64,000 nt of DNA from Haemophilus parainfluenzae (GTDB taxonomy: Bacteria; Pseudomonadota; Gammaproteobacteria; Enterobacterales; Pasteurellaceae). Position 1 is the first letter of the stretch. Each line of letters opens with the position of its first letter. A model generated the notes under the pieces. The model searched no databases and was not told where the DNA came from. It worked only from the letters and a program-made list of their open reading frames with translations. Shown piece after piece: positions 1 through 64,000 of this stretch. Location of the stretch: positions 124,001 through 188,000 of the forward strand of contig NZ_CP127167.1 of the NCBI RefSeq assembly GCF_036288925.1, read 5' to 3'. A program made the position numbers and the translations under genes.

Positions 1-138
1 TACAAAGAAGAGGGCCTAGAGAAAGCCGTATTGCTCCATGCGGGTGATATTTTTTATGCGGGTATTGGTACCGAACATGTTGCTCACCCACAAGGCGAAA
101 CGCGCATATTAGTCATAGAGAAAGAAGACAGTATTTAA
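1..138 (+). CDS. Cupin-domain protein, C-terminal fragment (gene enters from the left edge)
   Basis: An open frame runs from base 1 to a TAA at 136-138 and gives 45 residues. The segment AVLLHAGDIFYAGIGTEHVA, followed by HPQGETRILVIEK, looks like the second half of a small cupin barrel, with a glycine-rich turn and a histidine. The start lies outside the window, so total length and ligand are unknown. It ends 17 bp before the cyuA-type gene on the same strand, so the two are probably co-transcribed. The cupin assignment rests on pattern recognition of a short fragment only. Confidence 0.55.
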   Translation, partial: YKEEGLEKAVLLHAGDIFYAGIGTEHVAHPQGETRILVIEKEDSI

Positions 139-155
139 TAAATTAAAAGAATTTT

Positions 156-1460
156 ATGAATCAAGAAAGACTCAACGAAATCGAAAAACCATTACTTCAC
201 CTTGTGGAACGTGATGTGGTTCCGGCACTTGGCTGTACTGAACCTATCTCTTTAGCGCTTGCTGCAGCAACTGCGGCTAAATATTTAAGCAAAACACCTG
301 AACGTATTGAAGCTAAGGTATCGCCAAACTTAATGAAAAATGGTTTAGGTGTTGCGGTACCGGGAACGGGCATGGTGGGCTTGCCTATTGCCGCGGCGAT
401 TGGTGCTTTAGGCGGCGACCCAGAGGGTGAGTTAGAAGTATTAAAACACATCACACCAGAGCAAGTTTCCCAAGCCAAGGCAATGCTTGATAAAAAACTC
501 GTTAATGTGGATATTCATCAAACCGAGCATATTTTATATTCTGAAGCGGTGTTGTTTGCGGATAATGACCGAGTGAAAGTAGCGATTCAAGATCAACACA
601 CCAATATCATTTTAATTGAAAAAAATGGCGAAGTTGTTTTTGAGAAAGAACACGATGAACGTGCGGATTGCGATCCCTATGATATTTTCAAACAGGTGAG
701 TGCACGTGAAATTTTTGAATTTTCTTGTGAAGTTGAGCTCGATAAAATCCGTTTTATCGGACAAGCTGCCGCGCTCAACCGCGCGCTGTCTAACGAAGGA
801 TTGCGCGAAAATTACGGTTTACACATTGGCAGAACATTACGCAAACAAGTCGGTAGCGGTTTAATGTCAGACGATTTGCTCAGCAAAATTATGATCGAAA
901 CCACTGCAGCCTCCGATGCCCGTATGGGTGGGGCTACATTGCCAGCAATGACCAATTCTGGTTCAGGCAATCAAGGTATTGCCGCCACTATGCCCGTGGT
1001 TGTGGTCGCAGATTATTTAAACGTGAGTGAAGAAAAATGCCTCCGTGCGCTCTTCTTGTCACACTTAATGGCCATTTATATCCACAGTAAATTACCCAAA
1101 CTATCTGCCCTTTGTGCGGTAACAACTGCCTCTATGGGGAGCTGTGCAGGCATTGCCTATTTGCTTACGGGCAAATTTGAAACCGTGAGCATGGGAATTT
1201 GCAGCATGATTGGTGACATCAGCGGAATCATCTGCGATGGCGCATCCAATAGCTGTGCAATGAAAGTATCCACCAGCGTGGCTTCTGGTTATAAATCAGT
1301 ACTTATGGCAATGGATGAAACCCATGTTACGGGCAATGAAGGTATCGTTGAACATGATCTCGATCGCACTATCGACAATCTATGCTCGATTGCCTCTAAG
1401 AGTATGCAGCACATCGATCGCCAAGTGATTGAAATAATGGTCAGCAAACCCTGCCCTTAA
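156..1460 (+). CDS. cyuA: L-cysteine desulfidase, CyuA/YhaM (UPF0597) family
   Basis: A 434-residue protein of the UPF0597/YhaM family, related to the alpha chain of iron-sulfur L-serine dehydratases. The E. coli member CyuA breaks L-cysteine down to pyruvate, ammonia and sulfide. The N-terminal GCTEP motif (about residue 27), the glycine-rich VPGTGMVGLP segment, and the C-terminal cysteines in SMGSCAGIAY, MGICSMIGDISGIICDG and SNSCAMK fit iron-sulfur ligands of this family. Length matches the usual 430-440 residues. The ATG at 156 follows the upstream cupin stop closely. No cyuP-like transporter is visible in the window. The family call is firm; the substrate is inferred from characterised relatives. 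Confidence 0.88.
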   Translation: MNQERLNEIEKPLLHLVERDVVPALGCTEPISLALAAATAAKYLSKTPERIEAKVSPNLMKNGLGVAVPGTGMVGLPIAAAIGALGGDPEGELEVLKHITPEQVSQAKAMLDKKLVNVDIHQTEHILYSEAVLFADNDRVKVAIQDQHTNIILIEKNGEVVFEKEHDERADCDPYDIFKQVSAREIFEFSCEVELDKIRFIGQAAALNRALSNEGLRENYGLHIGRTLRKQVGSGLMSDDLLSKIMIETTAASDARMGGATLPAMTNSGSGNQGIAATMPVVVVADYLNVSEEKCLRALFLSHLMAIYIHSKLPKLSALCAVTTASMGSCAGIAYLLTGKFETVSMGICSMIGDISGIICDGASNSCAMKVSTSVASGYKSVLMAMDETHVTGNEGIVEHDLDRTIDNLCSIASKSMQHIDRQVIEIMVSKPCP

Positions 1461-1582
1461 CATTGAATTTAACTCAATAAGTTTTTTTATTATGGCTTTT
1501 TACTTATTGAGCATGAAATAAATACTCTAAAATGTAATTCTAACTTAAGAGCATCTTCTTCCCTTATTTGAAGCTCAATAAT

Positions 1583-1605
1583 AAAGCCATCATACAGATG
1601 GCCTT
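1583..1605 (-). terminator. Probable terminator of the helicase-DUF4391-mod-res operon
   Basis: On the minus strand, GGCCATC and GATGGC(T) form a hairpin with a short loop, followed by TTTATTATT. It lies just after the res stop codon. The T-run is imperfect. Confidence 0.5.
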
Positions 1606-1610
1606 ATCTT

Positions 1611-4600
1611 CTATTGCTTACCTAGAACTACCCTCATTAATTCATCAATATTTGAAACAACCTTATATTGCACTTTATCATTCCCTAACGACTGAGCATT
1701 TAAAGTTTCAAAAAATCTCTTAGCACTTTCGATTTTATTGCGTTCTTTAAGTTTTAAATCTTCACTTAAAATAGAACCTTTAGTTTCAGCAACAAAATAG
1801 ATTTCTTTTACTAAAGCTGTATCAAAAGCAATTGCCCAATCGGGATTATAACTACCAAATGGTGTTGGGATTTTAAAGTTATCTGGCAACTTAGCGTAGA
1901 CTAGTACTTCTTTAGCTGCATCAAGTTCTTTCGCGAAAGTTTCTTCTACTTTTGAATCTGTGGTGACGTAATCCCAAATATGATTTTTCGTTTTATAGGC
2001 ATCATTAGCAACTAAATTAGTTGTAAATATCTCACTATCAGGATAACCAGAACCCAAAAGTTGATAATTTAAATGTTGTAATGCCATACTTGCTTGTTGA
2101 GAATTAATTATTTGACTCACTTCACGAATAAAAGCTTCAGGGTTATTTTTGAACTGATTGAAAATAACAGAACTAATCCCTTTTAAAATTTCCACCACTG
2201 TTTTACGAGTTAATTGTGTATTTTCAGCAATATCACCAACAAGATCATATCTCACTTGAGAATACGCAGAAATACTCGCTTGTTCTGTTTTCGTCTCATA
2301 TGTACCGAATGTTTCTCGAACTTCTAGATCATGATGTCGCATTTCATCTTTTTGCGAACCTGTAGCCAATTTATAACTTAATGTTTCGACAAATTTATCA
2401 TTACGCTCTTTAGATGCTTGTTGAATTTGTGCAATGCTATCTTGAATTAACTTCTTACTGTCTAATTGAATTTGATAGCTTGCTTTCTGATTGATTTTCT
2501 TCCATAAAGCCTTAAATTCTGCACGATTAAAGTTATCATTTAACGAATTGGTTACGCGTTTACTACCATCATCTACCATATCGTTTAATAATGAACGATC
2601 AAGCACACTATCAATTAGTTTAAAGACTTGAGGTGCTATATCTTCTAATGCTGAATCTAATGGAGCTAATACATCATTCGCTTTATCTTGATGATATTTT
2701 TCAACAATATGATCATTATCATCGATATAATCATTTCTCAATAAATACTTATAAATTTTTCTCGCTTCCTGATCAGTGATCTCTCGCTTATCGCCATTAA
2801 TTAAAACAATCTGTTTCCCCTTAAAGAACGCTTCGGTAGCTTGTGTTGGACGACTAGAAAGTGACTCCAACATTTCTTTCTGTAAACTCGTTATAAAATC
2901 TTTATAACTTTCATCCGTAACAACGGTTAAATTATTAATTTGATGAATTACCTGACTATTTTCACCAAAACGTATTGCATCCATACGTTCACCATCTTTA
3001 TTTACCGCTAAACGTAAACCTCGTCCCACTTCTTGACGACGAGAAATCGTATTATCCGAGTGTTTTAACGTACAAATGGTAAATACATTCGGATTATCCC
3101 AACCCTCACGTAGCGCAGAGTGCGAGAAAATAAAACGAGTTGGCTCATCAAAAGATAACAAACGCTCTTTGTCTTTTAAAATCAAATCATAAGCATCACT
3201 ATCGTTTGAAATTGGTGCTGATTCTGAATTTTTATCTTTCATATCAGGATCAACTAAACGCTTTGATTTCTTATCAATCGAGAAATAGCCATTATGGGTT
3301 TTATTTACATCAATATTTTTCAAATGTTGAATATAAGGTGAATCCTCTAAATACTTTTCAATGAATTCATCAACTACTTGCTCATATTGTTGTTTAAAAA
3401 TCTCAACATATTCACCGTCAATCACATTATTATTTTCATCATATTGACGATATTTAGCAACCTCATCAATAAAGAATAAACTTAATACTTTAATCCCTTT
3501 AGCAAACAATTCCTGCTCTTTTTGTAAATGAGAACGAATAGTTTCCCGAATTTGAATCGTTCGTTTTAATTTCTCATCGACACTTCCATATGCTTCCAAC
3601 ACACCTAACGTTAAACCATTAGCAAACTCCACCGTGTTGTTAAGGCCATTAATATCAGTGATCACATAACGATCTGAATATTGAGTGCTATTATTTGATA
3701 ACACATATAAATCATCGCCTTTTTTGACTTTCCTGATTTTGCGAGAAAAGCCATTTTTCGTTTTCACCTCCAGTTCTAAATAAGCAACGGGAGCTTGTTT
3801 GGAAAGTTCAATACTCTGCAAATACAGGTAACCATTTGTTCCTGTTAAACCTTGTACTTCAATGCCTTTTACCGTGATTTTTTTAACTAATTTTTGATTA
3901 TAAGCATCCAAAGCATCTAAACGATAAACCAAATTGTAATCACGTTTATGAGTTGCTGAATAACGCAAAATAAAGAGCGGTTTAAAATTTGCTAAAGACT
4001 CCAACGTTTTATCCGCTTGCATTTTCTGCGGTTCATCTAAAATCAGAATGGGTCTATTTTTACTGATCACATCAATTGGACGACGAGACTGAAATTCGTC
4101 CAATTTTTCATAAATACGGCGTGCATCTTTACCTGTAGCATTAAAGGCTTGCACATTAATCACCATGACATTAATGCCACCATCAGCACTAAAACTTTCT
4201 AAATGGTGTAAGGCCTTTGAATCATAAATAAAGAAGCGCGCTTTTTTCTGATAAATTTGATGAAAATGATCTGCCATCATTTCCAAGCTTTTATAAACCC
4301 CTTCACGAATCGCAATACTCGGCACTACAATAATAAACTTAGACCACCCATATTGCTTATTCAACTCAAACATCGTGCGAATGTAGCAATAAGTCTTTCC
4401 TGTTCCAGTTTCCATTTCGATATTTAAGTTTAACTGGCTAGAGGTCAGGTTTTTACCTTTTCCATTATCATCAACAACTAAAGTTTCAGAGCGAGTCAAG
4501 CCGGCTGCTAGCTGCTGTTCTTGTACATTGCTTAATACCCGATCCATATCTTGAATCGGCGCATTACCAAAGGCTATATCAGTATAGGTTTCGCCTTGTT

Positions 4601-4760
4601 GATCATTTATAAAATCAATCTGCAGAGAATTATTCGCCTTACGTCTCCCTTTATCCAACATATAACGATTGCCATCTGATTTCGACTGACCTACAAAGCA
4701 ATTTACCACTGCTTGTGTGGCAGCTAACTGATAATTAAGCGTTCTAAATTTAATATCCAT
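1611..4760 (-). CDS. res: Type III restriction enzyme, Res subunit (helicase/endonuclease)
   Basis: A 1049-residue Res subunit of a type III restriction-modification system; with Mod it cleaves DNA carrying unmethylated, inversely oriented sites using ATP. The N-terminal helicase domain has Walker A METGTGKTY (about residues 116-124), a DEPQK motif II (about 243) and a SAT motif (about 269). The motif VI region reads SRRQEVGRGLRLAV, preceded by REGWDNPNVF. Near the C-terminus, NPDWAIAF and then FVAETKGS match the PD-(D/E)XK nuclease motif of Res proteins. Length is typical (about 900-1050). It starts 11 bp after the mod stop. No frameshift or missing motif is seen, so it should be active. Confidence 0.93.
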   Translation of the reverse strand: MDIKFRTLNYQLAATQAVVNCFVGQSKSDGNRYMLDKGRRKANNSLQIDFINDQQGETYTDIAFGNAPIQDMDRVLSNVQEQQLAAGLTRSETLVVDDNGKGKNLTSSQLNLNIEMETGTGKTYCYIRTMFELNKQYGWSKFIIVVPSIAIREGVYKSLEMMADHFHQIYQKKARFFIYDSKALHHLESFSADGGINVMVINVQAFNATGKDARRIYEKLDEFQSRRPIDVISKNRPILILDEPQKMQADKTLESLANFKPLFILRYSATHKRDYNLVYRLDALDAYNQKLVKKITVKGIEVQGLTGTNGYLYLQSIELSKQAPVAYLELEVKTKNGFSRKIRKVKKGDDLYVLSNNSTQYSDRYVITDINGLNNTVEFANGLTLGVLEAYGSVDEKLKRTIQIRETIRSHLQKEQELFAKGIKVLSLFFIDEVAKYRQYDENNNVIDGEYVEIFKQQYEQVVDEFIEKYLEDSPYIQHLKNIDVNKTHNGYFSIDKKSKRLVDPDMKDKNSESAPISNDSDAYDLILKDKERLLSFDEPTRFIFSHSALREGWDNPNVFTICTLKHSDNTISRRQEVGRGLRLAVNKDGERMDAIRFGENSQVIHQINNLTVVTDESYKDFITSLQKEMLESLSSRPTQATEAFFKGKQIVLINGDKREITDQEARKIYKYLLRNDYIDDNDHIVEKYHQDKANDVLAPLDSALEDIAPQVFKLIDSVLDRSLLNDMVDDGSKRVTNSLNDNFNRAEFKALWKKINQKASYQIQLDSKKLIQDSIAQIQQASKERNDKFVETLSYKLATGSQKDEMRHHDLEVRETFGTYETKTEQASISAYSQVRYDLVGDIAENTQLTRKTVVEILKGISSVIFNQFKNNPEAFIREVSQIINSQQASMALQHLNYQLLGSGYPDSEIFTTNLVANDAYKTKNHIWDYVTTDSKVEETFAKELDAAKEVLVYAKLPDNFKIPTPFGSYNPDWAIAFDTALVKEIYFVAETKGSILSEDLKLKERNKIESAKRFFETLNAQSLGNDKVQYKVVSNIDELMRVVLGKQ

Positions 4761-4771
4761 TTTGCTATCTC

Positions 4772-6664
4772 TTATAAGAATTTCACTTCAGTATCAGGCG
4801 ATAATTGTTTAAAGCGTTCTTTGATATTAGTTTTATCTTGATCATGCATGATGGCTAATTCGGTTGAAACCACGCGTAGCGGTTTAACCTTTGCAATTTC
4901 ATCCACAACATTCATAGTGAATTTATCAAAGCATGCGACTAATGTATTACCTGCTACGAAATAAACTTCGCTACCATCAATGGTTTTACGCTCAATTGGC
5001 AATGAAAGCTCAATGCCCCAATCTAACATCACTTGGAACAATAAATCCTCTGCAGAACGGTCTTCTTTAATATGCGAAACCATTTGGTCAAGCATGGTTT
5101 TATTATATTGTTCAGGCTGATAATAGATGTCTTTCATATTGCTTGAATCAATTTTTAGCACTCGGAATCCAATATCAATTTGCTTATCTGAATTTTCAGC
5201 TTGAATTTTTGCCCCTGCCCGGCGGATACGTTCTTTTGAAATATCAGCGATATTAGCAAAACCCGATTTAAGAGCTTCCGATTTTTCATCTGTTTTTTCA
5301 GGCAATTGCACCATAATAAAACGACGATTACCATGCTCTTCAGCATTAAGTTGCAGTACTGCGTGAGCTGTTGTGGCAGATCCTGCGAAAAAGTCTAGAA
5401 TAATATCACGTTCATCAGTAATTAATCTGAGCAAAATATTTAATAAATTAATTGGTTTTGAAAAATCAAAAAAAACCTCTAAACCTAATTCTTCTAAAGA
5501 AGATGTTCCTTTTTGATTAACAAATAATGAATTCATTAGGTCATTAGTTGTTAAAATCAGATTTGGATCTTTGTTGATTAATAAATTTGTGCCTACTTGA
5601 AATTCTTTATCAATATAATTTCTAACTCTTAATGTTGTTTTAGTTTCAATCACTATCCCTAATTCTATAGCTTTTTTCATTCTTTCTTCTGTCCATAGCC
5701 AACGCCGTCTATTTCCTTTTTTATCAATAGGTTGGTATATTTTCCCATTAAACTCTACATCATAATCACCTCCTGCAGAATACCCCTGTGTAGAAGAAGC
5801 TAAAATTGGACTAGTATCGCCTTCAATAAAGGTGCCATTTTTATCAGTTTGAATATTAGACAAATCTCTTCGTATAACGTTTTTAAAGTCATAATTCTTG
5901 TTACGGCTATATATCAACACATAGTCATGTGTTATTGAAATATATTTTTCTTGAGAAGGTCTTTGGGCGGAGGTTTGTCTAGGTAATGAAGCTATAAAAT
6001 TTTTTTCACCAAAAATTTCATCACATATACGTTTTAAATTAGCCTGTTCGTTATCATCAATAGAAATAAAAATAACACCATCATCGGTTAATAAATTACG
6101 GGCTAATCTTAAACGGCTATACATCATAGACAACCAATCAGAATGAAATCGTCCATTACTTTCCGTATTAGCAATTAGCCGATTCCCATCCTCATCTATT
6201 TGATTAGAACGAATTAAAAACTCCTCTGCATTTTCGGCAAAATCATCGTTATAGATAAAATCCTTCCCCGTGTTGTACGGTGGATCGATATAAACCATCT
6301 TCACTTTGCCAAGATAATTTTCCTGCAATAGTTTTAAGGCATCTAAATTATCCCCTTCAATAAAGAGATTTTCTGTGGTATCAAAATTTACACTCTCTTC
6401 ACGACAAGGTCGTAGCGTCTTCGCAATTGGGGCATTGGCCGCAAGAATCGATTCTTTCTTACCCACCCAGTTTAGCGTGTAACGTTCTTGCTCTCCTTCC
6501 ACTAACACCTCAGAAAGCTCTTGTCGTAATAAATCAAAATCCACGCCTTTGATGATTTCTCCTTGCTCATTACGAGTTTCTGTAATGCAATTTGGGAAAA
6601 GAGCGGTCAATTTTTCGATATTTTTTGCCACTAAATTGGCGGTATGCATTTTTAAATCTGACAT
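4772..6664 (-). CDS. mod: Type III DNA methyltransferase, Mod subunit
   Basis: A 630-residue N6-adenine methyltransferase that also supplies sequence recognition for the Res partner. The catalytic motif IV DPPYNTGKDFIYNDDF lies at about residue 126 and the AdoMet motif DFFAGSATTAHAVLQLN at about 425, in the beta-class order. The stretch between (about 230-410, bases 5440-5980) is more AT-rich and variable-looking, as expected for the target recognition domain. The coding start has no tetranucleotide repeat tract, unlike phase-variable modA genes of Haemophilus. The ATG at 6664 overlaps the end of the DUF4391 gene by 13 nt, so translation is probably coupled. The recognition sequence cannot be read from the DNA. 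Confidence 0.93.
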   Translation of the reverse strand: MSDLKMHTANLVAKNIEKLTALFPNCITETRNEQGEIIKGVDFDLLRQELSEVLVEGEQERYTLNWVGKKESILAANAPIAKTLRPCREESVNFDTTENLFIEGDNLDALKLLQENYLGKVKMVYIDPPYNTGKDFIYNDDFAENAEEFLIRSNQIDEDGNRLIANTESNGRFHSDWLSMMYSRLRLARNLLTDDGVIFISIDDNEQANLKRICDEIFGEKNFIASLPRQTSAQRPSQEKYISITHDYVLIYSRNKNYDFKNVIRRDLSNIQTDKNGTFIEGDTSPILASSTQGYSAGGDYDVEFNGKIYQPIDKKGNRRRWLWTEERMKKAIELGIVIETKTTLRVRNYIDKEFQVGTNLLINKDPNLILTTNDLMNSLFVNQKGTSSLEELGLEVFFDFSKPINLLNILLRLITDERDIILDFFAGSATTAHAVLQLNAEEHGNRRFIMVQLPEKTDEKSEALKSGFANIADISKERIRRAGAKIQAENSDKQIDIGFRVLKIDSSNMKDIYYQPEQYNKTMLDQMVSHIKEDRSAEDLLFQVMLDWGIELSLPIERKTIDGSEVYFVAGNTLVACFDKFTMNVVDEIAKVKPLRVVSTELAIMHDQDKTNIKERFKQLSPDTEVKFL

Positions 6665-7326
6665 AGGTTATCCTTAGATGAGGAAGTTAATTGGGTGTAT
6701 TCATCTCGCAATTTTAGTAAGTTGATATTGAGTTCGGCCTTACGATTAAATTGTTTTTCACGTTTGAGTTGCTGTTCGAGCTGTTTTATACGCGTTTCAA
6801 GCTGGGCTATTTCTTGATTTAACCTCATTTTATCTGCTAATGAGGAAGCATTGGTTTGATTCGGCAATAACTGACTAATTAAAAACTCATAAAGCTCACT
6901 TAAGCGGAGAAATAAAGGTAAATCTTGGCGTTCAATCGGCAACCATTCAGTTTGAAAATAATCACCAATCACAACCTTGCTTTTATCAGCTTGATTTAAA
7001 CGTTTATAAGCAGCTATCACTTTAACCTTATCTTGAAAATACACTTCAAAGATAATTGGACTAGGAATCAGTTTATCAATGTAACGGAAAATTTCTATAT
7101 CAAGCATTTCTACTCGTGCATTAACAGAAAAAATCTGCACTTCACGTAGATCTTCTTGCGATTCAATATTCATTGTGGCAGAAGAAAGTTTATTTGCCCA
7201 ATAAATACTTTCTATTTGTTCAATGAACAAGCGTTCAACTCGAGTGTTTGCACCACCTTCAGAGTAAAACTTTGATTTTGGAATAAGCTTATCTACCAGT
7301 GTGCGAGCAGGATATTGATAAATCAT
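6652..7326 (-). CDS. DUF4391 domain protein in a type III R-M operon
   Basis: A 224-residue protein that I recognise as DUF4391 family from its MIYQYPARTLVDKLIPK-type N-terminus and overall layout. This family is often found with SNF2-like helicases and type III R-M genes; its biochemical role is not known to me. Residues about 160-215 (ADKMRLNQEIAQLETRIKQL onward) are rich in Glu, Lys, Gln and Leu and look like a coiled coil, which suggests a bridging or assembly role. Its ATG overlaps the helicase stop as ATGA, and its own end overlaps mod, so it is made in step with both. Family name fairly sure, function unknown. Confidence 0.75.
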   Translation of the reverse strand: MIYQYPARTLVDKLIPKSKFYSEGGANTRVERLFIEQIESIYWANKLSSATMNIESQEDLREVQIFSVNARVEMLDIEIFRYIDKLIPSPIIFEVYFQDKVKVIAAYKRLNQADKSKVVIGDYFQTEWLPIERQDLPLFLRLSELYEFLISQLLPNQTNASSLADKMRLNQEIAQLETRIKQLEQQLKREKQFNRKAELNINLLKLRDEYTQLTSSSKDNLCQI

Positions 7327-10300
7327 ACTGCATCCTCAATGACAATAAAGCTGATCAATTCAAAATCACTTAAGCTTTGAATATCGTCAATTAATGCCGT
7401 CGTGTTTAAACCATTAAATAGGCTATCAATGTTTTTTTCCGCTTTCACATTGCGAATATTTTCAATTACCGTATCTAATAGTTCAGAATAACGCTTCATC
7501 TCTCGACCATCTTTGGTTTTCCGATTAAATGGCTCATAAGCCGTTGGAATGGGTATAGATTTATCTCGACAAGCAAGGCGGGCTAAATCCAATAGATGTT
7601 TTGCTTTGGTATAATCGTACACAATAGTACCATCTTGTTGAATGTACACTAAATAATACGGATACAAGCGATTTTGATTCATCTGTTCAGCGCTAAAAGC
7701 GCGTGATTTTAAGGTAAAAATCACACCTGCATACAAACCAAGTTGTGGCATTGCCGGTACAACTGTATGCAAGCCATTTGGCAAACGAGCAAGTTCAGGA
7801 TTGTGTTCCATATAATTCAACAAATCTATTCTAAAATCATTTAGCCCAAGATCGGTGATAGATACCCCTGCATTGGTCTCTTCTAAATCTAATACCTCAG
7901 TTTGCAATCGTTGTAATTGTTCTTTACGGTAAGCAATATCATTCGATTTAGCCGTGAGTACGTTATCATCGCCTGTACTAGTCATATCAACTATAATCAT
8001 GCGATTTTCAACCCGTTCTCGCAAATTGATATATTCATCCAAACTAATATCAGGCCAATAGTTTACCAATTGAATCTCACTATTTTGCGAGCCAATACGG
8101 TCAATACGCCCAAATCGCTGAATAATACGAACTGGATTCCAGTGAATATCAAAGTTAATTAAATAGTCACAATCTTGTAAGTTTTGTCCTTCAGAAATAC
8201 AGTCAGTTGCAATTAAAATATCAATTTCTCGACTCTCATTTGGGAATACATCCGCTTTTTGTTTTGAAATAGGTGAAAATAAGGTCAATAGCCCTTGCAT
8301 ATCATAAGTGTGCTTACTATTAGGTTGTGTTTTAATCGTTGAAAGATTATTTGAGCCTGTAATTTTTGCACTATGAATGCCAAAGCGAGTAAGTAAATCA
8401 CCAGAAAGTTGTTGGTAGAGATAATCTGCCGTATCTGCAAATGCAGTAAAAATAATGATTTTCTTATTATCTTTATTTATTGGGTGGTGAATTTTCTGGA
8501 TAATTTGCTCTTTTAAGTGCTGCAATTTATCATCATACTCAGGTGTTATTGGATTTACGACCGACAGCAATTCATTCACGATATCTAAATCTAAAACGAG
8601 TGATGTTCGCCAACTGATAACATCCATATCTTTTAGATTGATTTTCAAAGTCTTACCGATGTATTCATCATCGTCAAACTCATTTTCACTATAATCATCA
8701 AGAATAAAGTCATCATTTAGCTGTTTTTGTTCAAACGATGCAATCTGCTTAAGTGCATTTTCAATTTTATCTTTTAACACATTAAGCGTTAAACGAAATG
8801 AATGCACTGAACTTTCTAAACGTTTGAGTAAGTTTACCGTCATTAATGATTGTAAACTTTTTTCACGGTCAACTTGTTTAAAACGACTATTGTTGTTAAC
8901 AACCGTATCAAATAAGTCCTCGTATTTCTCCATTGCACTTGGGAAGATATAACTCATTGGGGCATACACTGCCATATTTAATGAGGTGAGCTGTTTAAAA
9001 ATATCTTCTAATGAAATTTGTGTCGCTTTCGAAATTGGTCGTCTATGGGAAATTGGCATTCGACGGGTTGGGAATTGCCCAATATCTTTTGTATCATAAA
9101 AGGTTTGAATATGTTTACGAGAACGAGCAATCGTCACACTATCTAATAACTTGAAAAAATCAAAATCCAGTAAGTTTAGAATTTCTTGTGTTGTACGTTG
9201 TTCTGCGGGAAGTTTAGCCCAGCGGTTAAAACTAGCTTGAGCCCTAGCAAAAATTGTATCAATGTCTCTTTCTGTATCTAGCTTTTCATTCAATAGTGAA
9301 GAATTTCCTTCATAAGCTAAAGCAAGCTGATTTTTTAAATCATTGAAACGATTATTTACTGGCGTTGCAGAGAGCATTAATACTTTAGTTTTAACGCCTT
9401 GGCGAATCACTTTATCCATTAACTTTTGATAACGGGTTTCTCGATCTTTGAACGTGTCTCTATTGCGGAAGTTGTGTGATTCATCAATCACTACAAGATC
9501 ATAGTTTCCCCAGTTTACTTTGCCTAAATCAATGCCATTGGATGTTCCCGTCTCTCGAGATAAATCCGTATGGAATAGCACATCATAGTTAAATCGGTCT
9601 TTAGCTAAAATGTTGGTCACCACATTAGTATTATAGGTTGTCCAGTTATCATTTAATTTTTTAGGGCAAAGCACAAGAACACTTTTATTACGAAGTTCGT
9701 AATATTTGATGACGGCTAAAGCAGTAAAAGTTTTACCTAACCCCACACTGTCTGCTAATACGCAACCATTATATTTTTCTAATTTATTGATCAATCCCTT
9801 CACCGCGTCTTTTTGGAAATTGAATAATTTATTCCAAATAACTGTTTCTTGATATCCAGTCTTTTCATTCGGCATAACATCTTCATCAATATCCGTTAAG
9901 AAATCTTTGAAAATGTTATAGAGCATTAAAAAATAAATGTGTTCTGGCGAATTTTCTTGGTATACCGATTCAATATGCTGAATAATTTCACTAGTGATAT
10001 CTTCAACTTTCTCTGAATCATGCCATATTTGATCAAAAAGTTGTAAATAAGAGAGAGAATGAGGCTCAGAAAAAGCATTGACCATATTTGAAACAGCTTT
10101 GCCTTTTTCATATCCTAATCCCGTCGTGGTAAACCCCTGAATTGGCATATAAGTAACAGTATTATCTACTTCATTTAGCGTTATAAATTCTTGCATCACG
10201 CCATTACTAATATTAGATTTGAAAGTTACTTTGCGTTTAATCCATTCTGCACATTCTCTCGCAATTGCTTTTTGAGTTAATCTGTTACGCAAGTGAATTT

Positions 10301-10574
10301 CATATTCTGTGCCATATAGACTATTCTCTCGGTCACTTTTAGGAATAATAAACTCTCGTTTCTCTTTCTTTAAACGCTCAGTAACTTTTTCTGGTACGAA
10401 GGTTGGGGAAGTGAAGATGAATTGTAGTTCTTCAATTTTCTCTAACTCAGCCTTTAAGGCTGAATAAGCATAAATTGAAAAATACGACGCCATTATTTTT
10501 AGCTTGGTGGTTCTCGTCAGGTTTGCTTTTAAATCATCACCAAACAGTGATGTTACGTTATCAATTAATTTCAT
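7323..10574 (-). CDS. SNF2-type helicase with PLD-like N-terminal region, type III R-M-associated
   Basis: A 1083-residue superfamily 2 ATPase. Residues 1-200 (IMASYFSIYAYSALKAEL and following) resemble the PLD-like region that precedes some SNF2 helicases, but I see no HKD catalytic motif. The motor has Walker A DSVGLGKTFTALAV (about 274), DESHNFR as motif II (about 365), LSATPVNNRFND as motif III, and a C-terminal lobe ending with QRFGRIDRIGSQN. The SNF2 type suggests DNA translocation or remodelling rather than classical unwinding. It is the first gene of the operon and overlaps DUF4391 by 4 nt. It is not a standard type III R-M subunit, so its presence extends the system. Its target is unknown. 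Confidence 0.85.
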   Translation of the reverse strand: MKLIDNVTSLFGDDLKANLTRTTKLKIMASYFSIYAYSALKAELEKIEELQFIFTSPTFVPEKVTERLKKEKREFIIPKSDRENSLYGTEYEIHLRNRLTQKAIARECAEWIKRKVTFKSNISNGVMQEFITLNEVDNTVTYMPIQGFTTTGLGYEKGKAVSNMVNAFSEPHSLSYLQLFDQIWHDSEKVEDITSEIIQHIESVYQENSPEHIYFLMLYNIFKDFLTDIDEDVMPNEKTGYQETVIWNKLFNFQKDAVKGLINKLEKYNGCVLADSVGLGKTFTALAVIKYYELRNKSVLVLCPKKLNDNWTTYNTNVVTNILAKDRFNYDVLFHTDLSRETGTSNGIDLGKVNWGNYDLVVIDESHNFRNRDTFKDRETRYQKLMDKVIRQGVKTKVLMLSATPVNNRFNDLKNQLALAYEGNSSLLNEKLDTERDIDTIFARAQASFNRWAKLPAEQRTTQEILNLLDFDFFKLLDSVTIARSRKHIQTFYDTKDIGQFPTRRMPISHRRPISKATQISLEDIFKQLTSLNMAVYAPMSYIFPSAMEKYEDLFDTVVNNNSRFKQVDREKSLQSLMTVNLLKRLESSVHSFRLTLNVLKDKIENALKQIASFEQKQLNDDFILDDYSENEFDDDEYIGKTLKINLKDMDVISWRTSLVLDLDIVNELLSVVNPITPEYDDKLQHLKEQIIQKIHHPINKDNKKIIIFTAFADTADYLYQQLSGDLLTRFGIHSAKITGSNNLSTIKTQPNSKHTYDMQGLLTLFSPISKQKADVFPNESREIDILIATDCISEGQNLQDCDYLINFDIHWNPVRIIQRFGRIDRIGSQNSEIQLVNYWPDISLDEYINLRERVENRMIIVDMTSTGDDNVLTAKSNDIAYRKEQLQRLQTEVLDLEETNAGVSITDLGLNDFRIDLLNYMEHNPELARLPNGLHTVVPAMPQLGLYAGVIFTLKSRAFSAEQMNQNRLYPYYLVYIQQDGTIVYDYTKAKHLLDLARLACRDKSIPIPTAYEPFNRKTKDGREMKRYSELLDTVIENIRNVKAEKNIDSLFNGLNTTALIDDIQSLSDFELISFIVIEDAV

Positions 10575-10879
10575 AGATAAGATGCAAGTAAGAAAAGGAA
10601 AGAAGATTAATTATTACAACATATTAAAAGGTATATAAGTTTTATGCAATGTATTTAATCTAACTCTTTTACACATATTACAGACATGAAAAATGCTAAT
10701 TAACATACTGGGATAAAAGGTACAAAAAGCAAAAATTGGTGAATAAAAAATACACAAATCTCTGACCGCACTTTTTTTATATCAAAAAAACATATTTTCT
10801 AGCTAAAAGTTATTGGCGCAACCTTCTTATTTTTTTAGAAAATACCGACCTACTTAGTTCTAAAAGAGAAGGAATATTT
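10575..10879. other. Intergenic region between divergent helicase and tsuA genes
   Basis: These 305 bp separate two divergent genes and should hold promoters for both. There is one USS (ACCGCACTT, 10765-10773). On the minus strand TTGCAT, a 17-bp spacer and TAATAT form only a weak promoter match upstream of the helicase gene. I see no ORF or RNA. Confidence 0.4.
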
Positions 10880-11923
10880 ATGCTTTTAACCGGATTACTT
10901 TGCGGAATTTTACTCGGATTTGTCATGCAGCGTGGGCGCTTTTGTATTACCGGAGCATTTCGCGATATGTATGTCACCAAAAATAACAAAATGTTTGTAG
11001 CCCTTCTATTGGCGATTACCGTGCAATCTATCGGTTTCTTCCTCTTAAAAGAAATCGGTGTATTAAATGTCGATCCGGCTGAAAATTTTGCCTTTTTAGC
11101 GGTGATTATCGGTGCCTTTGTATTTGGTATCGGCATTGTTCTTGCTGGCGGTTGTGCAACAGGTACATGGTACCGCGCTGCAGAAGGCTTAGTCGGCAGT
11201 TGGGTTGCGTTATTCACTTATATGTTATTAAGTGCCATCATGCGTACTGGTCCATTAGGGGAATTCAATAAAACTTTACGTAGTATCAATATTGAGCAAC
11301 GCAACATTTACGATACATTCGGCATTTCACCTTGGTGGTTAGTCGCATTATTAACTTTAGTGACGGCTTTCTATGTATACAAACACCTCAGCAAACCAAG
11401 CGTAAAAGTCGCGGCATTAAAACCAAAGAAAACGGGACTTGCCCACTTATTATTTGAAAAACGCTGGCACCCATTTTTCTCAGCCGTGTTAATCGGATTA
11501 ATCGCGCTTGCCGCTTGGCCACTCAGTGTCGCTACGGGTCGTGAGTTTGGACTTGGGATCACTGGTCCATCAGCCAATATCATGCAATTCCTCGTTACTG
11601 GAGACGGTAAATTTATAAACTGGGGCGTATTCTTAGTTTTAGGGATTTTTATTGGATCATTCATCGGCGCGAAAGCAAGCAATGAATTCCGTGTCCGTGT
11701 ACCAGATGCCACTACGATTCTACGCAGTGGACTCGGCGGTATTCTTATGGGTATTGGTGCAACGCTTGCGGGTGGCTGCTCTATCGGTAATGGCTTAGTC
11801 GAAACCGCCTTTTTCTCTTGGCAAGGTTGGGTATCATTACCATTGATGATTTTCGGCACTTGGATGGCCGCCTACTTCACCATTATCCGTCCACAACGTT
11901 TAAAATTAGCAAAAGCATCATAA
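10880..11923 (+). CDS. tsuA: YeeE/YedE-family thiosulfate transporter (TsuA-like)
   Basis: A 347-residue polytopic inner-membrane protein of the YeeE/YedE family, whose characterised member TsuA imports thiosulfate. The three family cysteine motifs are visible: RGRFC near residue 17, GGCATGTWYRA near 93, and GGCSIGNG near 298. In TsuA such cysteines pass thiosulfate through the pore. The two halves look like an internal repeat, each holding a GG-C-G motif. The stop is 9 bp before a TusA-like gene, the usual yeeE-yeeD order, so the pair probably feeds sulfur into cysteine or tRNA thiolation pathways. Start ATG follows an AGAGAAGGAA ribosome site. Substrate is inferred from the family. Confidence 0.87.
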   Translation: MLLTGLLCGILLGFVMQRGRFCITGAFRDMYVTKNNKMFVALLLAITVQSIGFFLLKEIGVLNVDPAENFAFLAVIIGAFVFGIGIVLAGGCATGTWYRAAEGLVGSWVALFTYMLLSAIMRTGPLGEFNKTLRSINIEQRNIYDTFGISPWWLVALLTLVTAFYVYKHLSKPSVKVAALKPKKTGLAHLLFEKRWHPFFSAVLIGLIALAAWPLSVATGREFGLGITGPSANIMQFLVTGDGKFINWGVFLVLGIFIGSFIGAKASNEFRVRVPDATTILRSGLGGILMGIGATLAGGCSIGNGLVETAFFSWQGWVSLPLMIFGTWMAAYFTIIRPQRLKLAKAS

Positions 11924-11932
11924 GGAGTTTAT

Positions 11933-12154
11933 ATGATCGTTAAATTACCAACACTCGGCCTTGTTTGCCCATTTCCTCTCGTTGAAGCTAAGGAAGCCAT
12001 GGCTAAGCTAAATAAAGGCGATGGCCTAGAAATTGAATTCGACTGTACACAAGCCACTGAAGCCATTCCCGCTTGGGCTGCTGAAGAAGGCTATGAAGTG
12101 ACAAACTTCGAACAAATTGATGATGCCAAATGGTCAATTACAGTGATTAAATAA
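11933..12154 (+). CDS. tsuB: TusA-family sulfurtransferase (TsuB/YeeD-like)
   Basis: A 73-residue TusA-fold protein. The signature CPFPLVEAKEAM (Cys at about residue 13) carries the cysteine that forms a persulfide, and the protein has the family's compact size. It sits 9 bp after the transporter, preceded by AAGGAG. In E. coli the equivalent YeeD/TsuB is needed for YeeE-dependent thiosulfate uptake and accepts the imported sulfur. True tRNA-thiolating TusA is less likely here because of the YeeE neighbour. Confidence 0.87.
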   Translation: MIVKLPTLGLVCPFPLVEAKEAMAKLNKGDGLEIEFDCTQATEAIPAWAAEEGYEVTNFEQIDDAKWSITVIK

Positions 12155-12197
12155 TCAACAAATATTGATTTAAAAAAGAACTATCTCTTTACCTTTT

Positions 12198-12225
12198 GGC
12201 TTGATTACGTTCATAATCAAGCCTT
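12198..12225 (+). terminator. Hairpin after tsuA-tsuB
   Basis: GGCTTGATTA (12198-12207) pairs perfectly with TAATCAAGCC (12214-12223) around a 6-nt loop. Only TTATA follows, so termination may be inefficient. Confidence 0.6.
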
Positions 12226-12392
12226 ATAAAACAATTAGTTAAGATTTTTTTGTAAATTAAATGTAAAAAACTATAAATAGCCTTCCTTTATTATAAATTT
12301 CAGGTAGAATCTTGCGCCGAGCACAAGCAATATCTGTGCAATTTTTAGTCACTACAGACTGTAATTATCATTATTTACATTGGGAGCTACCT

Positions 12393-12869
12393 ATGAAACT
12401 TTCTAAATTATTAACTGCAGTCTTTACTGCCTCCATATTAGCTGCTTGTACATTAAGCAATGAAAAATGGTCAAATTTTGATAATCAATCAGCGAATGTT
12501 AACCCACAAGAAAATCATGCTGGTTTAGTATTTTTCCGTACTGATGCGGGTTCAAACTCTATTGCTGTGAATATTAAAGTAAATGGAGAATACCTTTCTT
12601 CTCTTCAAGTCGGTGGTTTTACCAAGACAGAAATTTGTGCAAAACCAACCACAATTGAAGCATACTATGTTGAAATGAAGCCAGGAACAAACTTAAACGT
12701 AAATCTAGCAAAACAATCTATACGTTATTTCGCAATAGATACTTCAAATACATCTAATCCTCAAATCATAGAGGTTGATACAACATCTGCACAAAAAATA
12801 TTAAAACAACTTAAACATCAAGCTCATACTATTTCTCGCATAAACAATGCAACTTGCCTTGGGAATTAA
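12393..12869 (+). CDS. Small lipoprotein of unknown function
   Basis: A 158-residue protein starting at the ATG at 12393 after GGGAG. The longer frame from 12312 has no signal and is not used. The N-terminus MKLSKLLTAVFTASILAAC is a type II signal peptide with lipobox LAAC, so the mature protein begins at Cys19 and is lipid-anchored. The middle has beta-rich text (AGLVFFRTDAGSNSIAVNIK) resembling small-ligand or DUF2846-like lipoproteins, but I cannot name a family. Two further cysteines (EICAKP and NATCLG) could form a disulfide. It stands alone, after the tsu hairpin and before the secretion operon. Confidence 0.75.
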   Translation: MKLSKLLTAVFTASILAACTLSNEKWSNFDNQSANVNPQENHAGLVFFRTDAGSNSIAVNIKVNGEYLSSLQVGGFTKTEICAKPTTIEAYYVEMKPGTNLNVNLAKQSIRYFAIDTSNTSNPQIIEVDTTSAQKILKQLKHQAHTISRINNATCLGN

Positions 12870-13274
12870 AGAATATAAAACTTATCTAAAACATATTAGC
12901 TTAAAATAAATAAACACTAAAAATAATTGAAACCAAAAAGAATCAGTAATTTTTTAGCTACGAGCCATATAAAAATCACCAGCAAGCAAGAAGATGGATG
13001 TCACCCTAAGTCACTTTAAATACTCATCATGTTTAAAGGCCTTAACTTATCCGATTGTACTATAGGTGAAAATTGTGGCTTGCCTCTCTCCTATTCATTA
13101 TTGATATAAATACTAGTAAGAAATCAGCTATTTTCCTGCCACTAAAAATAAATATATTGATTGCTAAATAGTCAGAAAATTTACATATAATTTACATTTA
13201 AAGTATCCACACTGAACTAATTTGAGCTATAATCCTCAGACTGTCTTTTATACTTACCGCGAAGAGTCCATTCT
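12870..13274 (+). promoter_or_regulatory. 405-bp upstream region of the type I secretion operon
   Basis: A strongly AT-rich gap with no ORF I believe. TATAAT-like hexamers occur near 13187 and 13229, the latter about 45 bp before the TolC-like start, so the operon promoter probably lies in the last 100 bp. No convincing -35 element or operator is seen, and there is no remnant of an adhesin or toxin gene. Confidence 0.35.
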
Positions 13275-14537
13275 ATGAAACTAACACGTAATAAAATCTT
13301 CTCATTACTAATGTTTGGCGCACTGCAATCACAACTTGTATTTGCCGAAGACTTAGCTTCGATCCTACAACTCTCGCTTCAACAGGATCCTGTGTTAACT
13401 GAAGCTAATGCAAATACTGAGGGTGCTTACAATGATATGAAAGCATCAGAAGCAGGTCATTACCCAACCCTATCCTTAACGGGACAAAACGTATTAGCCC
13501 AACAACATACATCAAATAATTCTAAAATGCGTGATGATGTCGGCGTAAGATCCCGTTTAAATCTATATGCTTGGGGTGGAATTCAAGCAGCAGTTGAACG
13601 AGATAAATCGAAAATGGAATATTTTCAATATAAATATTATGAAACACGGGAAGAACTCGCAAATACAATAAGTACGCTTTATTTAACCGCACTTCGCGCA
13701 AAAGAGTCGATATCAATCGCCAAAAAAAATATCCGTCGACATGAAAAATTCATCGCAGATTTGAAAGTAATCAATCAATACGATGAAGGTCGTCGTTCTG
13801 AAATTGCACAAGCTCAATCTCGCTATTTACAAGCGCAATCCACAGAAGCAAATTTAGAAAAAATCTTATCCATCAACTTAAGTAAATTGAGTAAATATAC
13901 CTCTAAGAAACTCACAGAAAAAGATATTGTTGATCCATTTAATAAACAAAACTCAACTCAATTAATCGCTTTATTCGATAATGTGGAAGCTAATAATCAC
14001 CCTAGTTTTAAAGCTCAAGAAGCTGAATATAATAGTGCCTTAGCAGATTCAGAAGCAACTAAAGCATCAAAATATCCTTCTATTAATTTGGAAGGTAGCG
14101 CCACTCGCCGAGATAGAAGTATTGCGTTAACGATGTCTTGGGATTTATATAATAAACCTGTAGACTATGCTACAGAAAAAAGCCGAGCAGTTGTACTATC
14201 AGCTAAAGCTCGCTCACATGAGATGCTAAGAGATATTAAAGAACGTGCCGAAACCGCCAAAGTTGATATGAAGCAAAGTGAACGTCGAGCTAAAATTGCG
14301 AAATCATTGATTGCAACCCAAACTCAAGTTGCCCAAGACTATGAGCAACAATTTTATATTTCCAATAGAACCTTATTAGAAGTATTAGACTCTTATGCAG
14401 AGTTAGCCTCAACTGAAACGAATTATGTAGAGGCCCAAAATGATTATCGTGATGCAGCAATCGCCTACTTACTTGCTAAAGCTAGTTTAGCAAAATGGGC
14501 AAAAGTGCCAGATTTCAATACAACTAATCATTTTTAA
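13275..14537 (+). CDS. TolC-family outer-membrane channel of a type I secretion system
   Basis: A 420-residue outer-membrane efflux protein. A cleavable signal peptide (MKLTRNKIFSLLMFGALQSQ, cleavage near VFA-ED) is followed by two TolC-type repeats with long helical coiled-coil stretches. The opening DLASILQLSLQQDPVL and the later SLYAWGG-like turn (LNLYAWGGIQAAVERDK) are typical of TolC/LapE proteins. It is the first of three genes encoding the whole exporter; the next gene starts 28 bp downstream. Being bundled with the ABC and adaptor genes, it is probably dedicated to one substrate rather than the general TolC. Confidence 0.88.
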   Translation: MKLTRNKIFSLLMFGALQSQLVFAEDLASILQLSLQQDPVLTEANANTEGAYNDMKASEAGHYPTLSLTGQNVLAQQHTSNNSKMRDDVGVRSRLNLYAWGGIQAAVERDKSKMEYFQYKYYETREELANTISTLYLTALRAKESISIAKKNIRRHEKFIADLKVINQYDEGRRSEIAQAQSRYLQAQSTEANLEKILSINLSKLSKYTSKKLTEKDIVDPFNKQNSTQLIALFDNVEANNHPSFKAQEAEYNSALADSEATKASKYPSINLEGSATRRDRSIALTMSWDLYNKPVDYATEKSRAVVLSAKARSHEMLRDIKERAETAKVDMKQSERRAKIAKSLIATQTQVAQDYEQQFYISNRTLLEVLDSYAELASTETNYVEAQNDYRDAAIAYLLAKASLAKWAKVPDFNTTNHF

Positions 14538-14565
14538 AGTTCAATCATTATTGTAAATAAATTTT

Positions 14566-16776
14566 ATGAATTCAATTATCAAACATTTAGCCATAGCAAC
14601 AAAACTACTTAATCAACCGGTTGCTGAAGAAGCGCTAGCCTCAAATGTTGCTAGAGATCGAAATTTAAATGCCAATATTCAATCTTTAAGTGAGGTTTTA
14701 CGTAGTTACGGGTTCGAAAATCATATTTCTCGTCGAAAACTCTTAGAGATACCTTCGCTTGCAATGCCTGCTATCATTATTCTCAATAATGAGGAAGCTG
14801 CAGTTATTACAGACGTAAAAGGTCACGGAGAAGAACGCACTTACGTTATTCGCCAGGGTGATGCTCCAGCACATGAAATATCTCACAAAGATCTCGAGTC
14901 AAAGTATTTAGGCTTCTGTTGGTTTATAAAGCCTAAATTAACTGCAGATCATCGTTCAGAATTACCTGAATATCATTTACCCAAAGCCTGGTTTTGGAAG
15001 GTAATTGCTCGTTTTAAAAAATATTATTATCAAGTTATTCTCGCTTCCTTTTTAATTAATATTTTAGCGTTAATTAGCTCCTTATATGTAATGAATGTGT
15101 ATGACCGCGTCATTCCTAATGAAGCCTATTCAACATTATGGGTATTGAGTATCGGTGTATTTCTCGCCATTCTCTTCGAGTTTATCGCTAAAATGATACG
15201 GTCCCATTTAACCGATATTGCAGGCAAAAAAGCAGATTTGATAATCAGTTCTGCACTATTCAGACGAGTAATGGCATTACGTCTGATTGAACGCCCGATT
15301 TCATCCGGTTCTTATGCTAATAATCTTAGAGATTTCGAAGCTGTACGTGAATTTATGACAAGTGCCAGCTTACTAGTATTGGTAGACGCGCCATTTTTAT
15401 TATTATTCCTTTTTGTAATGTTTATTATTGGGGGAAAATTGGCAATCGTACCTGCGGTGATTTGTACTTTAGTATTAATTGTTTCTTTTGCTGTTCAGCC
15501 CGTTTTAGCAAAACGTATCAATGAGAGTATGAGAGAAAGTTCACAGCGGCAAGGTTTAGCTGTCGAAGCAGTGGAAGGCATTGAAACATTAAAAGTAAAT
15601 AATGCAACGAACTGGGCCCAGCAACGTTGGGATCGATTAAATGCGTTAACCGCAACTAGTTCAATGAAAGTAAAGGAAATTAATGAGTTTGTGTCTAACC
15701 TTACAGTTGGATTACAGCAACTGAATACAGTGGGGTTAGTGCTCTTAGGGACCTACTTAATTCATGATGATGTCGTTGAAGCTCGAATTACAATGGGGGC
15801 CGTGATTGCCTCAGTTATTCTTTCTGGTCGAGCACTCTCATCATTGGGTCGAGTAGCTGGATTGGCTATTCGTTTCCAACAGGCAAAAAATGCGCTAAAA
15901 GGTGTCAATGCAATTGTTGAAAGACCTATTGAACGTAGCCCTGAACGTTCTTACGTTACACTGACCCAAGTACAAGGTCAGCTTACATTTAAAAATGTTG
16001 TATTTCAATACAATGAAGATACGCAACCGGCTATTGCCAATTTAAATTTAACGATTCGACCAGGCGAAAAAGTAGCTATTCTTGGACGAATTGGTAGCGG
16101 AAAAAGTACGTTATTAAAATTAGCTGGCGGCCTATATGAACCAACAGGCGGAAATATTTTGTTAGACGATGTTGATACTCGCCAAATTGATCCAAATTTC
16201 TTGCGAGATAAAGTGACATTACTCAATCAATCACCTCGTTTATTCCTTGGTACATTGCGTGAAAATTTAGATTTGGCTCGAATGGATGGATATTCTACTG
16301 ATCAAGAATTACTTGCTGCATTACGAAATTTCCATCTCGATCAATTAGTCAGAAATCATCCAAAAGGATTAGATATGCCATTAGGAGAGGATGGGTTAGG
16401 TCTTTCTGGGGGACAAAAACAGATCGTTTCATTAGCTCGTTTAACTTTAAGACATCCTAGAGTGGTATTACTTGATGAGCCTACAACGGGATTAGATGAA
16501 CAAACAGAACGCCAAGCCCTAAATGTTTTAGCTCAATGGGCAAGAGATAAAACCGTTGTTGTTGTGACACATCGACTACAAGTATTACCTATGGTAAACA
16601 GAGTAGTTGTTGTAGACAATGGTCGCGTAGTGATGGATGGACCACGTGATGCTGTGATTGCTAGATTACAAGAAAATGAGGCTCGTCATAATCAAGCCAC
16701 ACCAGCTCAGACTTCACCTAATGAAAATAATACGCCGAAAAATGCAGTTAAAAAACAAGAAGAGAAGAGTAAATAA
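14566..16776 (+). CDS. Type I secretion ABC transporter with degenerate C39-like domain (LapB type)
   Basis: A 736-residue fused membrane-ATPase protein. Residues 1-125 have the C39-peptidase fold region but lack the catalytic cysteine, as in HlyB/LapB-class exporters of RTX proteins, where the domain binds substrate instead of cutting it. Membrane helices lie between about 150 and 430. The nucleotide-binding domain shows Walker A GRIGSGKSTLL (about 503), ABC signature LSGGQKQ (about 611) and Walker B VVLLDEP with the following H-loop VVVVTHR. It sits between the TolC-like and HlyD-like genes. The protein appears intact. Its substrate is not encoded next to it. Confidence 0.9.
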   Translation: MNSIIKHLAIATKLLNQPVAEEALASNVARDRNLNANIQSLSEVLRSYGFENHISRRKLLEIPSLAMPAIIILNNEEAAVITDVKGHGEERTYVIRQGDAPAHEISHKDLESKYLGFCWFIKPKLTADHRSELPEYHLPKAWFWKVIARFKKYYYQVILASFLINILALISSLYVMNVYDRVIPNEAYSTLWVLSIGVFLAILFEFIAKMIRSHLTDIAGKKADLIISSALFRRVMALRLIERPISSGSYANNLRDFEAVREFMTSASLLVLVDAPFLLLFLFVMFIIGGKLAIVPAVICTLVLIVSFAVQPVLAKRINESMRESSQRQGLAVEAVEGIETLKVNNATNWAQQRWDRLNALTATSSMKVKEINEFVSNLTVGLQQLNTVGLVLLGTYLIHDDVVEARITMGAVIASVILSGRALSSLGRVAGLAIRFQQAKNALKGVNAIVERPIERSPERSYVTLTQVQGQLTFKNVVFQYNEDTQPAIANLNLTIRPGEKVAILGRIGSGKSTLLKLAGGLYEPTGGNILLDDVDTRQIDPNFLRDKVTLLNQSPRLFLGTLRENLDLARMDGYSTDQELLAALRNFHLDQLVRNHPKGLDMPLGEDGLGLSGGQKQIVSLARLTLRHPRVVLLDEPTTGLDEQTERQALNVLAQWARDKTVVVVTHRLQVLPMVNRVVVVDNGRVVMDGPRDAVIARLQENEARHNQATPAQTSPNENNTPKNAVKKQEEKSK

Positions 16777-16777
16777 T

Positions 16778-18010
16778 ATGTCAAATCAGCCACAAGAAAA
16801 AATTAATAAAGAAGATTTAAAGCTGATTAATGATTTAAGTGCAGCTTTACAATCCGAGAAACACACCGGTTATTTTGCAATTATTAGCCTGTTTTTGTCT
16901 TTCATGGTTGTTTTTATCATTTGGGCTTATTTCAGCCCGCTTGAAGAAGTGGCGCAAGGACAAGGACGCATAATCCCAAGTAGTCGTGAACAAATCGTAC
17001 AAAGTCTAGATCCTGGTACTATTCAACAAATGTTAGTAAAAGAAGGTGATACTGTAGAGAAAGGACAAATTTTACTGAAACTAGATGATACTCGAAGTTC
17101 TGCAATTTTACGTGAAAGCAAAGCCAAAGTAGAACATTTAGAAGCAATGGTCGCACGTTTACAAGCTGAAGCATATAACACAAAACTGACCTTTCCTGAG
17201 CATATTTCTGATGAACTAAAAAAACGTGAAGAAGCCGCCTATGGCTCTCGTCGCCGAGCAATGGAAGAGCAAGTTTCAGGACTACAGAAAAGTAAAGCAG
17301 CATTAGACCAACAAATTGCAATTACAACGCCTATGGTAAAACGTGGAGTAATGTCACAAGTTGAATTATTAAGAATGCAACGAGATTCACATGATTTGTC
17401 CGTGCAAATTACCGAACGCCAAAATCGTTATACTACTGATGCAAGTAACGAATTAGTAAAAACGGAAGCCGAGCTAGCGCAAGCCAAAGAGAATATGGCC
17501 ATGCGAGCAGATCCTGTCGAACGTTCACAAATTCGAGCTCCAATGAAAGGGATTGTAAAAAACATCCGCATTAATACTATTGGTGGTGTTGTAAGTGCTG
17601 GACAAGATATTCTTGAAATTGTCCCTATTGAGGATAATTTACTAGTTGAAGCTTATATTAGACCTAACGATGTGGCATTTATTCGACCTGGATTACCTGC
17701 AGTAGTCAAGTTAACGGCTTACGATTATGCTATTTACGGTGGATTAGAGGGTAAAGTCACATTGATTAGTCCAGATACACTAAGCGATGAAAAACGTAAT
17801 GCAAGTGAATTAAAACTAAATATGAATAACGTATATTATCGAATTTTAGTACAAACTTCAGGTAGCAATCTCGTCGACAAAAATGGTAACGAAATGCCAA
17901 TTATTCCTGGAATGGTTGCAACAGTGGATGTCAAAACTGGTGAGAAAACTGTGTTTCAATATCTAACTAAACCGATTACACGAATGAAACAGGCATTAAG
18001 AGAGCGATAA
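16778..18010 (+). CDS. HlyD-family membrane-fusion adaptor of the type I secretion system
   Basis: A 410-residue periplasmic adaptor starting at the ATG at 16778, one base after the ABC gene stop; the longer frame from 16658 overlaps the ABC gene without a ribosome site. A single N-terminal membrane helix (YFAIISLFLSFMVVFIIWAY) is followed by a lipoyl-like half motif (VKEGDTVEKGQILLKLDD), a coiled coil of about 140 residues, and the second lipoyl half with beta barrel (RAPMKGIVKNI). This is the LapC/HlyD arrangement linking the ABC protein to the outer-membrane channel. The operon ends 9 bp before an insertion-sequence end. Confidence 0.9.
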   Translation: MSNQPQEKINKEDLKLINDLSAALQSEKHTGYFAIISLFLSFMVVFIIWAYFSPLEEVAQGQGRIIPSSREQIVQSLDPGTIQQMLVKEGDTVEKGQILLKLDDTRSSAILRESKAKVEHLEAMVARLQAEAYNTKLTFPEHISDELKKREEAAYGSRRRAMEEQVSGLQKSKAALDQQIAITTPMVKRGVMSQVELLRMQRDSHDLSVQITERQNRYTTDASNELVKTEAELAQAKENMAMRADPVERSQIRAPMKGIVKNIRINTIGGVVSAGQDILEIVPIEDNLLVEAYIRPNDVAFIRPGLPAVVKLTAYDYAIYGGLEGKVTLISPDTLSDEKRNASELKLNMNNVYYRILVQTSGSNLVDKNGNEMPIIPGMVATVDVKTGEKTVFQYLTKPITRMKQALRER

Positions 18011-18076
18011 ATTTAAAAGTGATCTGCACCCCAAAAGTTGGACTCAACAAACCAACAATTGAGGTGCAGATTTTTT

Positions 18077-18432
18077 ATGGGTAAACACTACACAATCGAA
18101 TTTAAATTACAGGTTCTTCAACCTATTCTGAATCGAAAAATGAGTATCAGAGAAGCTGCGCGTTTTTACAATATTTCTTCCAACGCCCTAGTCAGGACAT
18201 GCTTGGAACGGTTTGAAAAAAGTGGCATAAAAAAGGACTTATTCCCCGTAAACCATCAGGACGACCACCGATGAAACCCAAATATGCAAAAATGCCACCG
18301 CCACCCAAAACTGAAGAAGACCGTTTACGTTTGAGAATTTTACAGCTTGAAGCGGAGGTAGCCTACCTAAAGGAGTTGAGAAGGCTCAGACTTCAGGATG
18401 AAGCCGAACAACGGAAATTATCCAAAGGTTAA
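18077..18432 (+). pseudogene. IS3-family orfA (HTH protein), frameshifted
   Basis: The first part starts at the ATG at 18077: MGKHYTIEFKLQVLQPILNR, with a helix-turn-helix (REAARFYNISSNALVRTCLERF). The frame is lost near 18225 after SGIKK; the next frame reads GLIPRKPSGRPPMKPKYAK and continues through a Leu-rich segment (LRLRILQLEAEVAYLKEL) to TAA at 18430-18432. Joining the two gives a normal orfA length of about 118 residues. Confidence 0.8.
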
Positions 18433-18433
18433 G

Positions 18434-19096
18434 GACACGCTATCCGTTAAAATGGCTTTTAAGCTTTGCACAGTTAGTGCGTAGTACGTTTTTTGCGAAA
18501 CTTCAGATTAAACTGGATAAGAATGAGTTGTTGAAAAAGACCATTCAACGCATCAAAGCCAATCATCCTGATTATGGCTACCGACGTGTTCATGCCTGCT
18601 TGCCAGGCGTGAATCATAAAAAAGTTCAACGTTTAATGCAGACACTTGGGCTTCAAGTGCGGTCAAGAAAAAGCAAGAAATTTACAACCTATCGAAGCAC
18701 GATAGGGGTGATCGCAATATAATCTCAGCTATTCCCAACTGGGCGCAAGTAGAGGACATATTAATGCAAGCCGTCAAAGGATTAAATAAAGCTTGTGGTG
18801 TCATTTTACATTCAGACCAGGGATGGCAATATCAAATGGTAGCTTATCGTCGAATCTTGGCTGAACATGGCATCATTCAAAGTATATCGAGAAAAAGGAA
18901 TTGCTTAGATAACGCCGCAATAGAAAGTTTCTTTGGGCGATTAAAAACAGAATGTTTTTATGGTCGAGAATTTAACAGTAGAGAAGAGATAGTTGATGCT
19001 GTCAGAGATTATTTAGATTACTATAATCATCGACGGATTCAACTAAAATTAAAAGGACTGAGTCCGATACAATATCGAAAACAATCCTTTAAATAA
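18434..19096 (+). pseudogene. IS3-family orfB (DDE transposase), internally deleted
   Basis: The upstream piece includes LLKKTIQRIKANHPDYGYRR and VNHKKVQRLMQTLGLQ, typical of orfB. The downstream piece (from 18764) has ILHSDQGWQYQ and NAAIESFFGRLKTE, the second Asp and the Glu of the DDE triad. Between 18700 and 18760 the expected block holding WVTDVTEF and the first Asp is missing and the frame shifts. A USS (18655-18663) lies inside. This enzyme cannot be active. Confidence 0.82.
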
Positions 19097-19170
19097 CAGT
19101 CTAACTTTTTGGGGCCAGATCAAAAATCAGCAGTCTTTAACCGCACTTTTGCTTTAATGAATCGAAATAA

Positions 19171-19647
<477 letters not shown>

Positions 19648-19701
19648 TTACGTATGTATTTGTATGAGAATATGATAACAAGTTGCTTATATTAAATAAA
19701 G

Positions 19702-19730
19702 TTACCAATAAATTTAAAACTCTGTATAAT
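19702..19730 (+). promoter_or_regulatory. Predicted sigma-70 promoter of pnp
   Basis: TTACCA (19702-19707) and a perfect TATAAT (19725-19730) are 17 bp apart. The start of transcription is expected near 19736-19738, which coincides with the 5' arm of the leader stem. Confidence 0.6.
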
Positions 19731-19735
19731 AAGCG

Positions 19736-19848
19736 AGCTTTATTTTCTGCATTAGCGTGCGGCTATCAAAAGACATTTTTAAACGACCAAAGTGCGGTCA
19801 TTTTTTCGAGAGATTTCTTTTGCTAGTCGCAATCTGGAAAATAAAGCT
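19736..19848 (+). promoter_or_regulatory. Long-range stem in the pnp 5' leader
   Basis: AGCTTTATTTTC (19736-19747) is perfectly complementary to GAAAATAAAGCT (19837-19848), with further imperfect pairing inward (CATTAGCG against CGCAATCTG). The stem would start at the predicted RNA 5' end and close about 32 nt before the pnp start. In E. coli, a pnp leader stem is cut by RNase III and then lets PNPase repress its own synthesis; the same logic is inferred here. A USS lies in the loop region (19790-19798). Confidence 0.6.
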
Positions 19849-19880
19849 TTGTTTTAAATATTATTTTGAAGGAAAACATT

Positions 19881-22019
19881 GTGAATCCAATTGTTAAACA
19901 ATTTAAATACGGTCAACATACCGTTACTCTAGAAACCGGCGCGATTGCACGTCAAGCAACGGCTGCGGTCATGGCAAGCATGGACGATACCACGGTATTC
20001 GTGACTGTTGTTGCTAAAAAAGATGTGAAAGAAGGTCAAGACTTCTTCCCATTAACCGTAAACTACCAAGAGCGTACTTATGCAGCGGGTAAAATCCCTG
20101 GTGGTTTCTTCAAACGTGAAGGTCGTCCATCTGAAGGCGAAACTTTAATTGCACGTTTAATCGACCGTCCAATTCGTCCATTATTCCCAGAAGGTTTCTT
20201 CAACGAAATTCAAGTTGTAGCAACCGTGGTTTCTGTAAACCCACAAATCAGCCCTGACTTAGTGGCAATGATCGGTACTTCTGCAGCATTAACCTTATCA
20301 GGCGTGCCTTTCAATGGCCCTATCGGTGCAGCACGTGTTGGTTTCATCGACAACCAATTCGTATTAAACCCAACGATGGCTGAACAAAAACAGAGCCGTT
20401 TGGACTTAGTGGTTGCAGGTACTGACAAAGCCGTATTAATGGTTGAATCTGAAGCTGATATCTTAACTGAAGAACAAATGTTAGCAGCGGTCGTATTCGG
20501 TCATCAACAACAACAAGTTGTGGTTGAAGCGATCAAAGAATTTGCAAAAGAAGCTGGCAAACCACGTTGGGATTGGGTTGCTCCAGAGCCAAACACAGAT
20601 TTAATCAATAAAGTAAAAGCGATTGCAGAAGCGCGTTTAGGCGATGCATACCGTATTACTGAAAAACAAGCACGTTACGAACAAATCGATGCGATTAAAG
20701 CGGATGTGATTGCACAAATCACAGCAGAAAATGAAGAGATCAGCGAAGGTAAAATCGTGGATATTTTCACCGCACTTGAAAGCCAAATCGTTCGTGGCCG
20801 TATCATTGCAGGTGAACCACGTATTGATGGTCGTACCGTTGATACTGTTCGTGCATTAGATATTTGTACTGGTGTATTACCACGTACTCACGGTTCTGCA
20901 ATTTTCACCCGTGGTGAAACACAAGCATTAGCCGTTGCAACGTTAGGTACTGAACGTGATGCACAAATCATTGATGAATTAACCGGTGAACGTCAAGATC
21001 ACTTCTTATTCCACTACAACTTCCCTCCATATTCTGTAGGTGAAACCGGTATGATCGGCTCGCCAAAACGTCGTGAGATCGGTCACGGTCGTTTAGCAAA
21101 ACGTGGTGTAGCGGCTGTTATGCCAAGTCTTGCGGAATTCCCGTATGTCGTGCGTGTTGTATCTGAAATCACTGAGTCTAACGGTTCTTCTTCTATGGCA
21201 TCTGTATGTGGTGCATCTTTAGCATTAATGGATGCGGGTGTTCCAATCAAAGCAGCGGTTGCAGGTATCGCAATGGGCTTAGTAAAAGAAGAAGAGAAAT
21301 TCGTGGTGCTTTCAGATATCTTAGGTGATGAAGACCACTTAGGTGATATGGACTTTAAAGTGGCGGGTACACGTGAAGGAGTCACTGCACTTCAAATGGA
21401 TATCAAAATTGAAGGTATTACCCCTGAAATTATGCAAATTGCATTAAACCAAGCAAAAGGTGCTCGTATGCACATTCTTGGCGTAATGGAACAAGCAATC
21501 CCTGCACCACGTGCAGATATTTCTGACTATGCGCCGCGTATTCACACCATGAAAATTGATCCGAAGAAAATCAAAGATGTTATCGGTAAAGGTGGTGCAA
21601 CTATCCGTGCATTAACTGAAGAAACTGGTACGTCTATCGATATCGATGATGATGGTACAGTGAAAATCGCTGCAGTAGATAGCAATGCAGCGAAAAATGT
21701 AATGGCACGTATCGAAGAAATCGTTGCTGAAGTTGAAGCGGGCGCAATTTACAAAGGTAAAGTGACTCGTCTTGCTGACTTCGGTGCATTCGTTGCTATC
21801 GTAGGAAATAAAGAAGGTTTAGTTCATATTTCTCAAATCGCAGAAGAACGCGTAGAGAAAGTGAGTGATTATCTTCAAGTTGGTCAAGAAGTAACCGTTA
21901 AAGTGGTTGAAATCGATCGCCAAGGTCGTATCCGCTTAACCATGAAAGATCTTGCACCAAAACAAGAAACAGAAGCAGAATCTGCACCAGCAGAAGAGAC
22001 TTCTGTAGAACAAGAATAA
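19881..22019 (+). CDS. pnp: Polyribonucleotide nucleotidyltransferase (PNPase)
   Basis: A 712-residue phosphorolytic 3'-5' exoribonuclease that acts in RNA turnover and in the degradosome. I place the start at GTG 19881 ([14 protein letters not shown]) because GAAGGAAAA lies just upstream and E. coli Pnp begins at the equivalent residue. Two RNase PH domains (about 1-220 and 300-540) flank a helical linker, then a KH domain ([20 protein letters not shown], about 555) and an S1 domain (about 620-690). The acidic tail is usual. A USS occurs within it at 20769. It is followed by nlpI and deaD, a conserved gammaproteobacterial order. Confidence 0.97.
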
Positions 22020-22026
22020 TCTCATA

Positions 22027-22058
22027 GGGTGTGTGAATTCAGTTTACACGCCCGTTTT
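22027..22058 (+). terminator. Hairpin between pnp and nlpI
   Basis: GGGTGTGT pairs with ACACGCCC (one G-U pair) and is followed by GTTTTGATT. It lies 7 bp after the pnp stop and may act as a partial terminator or RNA-processing site before nlpI. Confidence 0.5.
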
Positions 22059-22083
22059 GATTATCAAACTAACTTATAAAACA

Positions 22084-23025
22084 ATGCAGTATTTTCGGTT
22101 ATTCCGTTTTCTAGTTTCGTTGTCTAGCCTAAGTATGATTTTATTTATTTCCGGTTGTGTACAATCGGGAAGCGTGTTTGTTGCACCAAATAAAGTCATG
22201 CTAGCGGATCAGAATCCGAATACTCACTTCGAACAAGAAGTGATGATTACTCGAATTGGGCAGGTTTTATTAGTTGGAAAAATGAGTAATGAAGAACGGG
22301 CGACGCTTCACTTTGAGCGCGGCGTATTGTACGATTCTCTCGGCTTATGGGGGCTCGCACGTTATGACTTTACACAAGCCCTCGCCTTACAGCCTAAAAT
22401 GGCTTCTGTTTATAATTATTTAGGGCTTTACTTACTGCTTGAAGAAGATTATGACAGTGCATTAGAAACCTTTAATGCGGTGTTTGAATTGGACCCAAGT
22501 TATAATTACGCCCACCTTAATCGTGGTTTAAATTTTTATTACGTTGAACGCTATAATCTTGCTGAAGACGATTTTATGAAGTTTTATGAAGCCGATACCA
22601 AAGATCCTTATCGCGTACTCTGGCTCTATTTGAACGAACAAAAATTAAAACCACAAGAAGCCTATGCCAACCTTGTTGAACGAGCTAAAGGGCTATCTAA
22701 GGACTTCTGGGGAACAAATATCGTTCAATACTATTTAGGTAATATTTCCGTAAATGATTTGCAGGAACAGGCAACTAAATTTGCAGAAGATCCACAACAA
22801 TATGCAGAAATATTAACTGAAACCTATTTTTATCTAGCAAAACAAAAACTCAATATGGGGCTAGTAGATGAGGCCGCAGCCTTATTTAAACTAGCTATGG
22901 CAAATCAAGTTTATAACTTTGTTGAGTATCGTTTTGCCGCATTTGAACTAATGAAATTAAAACCTGTTCAAATAGAAGACGAAAAAGAAGAAAGAAGTGC
23001 GATCGCAAAAACGGTTGTTTTTTAA
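22084..23025 (+). CDS. nlpI: Lipoprotein NlpI, TPR protein
   Basis: A 313-residue outer-membrane lipoprotein with tetratricopeptide repeats. The start is placed at ATG 22084 so that the signal peptide is MQYFRLFRFLVSLSSLSMIL followed by lipobox ISGC; the longer frame adds 17 residues without signal features. TPR helices appear from about residue 75 (ERATLHFERGVLYDSLGLWG) to 190. In E. coli, NlpI recruits the protease Prc to control peptidoglycan hydrolases such as MepS. The position directly after pnp is conserved. Confidence 0.92.
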   Translation: MQYFRLFRFLVSLSSLSMILFISGCVQSGSVFVAPNKVMLADQNPNTHFEQEVMITRIGQVLLVGKMSNEERATLHFERGVLYDSLGLWGLARYDFTQALALQPKMASVYNYLGLYLLLEEDYDSALETFNAVFELDPSYNYAHLNRGLNFYYVERYNLAEDDFMKFYEADTKDPYRVLWLYLNEQKLKPQEAYANLVERAKGLSKDFWGTNIVQYYLGNISVNDLQEQATKFAEDPQQYAEILTETYFYLAKQKLNMGLVDEAAALFKLAMANQVYNFVEYRFAAFELMKLKPVQIEDEKEERSAIAKTVVF

Positions 23026-23099
23026 ATCTTAAACTTTCTTTTTAACAAATGAACTTGAAAGCTAAATTGAGCTTTCCTTACTTACATTCGAGTATCTTA

Positions 23100-24950
23100 A
23101 TGACTGACAAAATCACTTTTAATGATTTAGGCTTGCCTGAATTCATTCTAAAAGCCGTTTCTGACCTTGGTTTTGAAACACCTTCTCCCATCCAACAAGC
23201 TTGTATTCCTGCTCTTTTAGAAGGCAGAGACGTGCTAGGTATGGCACAAACCGGCAGTGGTAAAACTGCCGCATTCTCTTTACCTCTTTTGGCAAAAATT
23301 GATCCTGCTGCAAAACATCCACAATTATTGGTGATGGCGCCAACCCGTGAACTTGCCATTCAAGTTGCCGATGCTTGTGAACATTTCATGAAATATGCCA
23401 AAGGCATCAACATCGTGACCGTTTACGGTGGTCAACGTTACGACATCCAATTACGTGCATTAAAACAAGGTGCGCAAGTTGTTGTGGGTACACCAGGTCG
23501 TATTTTGGATCACATCCGTCGTAACACATTAAATCTATCTGAATTAAAAGCGATTGTACTTGATGAAGCGGATGAAATGCTTCGTATGGGCTTTATTGAT
23601 GATGTAGAAACCGTTATGGCTGAATTACCGGAAGAGCACCAAACTGCGCTTTTCTCTGCAACCATGCCTGAGCCAATTCGTCGCATCACAAAACGCTTCA
23701 TGAACAATCCGCAAGAAGTGAAAATCAAAGTAAATAACGATAACGCGCCAGATATTGAACAAAATTGTTGGTATGTTCAAGGTTTCCGTAAAAATGATGC
23801 ATTATTACGCTTCTTAGAAGTGGAAGAGTTTGATGCAGCCATCATTTTTACCCGTACTAAAACAGGCACGCTTGATGTGACTGAATTATTAGAAAAACAC
23901 GGTTTCCGTGCTGCAGCATTAAACGGTGATATGACCCAACAATTACGTGAACAAACCTTAGATCGCTTACGTAATGGTAGCCTTGATATTGTGGTTGCAA
24001 CCGATGTTGCTGCGCGCGGTATCGATATTGAACGAATCAGTCTTGTAGTAAACTATGACATCCCACTTGATGCAGAGTCGTACGTTCACCGTATCGGCCG
24101 TACTGGTCGTGCTGGTCGTTCTGGTCGAGCATTGTTATTCGTTGAACCACGTGAACGCCGTTTACTTCGTAACATCGAACACTTGATGAAAAAACCAATC
24201 AATGAAGTTGAATTGCCAAATCATGAAGTGTTGCAAGCCTGTCGTCGTAAGAAATTCCAAGACAAGATTACCAAACAATTGGAACATCACGATCTCGAAA
24301 TGTATCGTAGCCTATTGGAAGATTTATTCACTGCAGATCAGGATCAAGAAGATATTGCAGCAGCCATGTTGATGTTGCTTCAAGGTAAACAAAAACTGAT
24401 TCTTCCACCTGACCCACCAATGGATAAGCGTCGTCGTGACCGTAATGATCGCGCTGATCGTCGTGAAAACCCACGTTCAGCTGAACGTCGTGGTGAGCGT
24501 AAAGGCTATGGCACCCCACAACCGATGGATTTATATCGTATCGAAGTAGGTCGTACAGATGGTGTAGAAGTGCGTCATATCGTAGGCGCTATCGCAAATG
24601 AAGGTGATATTAACAGTCGTTATATTGGTCATATCAAACTTTATGATGATTACTCTACTGTTGAATTACCACAAGGCCTGCCGAAAGAATTACTTCAACA
24701 ATTCGGTAAAACTCGCGTTTTAAACAAACAAATGCAAATGAGCTTTATGGGTGCGACACAATCAGACAGTGGACGTGGTGGTAACGATTTTGGTGGGAAA
24801 GGCCGTCGTGATGGTCGACGTAATGAGCGCGGAGAGCGTGGCCAAGATCGCTTCCGTAGTGAGCGTAATGGTGAACGTCGTCAGCGTAAATTTAACGATA
24901 AAAACGACCGCACTTTTAATGAACGAAGTCGCCGAGATCGCCAACGTTAA
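23100..24950 (+). CDS. deaD: ATP-dependent RNA helicase DeaD (CsdA)
   Basis: A 616-residue DEAD-box helicase involved in ribosome assembly and cold-stress mRNA unwinding. I start at ATG 23100 ([20 protein letters not shown]). The Q motif, [21 protein letters not shown] and [11 protein letters not shown] motifs are in order in residues 1-370. A DbpA-like RNA-binding domain (about 470-545) follows, then a basic tail rich in Arg, Asp and Gly. A USS lies in the tail at 24907. It ends before a strong terminator and belongs to the pnp-nlpI-deaD cluster. Confidence 0.95.
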
Positions 24951-24962
24951 TCCTTATTTAGC

Positions 24963-24992
24963 AGCCCCTTGAAGTAAAAGGGGCTTTTTTAT
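24963..24992 (+). terminator. Rho-independent terminator of deaD
   Basis: AGCCCCTT (24963-24970) pairs perfectly with AAGGGGCT (24978-24985) and is followed by a run of T. Confidence 0.9.
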
Positions 24993-25045
24993 TAGCTTAA
25001 TTCTGGTTACAATCGTCTCTTATCTCAATTTATAAGGTTTATCTA

Positions 25046-26440
25046 TTGAAAGGTTTATTTCTACGTATTATTGCTGCTTTTGCATTATTACTTTGGGCCA
25101 TTGATATGGTGTTCCCTTGGCAAAAAATTATGCAGTCAGAGCAAAACCCTTATGCTGCGATCAAAAACCGCGGTAGCCTTATTATCGGTACCATTAACAA
25201 TCCCATCTACTATTTTATTGGGAATGAGGGGGAATCGGGCTTAGAATACGAATTAGCTAAAAATTTTGCAGATTATTTAGGGGTTCGTTTACAAATTAAA
25301 ACCTTAGAAAATAACGATCAACTTTTTAACGAATTAGAAAACAACAATATTGATATTGCTGCTGCGAATCTTTTGTTCCAGCCTCAACGTGCAGAAAAAT
25401 TTCAGTTAGGGCCCTCTTATACTTCTACCTCTTGGCAGCTTGTGTATAAAAAAGGGGAAAATCGCCCGAAAGATTTGGCTCAAGTCCAGCAAGAAATTAT
25501 GATTTCTGCGGGAGAAGACTTAGAAAAATTACTATCTCAAGCACAGAAAAAACTCCCTGCACTTAAATGGCAGAATAACAAGCAGTTGACCCAAGAGGAA
25601 TTGTTAATTCAAGTGGCGGAAGGGAAAATTCCTTACACCATCGCCAATAGTATTGATGTGGCTGCGACACAACAAATTCGCCCTAACTTAGCGATTGCAT
25701 TTGACCTAACGGATGAAATGACCGTGCATTGGTATCTTTCCAATAAATCCTATAATGAGCTACAAGCAGGCTTGTTGGATTTTATGAATAATGCCCTTGA
25801 AACAGGAATAATTGATCGCATTGAGGAAAAATACTTCCGTCATATTACCGCCTTTGATTATGTGGATACTCAGGCTTATTTAGAGGCCGTAGAAAAAATT
25901 CTACCCCAATATCAACCGCTCTTTGAAAAATACAAAGGGAATTTAGACTGGCGATTATTAGCGGCTATAGCCTACCAAGAATCCCATTGGGATCCTTATG
26001 CGACCTCGCCTACAGGTGTACGAGGCATGATGATGCTAACCAAAGATACCGCTACACGTATGAATATTAATAACCGTACCGATGCCGAACAAAGTATAAA
26101 GGCGGGCTCGGAATATTTACATTGGCTACTCAATCAAATGCCTGATAGTATTTCAGAAGAAGATCGAATTTGGTATTCTTTAGCCGCATACAATATGGGC
26201 TTAGGACATATTCTAGATGCTCGACGCCTAACTAAAAAGTTAGGAGGAAACCCAGATAACTGGTTAGATGTAAAAAATAATCTTCAACTATTATCAGAAA
26301 AACGTCATTATTCTAACTTAAAATATGGCTATGCTCGCGGTTATGAAGCCTACCAATATGTCGAGAATATTCGCCGTTACATGAACAGTATTGTGAATTA
26401 TCATCGTGTTCAAGAAAACCAAGCGACCGCAACAGAATAA
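25046..26440 (+). CDS. mltF: Membrane-bound lytic murein transglycosylase F
   Basis: A 464-residue cell-wall hydrolase cutting between MurNAc and GlcNAc. The start codon is TTG at 25046, preceded by TAAGGTTT; this gives [20 protein letters not shown] as signal or anchor. Residues about 45-265 form a periplasmic solute-binding-like domain ([16 protein letters not shown]). Residues about 290-440 form the SLT lysozyme-like domain, with the catalytic Glu in AYQESHWDP and the following [12 protein letters not shown]. The stop codon overlaps a USS (26439-26447). Confidence 0.92.
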
Positions 26441-26496
26441 GTGCGGTCAGAAAAAATAGCGTTTTTATTGAATAGAAAGAAAACAAGGAGAAAAAA

Positions 26497-26640
26497 ATGT
26501 TAAAAAGAAAAACTTTCTTAAAGAAAAAAACATCAAGAGATATTTCAGCCTCACGCAACTTACGTTTAAGACGACTAAAACACCGCAAAGAGCAGCAATT
26601 TCAACGTCAGGCTTTACAATTTGTAATTCAAAACATTTAA
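26497..26640 (+). CDS. Small, very basic 47-residue protein of unknown function
   Basis: The ATG at 26497 follows a near-perfect AAGGAG at 6-7 nt spacing. The product begins MLKRKTFLKKKTSRDISASR and contains LRLRRLKHRKEQQF, so about a third of residues are Lys or Arg, then ends with a hydrophobic-aromatic tail (ALQFVIQNI). It is 56 bp after mltF on the same strand. The strong ribosome site and full-length open frame argue that it is real. Its charge suggests nucleic-acid or ribosome binding; this is inference only. Confidence 0.6.
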   Translation: MLKRKTFLKKKTSRDISASRNLRLRRLKHRKEQQFQRQALQFVIQNI

Positions 26641-26668
26641 AAAAAGGCGAACAATTATATTCGCCTTG
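26641..26668 (-). terminator. Terminator facing the lipoprotein 3' part
   Basis: AAGGCGAA and TTCGCCTT form a hairpin. On the minus strand it is followed by a T-run (complement of the A-run at 26638-26644), as expected for the minus-strand lipoprotein gene ending at 26699. Confidence 0.75.
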
Positions 26669-26698
26669 TGCTAATTATTGGTTAAAAATCATATAACA

Positions 26699-27500
26699 TC
26701 ATTCTTTAATGCCACCGAATGCTCCACGAGATTGATCTGCTTCATTAATAAATAACCCTGTCATTTCCTTGGCATTTTCACCAAAGAAACCTCCTTGGGT
26801 TTTGATACCATTTACTTCACCTACAAAGCTATTACCTGTGATTTTACCACCAAAATTCATACCTGGTACGGCATTAGCTTTTTCCGTAATATTAATATCA
26901 ATGACTTTATTAGCAAAATCAGCTGTAGCTTTCATTTCACTACGCTCACTATTACTTCCATCTTTTTGATAAGCTGCACCACCTTTATACTCCACCAATC
27001 CTGTTGTTGGGATTTGTGCTATAGCTGTCGGTAAGCCTTGTGCAAAGAAATATTGATTACCACTTAAGTTGTCAAAATATGTACCAAATGCACTAGCTTG
27101 AAAATTGCTATTACTTAAAATAGTTTGTCCTTCTTTACGAAGATTATATAAATCGTTATATTCTTCATAAGTCCATGGGTCAATATCCCCAGCTCTTCTC
27201 AAGATATCAATGTCAACTAATTTACCTGATTTATCAATTATTGTCAGATCTCGTATATCTCGAGTTAACGGACGATTTACATCGCTTCCTTCTGAGGCTA
27301 AAACGCCCCCAGAAATAGCATCCTTCATCTCACCATTAATGCCACCAAAGATCTTATCACTCAATGGAATTCTTGCCTTTTCATCAGCTTTTAGATTTTC
27401 TAGTTGCTTTAATCTTTCCTCTGCAGCTTTTTTAGCTTCCTCTGCAACTTTTTTGGCTTCCTCTGCTGATTTTTGGGCTTCCTCTGCAGCTTTTCTCTCG
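26699..27500 (-). pseudogene. 3' part of a TbpB-like surface lipoprotein gene, separated from its 5' part by inversion
   Basis: An open frame on the minus strand from the junction at 27500 to the stop at 26699 encodes 266 residues and lacks its own start and signal peptide. It begins with heptads EEAQKSA, EEAKKVA, EEAKKAA (27484-27422) and continues into a beta-barrel domain ending GGFFGENAKEMTGLFINEAD and then GAFGGIKE. This is the TbpB_B_D-type barrel of Slam-dependent surface lipoproteins. The matching N-terminus lies at 28749-29101 on the other strand. In the orientation given, the upstream sequence is the receptor 5' part in another frame, so this part is not expressed as the proper product. 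Confidence 0.85.
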
Positions 27501-28592
27501 GCTTTCCCATGGCATGAAATCTGCTCGTAGAGAAGCTCGCATAAAACGGCTATTCATACTCGTGTCCTGGATTTCAATTAAATCTTTTCCTATGTATGCA
27601 CTAAAATCAGAATTATAGCGATGTCCACCCTTATAATTTTTTGAGCCAATATTGGTTTTTTGAAAATCTAGTTCGGTCTTTAGGTAACTTAACCAGCGGC
27701 TATTTTCTGGAAAATATTCGTAAGCAACATTTGCATTATATCGTTTACTAATATCATCCGACTCCCGCCAAAGCCCTGCAAGTTGATAAGACTTTTCATC
27801 AACAAAATTATTTGCTTTTTGAGCGTTAAATGATGCACTTACACGTTGTGTCTGAGTAATAAAATAGCCAACTTTAGCTAAGTAGCTATGATTTTTATGA
27901 TGGGATGGATCAGGAATACCTCGAGCATTACCTAAAATATCTTGTCCCTTGCCTCTACTTTTCATTTCATGCCCATTGCGATAGGAATAGAGCAAAGTTG
28001 CATCAAATTTGTCATCTTTATAAGCCATACCTAAAGTGTGTGTCCATTCGCTATTTTTACTCGCATAACCGTTTTTAAGCAATACACCCCATTTTTTATT
28101 TGGTAGAATAATATCATCAGCACCTAAAGTGCGGTAATTTACTGAACCGCCTAATGATCCACTTCCTGCATTGAAAGAATCTGAACCACGCATAATATCA
28201 ATACCTTGTACTAATTCAGGGTCAATACTTAATCGTGAGCTATTAAAGTTACCATAACGTGCATAAAGTGAGTTTTCTTCTGATTCGGGCAAATTAACGC
28301 CATCAATACAGATTCCCACTCGATTCCCTTCAACACCACGCATTGCAAAACCTTTATTACGACGGCCATTATCGCTAATACCCACATCAGTGGCATAACG
28401 TACTAAGTCATAGTTATCAGAAATAAGTTCTTCTTGGATAGCTTTACGTGTCTTTTTTATTTGATTTGCTTTGACTTCAGAGGCATTAGCATTAACAGTA
28501 ATTGTATCTAATGTTGTTTGTTCTTCTGCGTAAGCTTGTAAAGTGAAGGCTACACAGAATGCACCTAAAGAAAGGAGAAATTTATGAGTCAT
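27432..28592 (-). pseudogene. hmbR: 5' part of an HmbR-like haemoglobin TonB-dependent receptor, truncated by inversion
   Basis: The ATG at 28592 opens a receptor with signal peptide MTHKFLLSLGAFCVAFTLQA-YA, a TonB-box-like segment (TLDTITVNA) and a plug domain. The segments DVGISDNGRRNKGFAMRGVE and YARYGNFNSSRLSIDPELV match neisserial HmbR closely as I recall it. Receptor sequence stops at codon 365 (CGA at 27498-27500). After that the frame reads EKSCRGSPKISRGSQKSCRG, which is the lipoprotein heptad DNA in the wrong frame, and ends at 27432. The missing barrel is at 29099-30307 on the plus strand. The product would be a plug with a partial barrel and cannot work. Confidence 0.9.
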
Positions 28593-28748
28593 ATTTTTAC
28601 CTGAAATTTTATCTAATTTAGTAGAATCCGGAGCGAAGTTTACAAAAGTTAAAGAAACCTTTCAATGGTATTGAAAATTATTTTTATTTCATTTAAATTG
28701 TGTAAAGTCATCATTTAGTCTAAAAAACAAGATAATAAGGATCTTTTT
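28593..28748. promoter_or_regulatory. Divergent promoter region of receptor and lipoprotein genes, with candidate Fur site
   Basis: This 156-bp AT-rich gap separates the two divergent 5' ends and lies inside the inverted segment, so each gene keeps its own promoter in either orientation. The 19 bp at 28667-28685 (GGTATTGAAAATTATTTTT) match the Fur consensus at 13 of 19 positions. Iron repression would suit a haemoglobin receptor. Fur binding is inferred, not shown. Confidence 0.5.
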
Positions 28749-29126
28749 ATGAACAAAATTAAACTTTCCATCATTGCGCTTTCATGTGTTATGGCATTAG
28801 GCGCTTGTTCTTCTAGCTCAAAAGGTGGTACAGATAATTCAGAGCAGCTTCGACAAGCTGAGACTGAATTAAATCAAAGAATCACGGAAGCGAATAAGAA
28901 AGCTGAAGCAGCTACAAAAAAAGCTGAGGACTCTTTAAAAAAAGCAGAAGAGTCTGTGAAAAAAGCGGATGAGTCTGTGAAAAAAGCAGATGAGTCTATA
29001 AAAAAAGCAGAAGTAGCAATCAAGGTAGCTCAAAGCAATGGCAATCAAACTGAAGAAGAGAAAAAAGCAACTGAAGCTGCGATAAAAGCAGCTGAAGTCG
29101 ATTCGGTAGTCATCAATTTACGCTAA
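28749..29126 (+). pseudogene. 5' part of the surface lipoprotein gene, truncated by inversion
   Basis: ATG 28749 follows AAGGAT. A lipoprotein signal (MNKIKLSIIALSCVMALGAC, lipobox LGAC) is followed by a long charged helix with five 7-residue repeats of the KKAEESV type. Lipoprotein sequence ends at GTC (29097-29099); beyond the CGA at 29099-29101 the DNA is receptor 3' sequence, read out of frame as DSVVINLR before TAA at 29124-29126. The natural continuation is at 27499-26699 on the minus strand. The present product would be a 125-residue anchored stalk with no ligand-binding barrel. Confidence 0.87.
28917..29021 (+). repeat. Five tandem 21-bp repeats coding for heptads
   Basis: Five consecutive 21-bp units (starting at 28917, 28938, 28959, 28980 and 29001) of the form AAAAAAGCAGATGAGTCTGTG encode KKAEDSL, KKAEESV, KKADESV, KKADESI and KKAEVAI. 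They keep frame, so copy-number change would alter stalk length without a frameshift. Confidence 0.85.
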
Positions 29127-30307
29127 GAACGGGTATTTCACAAAAAGATTTTGATAATCGCAATGATCATGAATATCCCAATGTAGGTGACAATGGTAGT
29201 AGTGCTAAAGATAGTGAATCTATTCAACATCCAGTCAGAACCCGTTCATTTTTCGCTCAATTACAAGATCATGTCATGTGGAATGATATTTTTTCTAGTC
29301 AATTAGGTATTCGTTATGACTGGGATGAATTAGTACCGCAAGATTTAAAAGCCTTTTGCCGAGCTTGTAGCCGTAAACCCGCATCAAATACCTTTCAAAG
29401 TTTAAGTGGCTCGTTTGGATTAGAGGCTCAGCTTAATGATATTTGGAAGATCGGCTATAACATTTCTACTGGCTTTCGCATTCCAACCGCTTCAGAAATG
29501 TACTTCTCTTTTGAACATCCCTCAGGTAACTGGAGACCAAACCCTGATTTAAAAGCTGAACAAGCATTAAATCAATCTATCTATATCCAAGCAGAGTATC
29601 AATTAGGTACATTTGGGCTGAATTTTTATCACACACATTATAAAAATTTCTTAACTGAGCAAGAGTCAACTTATAAAAAACGTAACCCGTATTACAATGC
29701 CTATAGTGCAAGTTATGGTCAACAAGCTTATTACACAACGATTGCCCAACAAGCTATAAACATTGATCAAGCGCGTATCTCTGGTATTGAATTCACGAGT
29801 AAAGTTAATTTAGATCAGATTATTTCTGTAATTCCACAAGGTTGGAAATTTACAGCAAATCTCGGTTATGCAAAAGGGAAACTAAGTGGTACTGAGGCTA
29901 GCCTACTTTCTATCCAACCAATCAAAGTAATTTTAGGAATTGGCTATGAAGATCCAAATGATCTCTGGGGAGTTAACGTCAAAGCGAGTTATCTTGGTGC
30001 TAAAAAAGCTAAAGATGCCCAAATAGTACAATATTCAACTAACTTTGTTAGAGAAGTAAAAACTTACCCTTATCTTAATAATTCGGCAGTATTATTTGAT
30101 TTGTATGGTTTCTATAAAATCAATCAAAATATTACACTCCGAGCAGGACTTTATAACTTATTTAATCGCAAATATCACACTTGGGATACCCTACGTGGTA
30201 TTAACAAAATAAGTACGACTGATTCAGTTGATAAAGAAGGGAAAGGTTTAGAGCGTTTTTATGCGCCAGGGCGTAATTTCGCAGCATCTGTTGAAATTCA
30301 TTTTTAA
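29099..30307 (+). pseudogene. hmbR: 3' part of the HmbR-like receptor gene (beta barrel), separated from its 5' part
   Basis: An open frame from CGA (29099) to TAA (30307) gives 401 residues after the Arg codon. It starts FGSHQFTLRTGISQKDFDNR and covers the rest of the barrel, with SGFRIPTASE-like and SLRGINKISTT-like segments and the C-terminal signature ending in EIHF. The text resembles HmbR throughout (for example GYAKGKLSGTEASLL). An internal ATG at 29276 exists, but without signal peptide or plug no functional receptor can result. Fused to codon 365 of the minus-strand part it yields a 766-residue receptor. Confidence 0.9.
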
Positions 30308-30327
30308 TTCATTATTTCCTTAATAAG

Positions 30328-30357
30328 AAAGGGCGAACATCATGTTCGCCCTTTTAT
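30328..30357. terminator. Bidirectional terminator between receptor 3' part and raiA
   Basis: AAAGGGCGAACAT pairs with ATGTTCGCCCTTT around a minimal loop, with T-rich sequence on the right and A-rich on the left, so it can serve both convergent genes. Confidence 0.85.
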
Positions 30358-30371
30358 TTACTTACTATTCT

Positions 30372-30695
30372 TTATTTTTCAAAAGAATCTTTCAAACGTT
30401 CTTCTGCTCGACGGGATTCACCTTTATGTTGAAGTTTATTCAATTGACGTTCCAATTTTTCTTCTACTTCATTGATCGCTTTATACATATCATCAGCGGT
30501 TGCAGTCGCAAGCAGATTACCTAATGGGGTTCCAATTGAAGCCTCTACAGAAAAGCCGTTTGGTACTTTACTTAAAACAAAGTGCGGGCTAATCAGTTGA
30601 GTGTGCCATTTCTCTAATTTTGCAAGTCTGCCCTCCACATGTTCACGAATTGCGGGGGTGATTTCCATTTGTTTACTTGTGATATTGAGTGTCAT
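30372..30695 (-). CDS. raiA: Ribosome-associated inhibitor RaiA (YfiA), HPF family
   Basis: A 107-residue protein of the short HPF/YfiA family: [20 protein letters not shown], then a basic face and the helix [18 protein letters not shown]. Such proteins bind the 30S decoding centre in stationary phase and block translation. The C-terminal tail after the last helix ([16 protein letters not shown]) is compatible with YfiA rather than the shorter HPF. It is a single-gene unit between two hairpins. Confidence 0.9.
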
Positions 30696-30894
30696 AGCAT
30701 TTACCTCTTTTACTTAAATGAACCCTTAGGTTCCGTTCATCTTTAACTACAACATATCGACCTTACACTGCTTTTTCAAGTGCTTTTAGCCAAATAAAAA
30801 AACAAATGTTCAAAAATATGATCGGGATCTAATTTCTGTAAAAATATGATTTTCTTTCTGTTTAAACTTGTTATGATATAAAGCTGTAGATAAC

Positions 30895-30925
30895 AAAGGG
30901 AAGCGTTCTGCTTCCCTTTTCTTTT
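30895..30925. terminator. Hairpin terminator after the symporter gene
   Basis: AAAGGGAAGC (30895-30904) pairs perfectly with GCTTCCCTTT (30910-30919). The stronger T-run is on the plus strand, but the nearest ending gene is the minus-strand symporter gene (stop at 30937). Confidence 0.7.
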
Positions 30926-30936
30926 TACAACATGAA

Positions 30937-32307
30937 TTAGGCTAATTCATCTTGATCACGTTGTGCTGCTTTTAAACGTTCAAAGTAATCTTTGGTTTCT
31001 GAAATAATCTCTTTGCGTAAACCAATTAATGCGACTAAGTTTGGAAAAGCCATTAAACCATTCACGATATCCGCTAGAATCCAAATTAAATCTAAGGTGA
31101 GGAATGAACCCGCCCCGACTAAAACAATAAACACGAAACGATAAAATTTAATACCACGAATACCGACTAAGTAAAGAAAACAACGCTCACCATAGTAACA
31201 CCAACCTAAAATTGTGGTGAAAGCAAAGAATAATAAACCAACGGTTACAATGGTTGCACCAATTGATGCGCCTAATCCCTGTGCAAAAGCATAGTTAGTC
31301 ACACTGGCTCCAGAAAGTTCAGGGTTACTCCATGCCCCCGTAATAACAAGTACTAATCCCGTCATCGTACATACAATGATGGTATCTAAAAATGTCCCTG
31401 TCATCGAAATTAAACCTTGACGAACGGGCTCTTTTGTTTGCGCTGCCGCAGCAGCAATAGGCGCACTCCCTAAACCTGATTCATTTGAGAAAATACCGCG
31501 TGCAACCCCCGATTGAATCACCTTCATTACTGTAAAGCCAACTGCGCCACCTAAAGCTGCTTGAGGGTTAAATGCACTGTGAATAATTAATGTGATCGCA
31601 GCGGGCAGCTTATCGTAATTAACCACTAAGATAATAATTGAGGTCGCCACATAGCCGATTGCCATAAAAGGCACAATCACTGAAGAAGCTGTCGCAATAC
31701 GTCTTACACCACCGAGAATAATCATCGCGACCAATACGGTCACCACTGTTGCAGTAATAATAACGGGTACATTGAATGTGTCTTGCATCGCATGCGTAAT
31801 GGCATTTATTTGAGGGAAGGTACCAATACCGAAAAAGGCCACTAATACCCCAAAGAGCGCAAATAATTTGGCTAACCATTTAATACCAAGACCACGCTCG
31901 ATGTAATACATTGGACCACCCGCCATAAAACCGTATTTATCTCGTACTCGATATTTCACCGCAAGCAAACATTCCGCATATTTGGTTGCCATTCCAAAGA
32001 AAGCAACCAGCCACATCCAAAAAATCGCACCTGGGCCTCCAGCTTGTACTGCAGTGGCTACACCCACGATATTCCCAGTTCCTATAGTCGCTGCTAATGC
32101 GGTACAAAGTGCCGCAAAAGAAGAAACATCTCCCTTGCCTTTATTCGCTCCACGAGCAAATAAATAGCCCAATGCACGAGGCAAATAACGAATTTGCAAG
32201 AAACCTAAACGAAGAGTGAGGTAAAGTCCAGTTCCGGACAATAGAATAAGTAGGGGCGGTCCCCATACAAAACTGCTAATAGCAGATAAGGTTGTCTGTA
32301 ATGACAT
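30937..32307 (-). CDS. alsT: Sodium:alanine/glycine symporter (AGCS family)
   Basis: A 456-residue inner-membrane transporter with about 11 helices. The start is ATG 32307 (MSLQTTLSAISSFVWGPPLL), preceded by GAGGAA; the longer frame to 32475 runs into riboswitch sequence and is not coding. Family features include GTGNIVGVATAVQAGGPGA and SNESGLGSAPIAAAAAQTKE. Members carry alanine or glycine with Na+. The tandem glycine riboswitch upstream strongly implies glycine as a physiological substrate. Confidence 0.93.
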   Translation of the reverse strand: MSLQTTLSAISSFVWGPPLLILLSGTGLYLTLRLGFLQIRYLPRALGYLFARGANKGKGDVSSFAALCTALAATIGTGNIVGVATAVQAGGPGAIFWMWLVAFFGMATKYAECLLAVKYRVRDKYGFMAGGPMYYIERGLGIKWLAKLFALFGVLVAFFGIGTFPQINAITHAMQDTFNVPVIITATVVTVLVAMIILGGVRRIATASSVIVPFMAIGYVATSIIILVVNYDKLPAAITLIIHSAFNPQAALGGAVGFTVMKVIQSGVARGIFSNESGLGSAPIAAAAAQTKEPVRQGLISMTGTFLDTIIVCTMTGLVLVITGAWSNPELSGASVTNYAFAQGLGASIGATIVTVGLLFFAFTTILGWCYYGERCFLYLVGIRGIKFYRFVFIVLVGAGSFLTLDLIWILADIVNGLMAFPNLVALIGLRKEIISETKDYFERLKAAQRDQDELA

Positions 32308-32395
32308 TGATGATTCCTCGTCGTTTAAAATACAAATAAATTCGACAAGGAGACAAGAAGAATCCCGATAGAAATATTTTTGATTATACCGATTG

Positions 32396-32610
32396 TCTTT
32401 TGCCCCTGTCCTTTTGCCTGAGCGTTTGGAAAACAATCGAAAAATCGACCGCTCTTTTGCGCCTTCGGCGTCCATTTACATCAATAAAATGCAATGGATC
32501 TCTCCAAGGGTTCGTCCAGTAACAGTCCCTGCAATCTTACGATTGCGCCTGAAAGATTTTACCTCGTCGGCGTAGGGTCAATTCCCTACTCTCCAGCTAC
32601 CTTCTTCCGA
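32396..32610 (-). promoter_or_regulatory. Tandem glycine riboswitch controlling the symporter gene
   Basis: Read on the minus strand there are two copies of the gcvT aptamer pattern. The first has GCTGGAGAGTAGGG, then GCCGACGAGGTAAA, CTTTCAGGCGCAA and a closing GGGACTGTTACTGGACG. The second has CCCTTGGAGAGATCC, GACGCCGAAGGCGCAAAAG and CTCAGGCAAAAGGACAGGGG. The pair ends about 90 nt before the symporter start. I cannot tell from the sequence whether glycine turns the gene on or off; no clear terminator is visible between aptamer and gene, so control may be at translation. Confidence 0.9.
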
Positions 32611-32731
32611 ACTCACTTTTTACGTTTTATTCTTATTGCAAAAAGTGCTGCAAATTTTAACAAACTTAAAAAACGAACTCAATGGATTGACGAAAAAAGG
32701 CTTAGATAACAAGGTGAAAGCTGATAAAAAC

Positions 32732-32772
32732 AAAGTGCAGTCAAAAATTTTCTTATTTTTTGACCGCACTTT
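32732..32772. terminator. Inverted USS pair forming a hairpin downstream of tkt
   Basis: AAAGTGCAGTCAAAAA and TTTTTGACCGCACTTT form a stem; the left arm has one mismatch to the USS core, the right arm (32763-32771) is exact. It is the second of two hairpins met by transcription leaving tkt. Confidence 0.65.
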
Positions 32773-32774
32773 CT

Positions 32775-32806
32775 TAAAAAAGAAAGGCAGGTAATGACCT
32801 GCCTTT
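32775..32806 (-). terminator. Rho-independent terminator of tkt
   Basis: On the minus strand AAAGGCAGGT and ACCTGCCTTT pair perfectly around a 4-nt loop, followed by CTTTTTT, 15 bp after the tkt stop. Confidence 0.88.
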
Positions 32807-32820
32807 ATCTATTTTCATAA

Positions 32821-34818
32821 TTATAAAATTTCTTTTGCTTTTGCCACCACGTTATCCACGGTAAAACCAAAGAGTTTGAATAATTGATCTGCTGGTGCTG
32901 ATTCGCCGAAGCTATTCATGCCCACTACGCGACCTTCAAAGCCAACGTATTTATACCAGAAATCTGCAATGCCCGCTTCAATCGCAACACGTTTGGTTAC
33001 AGCTGCAGGTAATACGCTTTCACGGTAAGCTGCATCTTGTTTATCAAAACGGTTAGTGCTTGGCATAGAGACGACACGTACTTTTTTACCTTCTGCACTT
33101 AATGCTTCAGCTGCTTTCACCGCTAATTCCACTTCAGAACCTGTCGCAATGAAGATTAACTCAGGTGTACCATCACAGTCTTTTAGCACATAAGCACCAC
33201 GTTTAACTGCATCTAATTGTGCAGAAGTGCGGTCCATTTGGGCTAAGTTTTGACGGGTAAAGATCAACGCACTTGGACCATCTTGACGTTCAACCGCTTG
33301 TTGCCATGCAATAGCTGATTCCACTTGATCACATGGACGCCATGTTTCAAGATTTGGAATTAAGCGTAATGAGGTGGTTTGCTCAACTGGTTGGTGAGTT
33401 GGACCATCTTCGCCTAAACCGATAGAGTCATGGGTGTAAACGAATAAAGCACGTTGTTTCATTAATGCTGCCATACGCACCGCATTGTGTGCATATTCGT
33501 AGAACATTAAGAAGGTTGCACCATAAGGAATGAAACCGCCATGTAAAGCAATACCATTCATAATCGCTGACATACCGAACTCACGCACACCATAGTTAAG
33601 GTAGTTACCGCCTACGTTTTCGTGTGCACGAATTGGTTTTGAACCACTCCATAACGTTAAGTTAGAGCTTGCTAAGTCTGCAGAGCCACCTAAGAATTCA
33701 GGTAACACGTGTGCATAAGCTTCAATAGCATTTTGTGATGCTTTACGGCTTGCAATGCTTGCAGGATTTGCTTGTAATTTTTCAATGAACGCTTTAGATT
33801 CAGCCGCCCAATTCGCTGGTAATTCACCGTTTACACGACGTGTGAATTCTGCAGCCAGTTCTGGATATGCTTTTTCATAAGCGGCAAATTTTTCTTCCCA
33901 AGATTTTTCTGCTACTGCGCCTTTTTCTTTCGCAGACCATTCTGCATAGTACTCAGCTGGAATTTCAAATGGACCATACTCCCAGCCAAGTGCTTTACGG
34001 GTTAATGCGATTTCTTCATCACCTAATGGTGCGCCGTGGGAATCATGAGAACCTGATTTATTTGGTGAACCAAAGCCGATGATGGTTTTACAAATAATTA
34101 ACGTTGGTTTTTCTTTTTCTGCTTGAGCAAGAATGGTTGCGGCACGAATTTGTTCTGCATCGTGACCATCTACATTACGAATTACTTGCCAGCCATAAGC
34201 TTCAAAACGAGCTGCGGTATCATCGCTGAACCAGCCATCAACATGACCATCAATCGAAATGTTGTTGTCATCGTAGAATGCGATTAATTTACCTAAGCCT
34301 AATGTGCCTGCTAAAGAGCAAGCTTCATGGGAAATCCCTTCCATTAAACAGCCATCGCCTAAGAACACATAAGTGTGGTGATCGACAATTTCATGGCCTT
34401 CACGGTTAAATTGGCCTGCTAAGGTTTTCTCAGCAATCGCCATACCCACTGCATTAGTGATACCTTGGCCTAACGGACCCGTTGTAGTTTCCACACCTGG
34501 TGCATAACCATATTCTGGATGGCCTGGGGTTTTAGAATGTAATTGACGGAATTGTTTTAAATCTTCGATAGAAAGATCGTAGCCTGTTAAATGTAATAAG
34601 CTATAAATCAACATTGAACCGTGGCCGTTAGAAAGCACAAAACGGTCGCGATCAGCCCATTTAGGATTGTTTGGGTTATGTTTTAAGAAATCACGCCATA
34701 ATACTTCAGCGATATCCGCCATTCCCATTGGTGCACCTGGGTGGCCTGATTTTGCTTTTTGTACTGCATCCATTGATAGCGCACGAATTGCGTTGGCGAG
34801 TTGTCTACGAGTTGCCAT
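32821..34818 (-). CDS. tkt: Transketolase
   Basis: A 665-residue thiamine-diphosphate enzyme of the non-oxidative pentose phosphate pathway; length is standard. The TPP-binding motif [13 protein letters not shown] (about residue 154) and NNISIDG, the catalytic-region [19 protein letters not shown], and the pyrimidine-domain [15 protein letters not shown] are all present. Start ATG 34818 follows AGGAGA. It is a single-gene unit with its own double terminator. Confidence 0.97.
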
Positions 34819-34903
34819 TTTTTTCTCCTATCTAAATAATTCCGAGTATTCTACCCTATTTACTGATTGACTTGAGCAATATCTGCAATTTTATTTACCT
34901 TGA

Positions 34904-35605
34904 TCAAATTCTACGACGACGTTGATGAAAACGCTGGCTACTCGATTTACCTTGTAAATTAACTACCGTTTTAGTTTCCACTGGTTTTCGATATGTTCGA
35001 CGATAATGACTTAAAAAATAATGAATGGAACTGGCGAATAAAGCGCCTAATAAAAAGACCACCACAATTTCACCATATAAACGATGGAAGACTTGATTAA
35101 TTTTGCTCTGCGTCGTTTGAGCATATTGCGCGTCAAATGTCACCCGCAAAAAGCCACGAACGGCATTATTGGAAGCAGAGTAAATGGGCTCAACAATTTG
35201 TTGTGTTGAAAATTCACCTTCATTTTTATGTTCTAGACCAAGTTGCTCACGAAGATTGCCGGTATTGGTACTTTGTGCTAATTCCTTGCCGTTATAATCA
35301 TAAATGGTCGCATCGAGCACAAAGTTTTCTTTGACTAAATTATCTAGATTTTCGACAAGTTGATCGGATTTCGCATTATTAGTTAATAGAACCGAAAATA
35401 AATTTGCCTGCTGACGAACCAAAATATGCGACAAATTTGCCACTTGATTCACACTTGAAAGCTGAGAACCAATCTTAAATTGTTTCACACCAAACAAAAT
35501 CACGGCCATGGCACCGATACAAAGCAGCACGATGAGCCCAAACATCAGTGATTTTTGAAGTTTTTCTTTAATTAATTGCACGTTGTTTTTCCATTTTTTC
35601 GCCAA
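34904..35605 (-). CDS. ytjB: YtjB (SMP) family membrane protein
   Basis: A 233-residue protein with two membrane helices (LMFGLIVLLCIGAMAVILFG near 20-40 and IVVVFLLGALFASSIHYF near 180-197) enclosing a periplasmic domain, and a very basic C-terminus ending HQRRRRI. This is the arrangement of YtjB/Smp, the gene divergent from serB in enterobacteria, and the divergent serB neighbour here supports it. Function is not established; the layout resembles a sensor lacking a signalling domain. Confidence 0.8.
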   Translation of the reverse strand: MAKKWKNNVQLIKEKLQKSLMFGLIVLLCIGAMAVILFGVKQFKIGSQLSSVNQVANLSHILVRQQANLFSVLLTNNAKSDQLVENLDNLVKENFVLDATIYDYNGKELAQSTNTGNLREQLGLEHKNEGEFSTQQIVEPIYSASNNAVRGFLRVTFDAQYAQTTQSKINQVFHRLYGEIVVVFLLGALFASSIHYFLSHYRRTYRKPVETKTVVNLQGKSSSQRFHQRRRRI

Positions 35606-35649
35606 GATCGGCTAGAATAGATAAGTATTCACAATTTACAGGATTTTCT

Positions 35650-37106
<1,457 letters not shown>

Positions 37107-37110
37107 TTTA

Positions 37111-37587
37111 ATGAAAAAATATCTGTGGGTATTTTGGGCTGTAGTTCCAGCATATTCGCTCGCAAATGAGAATGCCATGAATCTCGGTGAGAGCGTCATT
37201 GATGTTGTAAAATGTGAAGGCACCAAAGGGGAAAAACTTTGGGTCGCGCTGAATAATCTTAAAACATTCACTTACATGAAAAATGATGTGAATGTGGCTC
37301 ATCAAACGATAGATAATGCTTACTTACAAGCTTATGCCACAGAAAAGACTCTTTTTCTTCCACCAACAAAAAATAATCAGTTGTGGACGATAATAAAAGA
37401 GAGCGCAGCAGATAAGACGGGCATCAATCAAGTTACTATCGATTTGCGTAATGCGAAAGGTAAGCTAATTTCTCATGCTGCTTGCAAACGAAATGACGAG
37501 ACTTTTTCATTATTAATGGAATCAAGTTTCGATATAAAAGAGCCTACCGATAAAATCCTTGAATTAATGGATCCACTTCCACAATAA
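37111..37587 (+). CDS. Exported protein of unknown function
   Basis: A 158-residue protein starting 4 bp after yajQ, with a Sec signal peptide (MKKYLWVFWAVVPAYSLA, cleavage before NEN). Mature text includes VVKCEGTKGEKLWVALNN and LISHAACKRNDET, so two cysteines could form a disulfide. I do not recognise a family. Coupling to yajQ suggests co-transcription only. It ends just before a strong shared terminator. Confidence 0.75.
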   Translation: MKKYLWVFWAVVPAYSLANENAMNLGESVIDVVKCEGTKGEKLWVALNNLKTFTYMKNDVNVAHQTIDNAYLQAYATEKTLFLPPTKNNQLWTIIKESAADKTGINQVTIDLRNAKGKLISHAACKRNDETFSLLMESSFDIKEPTDKILELMDPLPQ

Positions 37588-37591
37588 AATC

Positions 37592-37625
37592 AAAGAGCGG
37601 TGCAAAATGATCTGCACCGCTCTTT
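37592..37625. terminator. Bidirectional terminator between the exported-protein gene and hipA
   Basis: AAAGAGCGGTGCA (37592-37604) pairs perfectly with TGCACCGCTCTTT (37613-37625) around an 8-nt loop. It abuts the hipA stop codon at 37626. Confidence 0.9.
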
Positions 37626-38906
37626 CTAACTTATCTTTTTCATCTTGGATTCCAATCCCATTGAAATTGGCTCAACAATTTCTTCAGGTAATCCATGGGT
37701 ATTTATTTCACTTACTTTTGGATATCGAACACTGATCTCATGCAAAATTTCCTCTACCACTTCCTTTGCCAAGCCTGCGAGTTTAGCGGTGTTGAAAATA
37801 TGTCGGAGTTGTATTTTATCCCATAAATAATGTTTATTTTCGCCCTGCCACGCCATTGCCATTTTGATTTTTTGCTTTTGTAGTCCGTTGTGTTTGATTA
37901 GCGGATAGGCAGAGATCACATCATAAAAAGGCGTTAGACGATAGCGATTCTCTTGTTCTAAAAATAGACTGAAATTTTTGCCATGTCCGTCAATAGCGCA
38001 AAGCAGCCAGAAAATAATTTGTGCTTTAAAAAATTGCTTGCGATCTGCTTGAGCATTAGATGAGCCATTGAGGAGCGACATAATTTGAAGAATGCTTGGC
38101 CCACCGTCATTTTCATATTTTCGCGCAGGGGCAATGTTGAGTGCTTGGCACATATCTTCCTGTGGTAAACGAATTAGCCAACTCCTATTTTCAGACCAAC
38201 GGCGATCAAAGCGCTCCACAATCAACACTTTCATTTCACCGAAATACTGAATTTGACTTCGAGGAACAGGCAAACCGAAGGCTTTCATAATATTCAAGCA
38301 AAGCCATTCATTTTCACAGCTGCCGGAAAGATCAAGTTGCCCTTGTGCAACCATACCAATCGGGAGCTTAAAAATATGACTGGTCGCGGTGGAATGTAAA
38401 GGGCGCTGCCATTGATTCTGATAATAAAGAAGCGCTGTTTTTTCCTGAGCGCCGGCTAAAGAAATTCGGAAATCCTCGCTTTCTTCCATGCCGAGAGGAA
38501 AAGTGCGGTAGTTTTTCAGCACGTTTTCCACCTCTTTGTCATTGAGTGGTTCTGCATAAATTTGACGTACCGAGCGGTTCTCGCCCTGATAAAGTTGAAT
38601 TGCGCCGATACAATCCTGTCCAATCGCCGAAAGTAAATCAAATGGGGATTTCGTTGAGGTTTGGAAACGTTGTTGAATGCGTGAACGGATCTGCTCGTTG
38701 TCAGGGAGAAGATTATCGAAGAAATTATAAACAGAATCGCCTCGATAAGTTTTGTAAGATAAGGGCAATGACAATGAAATAGGGCGTGAACGCACAGATT
38801 CAAGCCATTTTTTAGCATACTGAAATTCAGTTGCACCGCTAGTGAGTTTTCGCCATTCGCCTACCAATAAGCCATTCATGGCAACATTTAGAATAGTATT
38901 GCTCAT
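37626..38906 (-). CDS. hipA: HipA-type serine/threonine kinase toxin
   Basis: A 426-residue kinase; in E. coli HipA phosphorylates glutamyl-tRNA synthetase and causes growth arrest and persistence. The start is taken as ATG 38906, which overlaps the hipB stop as ATGA; two in-frame GTG codons lie just upstream. The autophosphorylation loop ISLAGAQEKTALL (Ser equivalent to E. coli Ser150), the catalytic DGHGKNFSLF and the metal site FYDVISAYP are all intact. Length is close to the usual 440. The toxin should be active and held by HipB. A USS lies at about 38501. Confidence 0.93.
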   Translation of the reverse strand: MSNTILNVAMNGLLVGEWRKLTSGATEFQYAKKWLESVRSRPISLSLPLSYKTYRGDSVYNFFDNLLPDNEQIRSRIQQRFQTSTKSPFDLLSAIGQDCIGAIQLYQGENRSVRQIYAEPLNDKEVENVLKNYRTFPLGMEESEDFRISLAGAQEKTALLYYQNQWQRPLHSTATSHIFKLPIGMVAQGQLDLSGSCENEWLCLNIMKAFGLPVPRSQIQYFGEMKVLIVERFDRRWSENRSWLIRLPQEDMCQALNIAPARKYENDGGPSILQIMSLLNGSSNAQADRKQFFKAQIIFWLLCAIDGHGKNFSLFLEQENRYRLTPFYDVISAYPLIKHNGLQKQKIKMAMAWQGENKHYLWDKIQLRHIFNTAKLAGLAKEVVEEILHEISVRYPKVSEINTHGLPEEIVEPISMGLESKMKKIS

Positions 38907-39184
38907 CACCACGCCTCATCATCATCGTATGTTGTAGTTGGTTCTTTGATTGAACGGATGATATCAGATGACTTTTTGCGTGGTTGCACAACAAGTTCTA
39001 GTTCTAATCCTGCCAGAATTTTAAATAACGTTTCTAATTTTGTACGCTCTGGTTCATTTTCAAACGCTGAAATTCTAGCTTGGGTAGTCCCAGCAAGTTT
39101 TGCTACATCAGTTTGTGACAGGTCTCTTTGATAACGAAATTCCCGAATTACATGAGAAAGCATTTTTGCGGTGGTAATAACCAT
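38906..39184 (-). CDS. hipB: HipB-type antitoxin, XRE-family repressor
   Basis: A 92-residue helix-turn-helix protein: LSQTDVAKLAGTTQARISAF is the DNA-binding motif, followed by the dimer strand ELELVVQPR. The tail ends DDDEAW; E. coli HipB also ends in a Trp that contacts HipA. It is the first gene of the operon and overlaps hipA by 3 nt. It probably represses the operon by binding the four palindromes just upstream. Confidence 0.92.
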   Translation of the reverse strand: MVITTAKMLSHVIREFRYQRDLSQTDVAKLAGTTQARISAFENEPERTKLETLFKILAGLELELVVQPRKKSSDIIRSIKEPTTTYDDDEAW

Positions 39185-39193
39185 TACTACTCC

Positions 39194-39295
39194 TTATACC
39201 CTACGGTATACAATTTCAATTTATACGCCATAGAGTATAAATATCATTTTATATCTTGTAAAGTATAATTTTTAATTTATATTCTATAAGATATA
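39194..39295 (-). promoter_or_regulatory. Four hipBA operator palindromes with 28-bp period
   Basis: Palindromes of the form TATAY-N-RTATA lie at 39195-39210 (TATAC-N6-GTATA), 39222-39239 (TATAC-N8-GTATA), 39250-39267 (TATAT-N8-GTATA) and 39278-39295 (TATAT-N8-ATATA). Their centres are 39202.5, 39230.5, 39258.5 and 39286.5, exactly 28 bp apart. This echoes the four TATCC-N8-GGATA operators of E. coli hipBA. The first lies 10 bp from the hipB start. Binding by this HipB is inferred. Confidence 0.75.
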
Positions 39296-39433
39296 AAATG
39301 CAAAAAAACGAAATATTAATCTGGATTAGATAAAATCCAGAGCAGTAATTAAAGTAATTGAAGTATTGTTGTTTTAAAACAAATAAAGTGAACTGCACCC
39401 CAAAGTCTGGACACCTATTTTGAGGTGCAGATT

Positions 39434-39550
39434 ATGTCCTACTCTTATCAATTTCGTTTGAAAATTATCAAACTCGTCACCGAACAGGATTATGGTATCC
39501 GTGAGGTGGCTAAACTTCATAACATTCCCCATTCTGCCGTCATCTATTAG
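39434..39550 (+). pseudogene. IS3-family orfA fragment
   Basis: ATG 39434 opens MSYSYQFRLKIIKLVTEQDY and the start of a helix-turn-helix (GIREVAKLHNIPHSAVIY) before TAG at 39548-39550. Intact orfA proteins are more than twice this length. Confidence 0.75.
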
Positions 39551-39553
39551 CTA

Positions 39554-40182
39554 ATGGGTTTTCATTTGAATCATAAAACGGTGTTAAAGCTGATGAACGA
39601 GTTAGGTATTCATTCCATTTTACGCAAAAAAAGACATGGAAAACGTGGAAAAACATCGCATATTGCCAGAATTTGCTGAATCGTGATTTTACCGCAACGG
39701 CACTCAATCAAAAATGGGTAACGGATGTAACGGAATTTCATGTTGGTCAAGAAACGCTTTATTTTTCACCGTTGATGGACTTGGCTAACCGAGAAATTAT
39801 TGCCTATAACTTTGCGACACGCCCGAAGTTTTCATTGGTAAAAAAGAGGTTAGAACAAGGGCTTAGTCGGCTTAAACCGACAGAATGCCCGATTATTCAT
39901 AGCGACCAAGGTGTATTGTATGGCACGGCGGAATGGGAGAATATGTTGGAAGGTAAAGCGGTGCAAAGTATGAGTCGCCGAGGAAATTGTCACGATAATG
40001 CGGTGATTGAAAGTTTTTTTGTGATACTAAAATCAGCGTGTTTTTACTCTCGGATTTATCATTCAATCGCTGAATTACAGGCTGAAATTGAAGAATATTT
40101 AGTGTATTACAACCAAAAACGAATTAAACTTGGTTTCAAAGGATTGAGCCCAGTGCAATACCGAGCTCAATATTTAAGTTAA
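39554..40182 (+). pseudogene. IS3-family orfB transposase, N-terminally truncated and frameshifted
   Basis: A first piece (MGFHLNHKTVLKLMNELGIH, 39554-39679) is broken by a stop. The second frame, from 39673, carries the full catalytic core: WVTDVTEF (first Asp), HSDQGVLY (second Asp) and NAVIESFF (Glu), ending LSPVQYRAQYLS. The DDE triad survives, but the normal N-terminal DNA-binding part is missing. Confidence 0.8.
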
Positions 40183-40230
40183 CTAACCTGTCCAACTTTT
40201 GGGGGGCATATCACTTTTTATTTACGCTAA

Positions 40231-41604
40231 TTAAGCTAATCTCGCTTTTGCTTCTGCAATGGCCTCCGCTACTCGAAGTGGTGAAACCCCACCTTTCGCA
40301 CAACGTTTATCTAAACAAGATTGTAGCGAAAGAATGCCATAGACATCATTCCCTACCACATCACTGAATTGACGGAATTCAGGAATGGTTAAGTCTTCCA
40401 AGGCTTTTCCTTTTTCAATGGCATAAACCACGGTTTCACCGACAATATGATGAGAATCACGGAATGGCACACCTTTTGCCACAAGGTAATCCGCTAGCTC
40501 TGTTGCATTTGAGTAACCTTTTAAGGCAGCTTCGCGTGTACGGTCGGTATTCACTTTCAATTCATCTAATACAAAAGTCGCCATATCTACGCAATCTTGC
40601 CAGGTATCTAACGCATCAAAGATCCCTTCTTTGTCTTCTTGCATATCTTTGTTATACGCTAACGGTAAACCTTTTAAGGTCATCAACATACCGGTTAATG
40701 CACCCATTACACGGCCCGCTTTACCACGAATCAATTCACAAGCATCAGGATTTTTCTTTTGCGGCATTAAAGATGAGCCTGAAGTCACACGATCTGACAA
40801 CTCCACAAAATTCGCTTCACCACTGTTGAAAATGATCATATCTTCTGCGAAACGAGAAAGGTGCGCCATACTTAAAGAAGCCGTTGAAAGCAATTCCACA
40901 ATATGATCACGATCAGAGACGCTATCCAAACTATTACGCGTCGCAAAAGCAAAACCAAGATCGGTGGCTAATTGTTCACGATCGACTGCATAGGCTGTTC
41001 CTGCAAGTGCACCACTGCCTAATGGACAGCTATTCATTCGTTTATAAGCATCGGCGAGACGTGAATAATCACGCTCGAACATTTCCACATAAGCCATACA
41101 CCAATGGGCAAAAGTGATTGGTTGTGCACGTTGTAAATGGGTATAACCCGGCATCACCGCATCTTGCGTATTTTCTGCCGTTTGTACCAAGTGACGTTGA
41201 AGATGACGAACAGACTCTTGCAACTCGACTACACGCTGTTTACACCACAGTTTAATATCAAGTGCAACTTGGTCATTACGGCTACGACCTGTGTGTAATT
41301 TTTTGCCTAAATTACCCACTTTATCGATGAGCTTACTTTCTACCCAGCTATGAATATCTTCTGCATCATCTTGTAAAATTGCTTGTGGGTTTGACCGCAC
41401 TTCGATTAATAATTCATTTAAAGCAACCTCTAGCTGTTGTTGCTCTTCAGCACTTAATACACCAACATTCACTAAAGCTTTAGACCAACCAATTGAGCCT
41501 TCAATATCTTGCTCTGCCAAGCGATAATCAAAACGCAGGCTATCATTAAAATCTTTAAAACGTTTATCTGCCGCTTGTGTAAAACGACCACCCCAGAGAG
41601 CCAT
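40231..41604 (-). CDS. argH: Argininosuccinate lyase
   Basis: A 457-residue fumarase/aspartase-superfamily enzyme making arginine and fumarate from argininosuccinate. The signature [13 protein letters not shown] (about residue 278), the [10 protein letters not shown] motif (about 105) and the catalytic-His TPGYTHLQ-like segment ([12 protein letters not shown]) are all present. Length is standard. The nearby IS remnant ends 17 bp after the stop and does not damage it. A USS lies at about 41393. It is divergent from rho. Confidence 0.96.
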
Positions 41605-41834
41605 AAGTTATCCTTATCTCGATTATAAAAATGATTAATTATTCAATTATTACGCATAATTAATCAATATGCAATAATAATCTCTATATCGTCCGCTATT
41701 TTACCCTGTTTTTTCTAACAAAAACTAGACAGTACTGCATTTTAGTGGTAATTTACGCAGCATTCTTAAGGGCATTGCCCACCATTCAAATAATTCAGTA
41801 TTATCAACTCTTATTAATTCCAACATTATTAATT
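41605..41834 (+). promoter_or_regulatory. argH-rho divergent region and rho leader
   Basis: This 230-bp AT-rich gap must hold both promoters. A GGGC-ATT-GCCC hairpin near 41770 lies in the rho leader. A frame running upstream from the rho ATG (41745-41834) is open but hydrophobic and without a ribosome site, so I treat it as leader. Autoregulated termination in the leader is known for E. coli rho and is only inferred here. Confidence 0.4.
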
Positions 41835-43097
41835 ATGCATCTTACAGAACTTAAAAACACGCCTGTTTCTGATCTTGTGAAACTTGGCGAAGAACAAATG
41901 GGTTTGGAAAATCTTGCCCGTTTACGTAAACAAGATATTGTTTTTGCTATTTTGAAACAGCACGCCAAGAGCGGTGAAGACATTTTTGGCGGCGGCGTAT
42001 TGGAGATTTTACCCGATGGTTTCGGTTTCTTACGCTCCGCAGACAGTTCCTACCTTGCTGGTCCTGATGACATCTACGTTTCTCCAAGTCAAATTCGTCG
42101 CTTCAATCTTCAAACTGGTGATAAAATCGAAGGCAAAATCCGTCCACCAAAAGAGGGAGAACGCTATTTTGCACTTTTAAAAGTCGACCAAGTCAACGAT
42201 GACAAACCTGAAGTCTCTCGTAGCAAAATTCTTTTCGAAAACTTAACCCCATTACACGCAAATTCTCGTTTAAGAATGGAACGTGGTAATGGCTCAACCG
42301 AAGATTTAACCGCACGTATTTTAGATTTAGCCTCTCCGATTGGTAAAGGTCAACGTGGTCTTATCGTGGCTCCGCCAAAAGCGGGGAAAACCATGTTGCT
42401 ACAAAATATTGCACAAAGTATCACGCACAACTACCCAGAATGTGAACTTATTGTGCTTTTAATCGATGAGCGCCCAGAAGAAGTAACTGAAATGCAACGC
42501 TCGGTAAAAGGTGAAGTCATTGCCTCAACCTTTGATGAACCAGCGGCTCGTCACGTTCAAGTGGCAGAAATGGTTATCGAGAAAGCAAAACGTTCTGTTG
42601 AGCACAAAAAAGATGTGGTGATTCTACTCGACTCTATCACGCGTTTAGCGCGTGCTTACAACACTGTTACGCCAGCATCCGGTAAAATTCTTTCCGGTGG
42701 TGTGGACGCAAATGCTTTGCATCGTCCAAAACGTTTCTTTGGTGCGGCGCGTAACGTCGAAGAAGGCGGTAGTTTAACCATTATTGCAACTGCACTTGTG
42801 GATACCGGTTCAAAAATGGATGAGGTTATCTTTGAAGAATTTAAAGGTACTGGTAACATGGAATTACATCTTTCTCGCAAAATTGCAGAAAAACGTGTAT
42901 TCCCTGCGATTGACTTCAACCGTTCTGGTACGCGTAAAGAAGATTTACTTACCACACCAGATGAATTACAAAAAATGTGGATTCTGCGCAAAATCCTTAA
43001 CCCAATGGGTGAAGTGGAAGCGATGGAATTCCTTATCGACAAACTTATGGTGGCGAAAACCAACGATGAGTTTTTTGAAATCATGAAGCGGTCTTAA
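41835..43097 (+). CDS. rho: Transcription termination factor Rho
   Basis: A 420-residue hexameric RNA-dependent ATPase. The start is ATG 41835 ([20 protein letters not shown]), matching E. coli Rho from the first residues; one extra residue occurs near position 20. The RNA-binding cold-shock fold ([20 protein letters not shown]), Walker A APPKAGKT, Walker [17 protein letters not shown] and the Q/R-loop region [20 protein letters not shown] are near-identical to the family. Confidence 0.97.
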
Positions 43098-43120
43098 TTC
43101 TGACCGCTCTTGAAAACAAA

Positions 43121-43150
43121 AAAGGCTTGGAAAACCAAGCCTTTTTTATT
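43121..43150. terminator. Bidirectional terminator between rho and rplS
   Basis: AAAGGCTTGG (43121-43130) and CCAAGCCTTT pair around AAAA, with a T-run on the plus side and an A-run on the other side. It ends both convergent transcripts. Confidence 0.92.
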
Positions 43151-43157
43151 TTGCGAA

Positions 43158-43544
<387 letters not shown>

Positions 43545-44285
43545 CTAACTGTTATGCTCGGCTTGCGCCTCTTTTAACAGTTTACGTTGTTCGTCAGTCA
43601 GAGCTAGGCCTTCTAAGAGCTCAGGGCGTCGGAGCCACGTTCTTTGTAGCGATTGTTTTAATCGCCATTTCCGAATTTCTTCGTGATGTCCCGACATCAG
43701 CACGGATGGCACAGTTAATCCTTCTAACACTTCCGGTCTGGTGTAATGCGGGCAATCTAATAAACCGTCTGCAAAAGAATCTTCTTCTGCGGAGGCTTGT
43801 TTGCCTAATACACCGGGAATAAAACGTGCAACAGCATCAATTAATGTCATTGCCGGCAATTCCCCACCGGTCAGAACGTAATCCCCGATTGACCATTCTT
43901 CATCAATTTCAGTTTGAATCAATCGCTCATCAATACCTTCGTAACGTCCACATACTAAAATCAATTTCTGATTTTGAGCAAGCTCGGTTACGCCGCCTTG
44001 ATCGAGTTTACGTCCTTGTGGCGAAAGGTAAATCACCTTTGCGCCTTCTCCTGCCGCTGCTTTCGCAGCATGAATCGCATCCCGTAAAGGTTGCACCATC
44101 ATCAGCATTCCCGGGCCACCACCATAAGGACGGTCATCCACGGTTTTATGCTTGTCGAATGTAAAATCTCTTGGATTCCAACATTCTACTTGCAGAAGAT
44201 TATGTTTTACGGCTCTTCCTGTAACCCCAAATTCCGTAATCGCTTTAAACATTTCGGGGAATAATGAAATTACCCCTATCCACAT
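43545..44285 (-). CDS. trmD: tRNA (guanine-N1)-methyltransferase TrmD
   Basis: A 246-residue SPOUT-class enzyme that methylates G37 of tRNAs and so prevents +1 frameshifting. The knot motifs [16 protein letters not shown] and [20 protein letters not shown] are complete, and the N-terminus [20 protein letters not shown] is typical. It lies between rimM and rplS with gaps of about 37 bp. Confidence 0.97.
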
Positions 44286-44322
44286 AAAAAGCCTACTACA
44301 TTACGTTTGTGCATACTTGAGA

Positions 44323-44850
44323 TTAGAAACCAGCGTCCCAATCCACTTCAATTGTTTTCGTGGTGAGATCGACTCTTTTAACTACTTGTTCATACAAGAA
44401 CGGAATTAACCGCTCTTGTTTTCCAAAAGCATCTTTGGTATTGGCTTTCACCACTAACACATCATTAGAACCGGTTTCCATCATCTCTGTTACCGTTCCC
44501 ATTGTATAACCTTCTAAGTTTACGACTGAACAACCAATTAAATCGTGCCAGTAATAATCGCCTTCTTCTAGTTCTGGGAATATAGATAAATCCACACCAA
44601 TTTCAACATTTGCTAAAATTTGTGCGGCTTCACGGTCATCAACGCCTTTTAATTTAACGATGATTTCGTGATTATGATGACGCCAATTTTCTAATTCTGC
44701 AGGCTGCCATTCACCTTTGATTTTTAAAAACCAAGGTTGATAATCAAAAATACTTTCAGCTTGTTCTGTTGATGAATAAATACGTAACCACCCACGAATA
44801 CCGTAGGTTGAGCCTAATTTGCCCACAACTTCAATACGTTGTTGTTCCAT
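44323..44850 (-). CDS. rimM: 16S rRNA maturation factor RimM
   Basis: A 175-residue assembly factor for the 30S head, with an N-terminal RimM barrel ([19 protein letters not shown]) and a C-terminal PRC barrel ([20 protein letters not shown]). Standard length and position, 43 bp after rpsP. Confidence 0.95.
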
Positions 44851-44893
44851 ATTTTCACCTATCTTAGTTTAAGAACTAAATCAAAAAGCGAGA

Positions 44894-45139
44894 TTATGCT
44901 TTTTGAGCTTCTTTTACCAAAGTTGCAACACGGTCTGAAAGTGAAGCACCTTGAGCAACCCAGTGGTTTACACGCTCAAGATCAACACGAAGACGCTCTG
45001 CGTTACCTTGTGCGATTGGATTGAAGAAACCTACACGCTCAATGAAACGACCGTCACGTGGTGAACGACTGTCAGTTACTACGATTTGATAAAATGGGCG
45101 TTTTTTAGCTCCGCCACGAGATAAACGAATGGTTACCAT
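44894..45139 (-). CDS. rpsP: 30S ribosomal protein S16
   Basis: An 81-residue protein, [20 protein letters not shown], with family text [15 protein letters not shown]. First gene of the four-gene operon; ATG at 45139 after GAGGAAGG. The operon promoter should lie in the AT-rich stretch 45150-45260. Confidence 0.97.
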
Positions 45140-45315
45140 AACCTTCCTCTAAATGTTTAATGACTAAAAGAATATTCTCAAACTCGAAAGTGATTTAAGA
45201 ATATAGCTTACTTTTTTCTCTGTATATATAGACAAAAAGCCTGAAGATTTTACACTTTTTGAGCAAAAAAGCAAGCCACAAGCCCATTTCAACTTGAGAA
45301 ATTCACCATAAAAAA

Positions 45316-45343
45316 TGACCGCACTTCATCACAAAGTGCGGCC
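45316..45343 (-). terminator. Inverted USS pair acting as gdhA terminator
   Basis: ACCGCACTT (45318-45326) and AAGTGCGG (45334-45341) form a stem around CATCACA. The left arm is an exact USS, the right arm differs in its last base. It lies 23 bp after the gdhA stop. The same stem and loop recur at 54914-54952. Confidence 0.75.
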
Positions 45344-45365
45344 AAATTTTCATTCATTTATTGAA

Positions 45366-46715
45366 TTAATAAACCCCTTGCGCCAACATTGCATCAGCCA
45401 CTTTCACAAAGCCTGCAACATTTGCCCCGACAACATAGTTGATGTTTGCTTGACCAGCGACAGTGCCATATTTTTTACAGTTTGCATGAATATCTAACAT
45501 GATACGATGAAGCTGTTTATCCACCTCTTCAGCCGTCCAATACAAACGTTGTGAGCTCTGTGCCATTTCTAAACCAGAGGTTGCTACACCACCGGCATTT
45601 GCTGCTTTACCTGGGCCAAATAACACGCCCGCCTCTAAAAATGCCTCTGTTGCTTCAATTGTGGTTGGCATATTAGCGCCTTCAGCAACTAATTTCACGC
45701 CATTTGCAATTAAGGTTTTAGCGTCTGCAATCTCTAATTCATTTTGGGTTGCACAAGGAAGCGCAATATCCGCTTTCACTTCCCAAGGGCGTTTACCTGC
45801 AAAATATTGTAAATCAAACTGTTCCGCAAATTCTTGAACGCGACCACGTTTTACATTTTTGAGCTCCAATAACGCAGCTAATTTTTCACGGTCAAAACCT
45901 TCTGGCAAATACACATAACCTGCTGAGTCAGAACAAGTTACCACTTTCGCACCGAGCTCCATCGCTTTTTCAATGGCATATTGCGCCACGTTACCCGAGC
46001 CAGAAACTAAAACGGTTTTACCTTGGAAGCAATCCCCTTTTTCAGCGAGCATTGCTTGTGCGAAATACACCAAACCATAACCCGTCGCTTCAGGGCGAAT
46101 TAAACTTCCACCGAATGAAAGACCACGCCCCGTAAACACACAAGCAGCTTGGTTTGATAATTTTTTCATATAGCCTGCAAGATAGCCGACTTCACGGCCA
46201 CCTACACCGATATCGCCTGCCGGCACATCGGTATCCGGCCCTACATGACGATAAAGTTCTGCCATTAACGCTTGGCAAAAACGCATGACTTCTGCATCTG
46301 ATTTACCTTTAGGATCAAAATCTGAACCACCTTTCGCACCGCCCATTGGCAATGTGGTTAAGGCATTTTTAAATATCTGTTCAAAGCCTAAGAATTTTAA
46401 AATCGATAAGTTAACGGATGGATGGAAACGCATTCCGCCTTTATATGGACCAATTGCGCTGTTGAATTGAATACGGAAAGCTCGGTTTACTTGAACTTGA
46501 CCTTTATCATCAGTCCACGCCACACGGAACTGAAATGCGCGCTCAGGTTCAACTAAACGCTCTAATAAAGCTTCTGAACGGTATTTAGGATTTGCTTCCA
46601 AGAAAGGCCAGATTGAAGTAAACACTTCACGAACGGCTTGTAAAAACTCAGGTTGGTGGCCATCACGTTGAGCCACTTTTTCGAGAAATTCGTCTAAGGA
46701 TGCTACTGCTGACAT
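45366..46715 (-). CDS. gdhA: NADP-specific glutamate dehydrogenase
   Basis: A 449-residue hexameric enzyme joining ammonia to 2-oxoglutarate. Substrate motifs GPYKGGMRFHPSVN and LPMGGAKGGSDFDPKG (with catalytic Lys) and the nucleotide fold VLVSGSGNVAQYAIEK are present. The SDSAGY text after the second nucleotide-fold strand is usual for the NADP-dependent short form. Start ATG follows AAGGAAAA. Confidence 0.96.
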   Translation of the reverse strand: MSAVASLDEFLEKVAQRDGHQPEFLQAVREVFTSIWPFLEANPKYRSEALLERLVEPERAFQFRVAWTDDKGQVQVNRAFRIQFNSAIGPYKGGMRFHPSVNLSILKFLGFEQIFKNALTTLPMGGAKGGSDFDPKGKSDAEVMRFCQALMAELYRHVGPDTDVPAGDIGVGGREVGYLAGYMKKLSNQAACVFTGRGLSFGGSLIRPEATGYGLVYFAQAMLAEKGDCFQGKTVLVSGSGNVAQYAIEKAMELGAKVVTCSDSAGYVYLPEGFDREKLAALLELKNVKRGRVQEFAEQFDLQYFAGKRPWEVKADIALPCATQNELEIADAKTLIANGVKLVAEGANMPTTIEATEAFLEAGVLFGPGKAANAGGVATSGLEMAQSSQRLYWTAEEVDKQLHRIMLDIHANCKKYGTVAGQANINYVVGANVAGFVKVADAMLAQGVY

Positions 46716-46856
46716 AGGATTTTCCTTCTAGTAGTGAGTATGATGTGTGTAAAATTATTTTATTTCACCGTCTTCTTACGGTGTGCCTCCAATATAGCAA
46801 TGGAAAAATCAATTTAGCAACAGTTTTTTTATAGAAAAAATGAAGAAAAAATAAAA

Positions 46857-46885
46857 AACGAGAAAATATTCAATATTTTCTCGTT
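46857..46885 (-). terminator. Strong hairpin terminator of hemB
   Basis: AACGAGAAAATATT (46857-46870) and AATATTTTCTCGTT (46872-46885) pair over 14 bp. On the minus strand the stem is followed by a T-rich run. Confidence 0.88.
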
Positions 46886-46942
46886 TCTATTAGATAAGAT
46901 CTAAAATCAGCATCTAAGCTAACACTTCAACTTAAAAAGTCC

Positions 46943-48016
<1,074 letters not shown>

Positions 48017-48021
48017 TTTTC

Positions 48022-48816
48022 TTAATCTTTGTGATTTAAATCAGCCTGATTTTCTACCGCACTTTCTTCATCCGTTGTCTCTTCTTCATTCTCTTTCGGT
48101 TGATAGAAACGAGCAACTAACAAGCCTAATTCAAATAAAAGGCACATCGGTACAGCGAGTAAAGTTTGAGAGAAAACGTCTGGTGGCGTTAAGATCATGC
48201 CAACAAAGAATGCTCCCACAATAATATAAGGACGTTTTGCCGCCAATGCTTTCGTGGTTGTGACACCTGTCCAGCAAAGCAAAATAATAGCAACGGGTAC
48301 TTCAAAACACACACCAAATGCCAAGAATAACGCTAGCGCAAAATCAAGGTAACTACTGATATCTGTGGCGATAGCCACCCCTTCCGGTGCAGTTTGGGTA
48401 AAGAAACTAAACACAAAAGGGAAAACAATATAATAAGCAAATGCTACACCCCAATAGAATAAAACTGTACTGGAAAATAATAACGGATAAATTAAACGTT
48501 TTTCATGTTGATACAGCGCCGGTGCAACAAACGCCCAAATTTGATAAAGCAAATAAGGCACCGAAATAAACACCGATACAATCGCAGTTAATTTAATTGG
48601 TGTAAAGAAAGGCGTTTGGATATTGGTGGCAATCATGGTTGCGCCTTTTGGCATCACAGCCGTTAAAGGTGCAGCAACAAAATGATAAATATCATTAGAA
48701 AAATAAACCAACGCCACAAAAACCACTAAAATACAAATTACACAACGTAATAAGCGGTTTCTGAGTTCAACAAGATGGGTAATTAGCGGTTGGGAATCGT
48801 CCGTCGTATTGCTCAT
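48022..48816 (-). CDS. tatC: Twin-arginine translocase subunit TatC
   Basis: A 264-residue six-helix membrane protein that recognises twin-arginine signals. Family text [16 protein letters not shown] at the N-terminus (conserved Glu) and [23 protein letters not shown] are present. The acidic C-terminal tail is longer than in E. coli. It follows tatB by 9 bp. Confidence 0.95.
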
Positions 48817-48825
48817 AATTATTCT

Positions 48826-49377
48826 CTAGGACTTAGCTTCAGATTTAGGTGCTGGTTGCAGTTCCACATCATCCGGCGAATAGTAATCAGATAAACGCTC
48901 GGTTAATTCAGCTTGTTCATGGGCTTCAAGTGCGGTCAAATCTACTTCTGTTTTTTCAAGTTCTGAAACTTCAGCAAGTTCATTCTCTACATGCTCTGTC
49001 GATGTTGTTTCAGCCAAATTTTCAGCCGCACTTTTAATTTCTTTAATTTGCTCTTCGACCGTTGTGCCCGCAGCAGCCGCTTTTTCTTCTAGCTCTGCAC
49101 GCATTTTTTGAGCTTGCTCTTTTAGCTCTTCAACGGTTTTACTTAAGTCTGGGGAAAGCTGTTTTAGATTCAGTTGTTCCGCTTTCTTGATGCTATCTTG
49201 CAATTCTTGCAATTTAAGCTCTTGTTTTAATTCATTTTGAACATTAGCTGCCAACCCACGGATCGTTTTCACCCAGCCCATTACCGTGCGAATAGCCACA
49301 GGTAAACGCTTAGGGCCTAGTACTACTAAGCCCACAAGCATCAATAAAACAAGTTCGGAAAAACCAATATCAAACAC
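48826..49377 (-). CDS. tatB: Twin-arginine translocase subunit TatB
   Basis: A 183-residue protein with a single N-terminal helix ([20 protein letters not shown]), the GPKRLP motif, then an amphipathic helix and a long charged coiled coil rich in Glu and Lys. It forms the receptor complex with TatC. A USS lies in the coding region near 48930. Only 2 bp separate it from tatA. Confidence 0.94.
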
Positions 49378-49379
49378 GG

Positions 49380-49610
49380 TTATGCCTGTTCTTTATCTTT
49401 TACAGTTTCAGTTTTTTCAGCGGTTGTTGTACCGTCTTTAATTTGAGTAAATTCCGCATCTTTTTTCGGTTCATCGTCAGACATCGCCTTTTTAAAGCCT
49501 TTTACTGCTGCACCGAGATCAGAGCCCGCATTACGTAATTTTTTCGTCCCAAATACTAATAAAATCACGACTAATAAAATAATCATTTGTGCTGGGGATA
49601 AACCAAACAT
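49380..49610 (-). CDS. tatA: Twin-arginine translocase subunit TatA
   Basis: A 76-residue pore subunit: helix [16 protein letters not shown], hinge GTKKLR, amphipathic helix [19 protein letters not shown], then a charged tail. First gene of tatABC; no tatD follows. Confidence 0.95.
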
Positions 49611-49690
49611 AGAAAAACTCCGTTAGAATTAAATTGAAAATTTGGGCTTGAATATACTCTTTTTATGCATTTGTCTCAAGAGGTAATTTT

Positions 49691-49733
49691 AAAAGTGCGG
49701 TCAAAAAATAATGTTATTTTCAACCGCACTTTA
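49691..49733 (-). terminator. Inverted USS pair downstream of betT and upstream of tatA
   Basis: AAAGTGCGGT (49692-49701) and ACCGCACTTT (49723-49732) pair perfectly around an AT-rich loop. It lies 7 bp after the betT stop and probably ends that gene. Confidence 0.75.
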
Positions 49734-49739
49734 GTCTTA

Positions 49740-51767
49740 TTATTCAGCCAGTTCTGTTTGCTCGTGTGCCATCAATTCTTGGCCTACATCATCTAGCAAA
49801 CTTAAGTAGCGTTCATAATGTTTCAACATATCGGCAATCAATTCATCTTGATTCATATATTGCACATCATATCCCACTCGTCCATCAAAGAAATAGGTAT
49901 ACGGTTCATAGGTCATACTATGCTGAATATGTGGTAAGTTATCATCATTAATTAGCTGTTTAGAGACATCTCTACCAACAGATTTCACACCATACATAAA
50001 ATCACGCATGGATTCTTTTTGAATAACCAATTCCACGGCAGGTTCATCTTGTTCAAATAACGTGTTAATTTGTACGCTCAACTCATATTTACTAATCAAT
50101 TCTTGGCGTAACTCACGCATAGCCGGTAAAACCGTATGTTTGAGGAAACGTAATGTATCTTTTTCTTGCGTTTGATTCATCATCTGCTCCAAACGATCTT
50201 GCCAGTTATCTCCTGTCCAGAAAATACTGGTTGGATTGACCTTAGTATCAAAATATTTTTTATCCGCATTCAAGCCTTTCCATAAACTAAAGCACATAAT
50301 CAACATCAATATCGCAAAAGGTAATGCCACTAATAAGGTCATTGCCTGTAGATTAGCCAAGCCACCTGATTGCATCAAAACAATGGCAACAACTGACATT
50401 AATACACCCCACATCACTGCTTGCCAACGAGGCGATGTAAGACTTTTATCGCGAGATGCAATATTATTTAGCACATAAATACCGGAGTCTGCCGAAGTAA
50501 TAAAGAATAAAGAAATTACCACTAAACTCACTAAACCGGTTAAACCAGAAAGCGGTAAATAATCCAAAAACTTAAAGAGTAACGTTTCAGGTGAGGAAAT
50601 CATTTGTCCTAATGCACCTGCCGCCTCGCCATCATTTAGCCAAATAGCCGTGTTTCCAAATACAGTAAACCACAATATGCCAAACATACTAGGAATGACT
50701 AATACACCGAAAATAAATTCTCGAATTGTACGTCCTCTGGAAATTCTAGCAATAAATAGGCCTACAAATGGCGCCCAAGAACACCACCATGCCCAATAGA
50801 GAATTGTCCAACCACTAAACCAATCAGTATGTTCCTGTTCATAAACGTAAGTTTTAAAGCTTAATTGTACTAAATTGCCAAAATAAGTGCCGATATTGTC
50901 GCTAAAAGCCGATAGCAAGTATAATGTCGGACCAGCCACCAACACAAAAATTAATAAGCTGAAAGCTAATGTTAAATTTAGTTCACTTAAGATTTTTACC
51001 CCTTTCCCTACGCCAGAAATCGCGGAAAATATCGCTAAACTCATTACCACGGCAATCACGATAATTTGTAGACTAAAGCTATTTTCACTAATCCAGCCTA
51101 ATTGATGTAAGCCGGCCCCCAATTGAGAAGCACCGAAACCTAACGTTGTAATAATACCGAATAAGGTAGCAAGTAGCGCCATTATGTCGATAAGATCGCC
51201 TAACTTGCCATTAATACGCTCTTTCAATAACGGATAGAAACAAGAACGTAATGCCAGTGGCAATTTATAGCGAAACCCAAAGTAGGCTAACGCTAAGGCT
51301 ATGGTTCCATACACGGCCCAAGCATGAATCCCCCAGTGAAATAGGGTATGTAATAATGCTTCTTGTTGCTTATGCTCTGCTGCACCAGATGTAATATCAG
51401 ATAAATAATGCGTCAATGGCTCTGCAACACCAAAAAACATCAATCCAACACCCATGCCTGCAGCAAATAACATCGCTAACCAAGATAGAAAACCAAATTC
51501 GGGTTCCTCTTCATCATTTCCCAGTTTAATATTGCCTAGGCTACTCACCGACAAAATGACTAAAAAACACAAAAATACTGAAAATACTAATACATAAAAC
51601 CAACTAAAATTGGCAAAAATACCTGATTTAACAACATTTAATAACGTTTGTGTTTGTTCAGGTAAAATTAAAATCATTGAGACTAGTAATACAACAAAAA
51701 ATAACGTTACGCCAATCACTAAAGGATTGAATGACGTCTGTTTTTCCATAAATTTAGATAAAGACAA
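49740..51767 (-). CDS. betT: BCCT-family choline/betaine transporter (BetT type)
   Basis: A 675-residue secondary transporter. Twelve membrane helices are followed by a long cytosolic C-terminal domain (from about residue 515), the BetT layout that senses osmotic state. BCCT hallmarks are GMGVGLMFFGVAEP (about 95) and the Trp-rich TILYWAWWCSWAPFVGLF (about 320). No bet genes for choline oxidation are nearby, so the substrate may be choline for phosphocholine on LOS or betaine for osmoprotection; this is inference. Confidence 0.9.
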   Translation of the reverse strand: MSLSKFMEKQTSFNPLVIGVTLFFVVLLVSMILILPEQTQTLLNVVKSGIFANFSWFYVLVFSVFLCFLVILSVSSLGNIKLGNDEEEPEFGFLSWLAMLFAAGMGVGLMFFGVAEPLTHYLSDITSGAAEHKQQEALLHTLFHWGIHAWAVYGTIALALAYFGFRYKLPLALRSCFYPLLKERINGKLGDLIDIMALLATLFGIITTLGFGASQLGAGLHQLGWISENSFSLQIIVIAVVMSLAIFSAISGVGKGVKILSELNLTLAFSLLIFVLVAGPTLYLLSAFSDNIGTYFGNLVQLSFKTYVYEQEHTDWFSGWTILYWAWWCSWAPFVGLFIARISRGRTIREFIFGVLVIPSMFGILWFTVFGNTAIWLNDGEAAGALGQMISSPETLLFKFLDYLPLSGLTGLVSLVVISLFFITSADSGIYVLNNIASRDKSLTSPRWQAVMWGVLMSVVAIVLMQSGGLANLQAMTLLVALPFAILMLIMCFSLWKGLNADKKYFDTKVNPTSIFWTGDNWQDRLEQMMNQTQEKDTLRFLKHTVLPAMRELRQELISKYELSVQINTLFEQDEPAVELVIQKESMRDFMYGVKSVGRDVSKQLINDDNLPHIQHSMTYEPYTYFFDGRVGYDVQYMNQDELIADMLKHYERYLSLLDDVGQELMAHEQTELAE

Positions 51768-51988
51768 GCTTTCCCCTTAGACGTTAAGTGATCTCTAATA
51801 AAATTAAACAAAACAGGGCTTAAGCCCCAAATGGTGCAATGGAACCATCACAAATGACAGCACGGAGAAGTGCGATTTTGAAGGAAACACTCAGAAGGAC
51901 TTAAGGAATTGTTCCCATATACAGTTGTTATAATATCAAAATATCATCATTTTTTCAAATTGACGAAAATTGAAATACGATAAAAGAA

Positions 51989-52030
51989 AAAGTGTGGTCA
52001 GAAAAACCGTTAAATTTCTGACCGTACTTT
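51989..52030 (-). terminator. Hairpin from a degenerate USS pair, after mnmA
   Basis: AAAGTGTGGTCAGAAA (51989-52004) faces TTTCTGACCGTACTTT (52015-52030). Both arms are one base off the USS core, but the stem is largely kept. It lies 12 bp after the mnmA stop. Confidence 0.6.
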
Positions 52031-52042
52031 GTTAAATGTTGA

Positions 52043-53191
52043 TTAAATTCGTTCTTCAATAATGCCGCCACCCAAGCACACTTCATCTAGGTAAAATACC
52101 GCTGATTGACCTGGTGTGACCGCGGCTTGCGGTTCATCAAAAATCACTCGAATGCAATCATCATCAATTGGCTCAACCAAACAAGCTATGTCCGTTTGGC
52201 GATAACGAGTTTTCACTGTGCAACGGAACGCCTCACGTACAGGTTCGCGATTTATCCAATGTAACTGTTTAGCAATTAAGCCTTTGGAGAACAAACGTGG
52301 ATGATCATGGCCTTGTGCCACAATCAATTCATTGTTTTCGACATCTTTATCCACTACATACCAGGCTTCATCACCAGCATTTTTTAATCCACCGATCCCT
52401 AACCCTTTACGCTGCCCGAGAGTGTGATACATCAAACCTTCATGGCGACCAATAATCTCTCCATCTACGGTACGGATGTCACCTGGTTGAGCCGGCAAAT
52501 AACGTGCTAAGAAATCCTTAAACTTACGCTCACCGATAAAACAAATCCCAGTAGAGTCTTTTTTCTTCGCAGTGATTAAGCCTAAATCCTCCGCAATAGC
52601 ACGTACGATCGGCTTTTCAATTTCACCAACAGGGAAAAGGCTTTGGCCTACCTGATTTTTACTCAACGTGTAAAGAAAATAGCTTTGGTCTTTATTGCTA
52701 TCTAAGCCACGCAATAGCTCTGCTTGATTATCTGCACCACGACGACGCACATAATGACCAGTAGCAATATAGTTAGCGCCCAAATCTTCCGCTGCATATT
52801 CCAAGAAAGCTTTAAATTTAATTTCTTTATTGCACAAAATATCTGGGTTTGGCGTACGACCAGCTTTGTATTCTGTTAAGAAATGTTCAAACACGTTATC
52901 CCAATATTCTGCCGCAAAATTGATTTTATGTAGCTTAATACCTAGCTTGTCACATACTGCTTGCGCATCAGCAAGATCCGCTGCGGCTGTACAATAATCG
53001 GTATCGTCATCTTCTTCCCAGTTTTTCATAAACAGGCCTTCCACTTGGTAGCCTTGTTGTTGAAGAATAAAGGCAGACACCGAAGAATCTACCCCGCCGG
53101 ACATACCGCAAATGACTTTTTTAGTGGAATTTTCGGCAAGTTGTTCTGCAGAGAATTTCGGAAAATGTTTTTCGTAGGTTTGTGATTTCAT
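52043..53191 (-). CDS. mnmA: tRNA-specific 2-thiouridylase MnmA
   Basis: A 382-residue enzyme adding sulfur to U34 of Lys, Glu and Gln tRNAs. The PP-loop [10 protein letters not shown] (about 29), the two catalytic cysteines in [12 protein letters not shown] and [13 protein letters not shown], and the C-terminal barrel are present. An N-terminal extension of about 20 residues relative to E. coli is common in Pasteurellaceae. Confidence 0.95.
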
Positions 53192-53254
53192 AGTTTAGTA
53201 ATAAATGTTCCACTAAATAAATAATTGGGCATTCTACCGCAAATCAAGTAAGAG

Positions 53255-53280
53255 TAAAAATGCCCGACAATTTCGGGCTC
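53255..53280 (-). terminator. Terminator of the tautomerase gene
   Basis: GCCCGA (53262-53267) and TCGGGC (53273-53278) pair. On the minus strand the stem is followed by ATTTTTA. Confidence 0.75.
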
Positions 53281-53302
53281 TTTCATACAGGTTACGGCAT
53301 GA

Positions 53303-53509
53303 TCACTTCATTGAACGTCGAGAAGTTACCGTTTTCCCTCCAATCCCCCAGTTATCCATATCGACTTCGTCAATAACCACCACTGTCGTTTCGGGATTTT
53401 TGTTTAACACTTTCTGTAATAAATGGGTGACACCTTCAATTAACTCTGCTTTTTGTTTAGCTGTCGGCGCCTCTGCTCCACCGGTCACTTTAATATTGAC
53501 ATAGGGCAT
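53303..53509 (-). CDS. 4-oxalocrotonate tautomerase family protein
   Basis: A 68-residue small tautomerase. After Met removal the N-terminal Pro (MPYVNIKVTG) is the general base, and the C-terminal Arg-rich end (GGKTVTSRRSMK) provides charge. The hydrophobic helix GVTHLLQKVL is typical. Natural substrate unknown. It lies between mnmA and nqrM on the same strand with its own terminator. Confidence 0.85.
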   Translation of the reverse strand: MPYVNIKVTGGAEAPTAKQKAELIEGVTHLLQKVLNKNPETTVVVIDEVDMDNWGIGGKTVTSRRSMK

Positions 53510-53539
53510 ACTGTTCTCTCATCACAACGTTAAATGGAA

Positions 53540-53800
53540 CTACTTCACTTCATAAAATTGCGAATCATCGTCTTTCTTCGCAAATTTTTGTTCGTATTCA
53601 GCTTTGGCATTTTCATCGCCAGCATCTAATTTTTCTTGCAAAGTGTCGCAAGGTTTATCGCAATCACAGGCTTTGGCAATACCGAGTGAAGAAAGACCTC
53701 CACAGCTGCCTTTTAAAGCTTGTTTTTTAAAGATAAAGCCTACTGACATCAATACGATGATTGCCACAAAAGCTAATAGAGTAAAAAATAACGTTTGCAT
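53540..53800 (-). CDS. nqrM: Na+-NQR maturation protein NqrM
   Basis: An 86-residue protein with one N-terminal helix (LFFTLLAFVAIIVLMSVGFI) and four cysteines in GSCGG and KACDCDKPC, the NqrM (DUF539) pattern. NqrM is needed for metal-centre assembly in the Na+-translocating NADH:quinone reductase. It follows apbE by 2 bp, the standard arrangement. Confidence 0.92.
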   Translation of the reverse strand: MQTLFFTLLAFVAIIVLMSVGFIFKKQALKGSCGGLSSLGIAKACDCDKPCDTLQEKLDAGDENAKAEYEQKFAKKDDDSQFYEVK

Positions 53801-53802
53801 GA

Positions 53803-54843
53803 TTATTCCTTATTTTCGAGTAATTTTTGGAAGGCTGACGACATTTTCGTTTCAAAGCCTTTTTCCGTTTTCATAATTAAATACACGGGAATATTTTCTT
53901 TCTCAGCCACTTCAAGTGCTTTATTTTCACCGAGTACAAATAAACCAGTAGATAAGCCATCAGCCGTCATCGAACTTGGTGCGAGCACGGTAATTGAGGC
54001 TAAATGATGCTGAATTGGATAACCTGTTTTTGGATCGATTTCATGAGCAAAGCGTTGACCGTTTTCCTCAAAATAAATACGGTAATCGCCTGAGGTCGCC
54101 ATCGCCATATTATTTAAACCTATCACTTCTTGAACAGCTCTTTCACCGGTATTATTCGGTTTTTCAATGGCGATTTGCCACGCTTTATTCTCGGGATTTT
54201 TACCTTTAGCGCGAATTTCCCCGCCAATTTCTACCATATAGCTTTGTACGTGATATTGCTCTAATACATCTGCAACTTGATCCACGCCAAAGCCCTTAGC
54301 AATAGATGACAAATCAATATAAACCTGCGGTACTGCTTTACTTAATGTTGGGGTGTTACCGCTCATATCAAGGTGAATTTTATCAATTCCCACCCAACTT
54401 TGACGTTCAGCAAGTTGTTCTGGGGTTGGTTTACGTTCTGGACGTTTTTCTGGGCCAAATCCCCATAAATTCACTACAGGTCCTACCGTCACATCCAATG
54501 AACCTTCAGTAACCTGATTTAAACGGATCGCTTCTTGTAATACTTTCGCAAAGTCAGCAGATATTTCAATTGGTGTATTCACTTGTGTATTTTGATTAAA
54601 GCGACTTAATTCAGAATCTTTAATGTAAGTAGACATTTTCTGATTCACGTCTTTTAAAACCACTTCAATTTGTTCATGTGTTTTTTGTGCGTTTTCGCTA
54701 ACAGAATCATCCTCAATATAACGGATATGGTAAGTAGTTCCCATGGTTTTACCACTAAGTGAAATAATTTCGGGATCTTTCTTACATGCACTTAATGAAC
54801 AAGCTAGGATTAAAGCAATCAATCCGCTTAATACTTTTTTCAT
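53803..54843 (-). CDS. apbE: FAD:protein FMN transferase ApbE
   Basis: A 346-residue periplasmic lipoprotein (signal ending LACSLSAC) that attaches FMN covalently to Thr in NqrB and NqrC. Family motifs: SGKTMGTTYHIRY near the N-terminus, VNLWGFGP, IDLSSIAKGFGVDQVAD, and the Mg-binding region SMTADGLST. Adjacent nqrM and nqr genes fit its role. Confidence 0.95.
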   Translation of the reverse strand: MKKVLSGLIALILACSLSACKKDPEIISLSGKTMGTTYHIRYIEDDSVSENAQKTHEQIEVVLKDVNQKMSTYIKDSELSRFNQNTQVNTPIEISADFAKVLQEAIRLNQVTEGSLDVTVGPVVNLWGFGPEKRPERKPTPEQLAERQSWVGIDKIHLDMSGNTPTLSKAVPQVYIDLSSIAKGFGVDQVADVLEQYHVQSYMVEIGGEIRAKGKNPENKAWQIAIEKPNNTGERAVQEVIGLNNMAMATSGDYRIYFEENGQRFAHEIDPKTGYPIQHHLASITVLAPSSMTADGLSTGLFVLGENKALEVAEKENIPVYLIMKTEKGFETKMSSAFQKLLENKE

Positions 54844-54913
54844 CTATTCCTTCCTAAATATATGAATTACAGGCAAACCGACTCTTCCATCAGCTTGCCT
54901 GTAATCCATCTTA

Positions 54914-54952
54914 AATATTGACCGCACTTCATCACAAAGTGCGGTCAGTATT
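54914..54952 (-). terminator. Inverted USS pair terminating nqrF
   Basis: AATATTGACCGCACTT (54914-54929) faces AAGTGCGGTCAGTATT (54937-54952) around CATCACA; both arms carry an exact USS. It lies 24 bp after the nqrF stop and separates the nqr operon from apbE-nqrM. Confidence 0.8.
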
Positions 54953-54975
54953 CATGATGTTTTGATTAACTAAAA

Positions 54976-56211
54976 TCAACCACCGAAGTCATCTAATAAG
55001 ATGTTTTCATCTTCAACACCGAGGTCTTTCAACATTTTGATGACCGCCGCGTTCATTACCGGAGGTCCACACATGTAGTATTCACAATCTTCTGGTGCTT
55101 CATGATTTTTCAAGTAGTTTTCATAAAGTACGTTGTGAATAAAGCCAGTGTAACCTGTCCAGTTATCTTCTGGTAACGGATCAGATAATGCCACGTGCCA
55201 TGTAAAGTTAGGATTTTCGGCTTGAAGCTGATCAAAATCTTCTACATAGAACATTTCACGTTTAGAGCGTGCACCATACCAGAATGACATTTTACGTTTA
55301 GAGTGTAAACGTTTTAATTGGTCAAAGATATGAGAACGCATTGGTGCCATACCTGCACCACCACCGATGAAGACCATTTCATTGTCAGTTTCTTTTGCGA
55401 AGAATTCACCGAACGGACCTGAAATTGTCACTTTATCACCTGGTTTTAATGACCAAATATAAGAAGACATTTGACCTGGAGGTGCATCAGGTTGACGTGG
55501 TGGAGGCGTTGCAATACGCACGTTAAGCATAATGATGCCTTTCTCTTCTGGATATGAAGCCATTGAGTAAGCACGGATAATATGCTCGTCCACTTTAGAC
55601 ACATAACGCCATAAATCGTATTTATCCCAATCTTCATGGTATTCTTCTGGAATATCAAAATCTTTATAGTAAACCGTATGTGGATCAGCTTCGATTTGGA
55701 TATAACCACCTGCACGGAAAGGTACTTCTTCGCCTTCAGGAATAGCCAATTTAAGCTCTTTAATGAAGGTTGCTTTGTTATCATTAGAAATAACGGTACA
55801 TTCCCATTTTTTCACGCCGAAGATTTCTTCTGGAAGTTCAACGTCCATATTGCCTTTTACATTCACTTGGCAAGCTAAACGATAACCTTCTTTTGCTTCA
55901 CGTTTATTAATGTGAGAAAGTTCGGTTGGTAAAATTTCACCACCGCCACTTTTCACTTTCACCACACATTGACCACAAGAGCCACCGCCACCACAAGCAG
56001 AAGAAACGAAGATACCTTTACTTGCTAATGCACCAAGCAATTTACCACCAGCAGGTAAGGTGATCGCTTTTTCAGGATCGTCATTAATAGAAATGGTGAT
56101 ATCACCAGAATCCACTAATTTTGATTTAGCGAATAAAATAATCGCAACGAGCACTAAAAGGATAACCGTAAATGCCGCAACACCTAATAATAAAATTGAA
56201 GATTCGCTCAT
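54976..56211 (-). CDS. nqrF: Na+-NQR subunit F (NADH oxidoreductase)
   Basis: A 411-residue subunit where NADH enters. A membrane helix (residues 4-27) is followed by a 2Fe-2S domain ([20 protein letters not shown] and later RLACQVN), an FAD domain (RAYSMASYP) and an NADH domain ([16 protein letters not shown]), ending in LLDDFGG. Confidence 0.97.
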
Positions 56212-56221
56212 TTATGCCTCC

Positions 56222-56818
56222 TTATAACTGAATACCAGAGAATGACATAAAGCCAAGCGCCATCAAGCCTGCAGTGATAAAGGTAATCCCTAATCCTTTT
56301 AAGCCTGCCGGTACATCGGCATATTTCATTTTTTCGGTTAAGCCTGCAAGCGCAACGATTGCTAACATCCAACCAAGCCCTGCACCCACACCATAAACTG
56401 CAGATTCTGCAAAAGTGTATTCACGTTGTACCGCAAAAGAGACACCACCAAAGATCGCACAGTTTACAGCGATAAGTGGAAGGAAAATACCTAATGCGTT
56501 ATAAAGTGCTGGGAAGAATTTATCTAAAGCCATTTCAAGTAATTGAACAAGACCCGCAATAATCCCGATAAAGGTAATAAAGTTTAAAAACTCAAGGCTT
56601 ACACCTTCTACTAATGCGCCATCTTTTAATACATGTTCGTATACAAATTGGTTCGCAGGCACCGCAATACCAAGTACCACTGTTACCGCAACACCAAGGC
56701 CAAACGCCGTAGAAACTTTCTTAGAAACTGCAAGGAAAGTACACATCCCTAAGAAGAAAGAAAGCGCCATGTTTTCAATGAAGATCGCCTTCACGAATAG
56801 GCTAATATAATGTTCCAT
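56222..56818 (-). CDS. nqrE: Na+-NQR subunit E
   Basis: A 198-residue membrane subunit ([20 protein letters not shown]) with six helices. The cysteines near residues 26 (GMCTFLA) and 120 (NCAIFGG) match those proposed to hold an Fe site with NqrD. It follows nqrD by 3 bp. Confidence 0.96.
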
Positions 56819-56821
56819 TGA

Positions 56822-57451
56822 TTATTTCTCCTGTTGCTCAGGTTTCCACGTTCTTAAGCCCCAAATAACGAAGCCGATAATAAAGAACGCACTTGGTGCA
56901 AGAAGGAATAAACCGTTTGGTTGATACCAACCGCCGTCTTGAATCGTTTGGAATACAGGGAAACCAAATAAACGACCAGAACCGATTAATTCACGTAATG
57001 TGGCGACAATTAATAAGATCGCACCATAACCTAAACCATTACCGATACCATCAACAAAGCTTTCTAGCGGAGGTGATTTCATCGCAAACGCTTCTGCACG
57101 ACCCATTACGATACAGTTTGTAATGATAAGGCCAACGAATACAGAAAGCTGTTTAGATAAACCATAGGCATAAGCTTTTAATACTTGGTCAACCAAGATT
57201 ACTAAAGATGCGATAATCGCCAGTTGTACAATGATACGGATACTATTTGGAATATAGTTACGAATCAATGAAATGAACAAACTGGAGAAACCGGTTACCA
57301 AACTTACCGCAATCGCCATAACGATTGCTGTTTGTAATTGGGTTGTTACCGCTAATGCAGAACAGATACCCAAAATTTGCAAGGCAATCGGGTTATTTTT
57401 AACAATAGGATCGAATAAAAGACCTTTTAAGTTTACTTTTGCATCAGCCAT
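56822..57451 (-). CDS. nqrD: Na+-NQR subunit D
   Basis: A 209-residue six-helix subunit. Family text [19 protein letters not shown] and [20 protein letters not shown] contains the paired cysteines shared with NqrE. Its start overlaps the nqrC stop by one base. Confidence 0.96.
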
Positions 57452-58242
57452 TATTTGATTTCTCCTGCTTTAAATTTCGCTAAGAATGGACCAAAGCCAT
57501 TTTGGCTGAACCAATAATCAAATGAACCTTGAACACCGTTACTGGTTAAAGTTGCACCTGATAAACCATCTACACCGTGCTCTTTATCTGCAGCAGAGCT
57601 ACCTTTGTAGATTTTGAATTTTTGGTTACCTTGCTCATCGAATAATTTTTTATCGACAAACTGTGCTTGCCAACGAGGGTTCGCAATTTCGCCCCCAAGA
57701 CCAGCTGTTTCACCTTGATCATAGTAAGTAATACCTTTGATGGTATTCGCATCTGGTGCAACAGAAACAAAACCATACATGGTTGACCATAAACCACGGC
57801 CATACATTGGTAATACAACTTGGGTTACATTGCCTTGCTCATCTTTTACAAGATAAACACGCGCTTGGTTTGCACGGACCTTGATCCCTGCTTTATCTGC
57901 CTCAGCTGGGATAGCTTGGCTTTTAGCTGGATCTTTAACGGCATCTTTAGGTTCAAATTTATTGATTTCTTCTGCTGAAGCTTGAACGTAATCACCACTT
58001 TGCAAATCCACTAAACGAGGTTCAATAAATTTGTTGTAAGTGTCTTTGATTACTGATGCATTATCTTCTTTCATTAAGCCAGCAACAGTTAAAATGTTAC
58101 GTTGAACGTCGAGTGCTTTTTGTTCATCTTGTTTGGATTTTAATGCTACTGCAGCACCAGAAACCACGATAGAACACACTAAACTTAGCAACACAACAAC
58201 GGTAACTGTACCGCTAACGCTATCTTTATTAAATTTAGCCAT
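57451..58242 (-). CDS. nqrC: Na+-NQR subunit C
   Basis: A 263-residue subunit starting at ATG 58242 ([20 protein letters not shown]); the longer frame to 58317 overlaps nqrB deeply and is not used. One N-terminal helix and a periplasmic domain ending with [12 protein letters not shown], whose Thr carries covalent FMN added by ApbE. It overlaps the nqrB end by 8 nt. Confidence 0.96.
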
Positions 58243-59470
58243 TTGTTCTTGCTCTCCGACGTTTGATATTTGCTTGAACCACGATGTAGTCGAAAATTGG
58301 TGCAAATAAGTTTGCAAATAAAATCGCTAACATCATCCCTTCTGGATAAGCTGGGTTCACTGTACGAATTAATACCGCCATCACGCCAATTAACGCACCG
58401 TACCACCATTTACCTGTATTGGTGAATGAAGCTGACACAGGGTCTGTAGCCATGAAGATCATACCAAGTGCAAAACCACCTAATACAAAGTGCCAATGCC
58501 AAGGCATTGAGAACATTTGGTTAGAATCAGAACCGATTAAGTTGAATAAGGTTGCTGTTCCAATCATACCGATCATAACACCAGCCATAATGCGCCAAGA
58601 AGCAATACGGGTGAATACAATTAACGCACCACCGATTAATAACGCAAGCGTTGAAACCTCACCCATTGAACCAGGAATATTACCGATGAATGCATCCATC
58701 CAAGTAATTGGTTGACCTGTTACAGTGTGTTGTAATGCGGCTTGACCACCTTGAGACCATTGTGAAAGTGCGGTTGCACCAGAGAAACCATCTGCAGCAG
58801 TCCATACTAAGTCACCGGAAATTTGAGCCGGATAAGCAAAGAATAAGAATGCGCGACCAGCAAGCGCAGGGTTCATAAAGTTACGACCTACACCACCGAA
58901 GATTTCTTTCGCTACTACGATACCAAAGCTGATACCAAGTGCCGCTTGCCATAATGGCAATGTTGGTGGAACGATTAACGCAAATAAAATGGTTGAAACG
59001 AACATCCCTTCATTTACTTCATGACCACGCACCACTGAGAACAATAATTCCCAAATTGTACAAACGGTAAATACCACTAAGTAAATTGGTAAGAAGAAGA
59101 TCGCCCCTAATGCCATTTTTGAGCCCCAAGTTGCATTATTGGTCAAGTCTAAACCTAATGAACTTGCAAGTGCATAGTGCCAATCATTAGCAATTAATTG
59201 ATCTAAATTGCCTAATTGATTTAAGGCAGGGATCGCTTGGTTACCCACATTGTACATCCCGTAGAAAATCGCAGGGAACAACGCAAGGAAAACCGTAATC
59301 ATCATACGTTTTGAGTCTAACGCATCACGAACGTGTGTGTTTTTGTGCGTTACCGTACCCGGTGTATAAAGCAAGGTATAAATCGATTCAAAGATCGGAT
59401 AAAGCTTGCTGTATTTACCGCCTGGTAAAAACGCGGGTTCCATTTTTTCAAAAAGATTTTTTAAACCCAT
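58235..59470 (-). CDS. nqrB: Na+-NQR subunit B
   Basis: A 411-residue membrane subunit and main Na+ channel. [12 protein letters not shown] contains the Thr that receives FMN. The N-terminus [20 protein letters not shown] and the [20 protein letters not shown] segment are typical. A USS occurs near 58768. It starts 2 bp after nqrA. Confidence 0.97.
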
Positions 59471-59472
59471 TT

Positions 59473-60816
59473 TTAACCTTCCTTCTCAATCTTATCTAAT
59501 ACTTGACGCAAGATTGAACCGTATTCATATTTGCCTGGGCAAACGAAAGAACATAACGCTAAGTCTTCTTCATCTAATTCAAGACAACCTAACGCTTGTG
59601 CGCCATCGGTATCGCCCACGATTAAATCACGTAATAATAATGTCGGTAAAATATCCAACGGCATCACGCGCTCATAGCTACCGATTGGTACCATTGCACG
59701 CTCACCACCATTTTCTGCGGTAGTGAAGTTGAATAATTTTTTACCAAAGTGACCTAATACGGTACGGGTAATCGAGTATTTGTTCGATTGTGGTGTGATC
59801 CAACCTAAGAACTCTTTCTCATTACCTTCTGCAATCACAGAAACTTGTAATGCATAACGACCCAAATAGTCGTGAGCATCTTTTGCAGTTTGACCACAAA
59901 GTACAGAACCAGAAATCACACGGTTATTGCCGCCTTTCAATTCGCCTGCTGTTAATTGAGAAAGGTTAGCGCCAATTACAGTACGAACTAAACGAGGGTC
60001 TTTCACTTGCGGACCAGCAAGAGATACTATACGTTCTACATAAAGCTCGCCCGTAGTGAATAATTTACCTACAGCAACCACATCTTGGTAATTGATATGC
60101 CATACGCTTTTATGAACACCAACCGGATCGATAAAGTGAATATGTGTACCCACTAAACCAGCAGGATGAACACCACCAAAATCATGTACTTTTAGATTAG
60201 CTAAATCCACGGTTGGAATATTACTATCACTCGCTTTACATAGATTTAATGGTTTATTTGGAAATAGACGACTTAATACGGTTAAACCATCAATAAAATC
60301 TTGATGATGAGCACTCAACACTACTTCTGGATTGACCGCCAAAGGATTAGTATCCATGGCATTAATAAATAAGGAGGAAGGTTCTGCATCCACTGCTGGT
60401 ACTTTGCTAAATGGACGAGTGCGCAATGCTGTCCATAAACCAGAGTCAATAAGATTTTGTTTAACTTGCTCGGAAGAAAGCGTATTAAGTTGATCTGCGT
60501 TATATTTGGCAAAAGTAACAGACTCATTACCTTGCACATCAATGACCACAGATTGTAATACACGTTTTTCGCCACGATTAATTACAGTGATAGTACCACT
60601 CGCAGGGGCTGTGAAAACCACTCCTGGGTTTTTCTTGTCTTCAAAAAGCACTTGGCCTTTTTTCACGACATCGCCTTCACGTACCTTCATAGAAGGACGC
60701 ATACCCACATACTCTTCACCAAGAATCGCAACCTGATTCACAGCGTTACCGCTATGGATTACTTGTGCTGGTTTTCCTGCAATAGGAAGATCCAAGCCTT
60801 TTTTGATTGTAATCAT
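59473..60816 (-). CDS. nqrA: Na+-NQR subunit A
   Basis: A 447-residue cytosolic-face subunit, [20 protein letters not shown], with lipoyl-like and RnfC-like folds (for example [19 protein letters not shown]). First gene of nqrABCDEF. The operon promoter lies in the gap to bolA. Confidence 0.97.
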
Positions 60817-61167
60817 ACTGTTTGCACTACTTTTCTAGGTTAAAAACACGACTGCAATCAAAGCCTACGCCTTAAAAGCAATCTCACGATTGAGCGTGAC
60901 AAAAATACTTTTAAAACAAAGCATTATCAACTGCCACATAAATAGAAACTCAAATCTGTTTTAATGTCTCGACAAGTTAAACAACTATTAACTTGCCCAA
61001 AATTAAAATTTAAAAGCACACTATTCTAGCGGAAAATAAGGGGTTATTCCACTTTAACCCGCACTTTTTGTAAAATATTTGTGAACTGATTTTCACAATA
61101 CTCTTTAATAGGTGGTAATGTTACAGTTAACCAAAAGACCATTCTACATTACCCGATAGTAATTTCC
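60817..61167 (-). promoter_or_regulatory. Upstream region of the nqr operon, including the bolA terminator
   Basis: A 351-bp AT-rich gap. On the minus strand GGGTTA (complement of 61055-61060) pairs with TAACCC (complement of 61041-61046) and is followed by CCTTATTTT, a plausible bolA terminator. A TAGAAT hexamer near 61022-61030 could be an nqr -10 element, but no good -35 is seen. No ORF found. Confidence 0.4.
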
Positions 61168-61479
61168 CTATTGACCAATCCCAAGACAATTTGGTGATTC
61201 TGGAAATGCTTCACCTTGTTTTTCCCATTCACTTTTTGTATAAAGATGAAGCGCTAATGCGTGAATGCCATTTTTTAAATCATCGGCAAAAAGTTGGTAA
61301 AGTTTTTGGTAACGTTGTACCTTGCGCATGCCTTCAAAAGCATCGCTGACAATTACTAATTTAAAATGAGAATCAGCCCCTCGACCAGAACTATGCATAT
61401 GGCTTTCATTTTCTACGGTGGCAAAGTGCGGTTGAAATTCGGCCTGAATTCTCTCTAATAATTCTTGCTGTTTTGACAT
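61168..61479 (-). CDS. bolA: BolA family protein
   Basis: A 103-residue protein starting at ATG 61479 (MSKQQELLERIQAEFQPHFA), preceded by GGGAG. The BolA fold is visible with ESHMHSSGRGADSHFKLVIV, whose His and Ser/Cys region can co-ordinate a 2Fe-2S cluster with monothiol glutaredoxin, and LFADDLKNGIHALALHLYT. It affects stress response and cell shape in E. coli. A USS lies near 61424. Divergent from yajG. Confidence 0.92.
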   Translation of the reverse strand: MSKQQELLERIQAEFQPHFATVENESHMHSSGRGADSHFKLVIVSDAFEGMRKVQRYQKLYQLFADDLKNGIHALALHLYTKSEWEKQGEAFPESPNCLGIGQ

Positions 61480-61560
61480 AAAACTCCCTAACTTTTTGCT
61501 ATACATTCAGCGTTAAGTTTGTAAGAATAACACAAATTAACCTAATTCAATGAGGAAATT

Positions 61561-62160
61561 ATGAAAGTAACAAACAAAATCAAAGCATTATCAACAATGA
61601 CGTTGGCCGCTGCAACATTATTTTTAGCGGGTTGCCAAGCGCAATCTAATACCTTAACTTTTACCCCTCAATCACCAACTGCATCAATGAATATCAACCA
61701 ATCAGCAGTGGTAACAGTTAATACCCGCGATTCTCGTCCACAACAAGAAATTGCAACTTATACTAAATCAGGTGAACTGATTAAATTAAACGCCTCACCA
61801 AGCGTGACTCAACTTTTCCAACAAGTGATGCAACAAAATTTAGTCAGCAAAGGTTTCCGTATTGGACAAGCGAATAATGCAAATGCTGGCGTAACTGTTG
61901 ATGTAAAAGAATTCAACGCTAAAGTTGAGCAAGGTAATTTACGTTATACCTTAAACAGCAAAATTCAAGCGGTTGTTTATGTACAAGGTCCACGCGGACA
62001 ATACAACAAAACCTTTAATGCGACCCGTTCACAATCTGGTGCATTTAATGCGAGCAATGATGAAATTCAAAAAGTGTTAGGCGAAACATTCAAAGATATT
62101 GTTAATAATATTTATCAAGATCAAGAGGTTACTAACGCAATTAATCAATATACCAATTAA
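61561..62160 (+). CDS. yajG: YajG-family lipoprotein
   Basis: A 199-residue lipoprotein: signal peptide ending TLFLAGC, then a YajG-like domain ([44 protein letters not shown]). Function not established; E. coli yajG lies beside bolA-ampG, and the bolA neighbour here agrees with that. Start after GAGGAAATT. Confidence 0.87.
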
Positions 62161-62478
62161 TTAAAAGTACCGTGTCCTTTTCAATAATACTTGACGAAAG
62201 TGCCTTTCAAGCGTAACATTCGCCCGATTTTTTAACGAGAAGGACACACACTTTGGACAGTCATAGTCGATACCGAATATCGCTTTAGACTCTCGCCTCT
62301 TATCAGCGAGAGTTCGCTGGTAATCAACTTACCTTTCTTCGGCATCTTTTATCGAACGAAACCCATTTTTAAAATTTTAAAACATGAAAAATTTGACCGC
62401 ACTTTTCCCTAGTGCTCATTTCGTTTGATCTTTTTTGTTCACAGTTAGATCTTCATAATCCCAAAAGGAGTATGACCA
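62161..62478 (+). promoter_or_regulatory. Structured leader upstream of corA
   Basis: This 318-bp region has nested RNA structure. GTGTCCTTTTC (62172-62182) pairs with GAGAAGGACAC (62237-62247), enclosing a smaller stem (62190-62211). ACTCTCGC (62289-62296) pairs perfectly with GCGAGAGT (62306-62313). A possible leader peptide begins at TTG 62253 with AAGGA 8 nt upstream and reads DSHSRYRISL, ending at TAG 62286-62288 just before the last hairpin. Its ribosome site lies in the 3' arm of the first stem. A second mini-ORF (62384-62428, MKNLTALFPSAHFV) contains a USS. A leader peptide controls Salmonella corA; a similar role here is inference. Confidence 0.5.
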
Positions 62479-63426
62479 ATGATTAACGCTTTTGCCATTA
62501 ACGATTCCCGCTTGCTTCGTATTGATGACGAGCCGGCCGACCTCAGTTCTGCCATTTGGTTGGATTTGCTTGAGCCATCAGGGGAAGAGCGTGAAATGTT
62601 GCAAGAAGGCCTAGGCCAAAGTCTCGCCTCATTCCTCGAATTAGAAGACATCGAAGCATCGGCTCGTTTCTTTGAAGACGAGGATGGTTTACACTTGCAC
62701 TCATTCTTCTATTGTGAAGACGAAGAAAATTACGCTGACCTCGCAAGCGTAGCGTTTACTATTCGTGATGGGCGCTTATTTACCCTACGTGATCGTGAAT
62801 TACCGGCATTCCGTTTATATCGTATGCGTTCCCGTAGCCAGCGTTTATTAGAATGTAATGCATATGAAGTTTTGCTCGACTTATTTGAAACTAAAATTGA
62901 GCAATTAGCGGATGTTATTGAAAACGTCTATGCAGATTTAGAAAAATTAAGTCGTGTGATTTTAAACGGCACACAAGATGAAGCTTTCGATGAAGCCTTA
63001 AATACGCTAACCGAACAAGAAGATACCAGTTCTAAAGTGCGTTTGTGTTTGATGGATACACAACGCGCATTGGGTTTTTTGGTGCGTAAAACTCGCTTGC
63101 CTCCAAATCAATTGGAACAAGCACGTGAAATCTTACGAGATATCGAATCCTTGCAACCGCACAATGAGTCTTTATTCCAAAAAGTAAACTTTTTAATGCA
63201 GGCGGCGATGGGTTATATTAATATCGAGCAGAATAAAATCATGAAATTCTTCTCGATAGTGTCGGTCATGTTCCTACCGGCAACCCTTGTGGCATCCACT
63301 TACGGGATGAACTTTGACTTTATGCCAGAGCTACATTTTAAATATGGCTATCTAATGGCTATCGGCTTAATGATTGGTGCGGCAATTACGCCTTATATCT
63401 ATTTTAAACGGAAAGGTTGGTTATAA
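62479..63426 (+). CDS. corA: Magnesium/cobalt transporter CorA
   Basis: A 315-residue pentameric Mg2+ channel. An acidic cytosolic domain (residues 1-245) precedes two helices; the selectivity loop [11 protein letters not shown] with GMN at about 276-278 follows the first helix, and the C-terminus ends with the basic KRKGWL. Start ATG 62479 after AAGGAG. The stop overlaps the yggT start (TAATG). Confidence 0.96.
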
Positions 63427-63971
63427 TGGAGATTTCCCAAACTGCGTTATTTTTAGGATCGATTATCGATCTGTACTGTTTAGTGTTAATTTTACGCACA
63501 TGGCTGCCTTTAGCGAACGTGGATTATTACAATCCCATTTCTCAATTTACGCTGAAATTAACCCAGCCGGTTATTGCGCCATTGCGTAAAGTTTTTCCTG
63601 TGGTAAGAAAAGTGGAAACCGCTGCACTGGTTTTAGTCTTCTTGCTTTGCGGATTAAAATCAGTTCTATTTGGCGGATTAAATCTCAACTACTTCCTACT
63701 ATTGGGCATATTAGGGCTAATTAAAAATATCGGTATAGCCATTTTCTATGTGTTAATCGCAGGTGCAATTTTAAGTTGGTTTAATCGTGGCAATAACCCT
63801 GCATTCTATGCGTTATATCAGCTGACTGAGCCAGTATTAAAACCAATTAAACGCATTTTACCCACAGTAGGCATGATTGATTTTTCACCGATGGTTATCG
63901 CCATTGTTCTGTTATTTTTGAATAATCTCTTTTACGACTACTTCCAGGGTTTATGGGTAATCGCCGCTTAA
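63426..63971 (+). CDS. yggT: YggT family integral membrane protein
   Basis: A 181-residue protein starting at ATG 63426, overlapping the corA stop by one base; the longer frame to 63417 reads back into corA. It has two YGGT repeats, each with paired helices and a P-x-L-x-P turn (LTQPVIAPLRKVFP and LTEPVLKPIKRILP). Function unclear; linked to osmotic or cell-division phenotypes in other bacteria. Its stop TAA overlaps a USS (63971-63979) that probably begins a terminator cut by the window edge. Confidence 0.9.
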   Translation: MEISQTALFLGSIIDLYCLVLILRTWLPLANVDYYNPISQFTLKLTQPVIAPLRKVFPVVRKVETAALVLVFLLCGLKSVLFGGLNLNYFLLLGILGLIKNIGIAIFYVLIAGAILSWFNRGNNPAFYALYQLTEPVLKPIKRILPTVGMIDFSPMVIAIVLLFLNNLFYDYFQGLWVIAA

Positions 63972-64000
63972 AGTGCGGTCAAAAATAACATTATTTTTCG

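What the first reader, a model, noticed from the sequence alone, without database searches (positions are those of the whole stretch)
26699..30307. Reciprocal inversion has split an hmbR-like receptor gene and a surface lipoprotein gene; flipping 1.6 kb restores both
Seen directly: the minus-strand receptor 5' part ends at CGA (27500-27498) and runs on into lipoprotein sequence in a wrong frame. The plus-strand lipoprotein 5' part reaches GTC-GA at 29097-29101 and runs into receptor sequence in a wrong frame. Joining receptor codon 365 (CGA) to TTC at 29102 gives an open frame of 766 residues (PWESR then FGSHQFTLRTG). Joining GTC at 29097-29099 to GAG at 27499 gives 383 residues (KAAEV then ERKAAEEAQ). 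Both frames are restored by one flip, which a chance pair of mutations would not do. The restored receptor junction also keeps the spacing I recall for neisserial HmbR. In the given orientation both genes are off, and each 5' part keeps its own promoter. This could be a reversible ON/OFF switch or a one-time event.
Basis: partly seen in the sequence, partly recalled or inferred. Interest (0 to 1): 0.87.

Follow-up and report, generated by a model that had tools for sequence, protein, structure and literature searches.

The report
Inversion breaking two iron-uptake genes
A 1.6-kb piece of this Haemophilus chromosome has flipped over and cut two neighbouring outer-surface genes in half, most likely an ordinary one-off accident rather than a built-in on/off switch.

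Summary
Two genes are each present as two open pieces on opposite strands, and a segment of about 1.59 kb (window 27505-29094) lies reversed relative to relatives. A close relative (97-99% identical here) and four more distant ones hold both genes in one frame, divergently transcribed. Among 62 family genomes with both receptor halves at the threshold used, only this one has them on opposite strands. The inversion is therefore derived and seen once.

The breakpoints share three bases (seven with one mismatch). There is no inverted repeat beyond chance. The genome's two serine recombinases lie over a megabase away, and none of its eight tyrosine recombinases is in the window; other recombinase families were not searched. 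Nothing found supports a programmed switch. The best reading is a recent, one-time inversion at microhomology that inactivated a haemoglobin/transferrin-family TonB receptor and a TbpB-like lipoprotein. Two other TonB-receptor genes of this genome also have interrupted frames.

Not excluded: an undetected reversible switch, or an assembly or culture artefact; no reads or other strains were available. The halves were not joined in any call.

The parts
26699..27501 (-). 3' part of a lipoprotein gene with a TbpB-type barrel, in its original place
   Evidence: PF01298 4.6e-17; NF041636 below its cut-off; 98% identical to the G003 gene
27502..27504 (.). left breakpoint of the inversion, inside CTT
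   Evidence: base-by-base comparison with G003
27505..29094 (.). inverted segment (about 1.59 kb) holding both 5' gene parts and the shared intergenic region
   Evidence: blastn to G003, G004 (= L002), G080 (= L003) and G002 and G032: opposite in direction to both flanks
27505..28592 (-). 5' part (signal peptide by eye, plug, first barrel part) of a TonB-dependent haemoglobin/transferrin/lactoferrin-family receptor gene
   Evidence: PF07715 3.8e-14; TIGR01786 profile positions 16-307, below the cut-off as a half; 99% identical to G003
28593..28748 (.). shared intergenic region between the starts of both genes
   Evidence: sequence; promoter-like matches only
28749..29094 (+). 5' part of the lipoprotein gene (lipobox by eye, charged repeat region)
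   Evidence: NF040598 match below its cut-off; same first 30 residues as the intact G003 lipoprotein
29095..29097 (.). right breakpoint of the inversion, inside AAG
   Evidence: base-by-base comparison with G003
29098..30307 (+). 3' part of the receptor gene (rest of the beta-barrel), in its original place
   Evidence: PF00593 6.4e-37; TIGR01786 profile positions 350-719, below the cut-off as a half; 99% identical to G003
27416..27494 (.). 21-base tandem repeats (seven-residue units) of the lipoprotein, left flank
28899..29097 (.). 21-base tandem repeats of the lipoprotein (arrays 28899-29011 and 29048-29097), right end of the inverted segment

Best explanation
A conservative inversion of about 1.59 kb, with its ends in a three-base microhomology inside the coding sequences of two divergent genes, disrupted both genes in one event. 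Shown: intact divergent pairs in relatives, reversed middle segment, breakpoints, no inverted repeat beyond chance. Inferred: the event was a one-time, non-programmed accident (template switching or end joining at microhomology); it is recent, because all four pieces are still open and 97-99% identical to a relative; it abolishes both products. It would persist because a Haemophilus of the parainfluenzae group, which does not need external haem (recalled), tolerates losing one iron or haem receptor.
For: Three-block alignment with the middle block reversed against G003, G004 (= L002), G080 (= L003) and G002 and G032. Both genes in one frame in G003. Receptor halves on opposite strands in 1 of 62 genomes, this one. 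Close lipoprotein relatives lie on the strand opposite to the receptor, divergent, in 5 of 5 other genomes that have one. Around the two ends 11 of 41 bases match in inverted register, reached by 11343 of 20000 random pairs; the longest exact inverted match within 60 bases of both ends is 8 and out of register, reached by 518 of 2000 random pairs. None of the 2 serine and 8 tyrosine recombinases found lies in the window. Two other TonB-receptor genes of this genome are interrupted too.
Against: Both ends are exact to the base, with no loss or gain apparent against G003, and the shared core is 7 bases with one mismatch (7 of 11 identities, reached by only 247 of 20000 random pairs): a little more order than blind breakage needs. 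One paper reports that all experimentally confirmed spontaneous rearrangements in Salmonella had repeats at the ends, with a cut-off for inversions, deduced from its verification, of 12 bp or more (PMC3411829, passages); this one has far less. The pieces show no clear decay. No reads or sister strains could be examined.
Confidence: 0.77

Rival explanations
1. A reversible switch: a recombinase flips the segment back and forth so that receptor and lipoprotein are switched on and off together.
For: The segment holds both gene starts, both genes code for outer-surface proteins (typical targets of phase variation, recalled), the crossover is exact to the base, and all four pieces remain open and nearly identical to a relative.
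Against: No inverted repeat beyond chance, whereas invertons are described as flanked by 10-40-base inverted repeats (PMC11892184, passages). No match to a recalled Hin/Gin-type site in the window at up to 3 mismatches. AAGYCGA occurs 18 times in the window against 14.5 expected, reached by 22 of 100 shuffles. No serine or tyrosine recombinase in the window; other invertase families (for example Piv-type) were not searched. The reversed order occurs in 1 of 62 genomes.
Confidence: 0.08
2. An artefact: misassembly, or a variant that arose in the sequenced culture and is absent from the species.
For: Only one assembly carries it; no reads were available; the junctions have only three bases of exact microhomology.
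Against: The genome is a single contig of 2.23 Mb, given as 100% complete. No long inverted repeat exists at the ends that could mislead an assembler. Two separate, mutually consistent junctions would have to be false.
Confidence: 0.13
3. The present arrangement is ancestral and the pieces are separate genes.
For: Each piece is open by itself.
Against: 61 of 61 other family genomes with both receptor halves at the threshold have them on one strand, in order; the pieces match adjoining ranges of TIGR01786 (16-307 and 350-719).
Confidence: 0.01

Closest known systems
TonB-dependent haemoglobin/transferrin/lactoferrin receptor subfamily (TIGR01786; solved relatives PhuR and TbpA)
   Same: The intact G003 orthologue passes the curated cut-off (530 against 323.75 bits); its best solved relatives by sequence are PhuR and TbpA.
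   Different: In the window the gene is in two pieces on opposite strands. The ligand is untested, and HmbR itself was not compared.
Slam-dependent surface lipoproteins with a TbpB-type barrel (TbpB, LbpB, HpuA)
   Same: The C-terminal part matches PF01298. A paper reports TonB-receptor genes in 120 of 185 Slam clusters with a lipoprotein gene (PMC5449769, passages).
   Different: One barrel match after a long charged repeat region; below the curated cut-off of NF041636 even in intact G003 (51.3 against 80 bits); the three SlipAM (PF04575) genes found in this genome lie elsewhere.
Invertons (site-specific DNA inversion in phase variation)
   Same: A reversed segment with gene starts inside it, in genes of surface proteins.
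   Different: No flanking inverted repeats, no serine or tyrosine recombinase in the window, no second orientation seen.
Spontaneous inversions at short homologies in bacteria (PMC3411829, passages)
   Same: Inversion with shared bases at its ends.
   Different: The shared bases here are fewer than the 12 bp or more deduced there for true inversions.

Membership tests
Programmed inversion (inverton) | inverted repeats of roughly 10-40 bases at the ends | tested here: not met
   (25 of 27 pairs shown); definition from passages of PMC11892184
Programmed inversion (inverton) | a recombinase that acts on the segment | tested here: inconclusive
   none of the 2 PF00239 and 8 PF00589 matches in the genome lies in the window; other recombinase families were not searched, and a distant recombinase acting in trans is not excluded
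Programmed inversion (inverton) | both orientations in one population or among strains | not testable with these tools
   one genome per species and no reads; among species only this genome has the reversed order
TonB-dependent haemoglobin/transferrin/lactoferrin receptor (TIGR01786) | whole protein above the curated cut-off | tested here: met
   met by the intact G003 orthologue; the window's halves are each below it
HmbR proper | haemoglobin binding and orthology to neisserial HmbR | not tested
   no HmbR sequence was compared; no paper held has both 'Haemophilus parainfluenzae' and 'hmbR'
Slam-dependent surface lipoprotein (NF041636) | score above the curated cut-off | tested here: not met
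   50.3 bits for the window's 3' part and 51.3 for intact G003, against 80
TbpB-type barrel (PF01298) | barrel domain above the gathering score | tested here: met
   63.2 against 26 bits
Surface lipoprotein | lipobox at the N terminus | tested here: inconclusive
   the sequence reads MALGACSSS, judged by eye; no lipobox predictor was run

The most novel reading that the evidence does not exclude
The segment flips reversibly without recognisable inverted repeats, through the short AAGYCGA core or a recombinase acting in trans, so that a receptor and its lipoprotein partner are switched off and on together by cutting both coding sequences at once.
Probability: 0.06. Interest if true: 0.75.

Novelty: new member of a known kind. 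Interest (0 to 1): 0.3.

Why it matters
It is a clean example of one rearrangement removing two divergent, probably cooperating surface genes at once. Annotation would probably list it as unrelated short ORFs or pseudogenes (inference). It also shows that gene loss by inversion need not leave inverted repeats, which the inverton search seen starts from. If it did prove reversible, such searches would be missing a class of switches.

Tried and rejected
Rejected: inverted repeats as the cause. The longest pair (I1, 27424-27454 with 28896-28926, 71%) is made of the lipoprotein's own repeats, now on opposite strands because of the inversion, and lies at neither breakpoint. Rejected: a Hin/Gin-type recombination site in the window (consensus recalled, no match, 0.09 expected). 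Held unlikely: the two serine recombinases as invertases of this segment; they lie at 1.29-1.30 Mb, in a stretch that also holds a gene that by eye reads as a TEM-type beta-lactamase and others that by eye look like conjugative-element genes. Not tried: other recombinase families. Inconclusive: base changes since the split from G003, polarised with three outgroups (L002, L003, G002, pieces only, codons next to the breakpoints left out; 361, 401, 114 and 262 codons). Receptor: 6 non-synonymous and 6 synonymous on the window's lineage, 3 and 7 on G003's, 1 and 4 unresolved. Lipoprotein: 3 and 1, 9 and 5, 4 and 7. Changes are counted per base and the alignment is poor in the repeats, so this does not date the event. 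Led nowhere: one junction pattern in viral contigs (0 matches), a protein search there (none), plasmids (none); the phage and E. coli collections were not searched. A paper on gene-altering programmed inversions (identifier recalled) is not held. Searches failed on a wrong frame and were repeated.

Full report
What was checked. The window is G000:C1:124001-188000 of a single-contig genome of 2,228,071 bases. The closest named record for the receptor's 5' part in genome contigs is titled Haemophilus parainfluenzae (L002, 92% identity over 364 residues), so a Haemophilus of that group, family Pasteurellaceae, is inferred.

The four pieces. The minus strand holds the 3' part of a lipoprotein gene (from 26699) and the 5' part of a TonB-dependent receptor (28592 down to about 27500). 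The plus strand holds the 5' part of the lipoprotein (from 28749) and the 3' part of the receptor (to 30307). Family scans of the pieces taken apart give plug and barrel domains for the receptor and a TbpB-type barrel for the lipoprotein. The receptor pieces match adjoining ranges of TIGR01786, positions 16-307 and 350-719, each below the cut-off for a whole protein.

Comparison with relatives. G003 aligns to 26486-30598 in three long blocks, the middle one reversed, at 97.5, 97.9 and 99.1% identity. In G003 the receptor is one frame of 766 aa and the lipoprotein one frame of 376 aa, on opposite strands. The reversed middle block is also seen against L002, L003 and G002 and G032. L002 and G004, and L003 and G080, show the same letters at the stretches printed and are counted once. 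Of 140 family genomes searched at E <= 1e-60, 63 have the receptor's 3' half and 63 the 5' half; 62 have both (G008 has only the 3' half and G036 only the 5' half at that threshold, and were dropped from the count). In 61 of 62 both halves lie on one strand, in order, with starts at most 2500 bases apart; the exception is the window's genome. Some of the 61 have stops inside (G018, G130). A close lipoprotein relative (70% identity or more) was found in 6 of 140 genomes. In the five other than G000 it lies on the strand opposite to the receptor, divergent from it.

Breakpoints. No base appears lost or gained. Around these points three bases are shared exactly, and seven with one mismatch. Three or more shared bases occur in 13057 of 200000 random pairs of points nearby; 7 of 11 identities occur in 247 of 20000, so the small core is somewhat better than chance; over 41 bases the similarity is at chance, 11343 of 20000. 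The longest exact inverted match within 60 bases of both ends is 8 bases and out of register, reached by 518 of 2000 random pairs. These controls were chosen after the ends were known.

Is it a switch? Invertons are described as flanked by inverted repeats of 10-40 bases (PMC11892184, passages); this locus has none. Two serine recombinases were found in the genome, both near 1.29-1.30 Mb, and eight tyrosine recombinases, none in the window; other recombinase families were not searched. A review of phase variation (PMC11868660, passages, 12 of 30 places) names H. influenzae phase variation by simple sequence repeats and RecA-mediated capsule changes; the passages seen contain no case like this one. 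Searches for print on inversion and phase variation with H. parainfluenzae (3 papers, listing only), on hmbR with it (none) and on split, divergent or invertible receptor genes (10 papers, listing only) showed no title or abstract start that reports this arrangement. That is no proof of absence, since the library holds open-licence papers only and these papers were not read.

How it most likely arose. A single conservative inversion at microhomology is the simplest account. A study in Salmonella found repeats at the ends of all its confirmed spontaneous rearrangements and deduced a cut-off of 12 bp or more for true inversions (PMC3411829, passages). The shared sequence here is shorter, which counts somewhat against an ordinary repeat-mediated route and leaves the enzymology open. 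The event looks recent because the pieces are open and 97-99% identical to G003; counts of base changes are too few to date it.

What is lost. The intact G003 receptor passes the cut-off of TIGR01786 (530 against 323.75 bits), and its best solved relatives by sequence are PhuR and TbpA. The lipoprotein has a TbpB-type barrel but does not pass the Slam-lipoprotein cut-off even in G003. TonB receptors were reported in 120 of 185 Slam clusters with a lipoprotein gene (PMC5449769, passages), which makes a joint role in iron or haem uptake plausible; it is inferred. That both products are lost is also inferred: past the breakpoints the receptor's first part runs on to a 386-aa ORF (about 364 of them its own) and the lipoprotein's to a 125-aa ORF (about 116 its own), both then stopping.

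Wider picture. The same genome has two further TonB-receptor genes with interrupted frames. One is in pieces of 184 and 540 aa where G003 has 777 aa; the only indel in its alignment to G003 is six bases, so the interruption does not look like a frameshift. The other is in pieces of 272 and 508 aa next to transposase-like ORFs (by eye). A receptor of G008 is also interrupted. Loss of single TonB receptors is thus not confined to this locus, which fits an ordinary, tolerated loss.

Verdict. Real inversion, most likely a one-time gene-breaking event (0.77). A reversible switch is unlikely (0.08), an artefact possible (0.13).

Noticed in passing
G000:C1:906000-912500 (L084 1639-3888, minus strand): Another TonB-receptor gene of the same genome has an interrupted frame (184 and 540 aa pieces; 777 aa in G003). 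The only indel in its alignment to G003 is six bases, so it does not look like a frameshift.
   Followed up: partly
G000:C1:1758500-1764000 (L085 1533-3951, minus strand): A third TonB-receptor gene in two pieces (272 and 508 aa), next to two ORFs that by eye look like an IS3-type transposase pair.
   Followed up: no
G000:C1:1290000-1306000 (L087): Both serine recombinases found in the genome lie here, with a gene that by eye reads as a TEM-type beta-lactamase beside one of them and genes that by eye look like parts of a conjugative element. Described only.
   Followed up: no
G008:C2:1020575-1022592: The receptor relative in a congener is broken into pieces, with a stop inside.
   Followed up: no
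L011 295-1392 (G002), L064 (G032), L002 3876-4841: The repeat region of the lipoprotein relatives varies greatly: Ser/Asn-rich repeats in G002, long Ala/Glu/Lys repeats in G032, short in L002. It looks like a fast-changing surface stalk.
   Followed up: no
window 32396-32517, minus strand: Glycine riboswitch (RF00504) overlapping the start of an ORF at 30937-32475 that by eye looks like a sodium/alanine symporter; the real start is probably further down.
   Followed up: no
window 62211-62317, plus strand: Match to Aggregatibacter sRNA 54 (RF02899, 85.7 bits).
   Followed up: no
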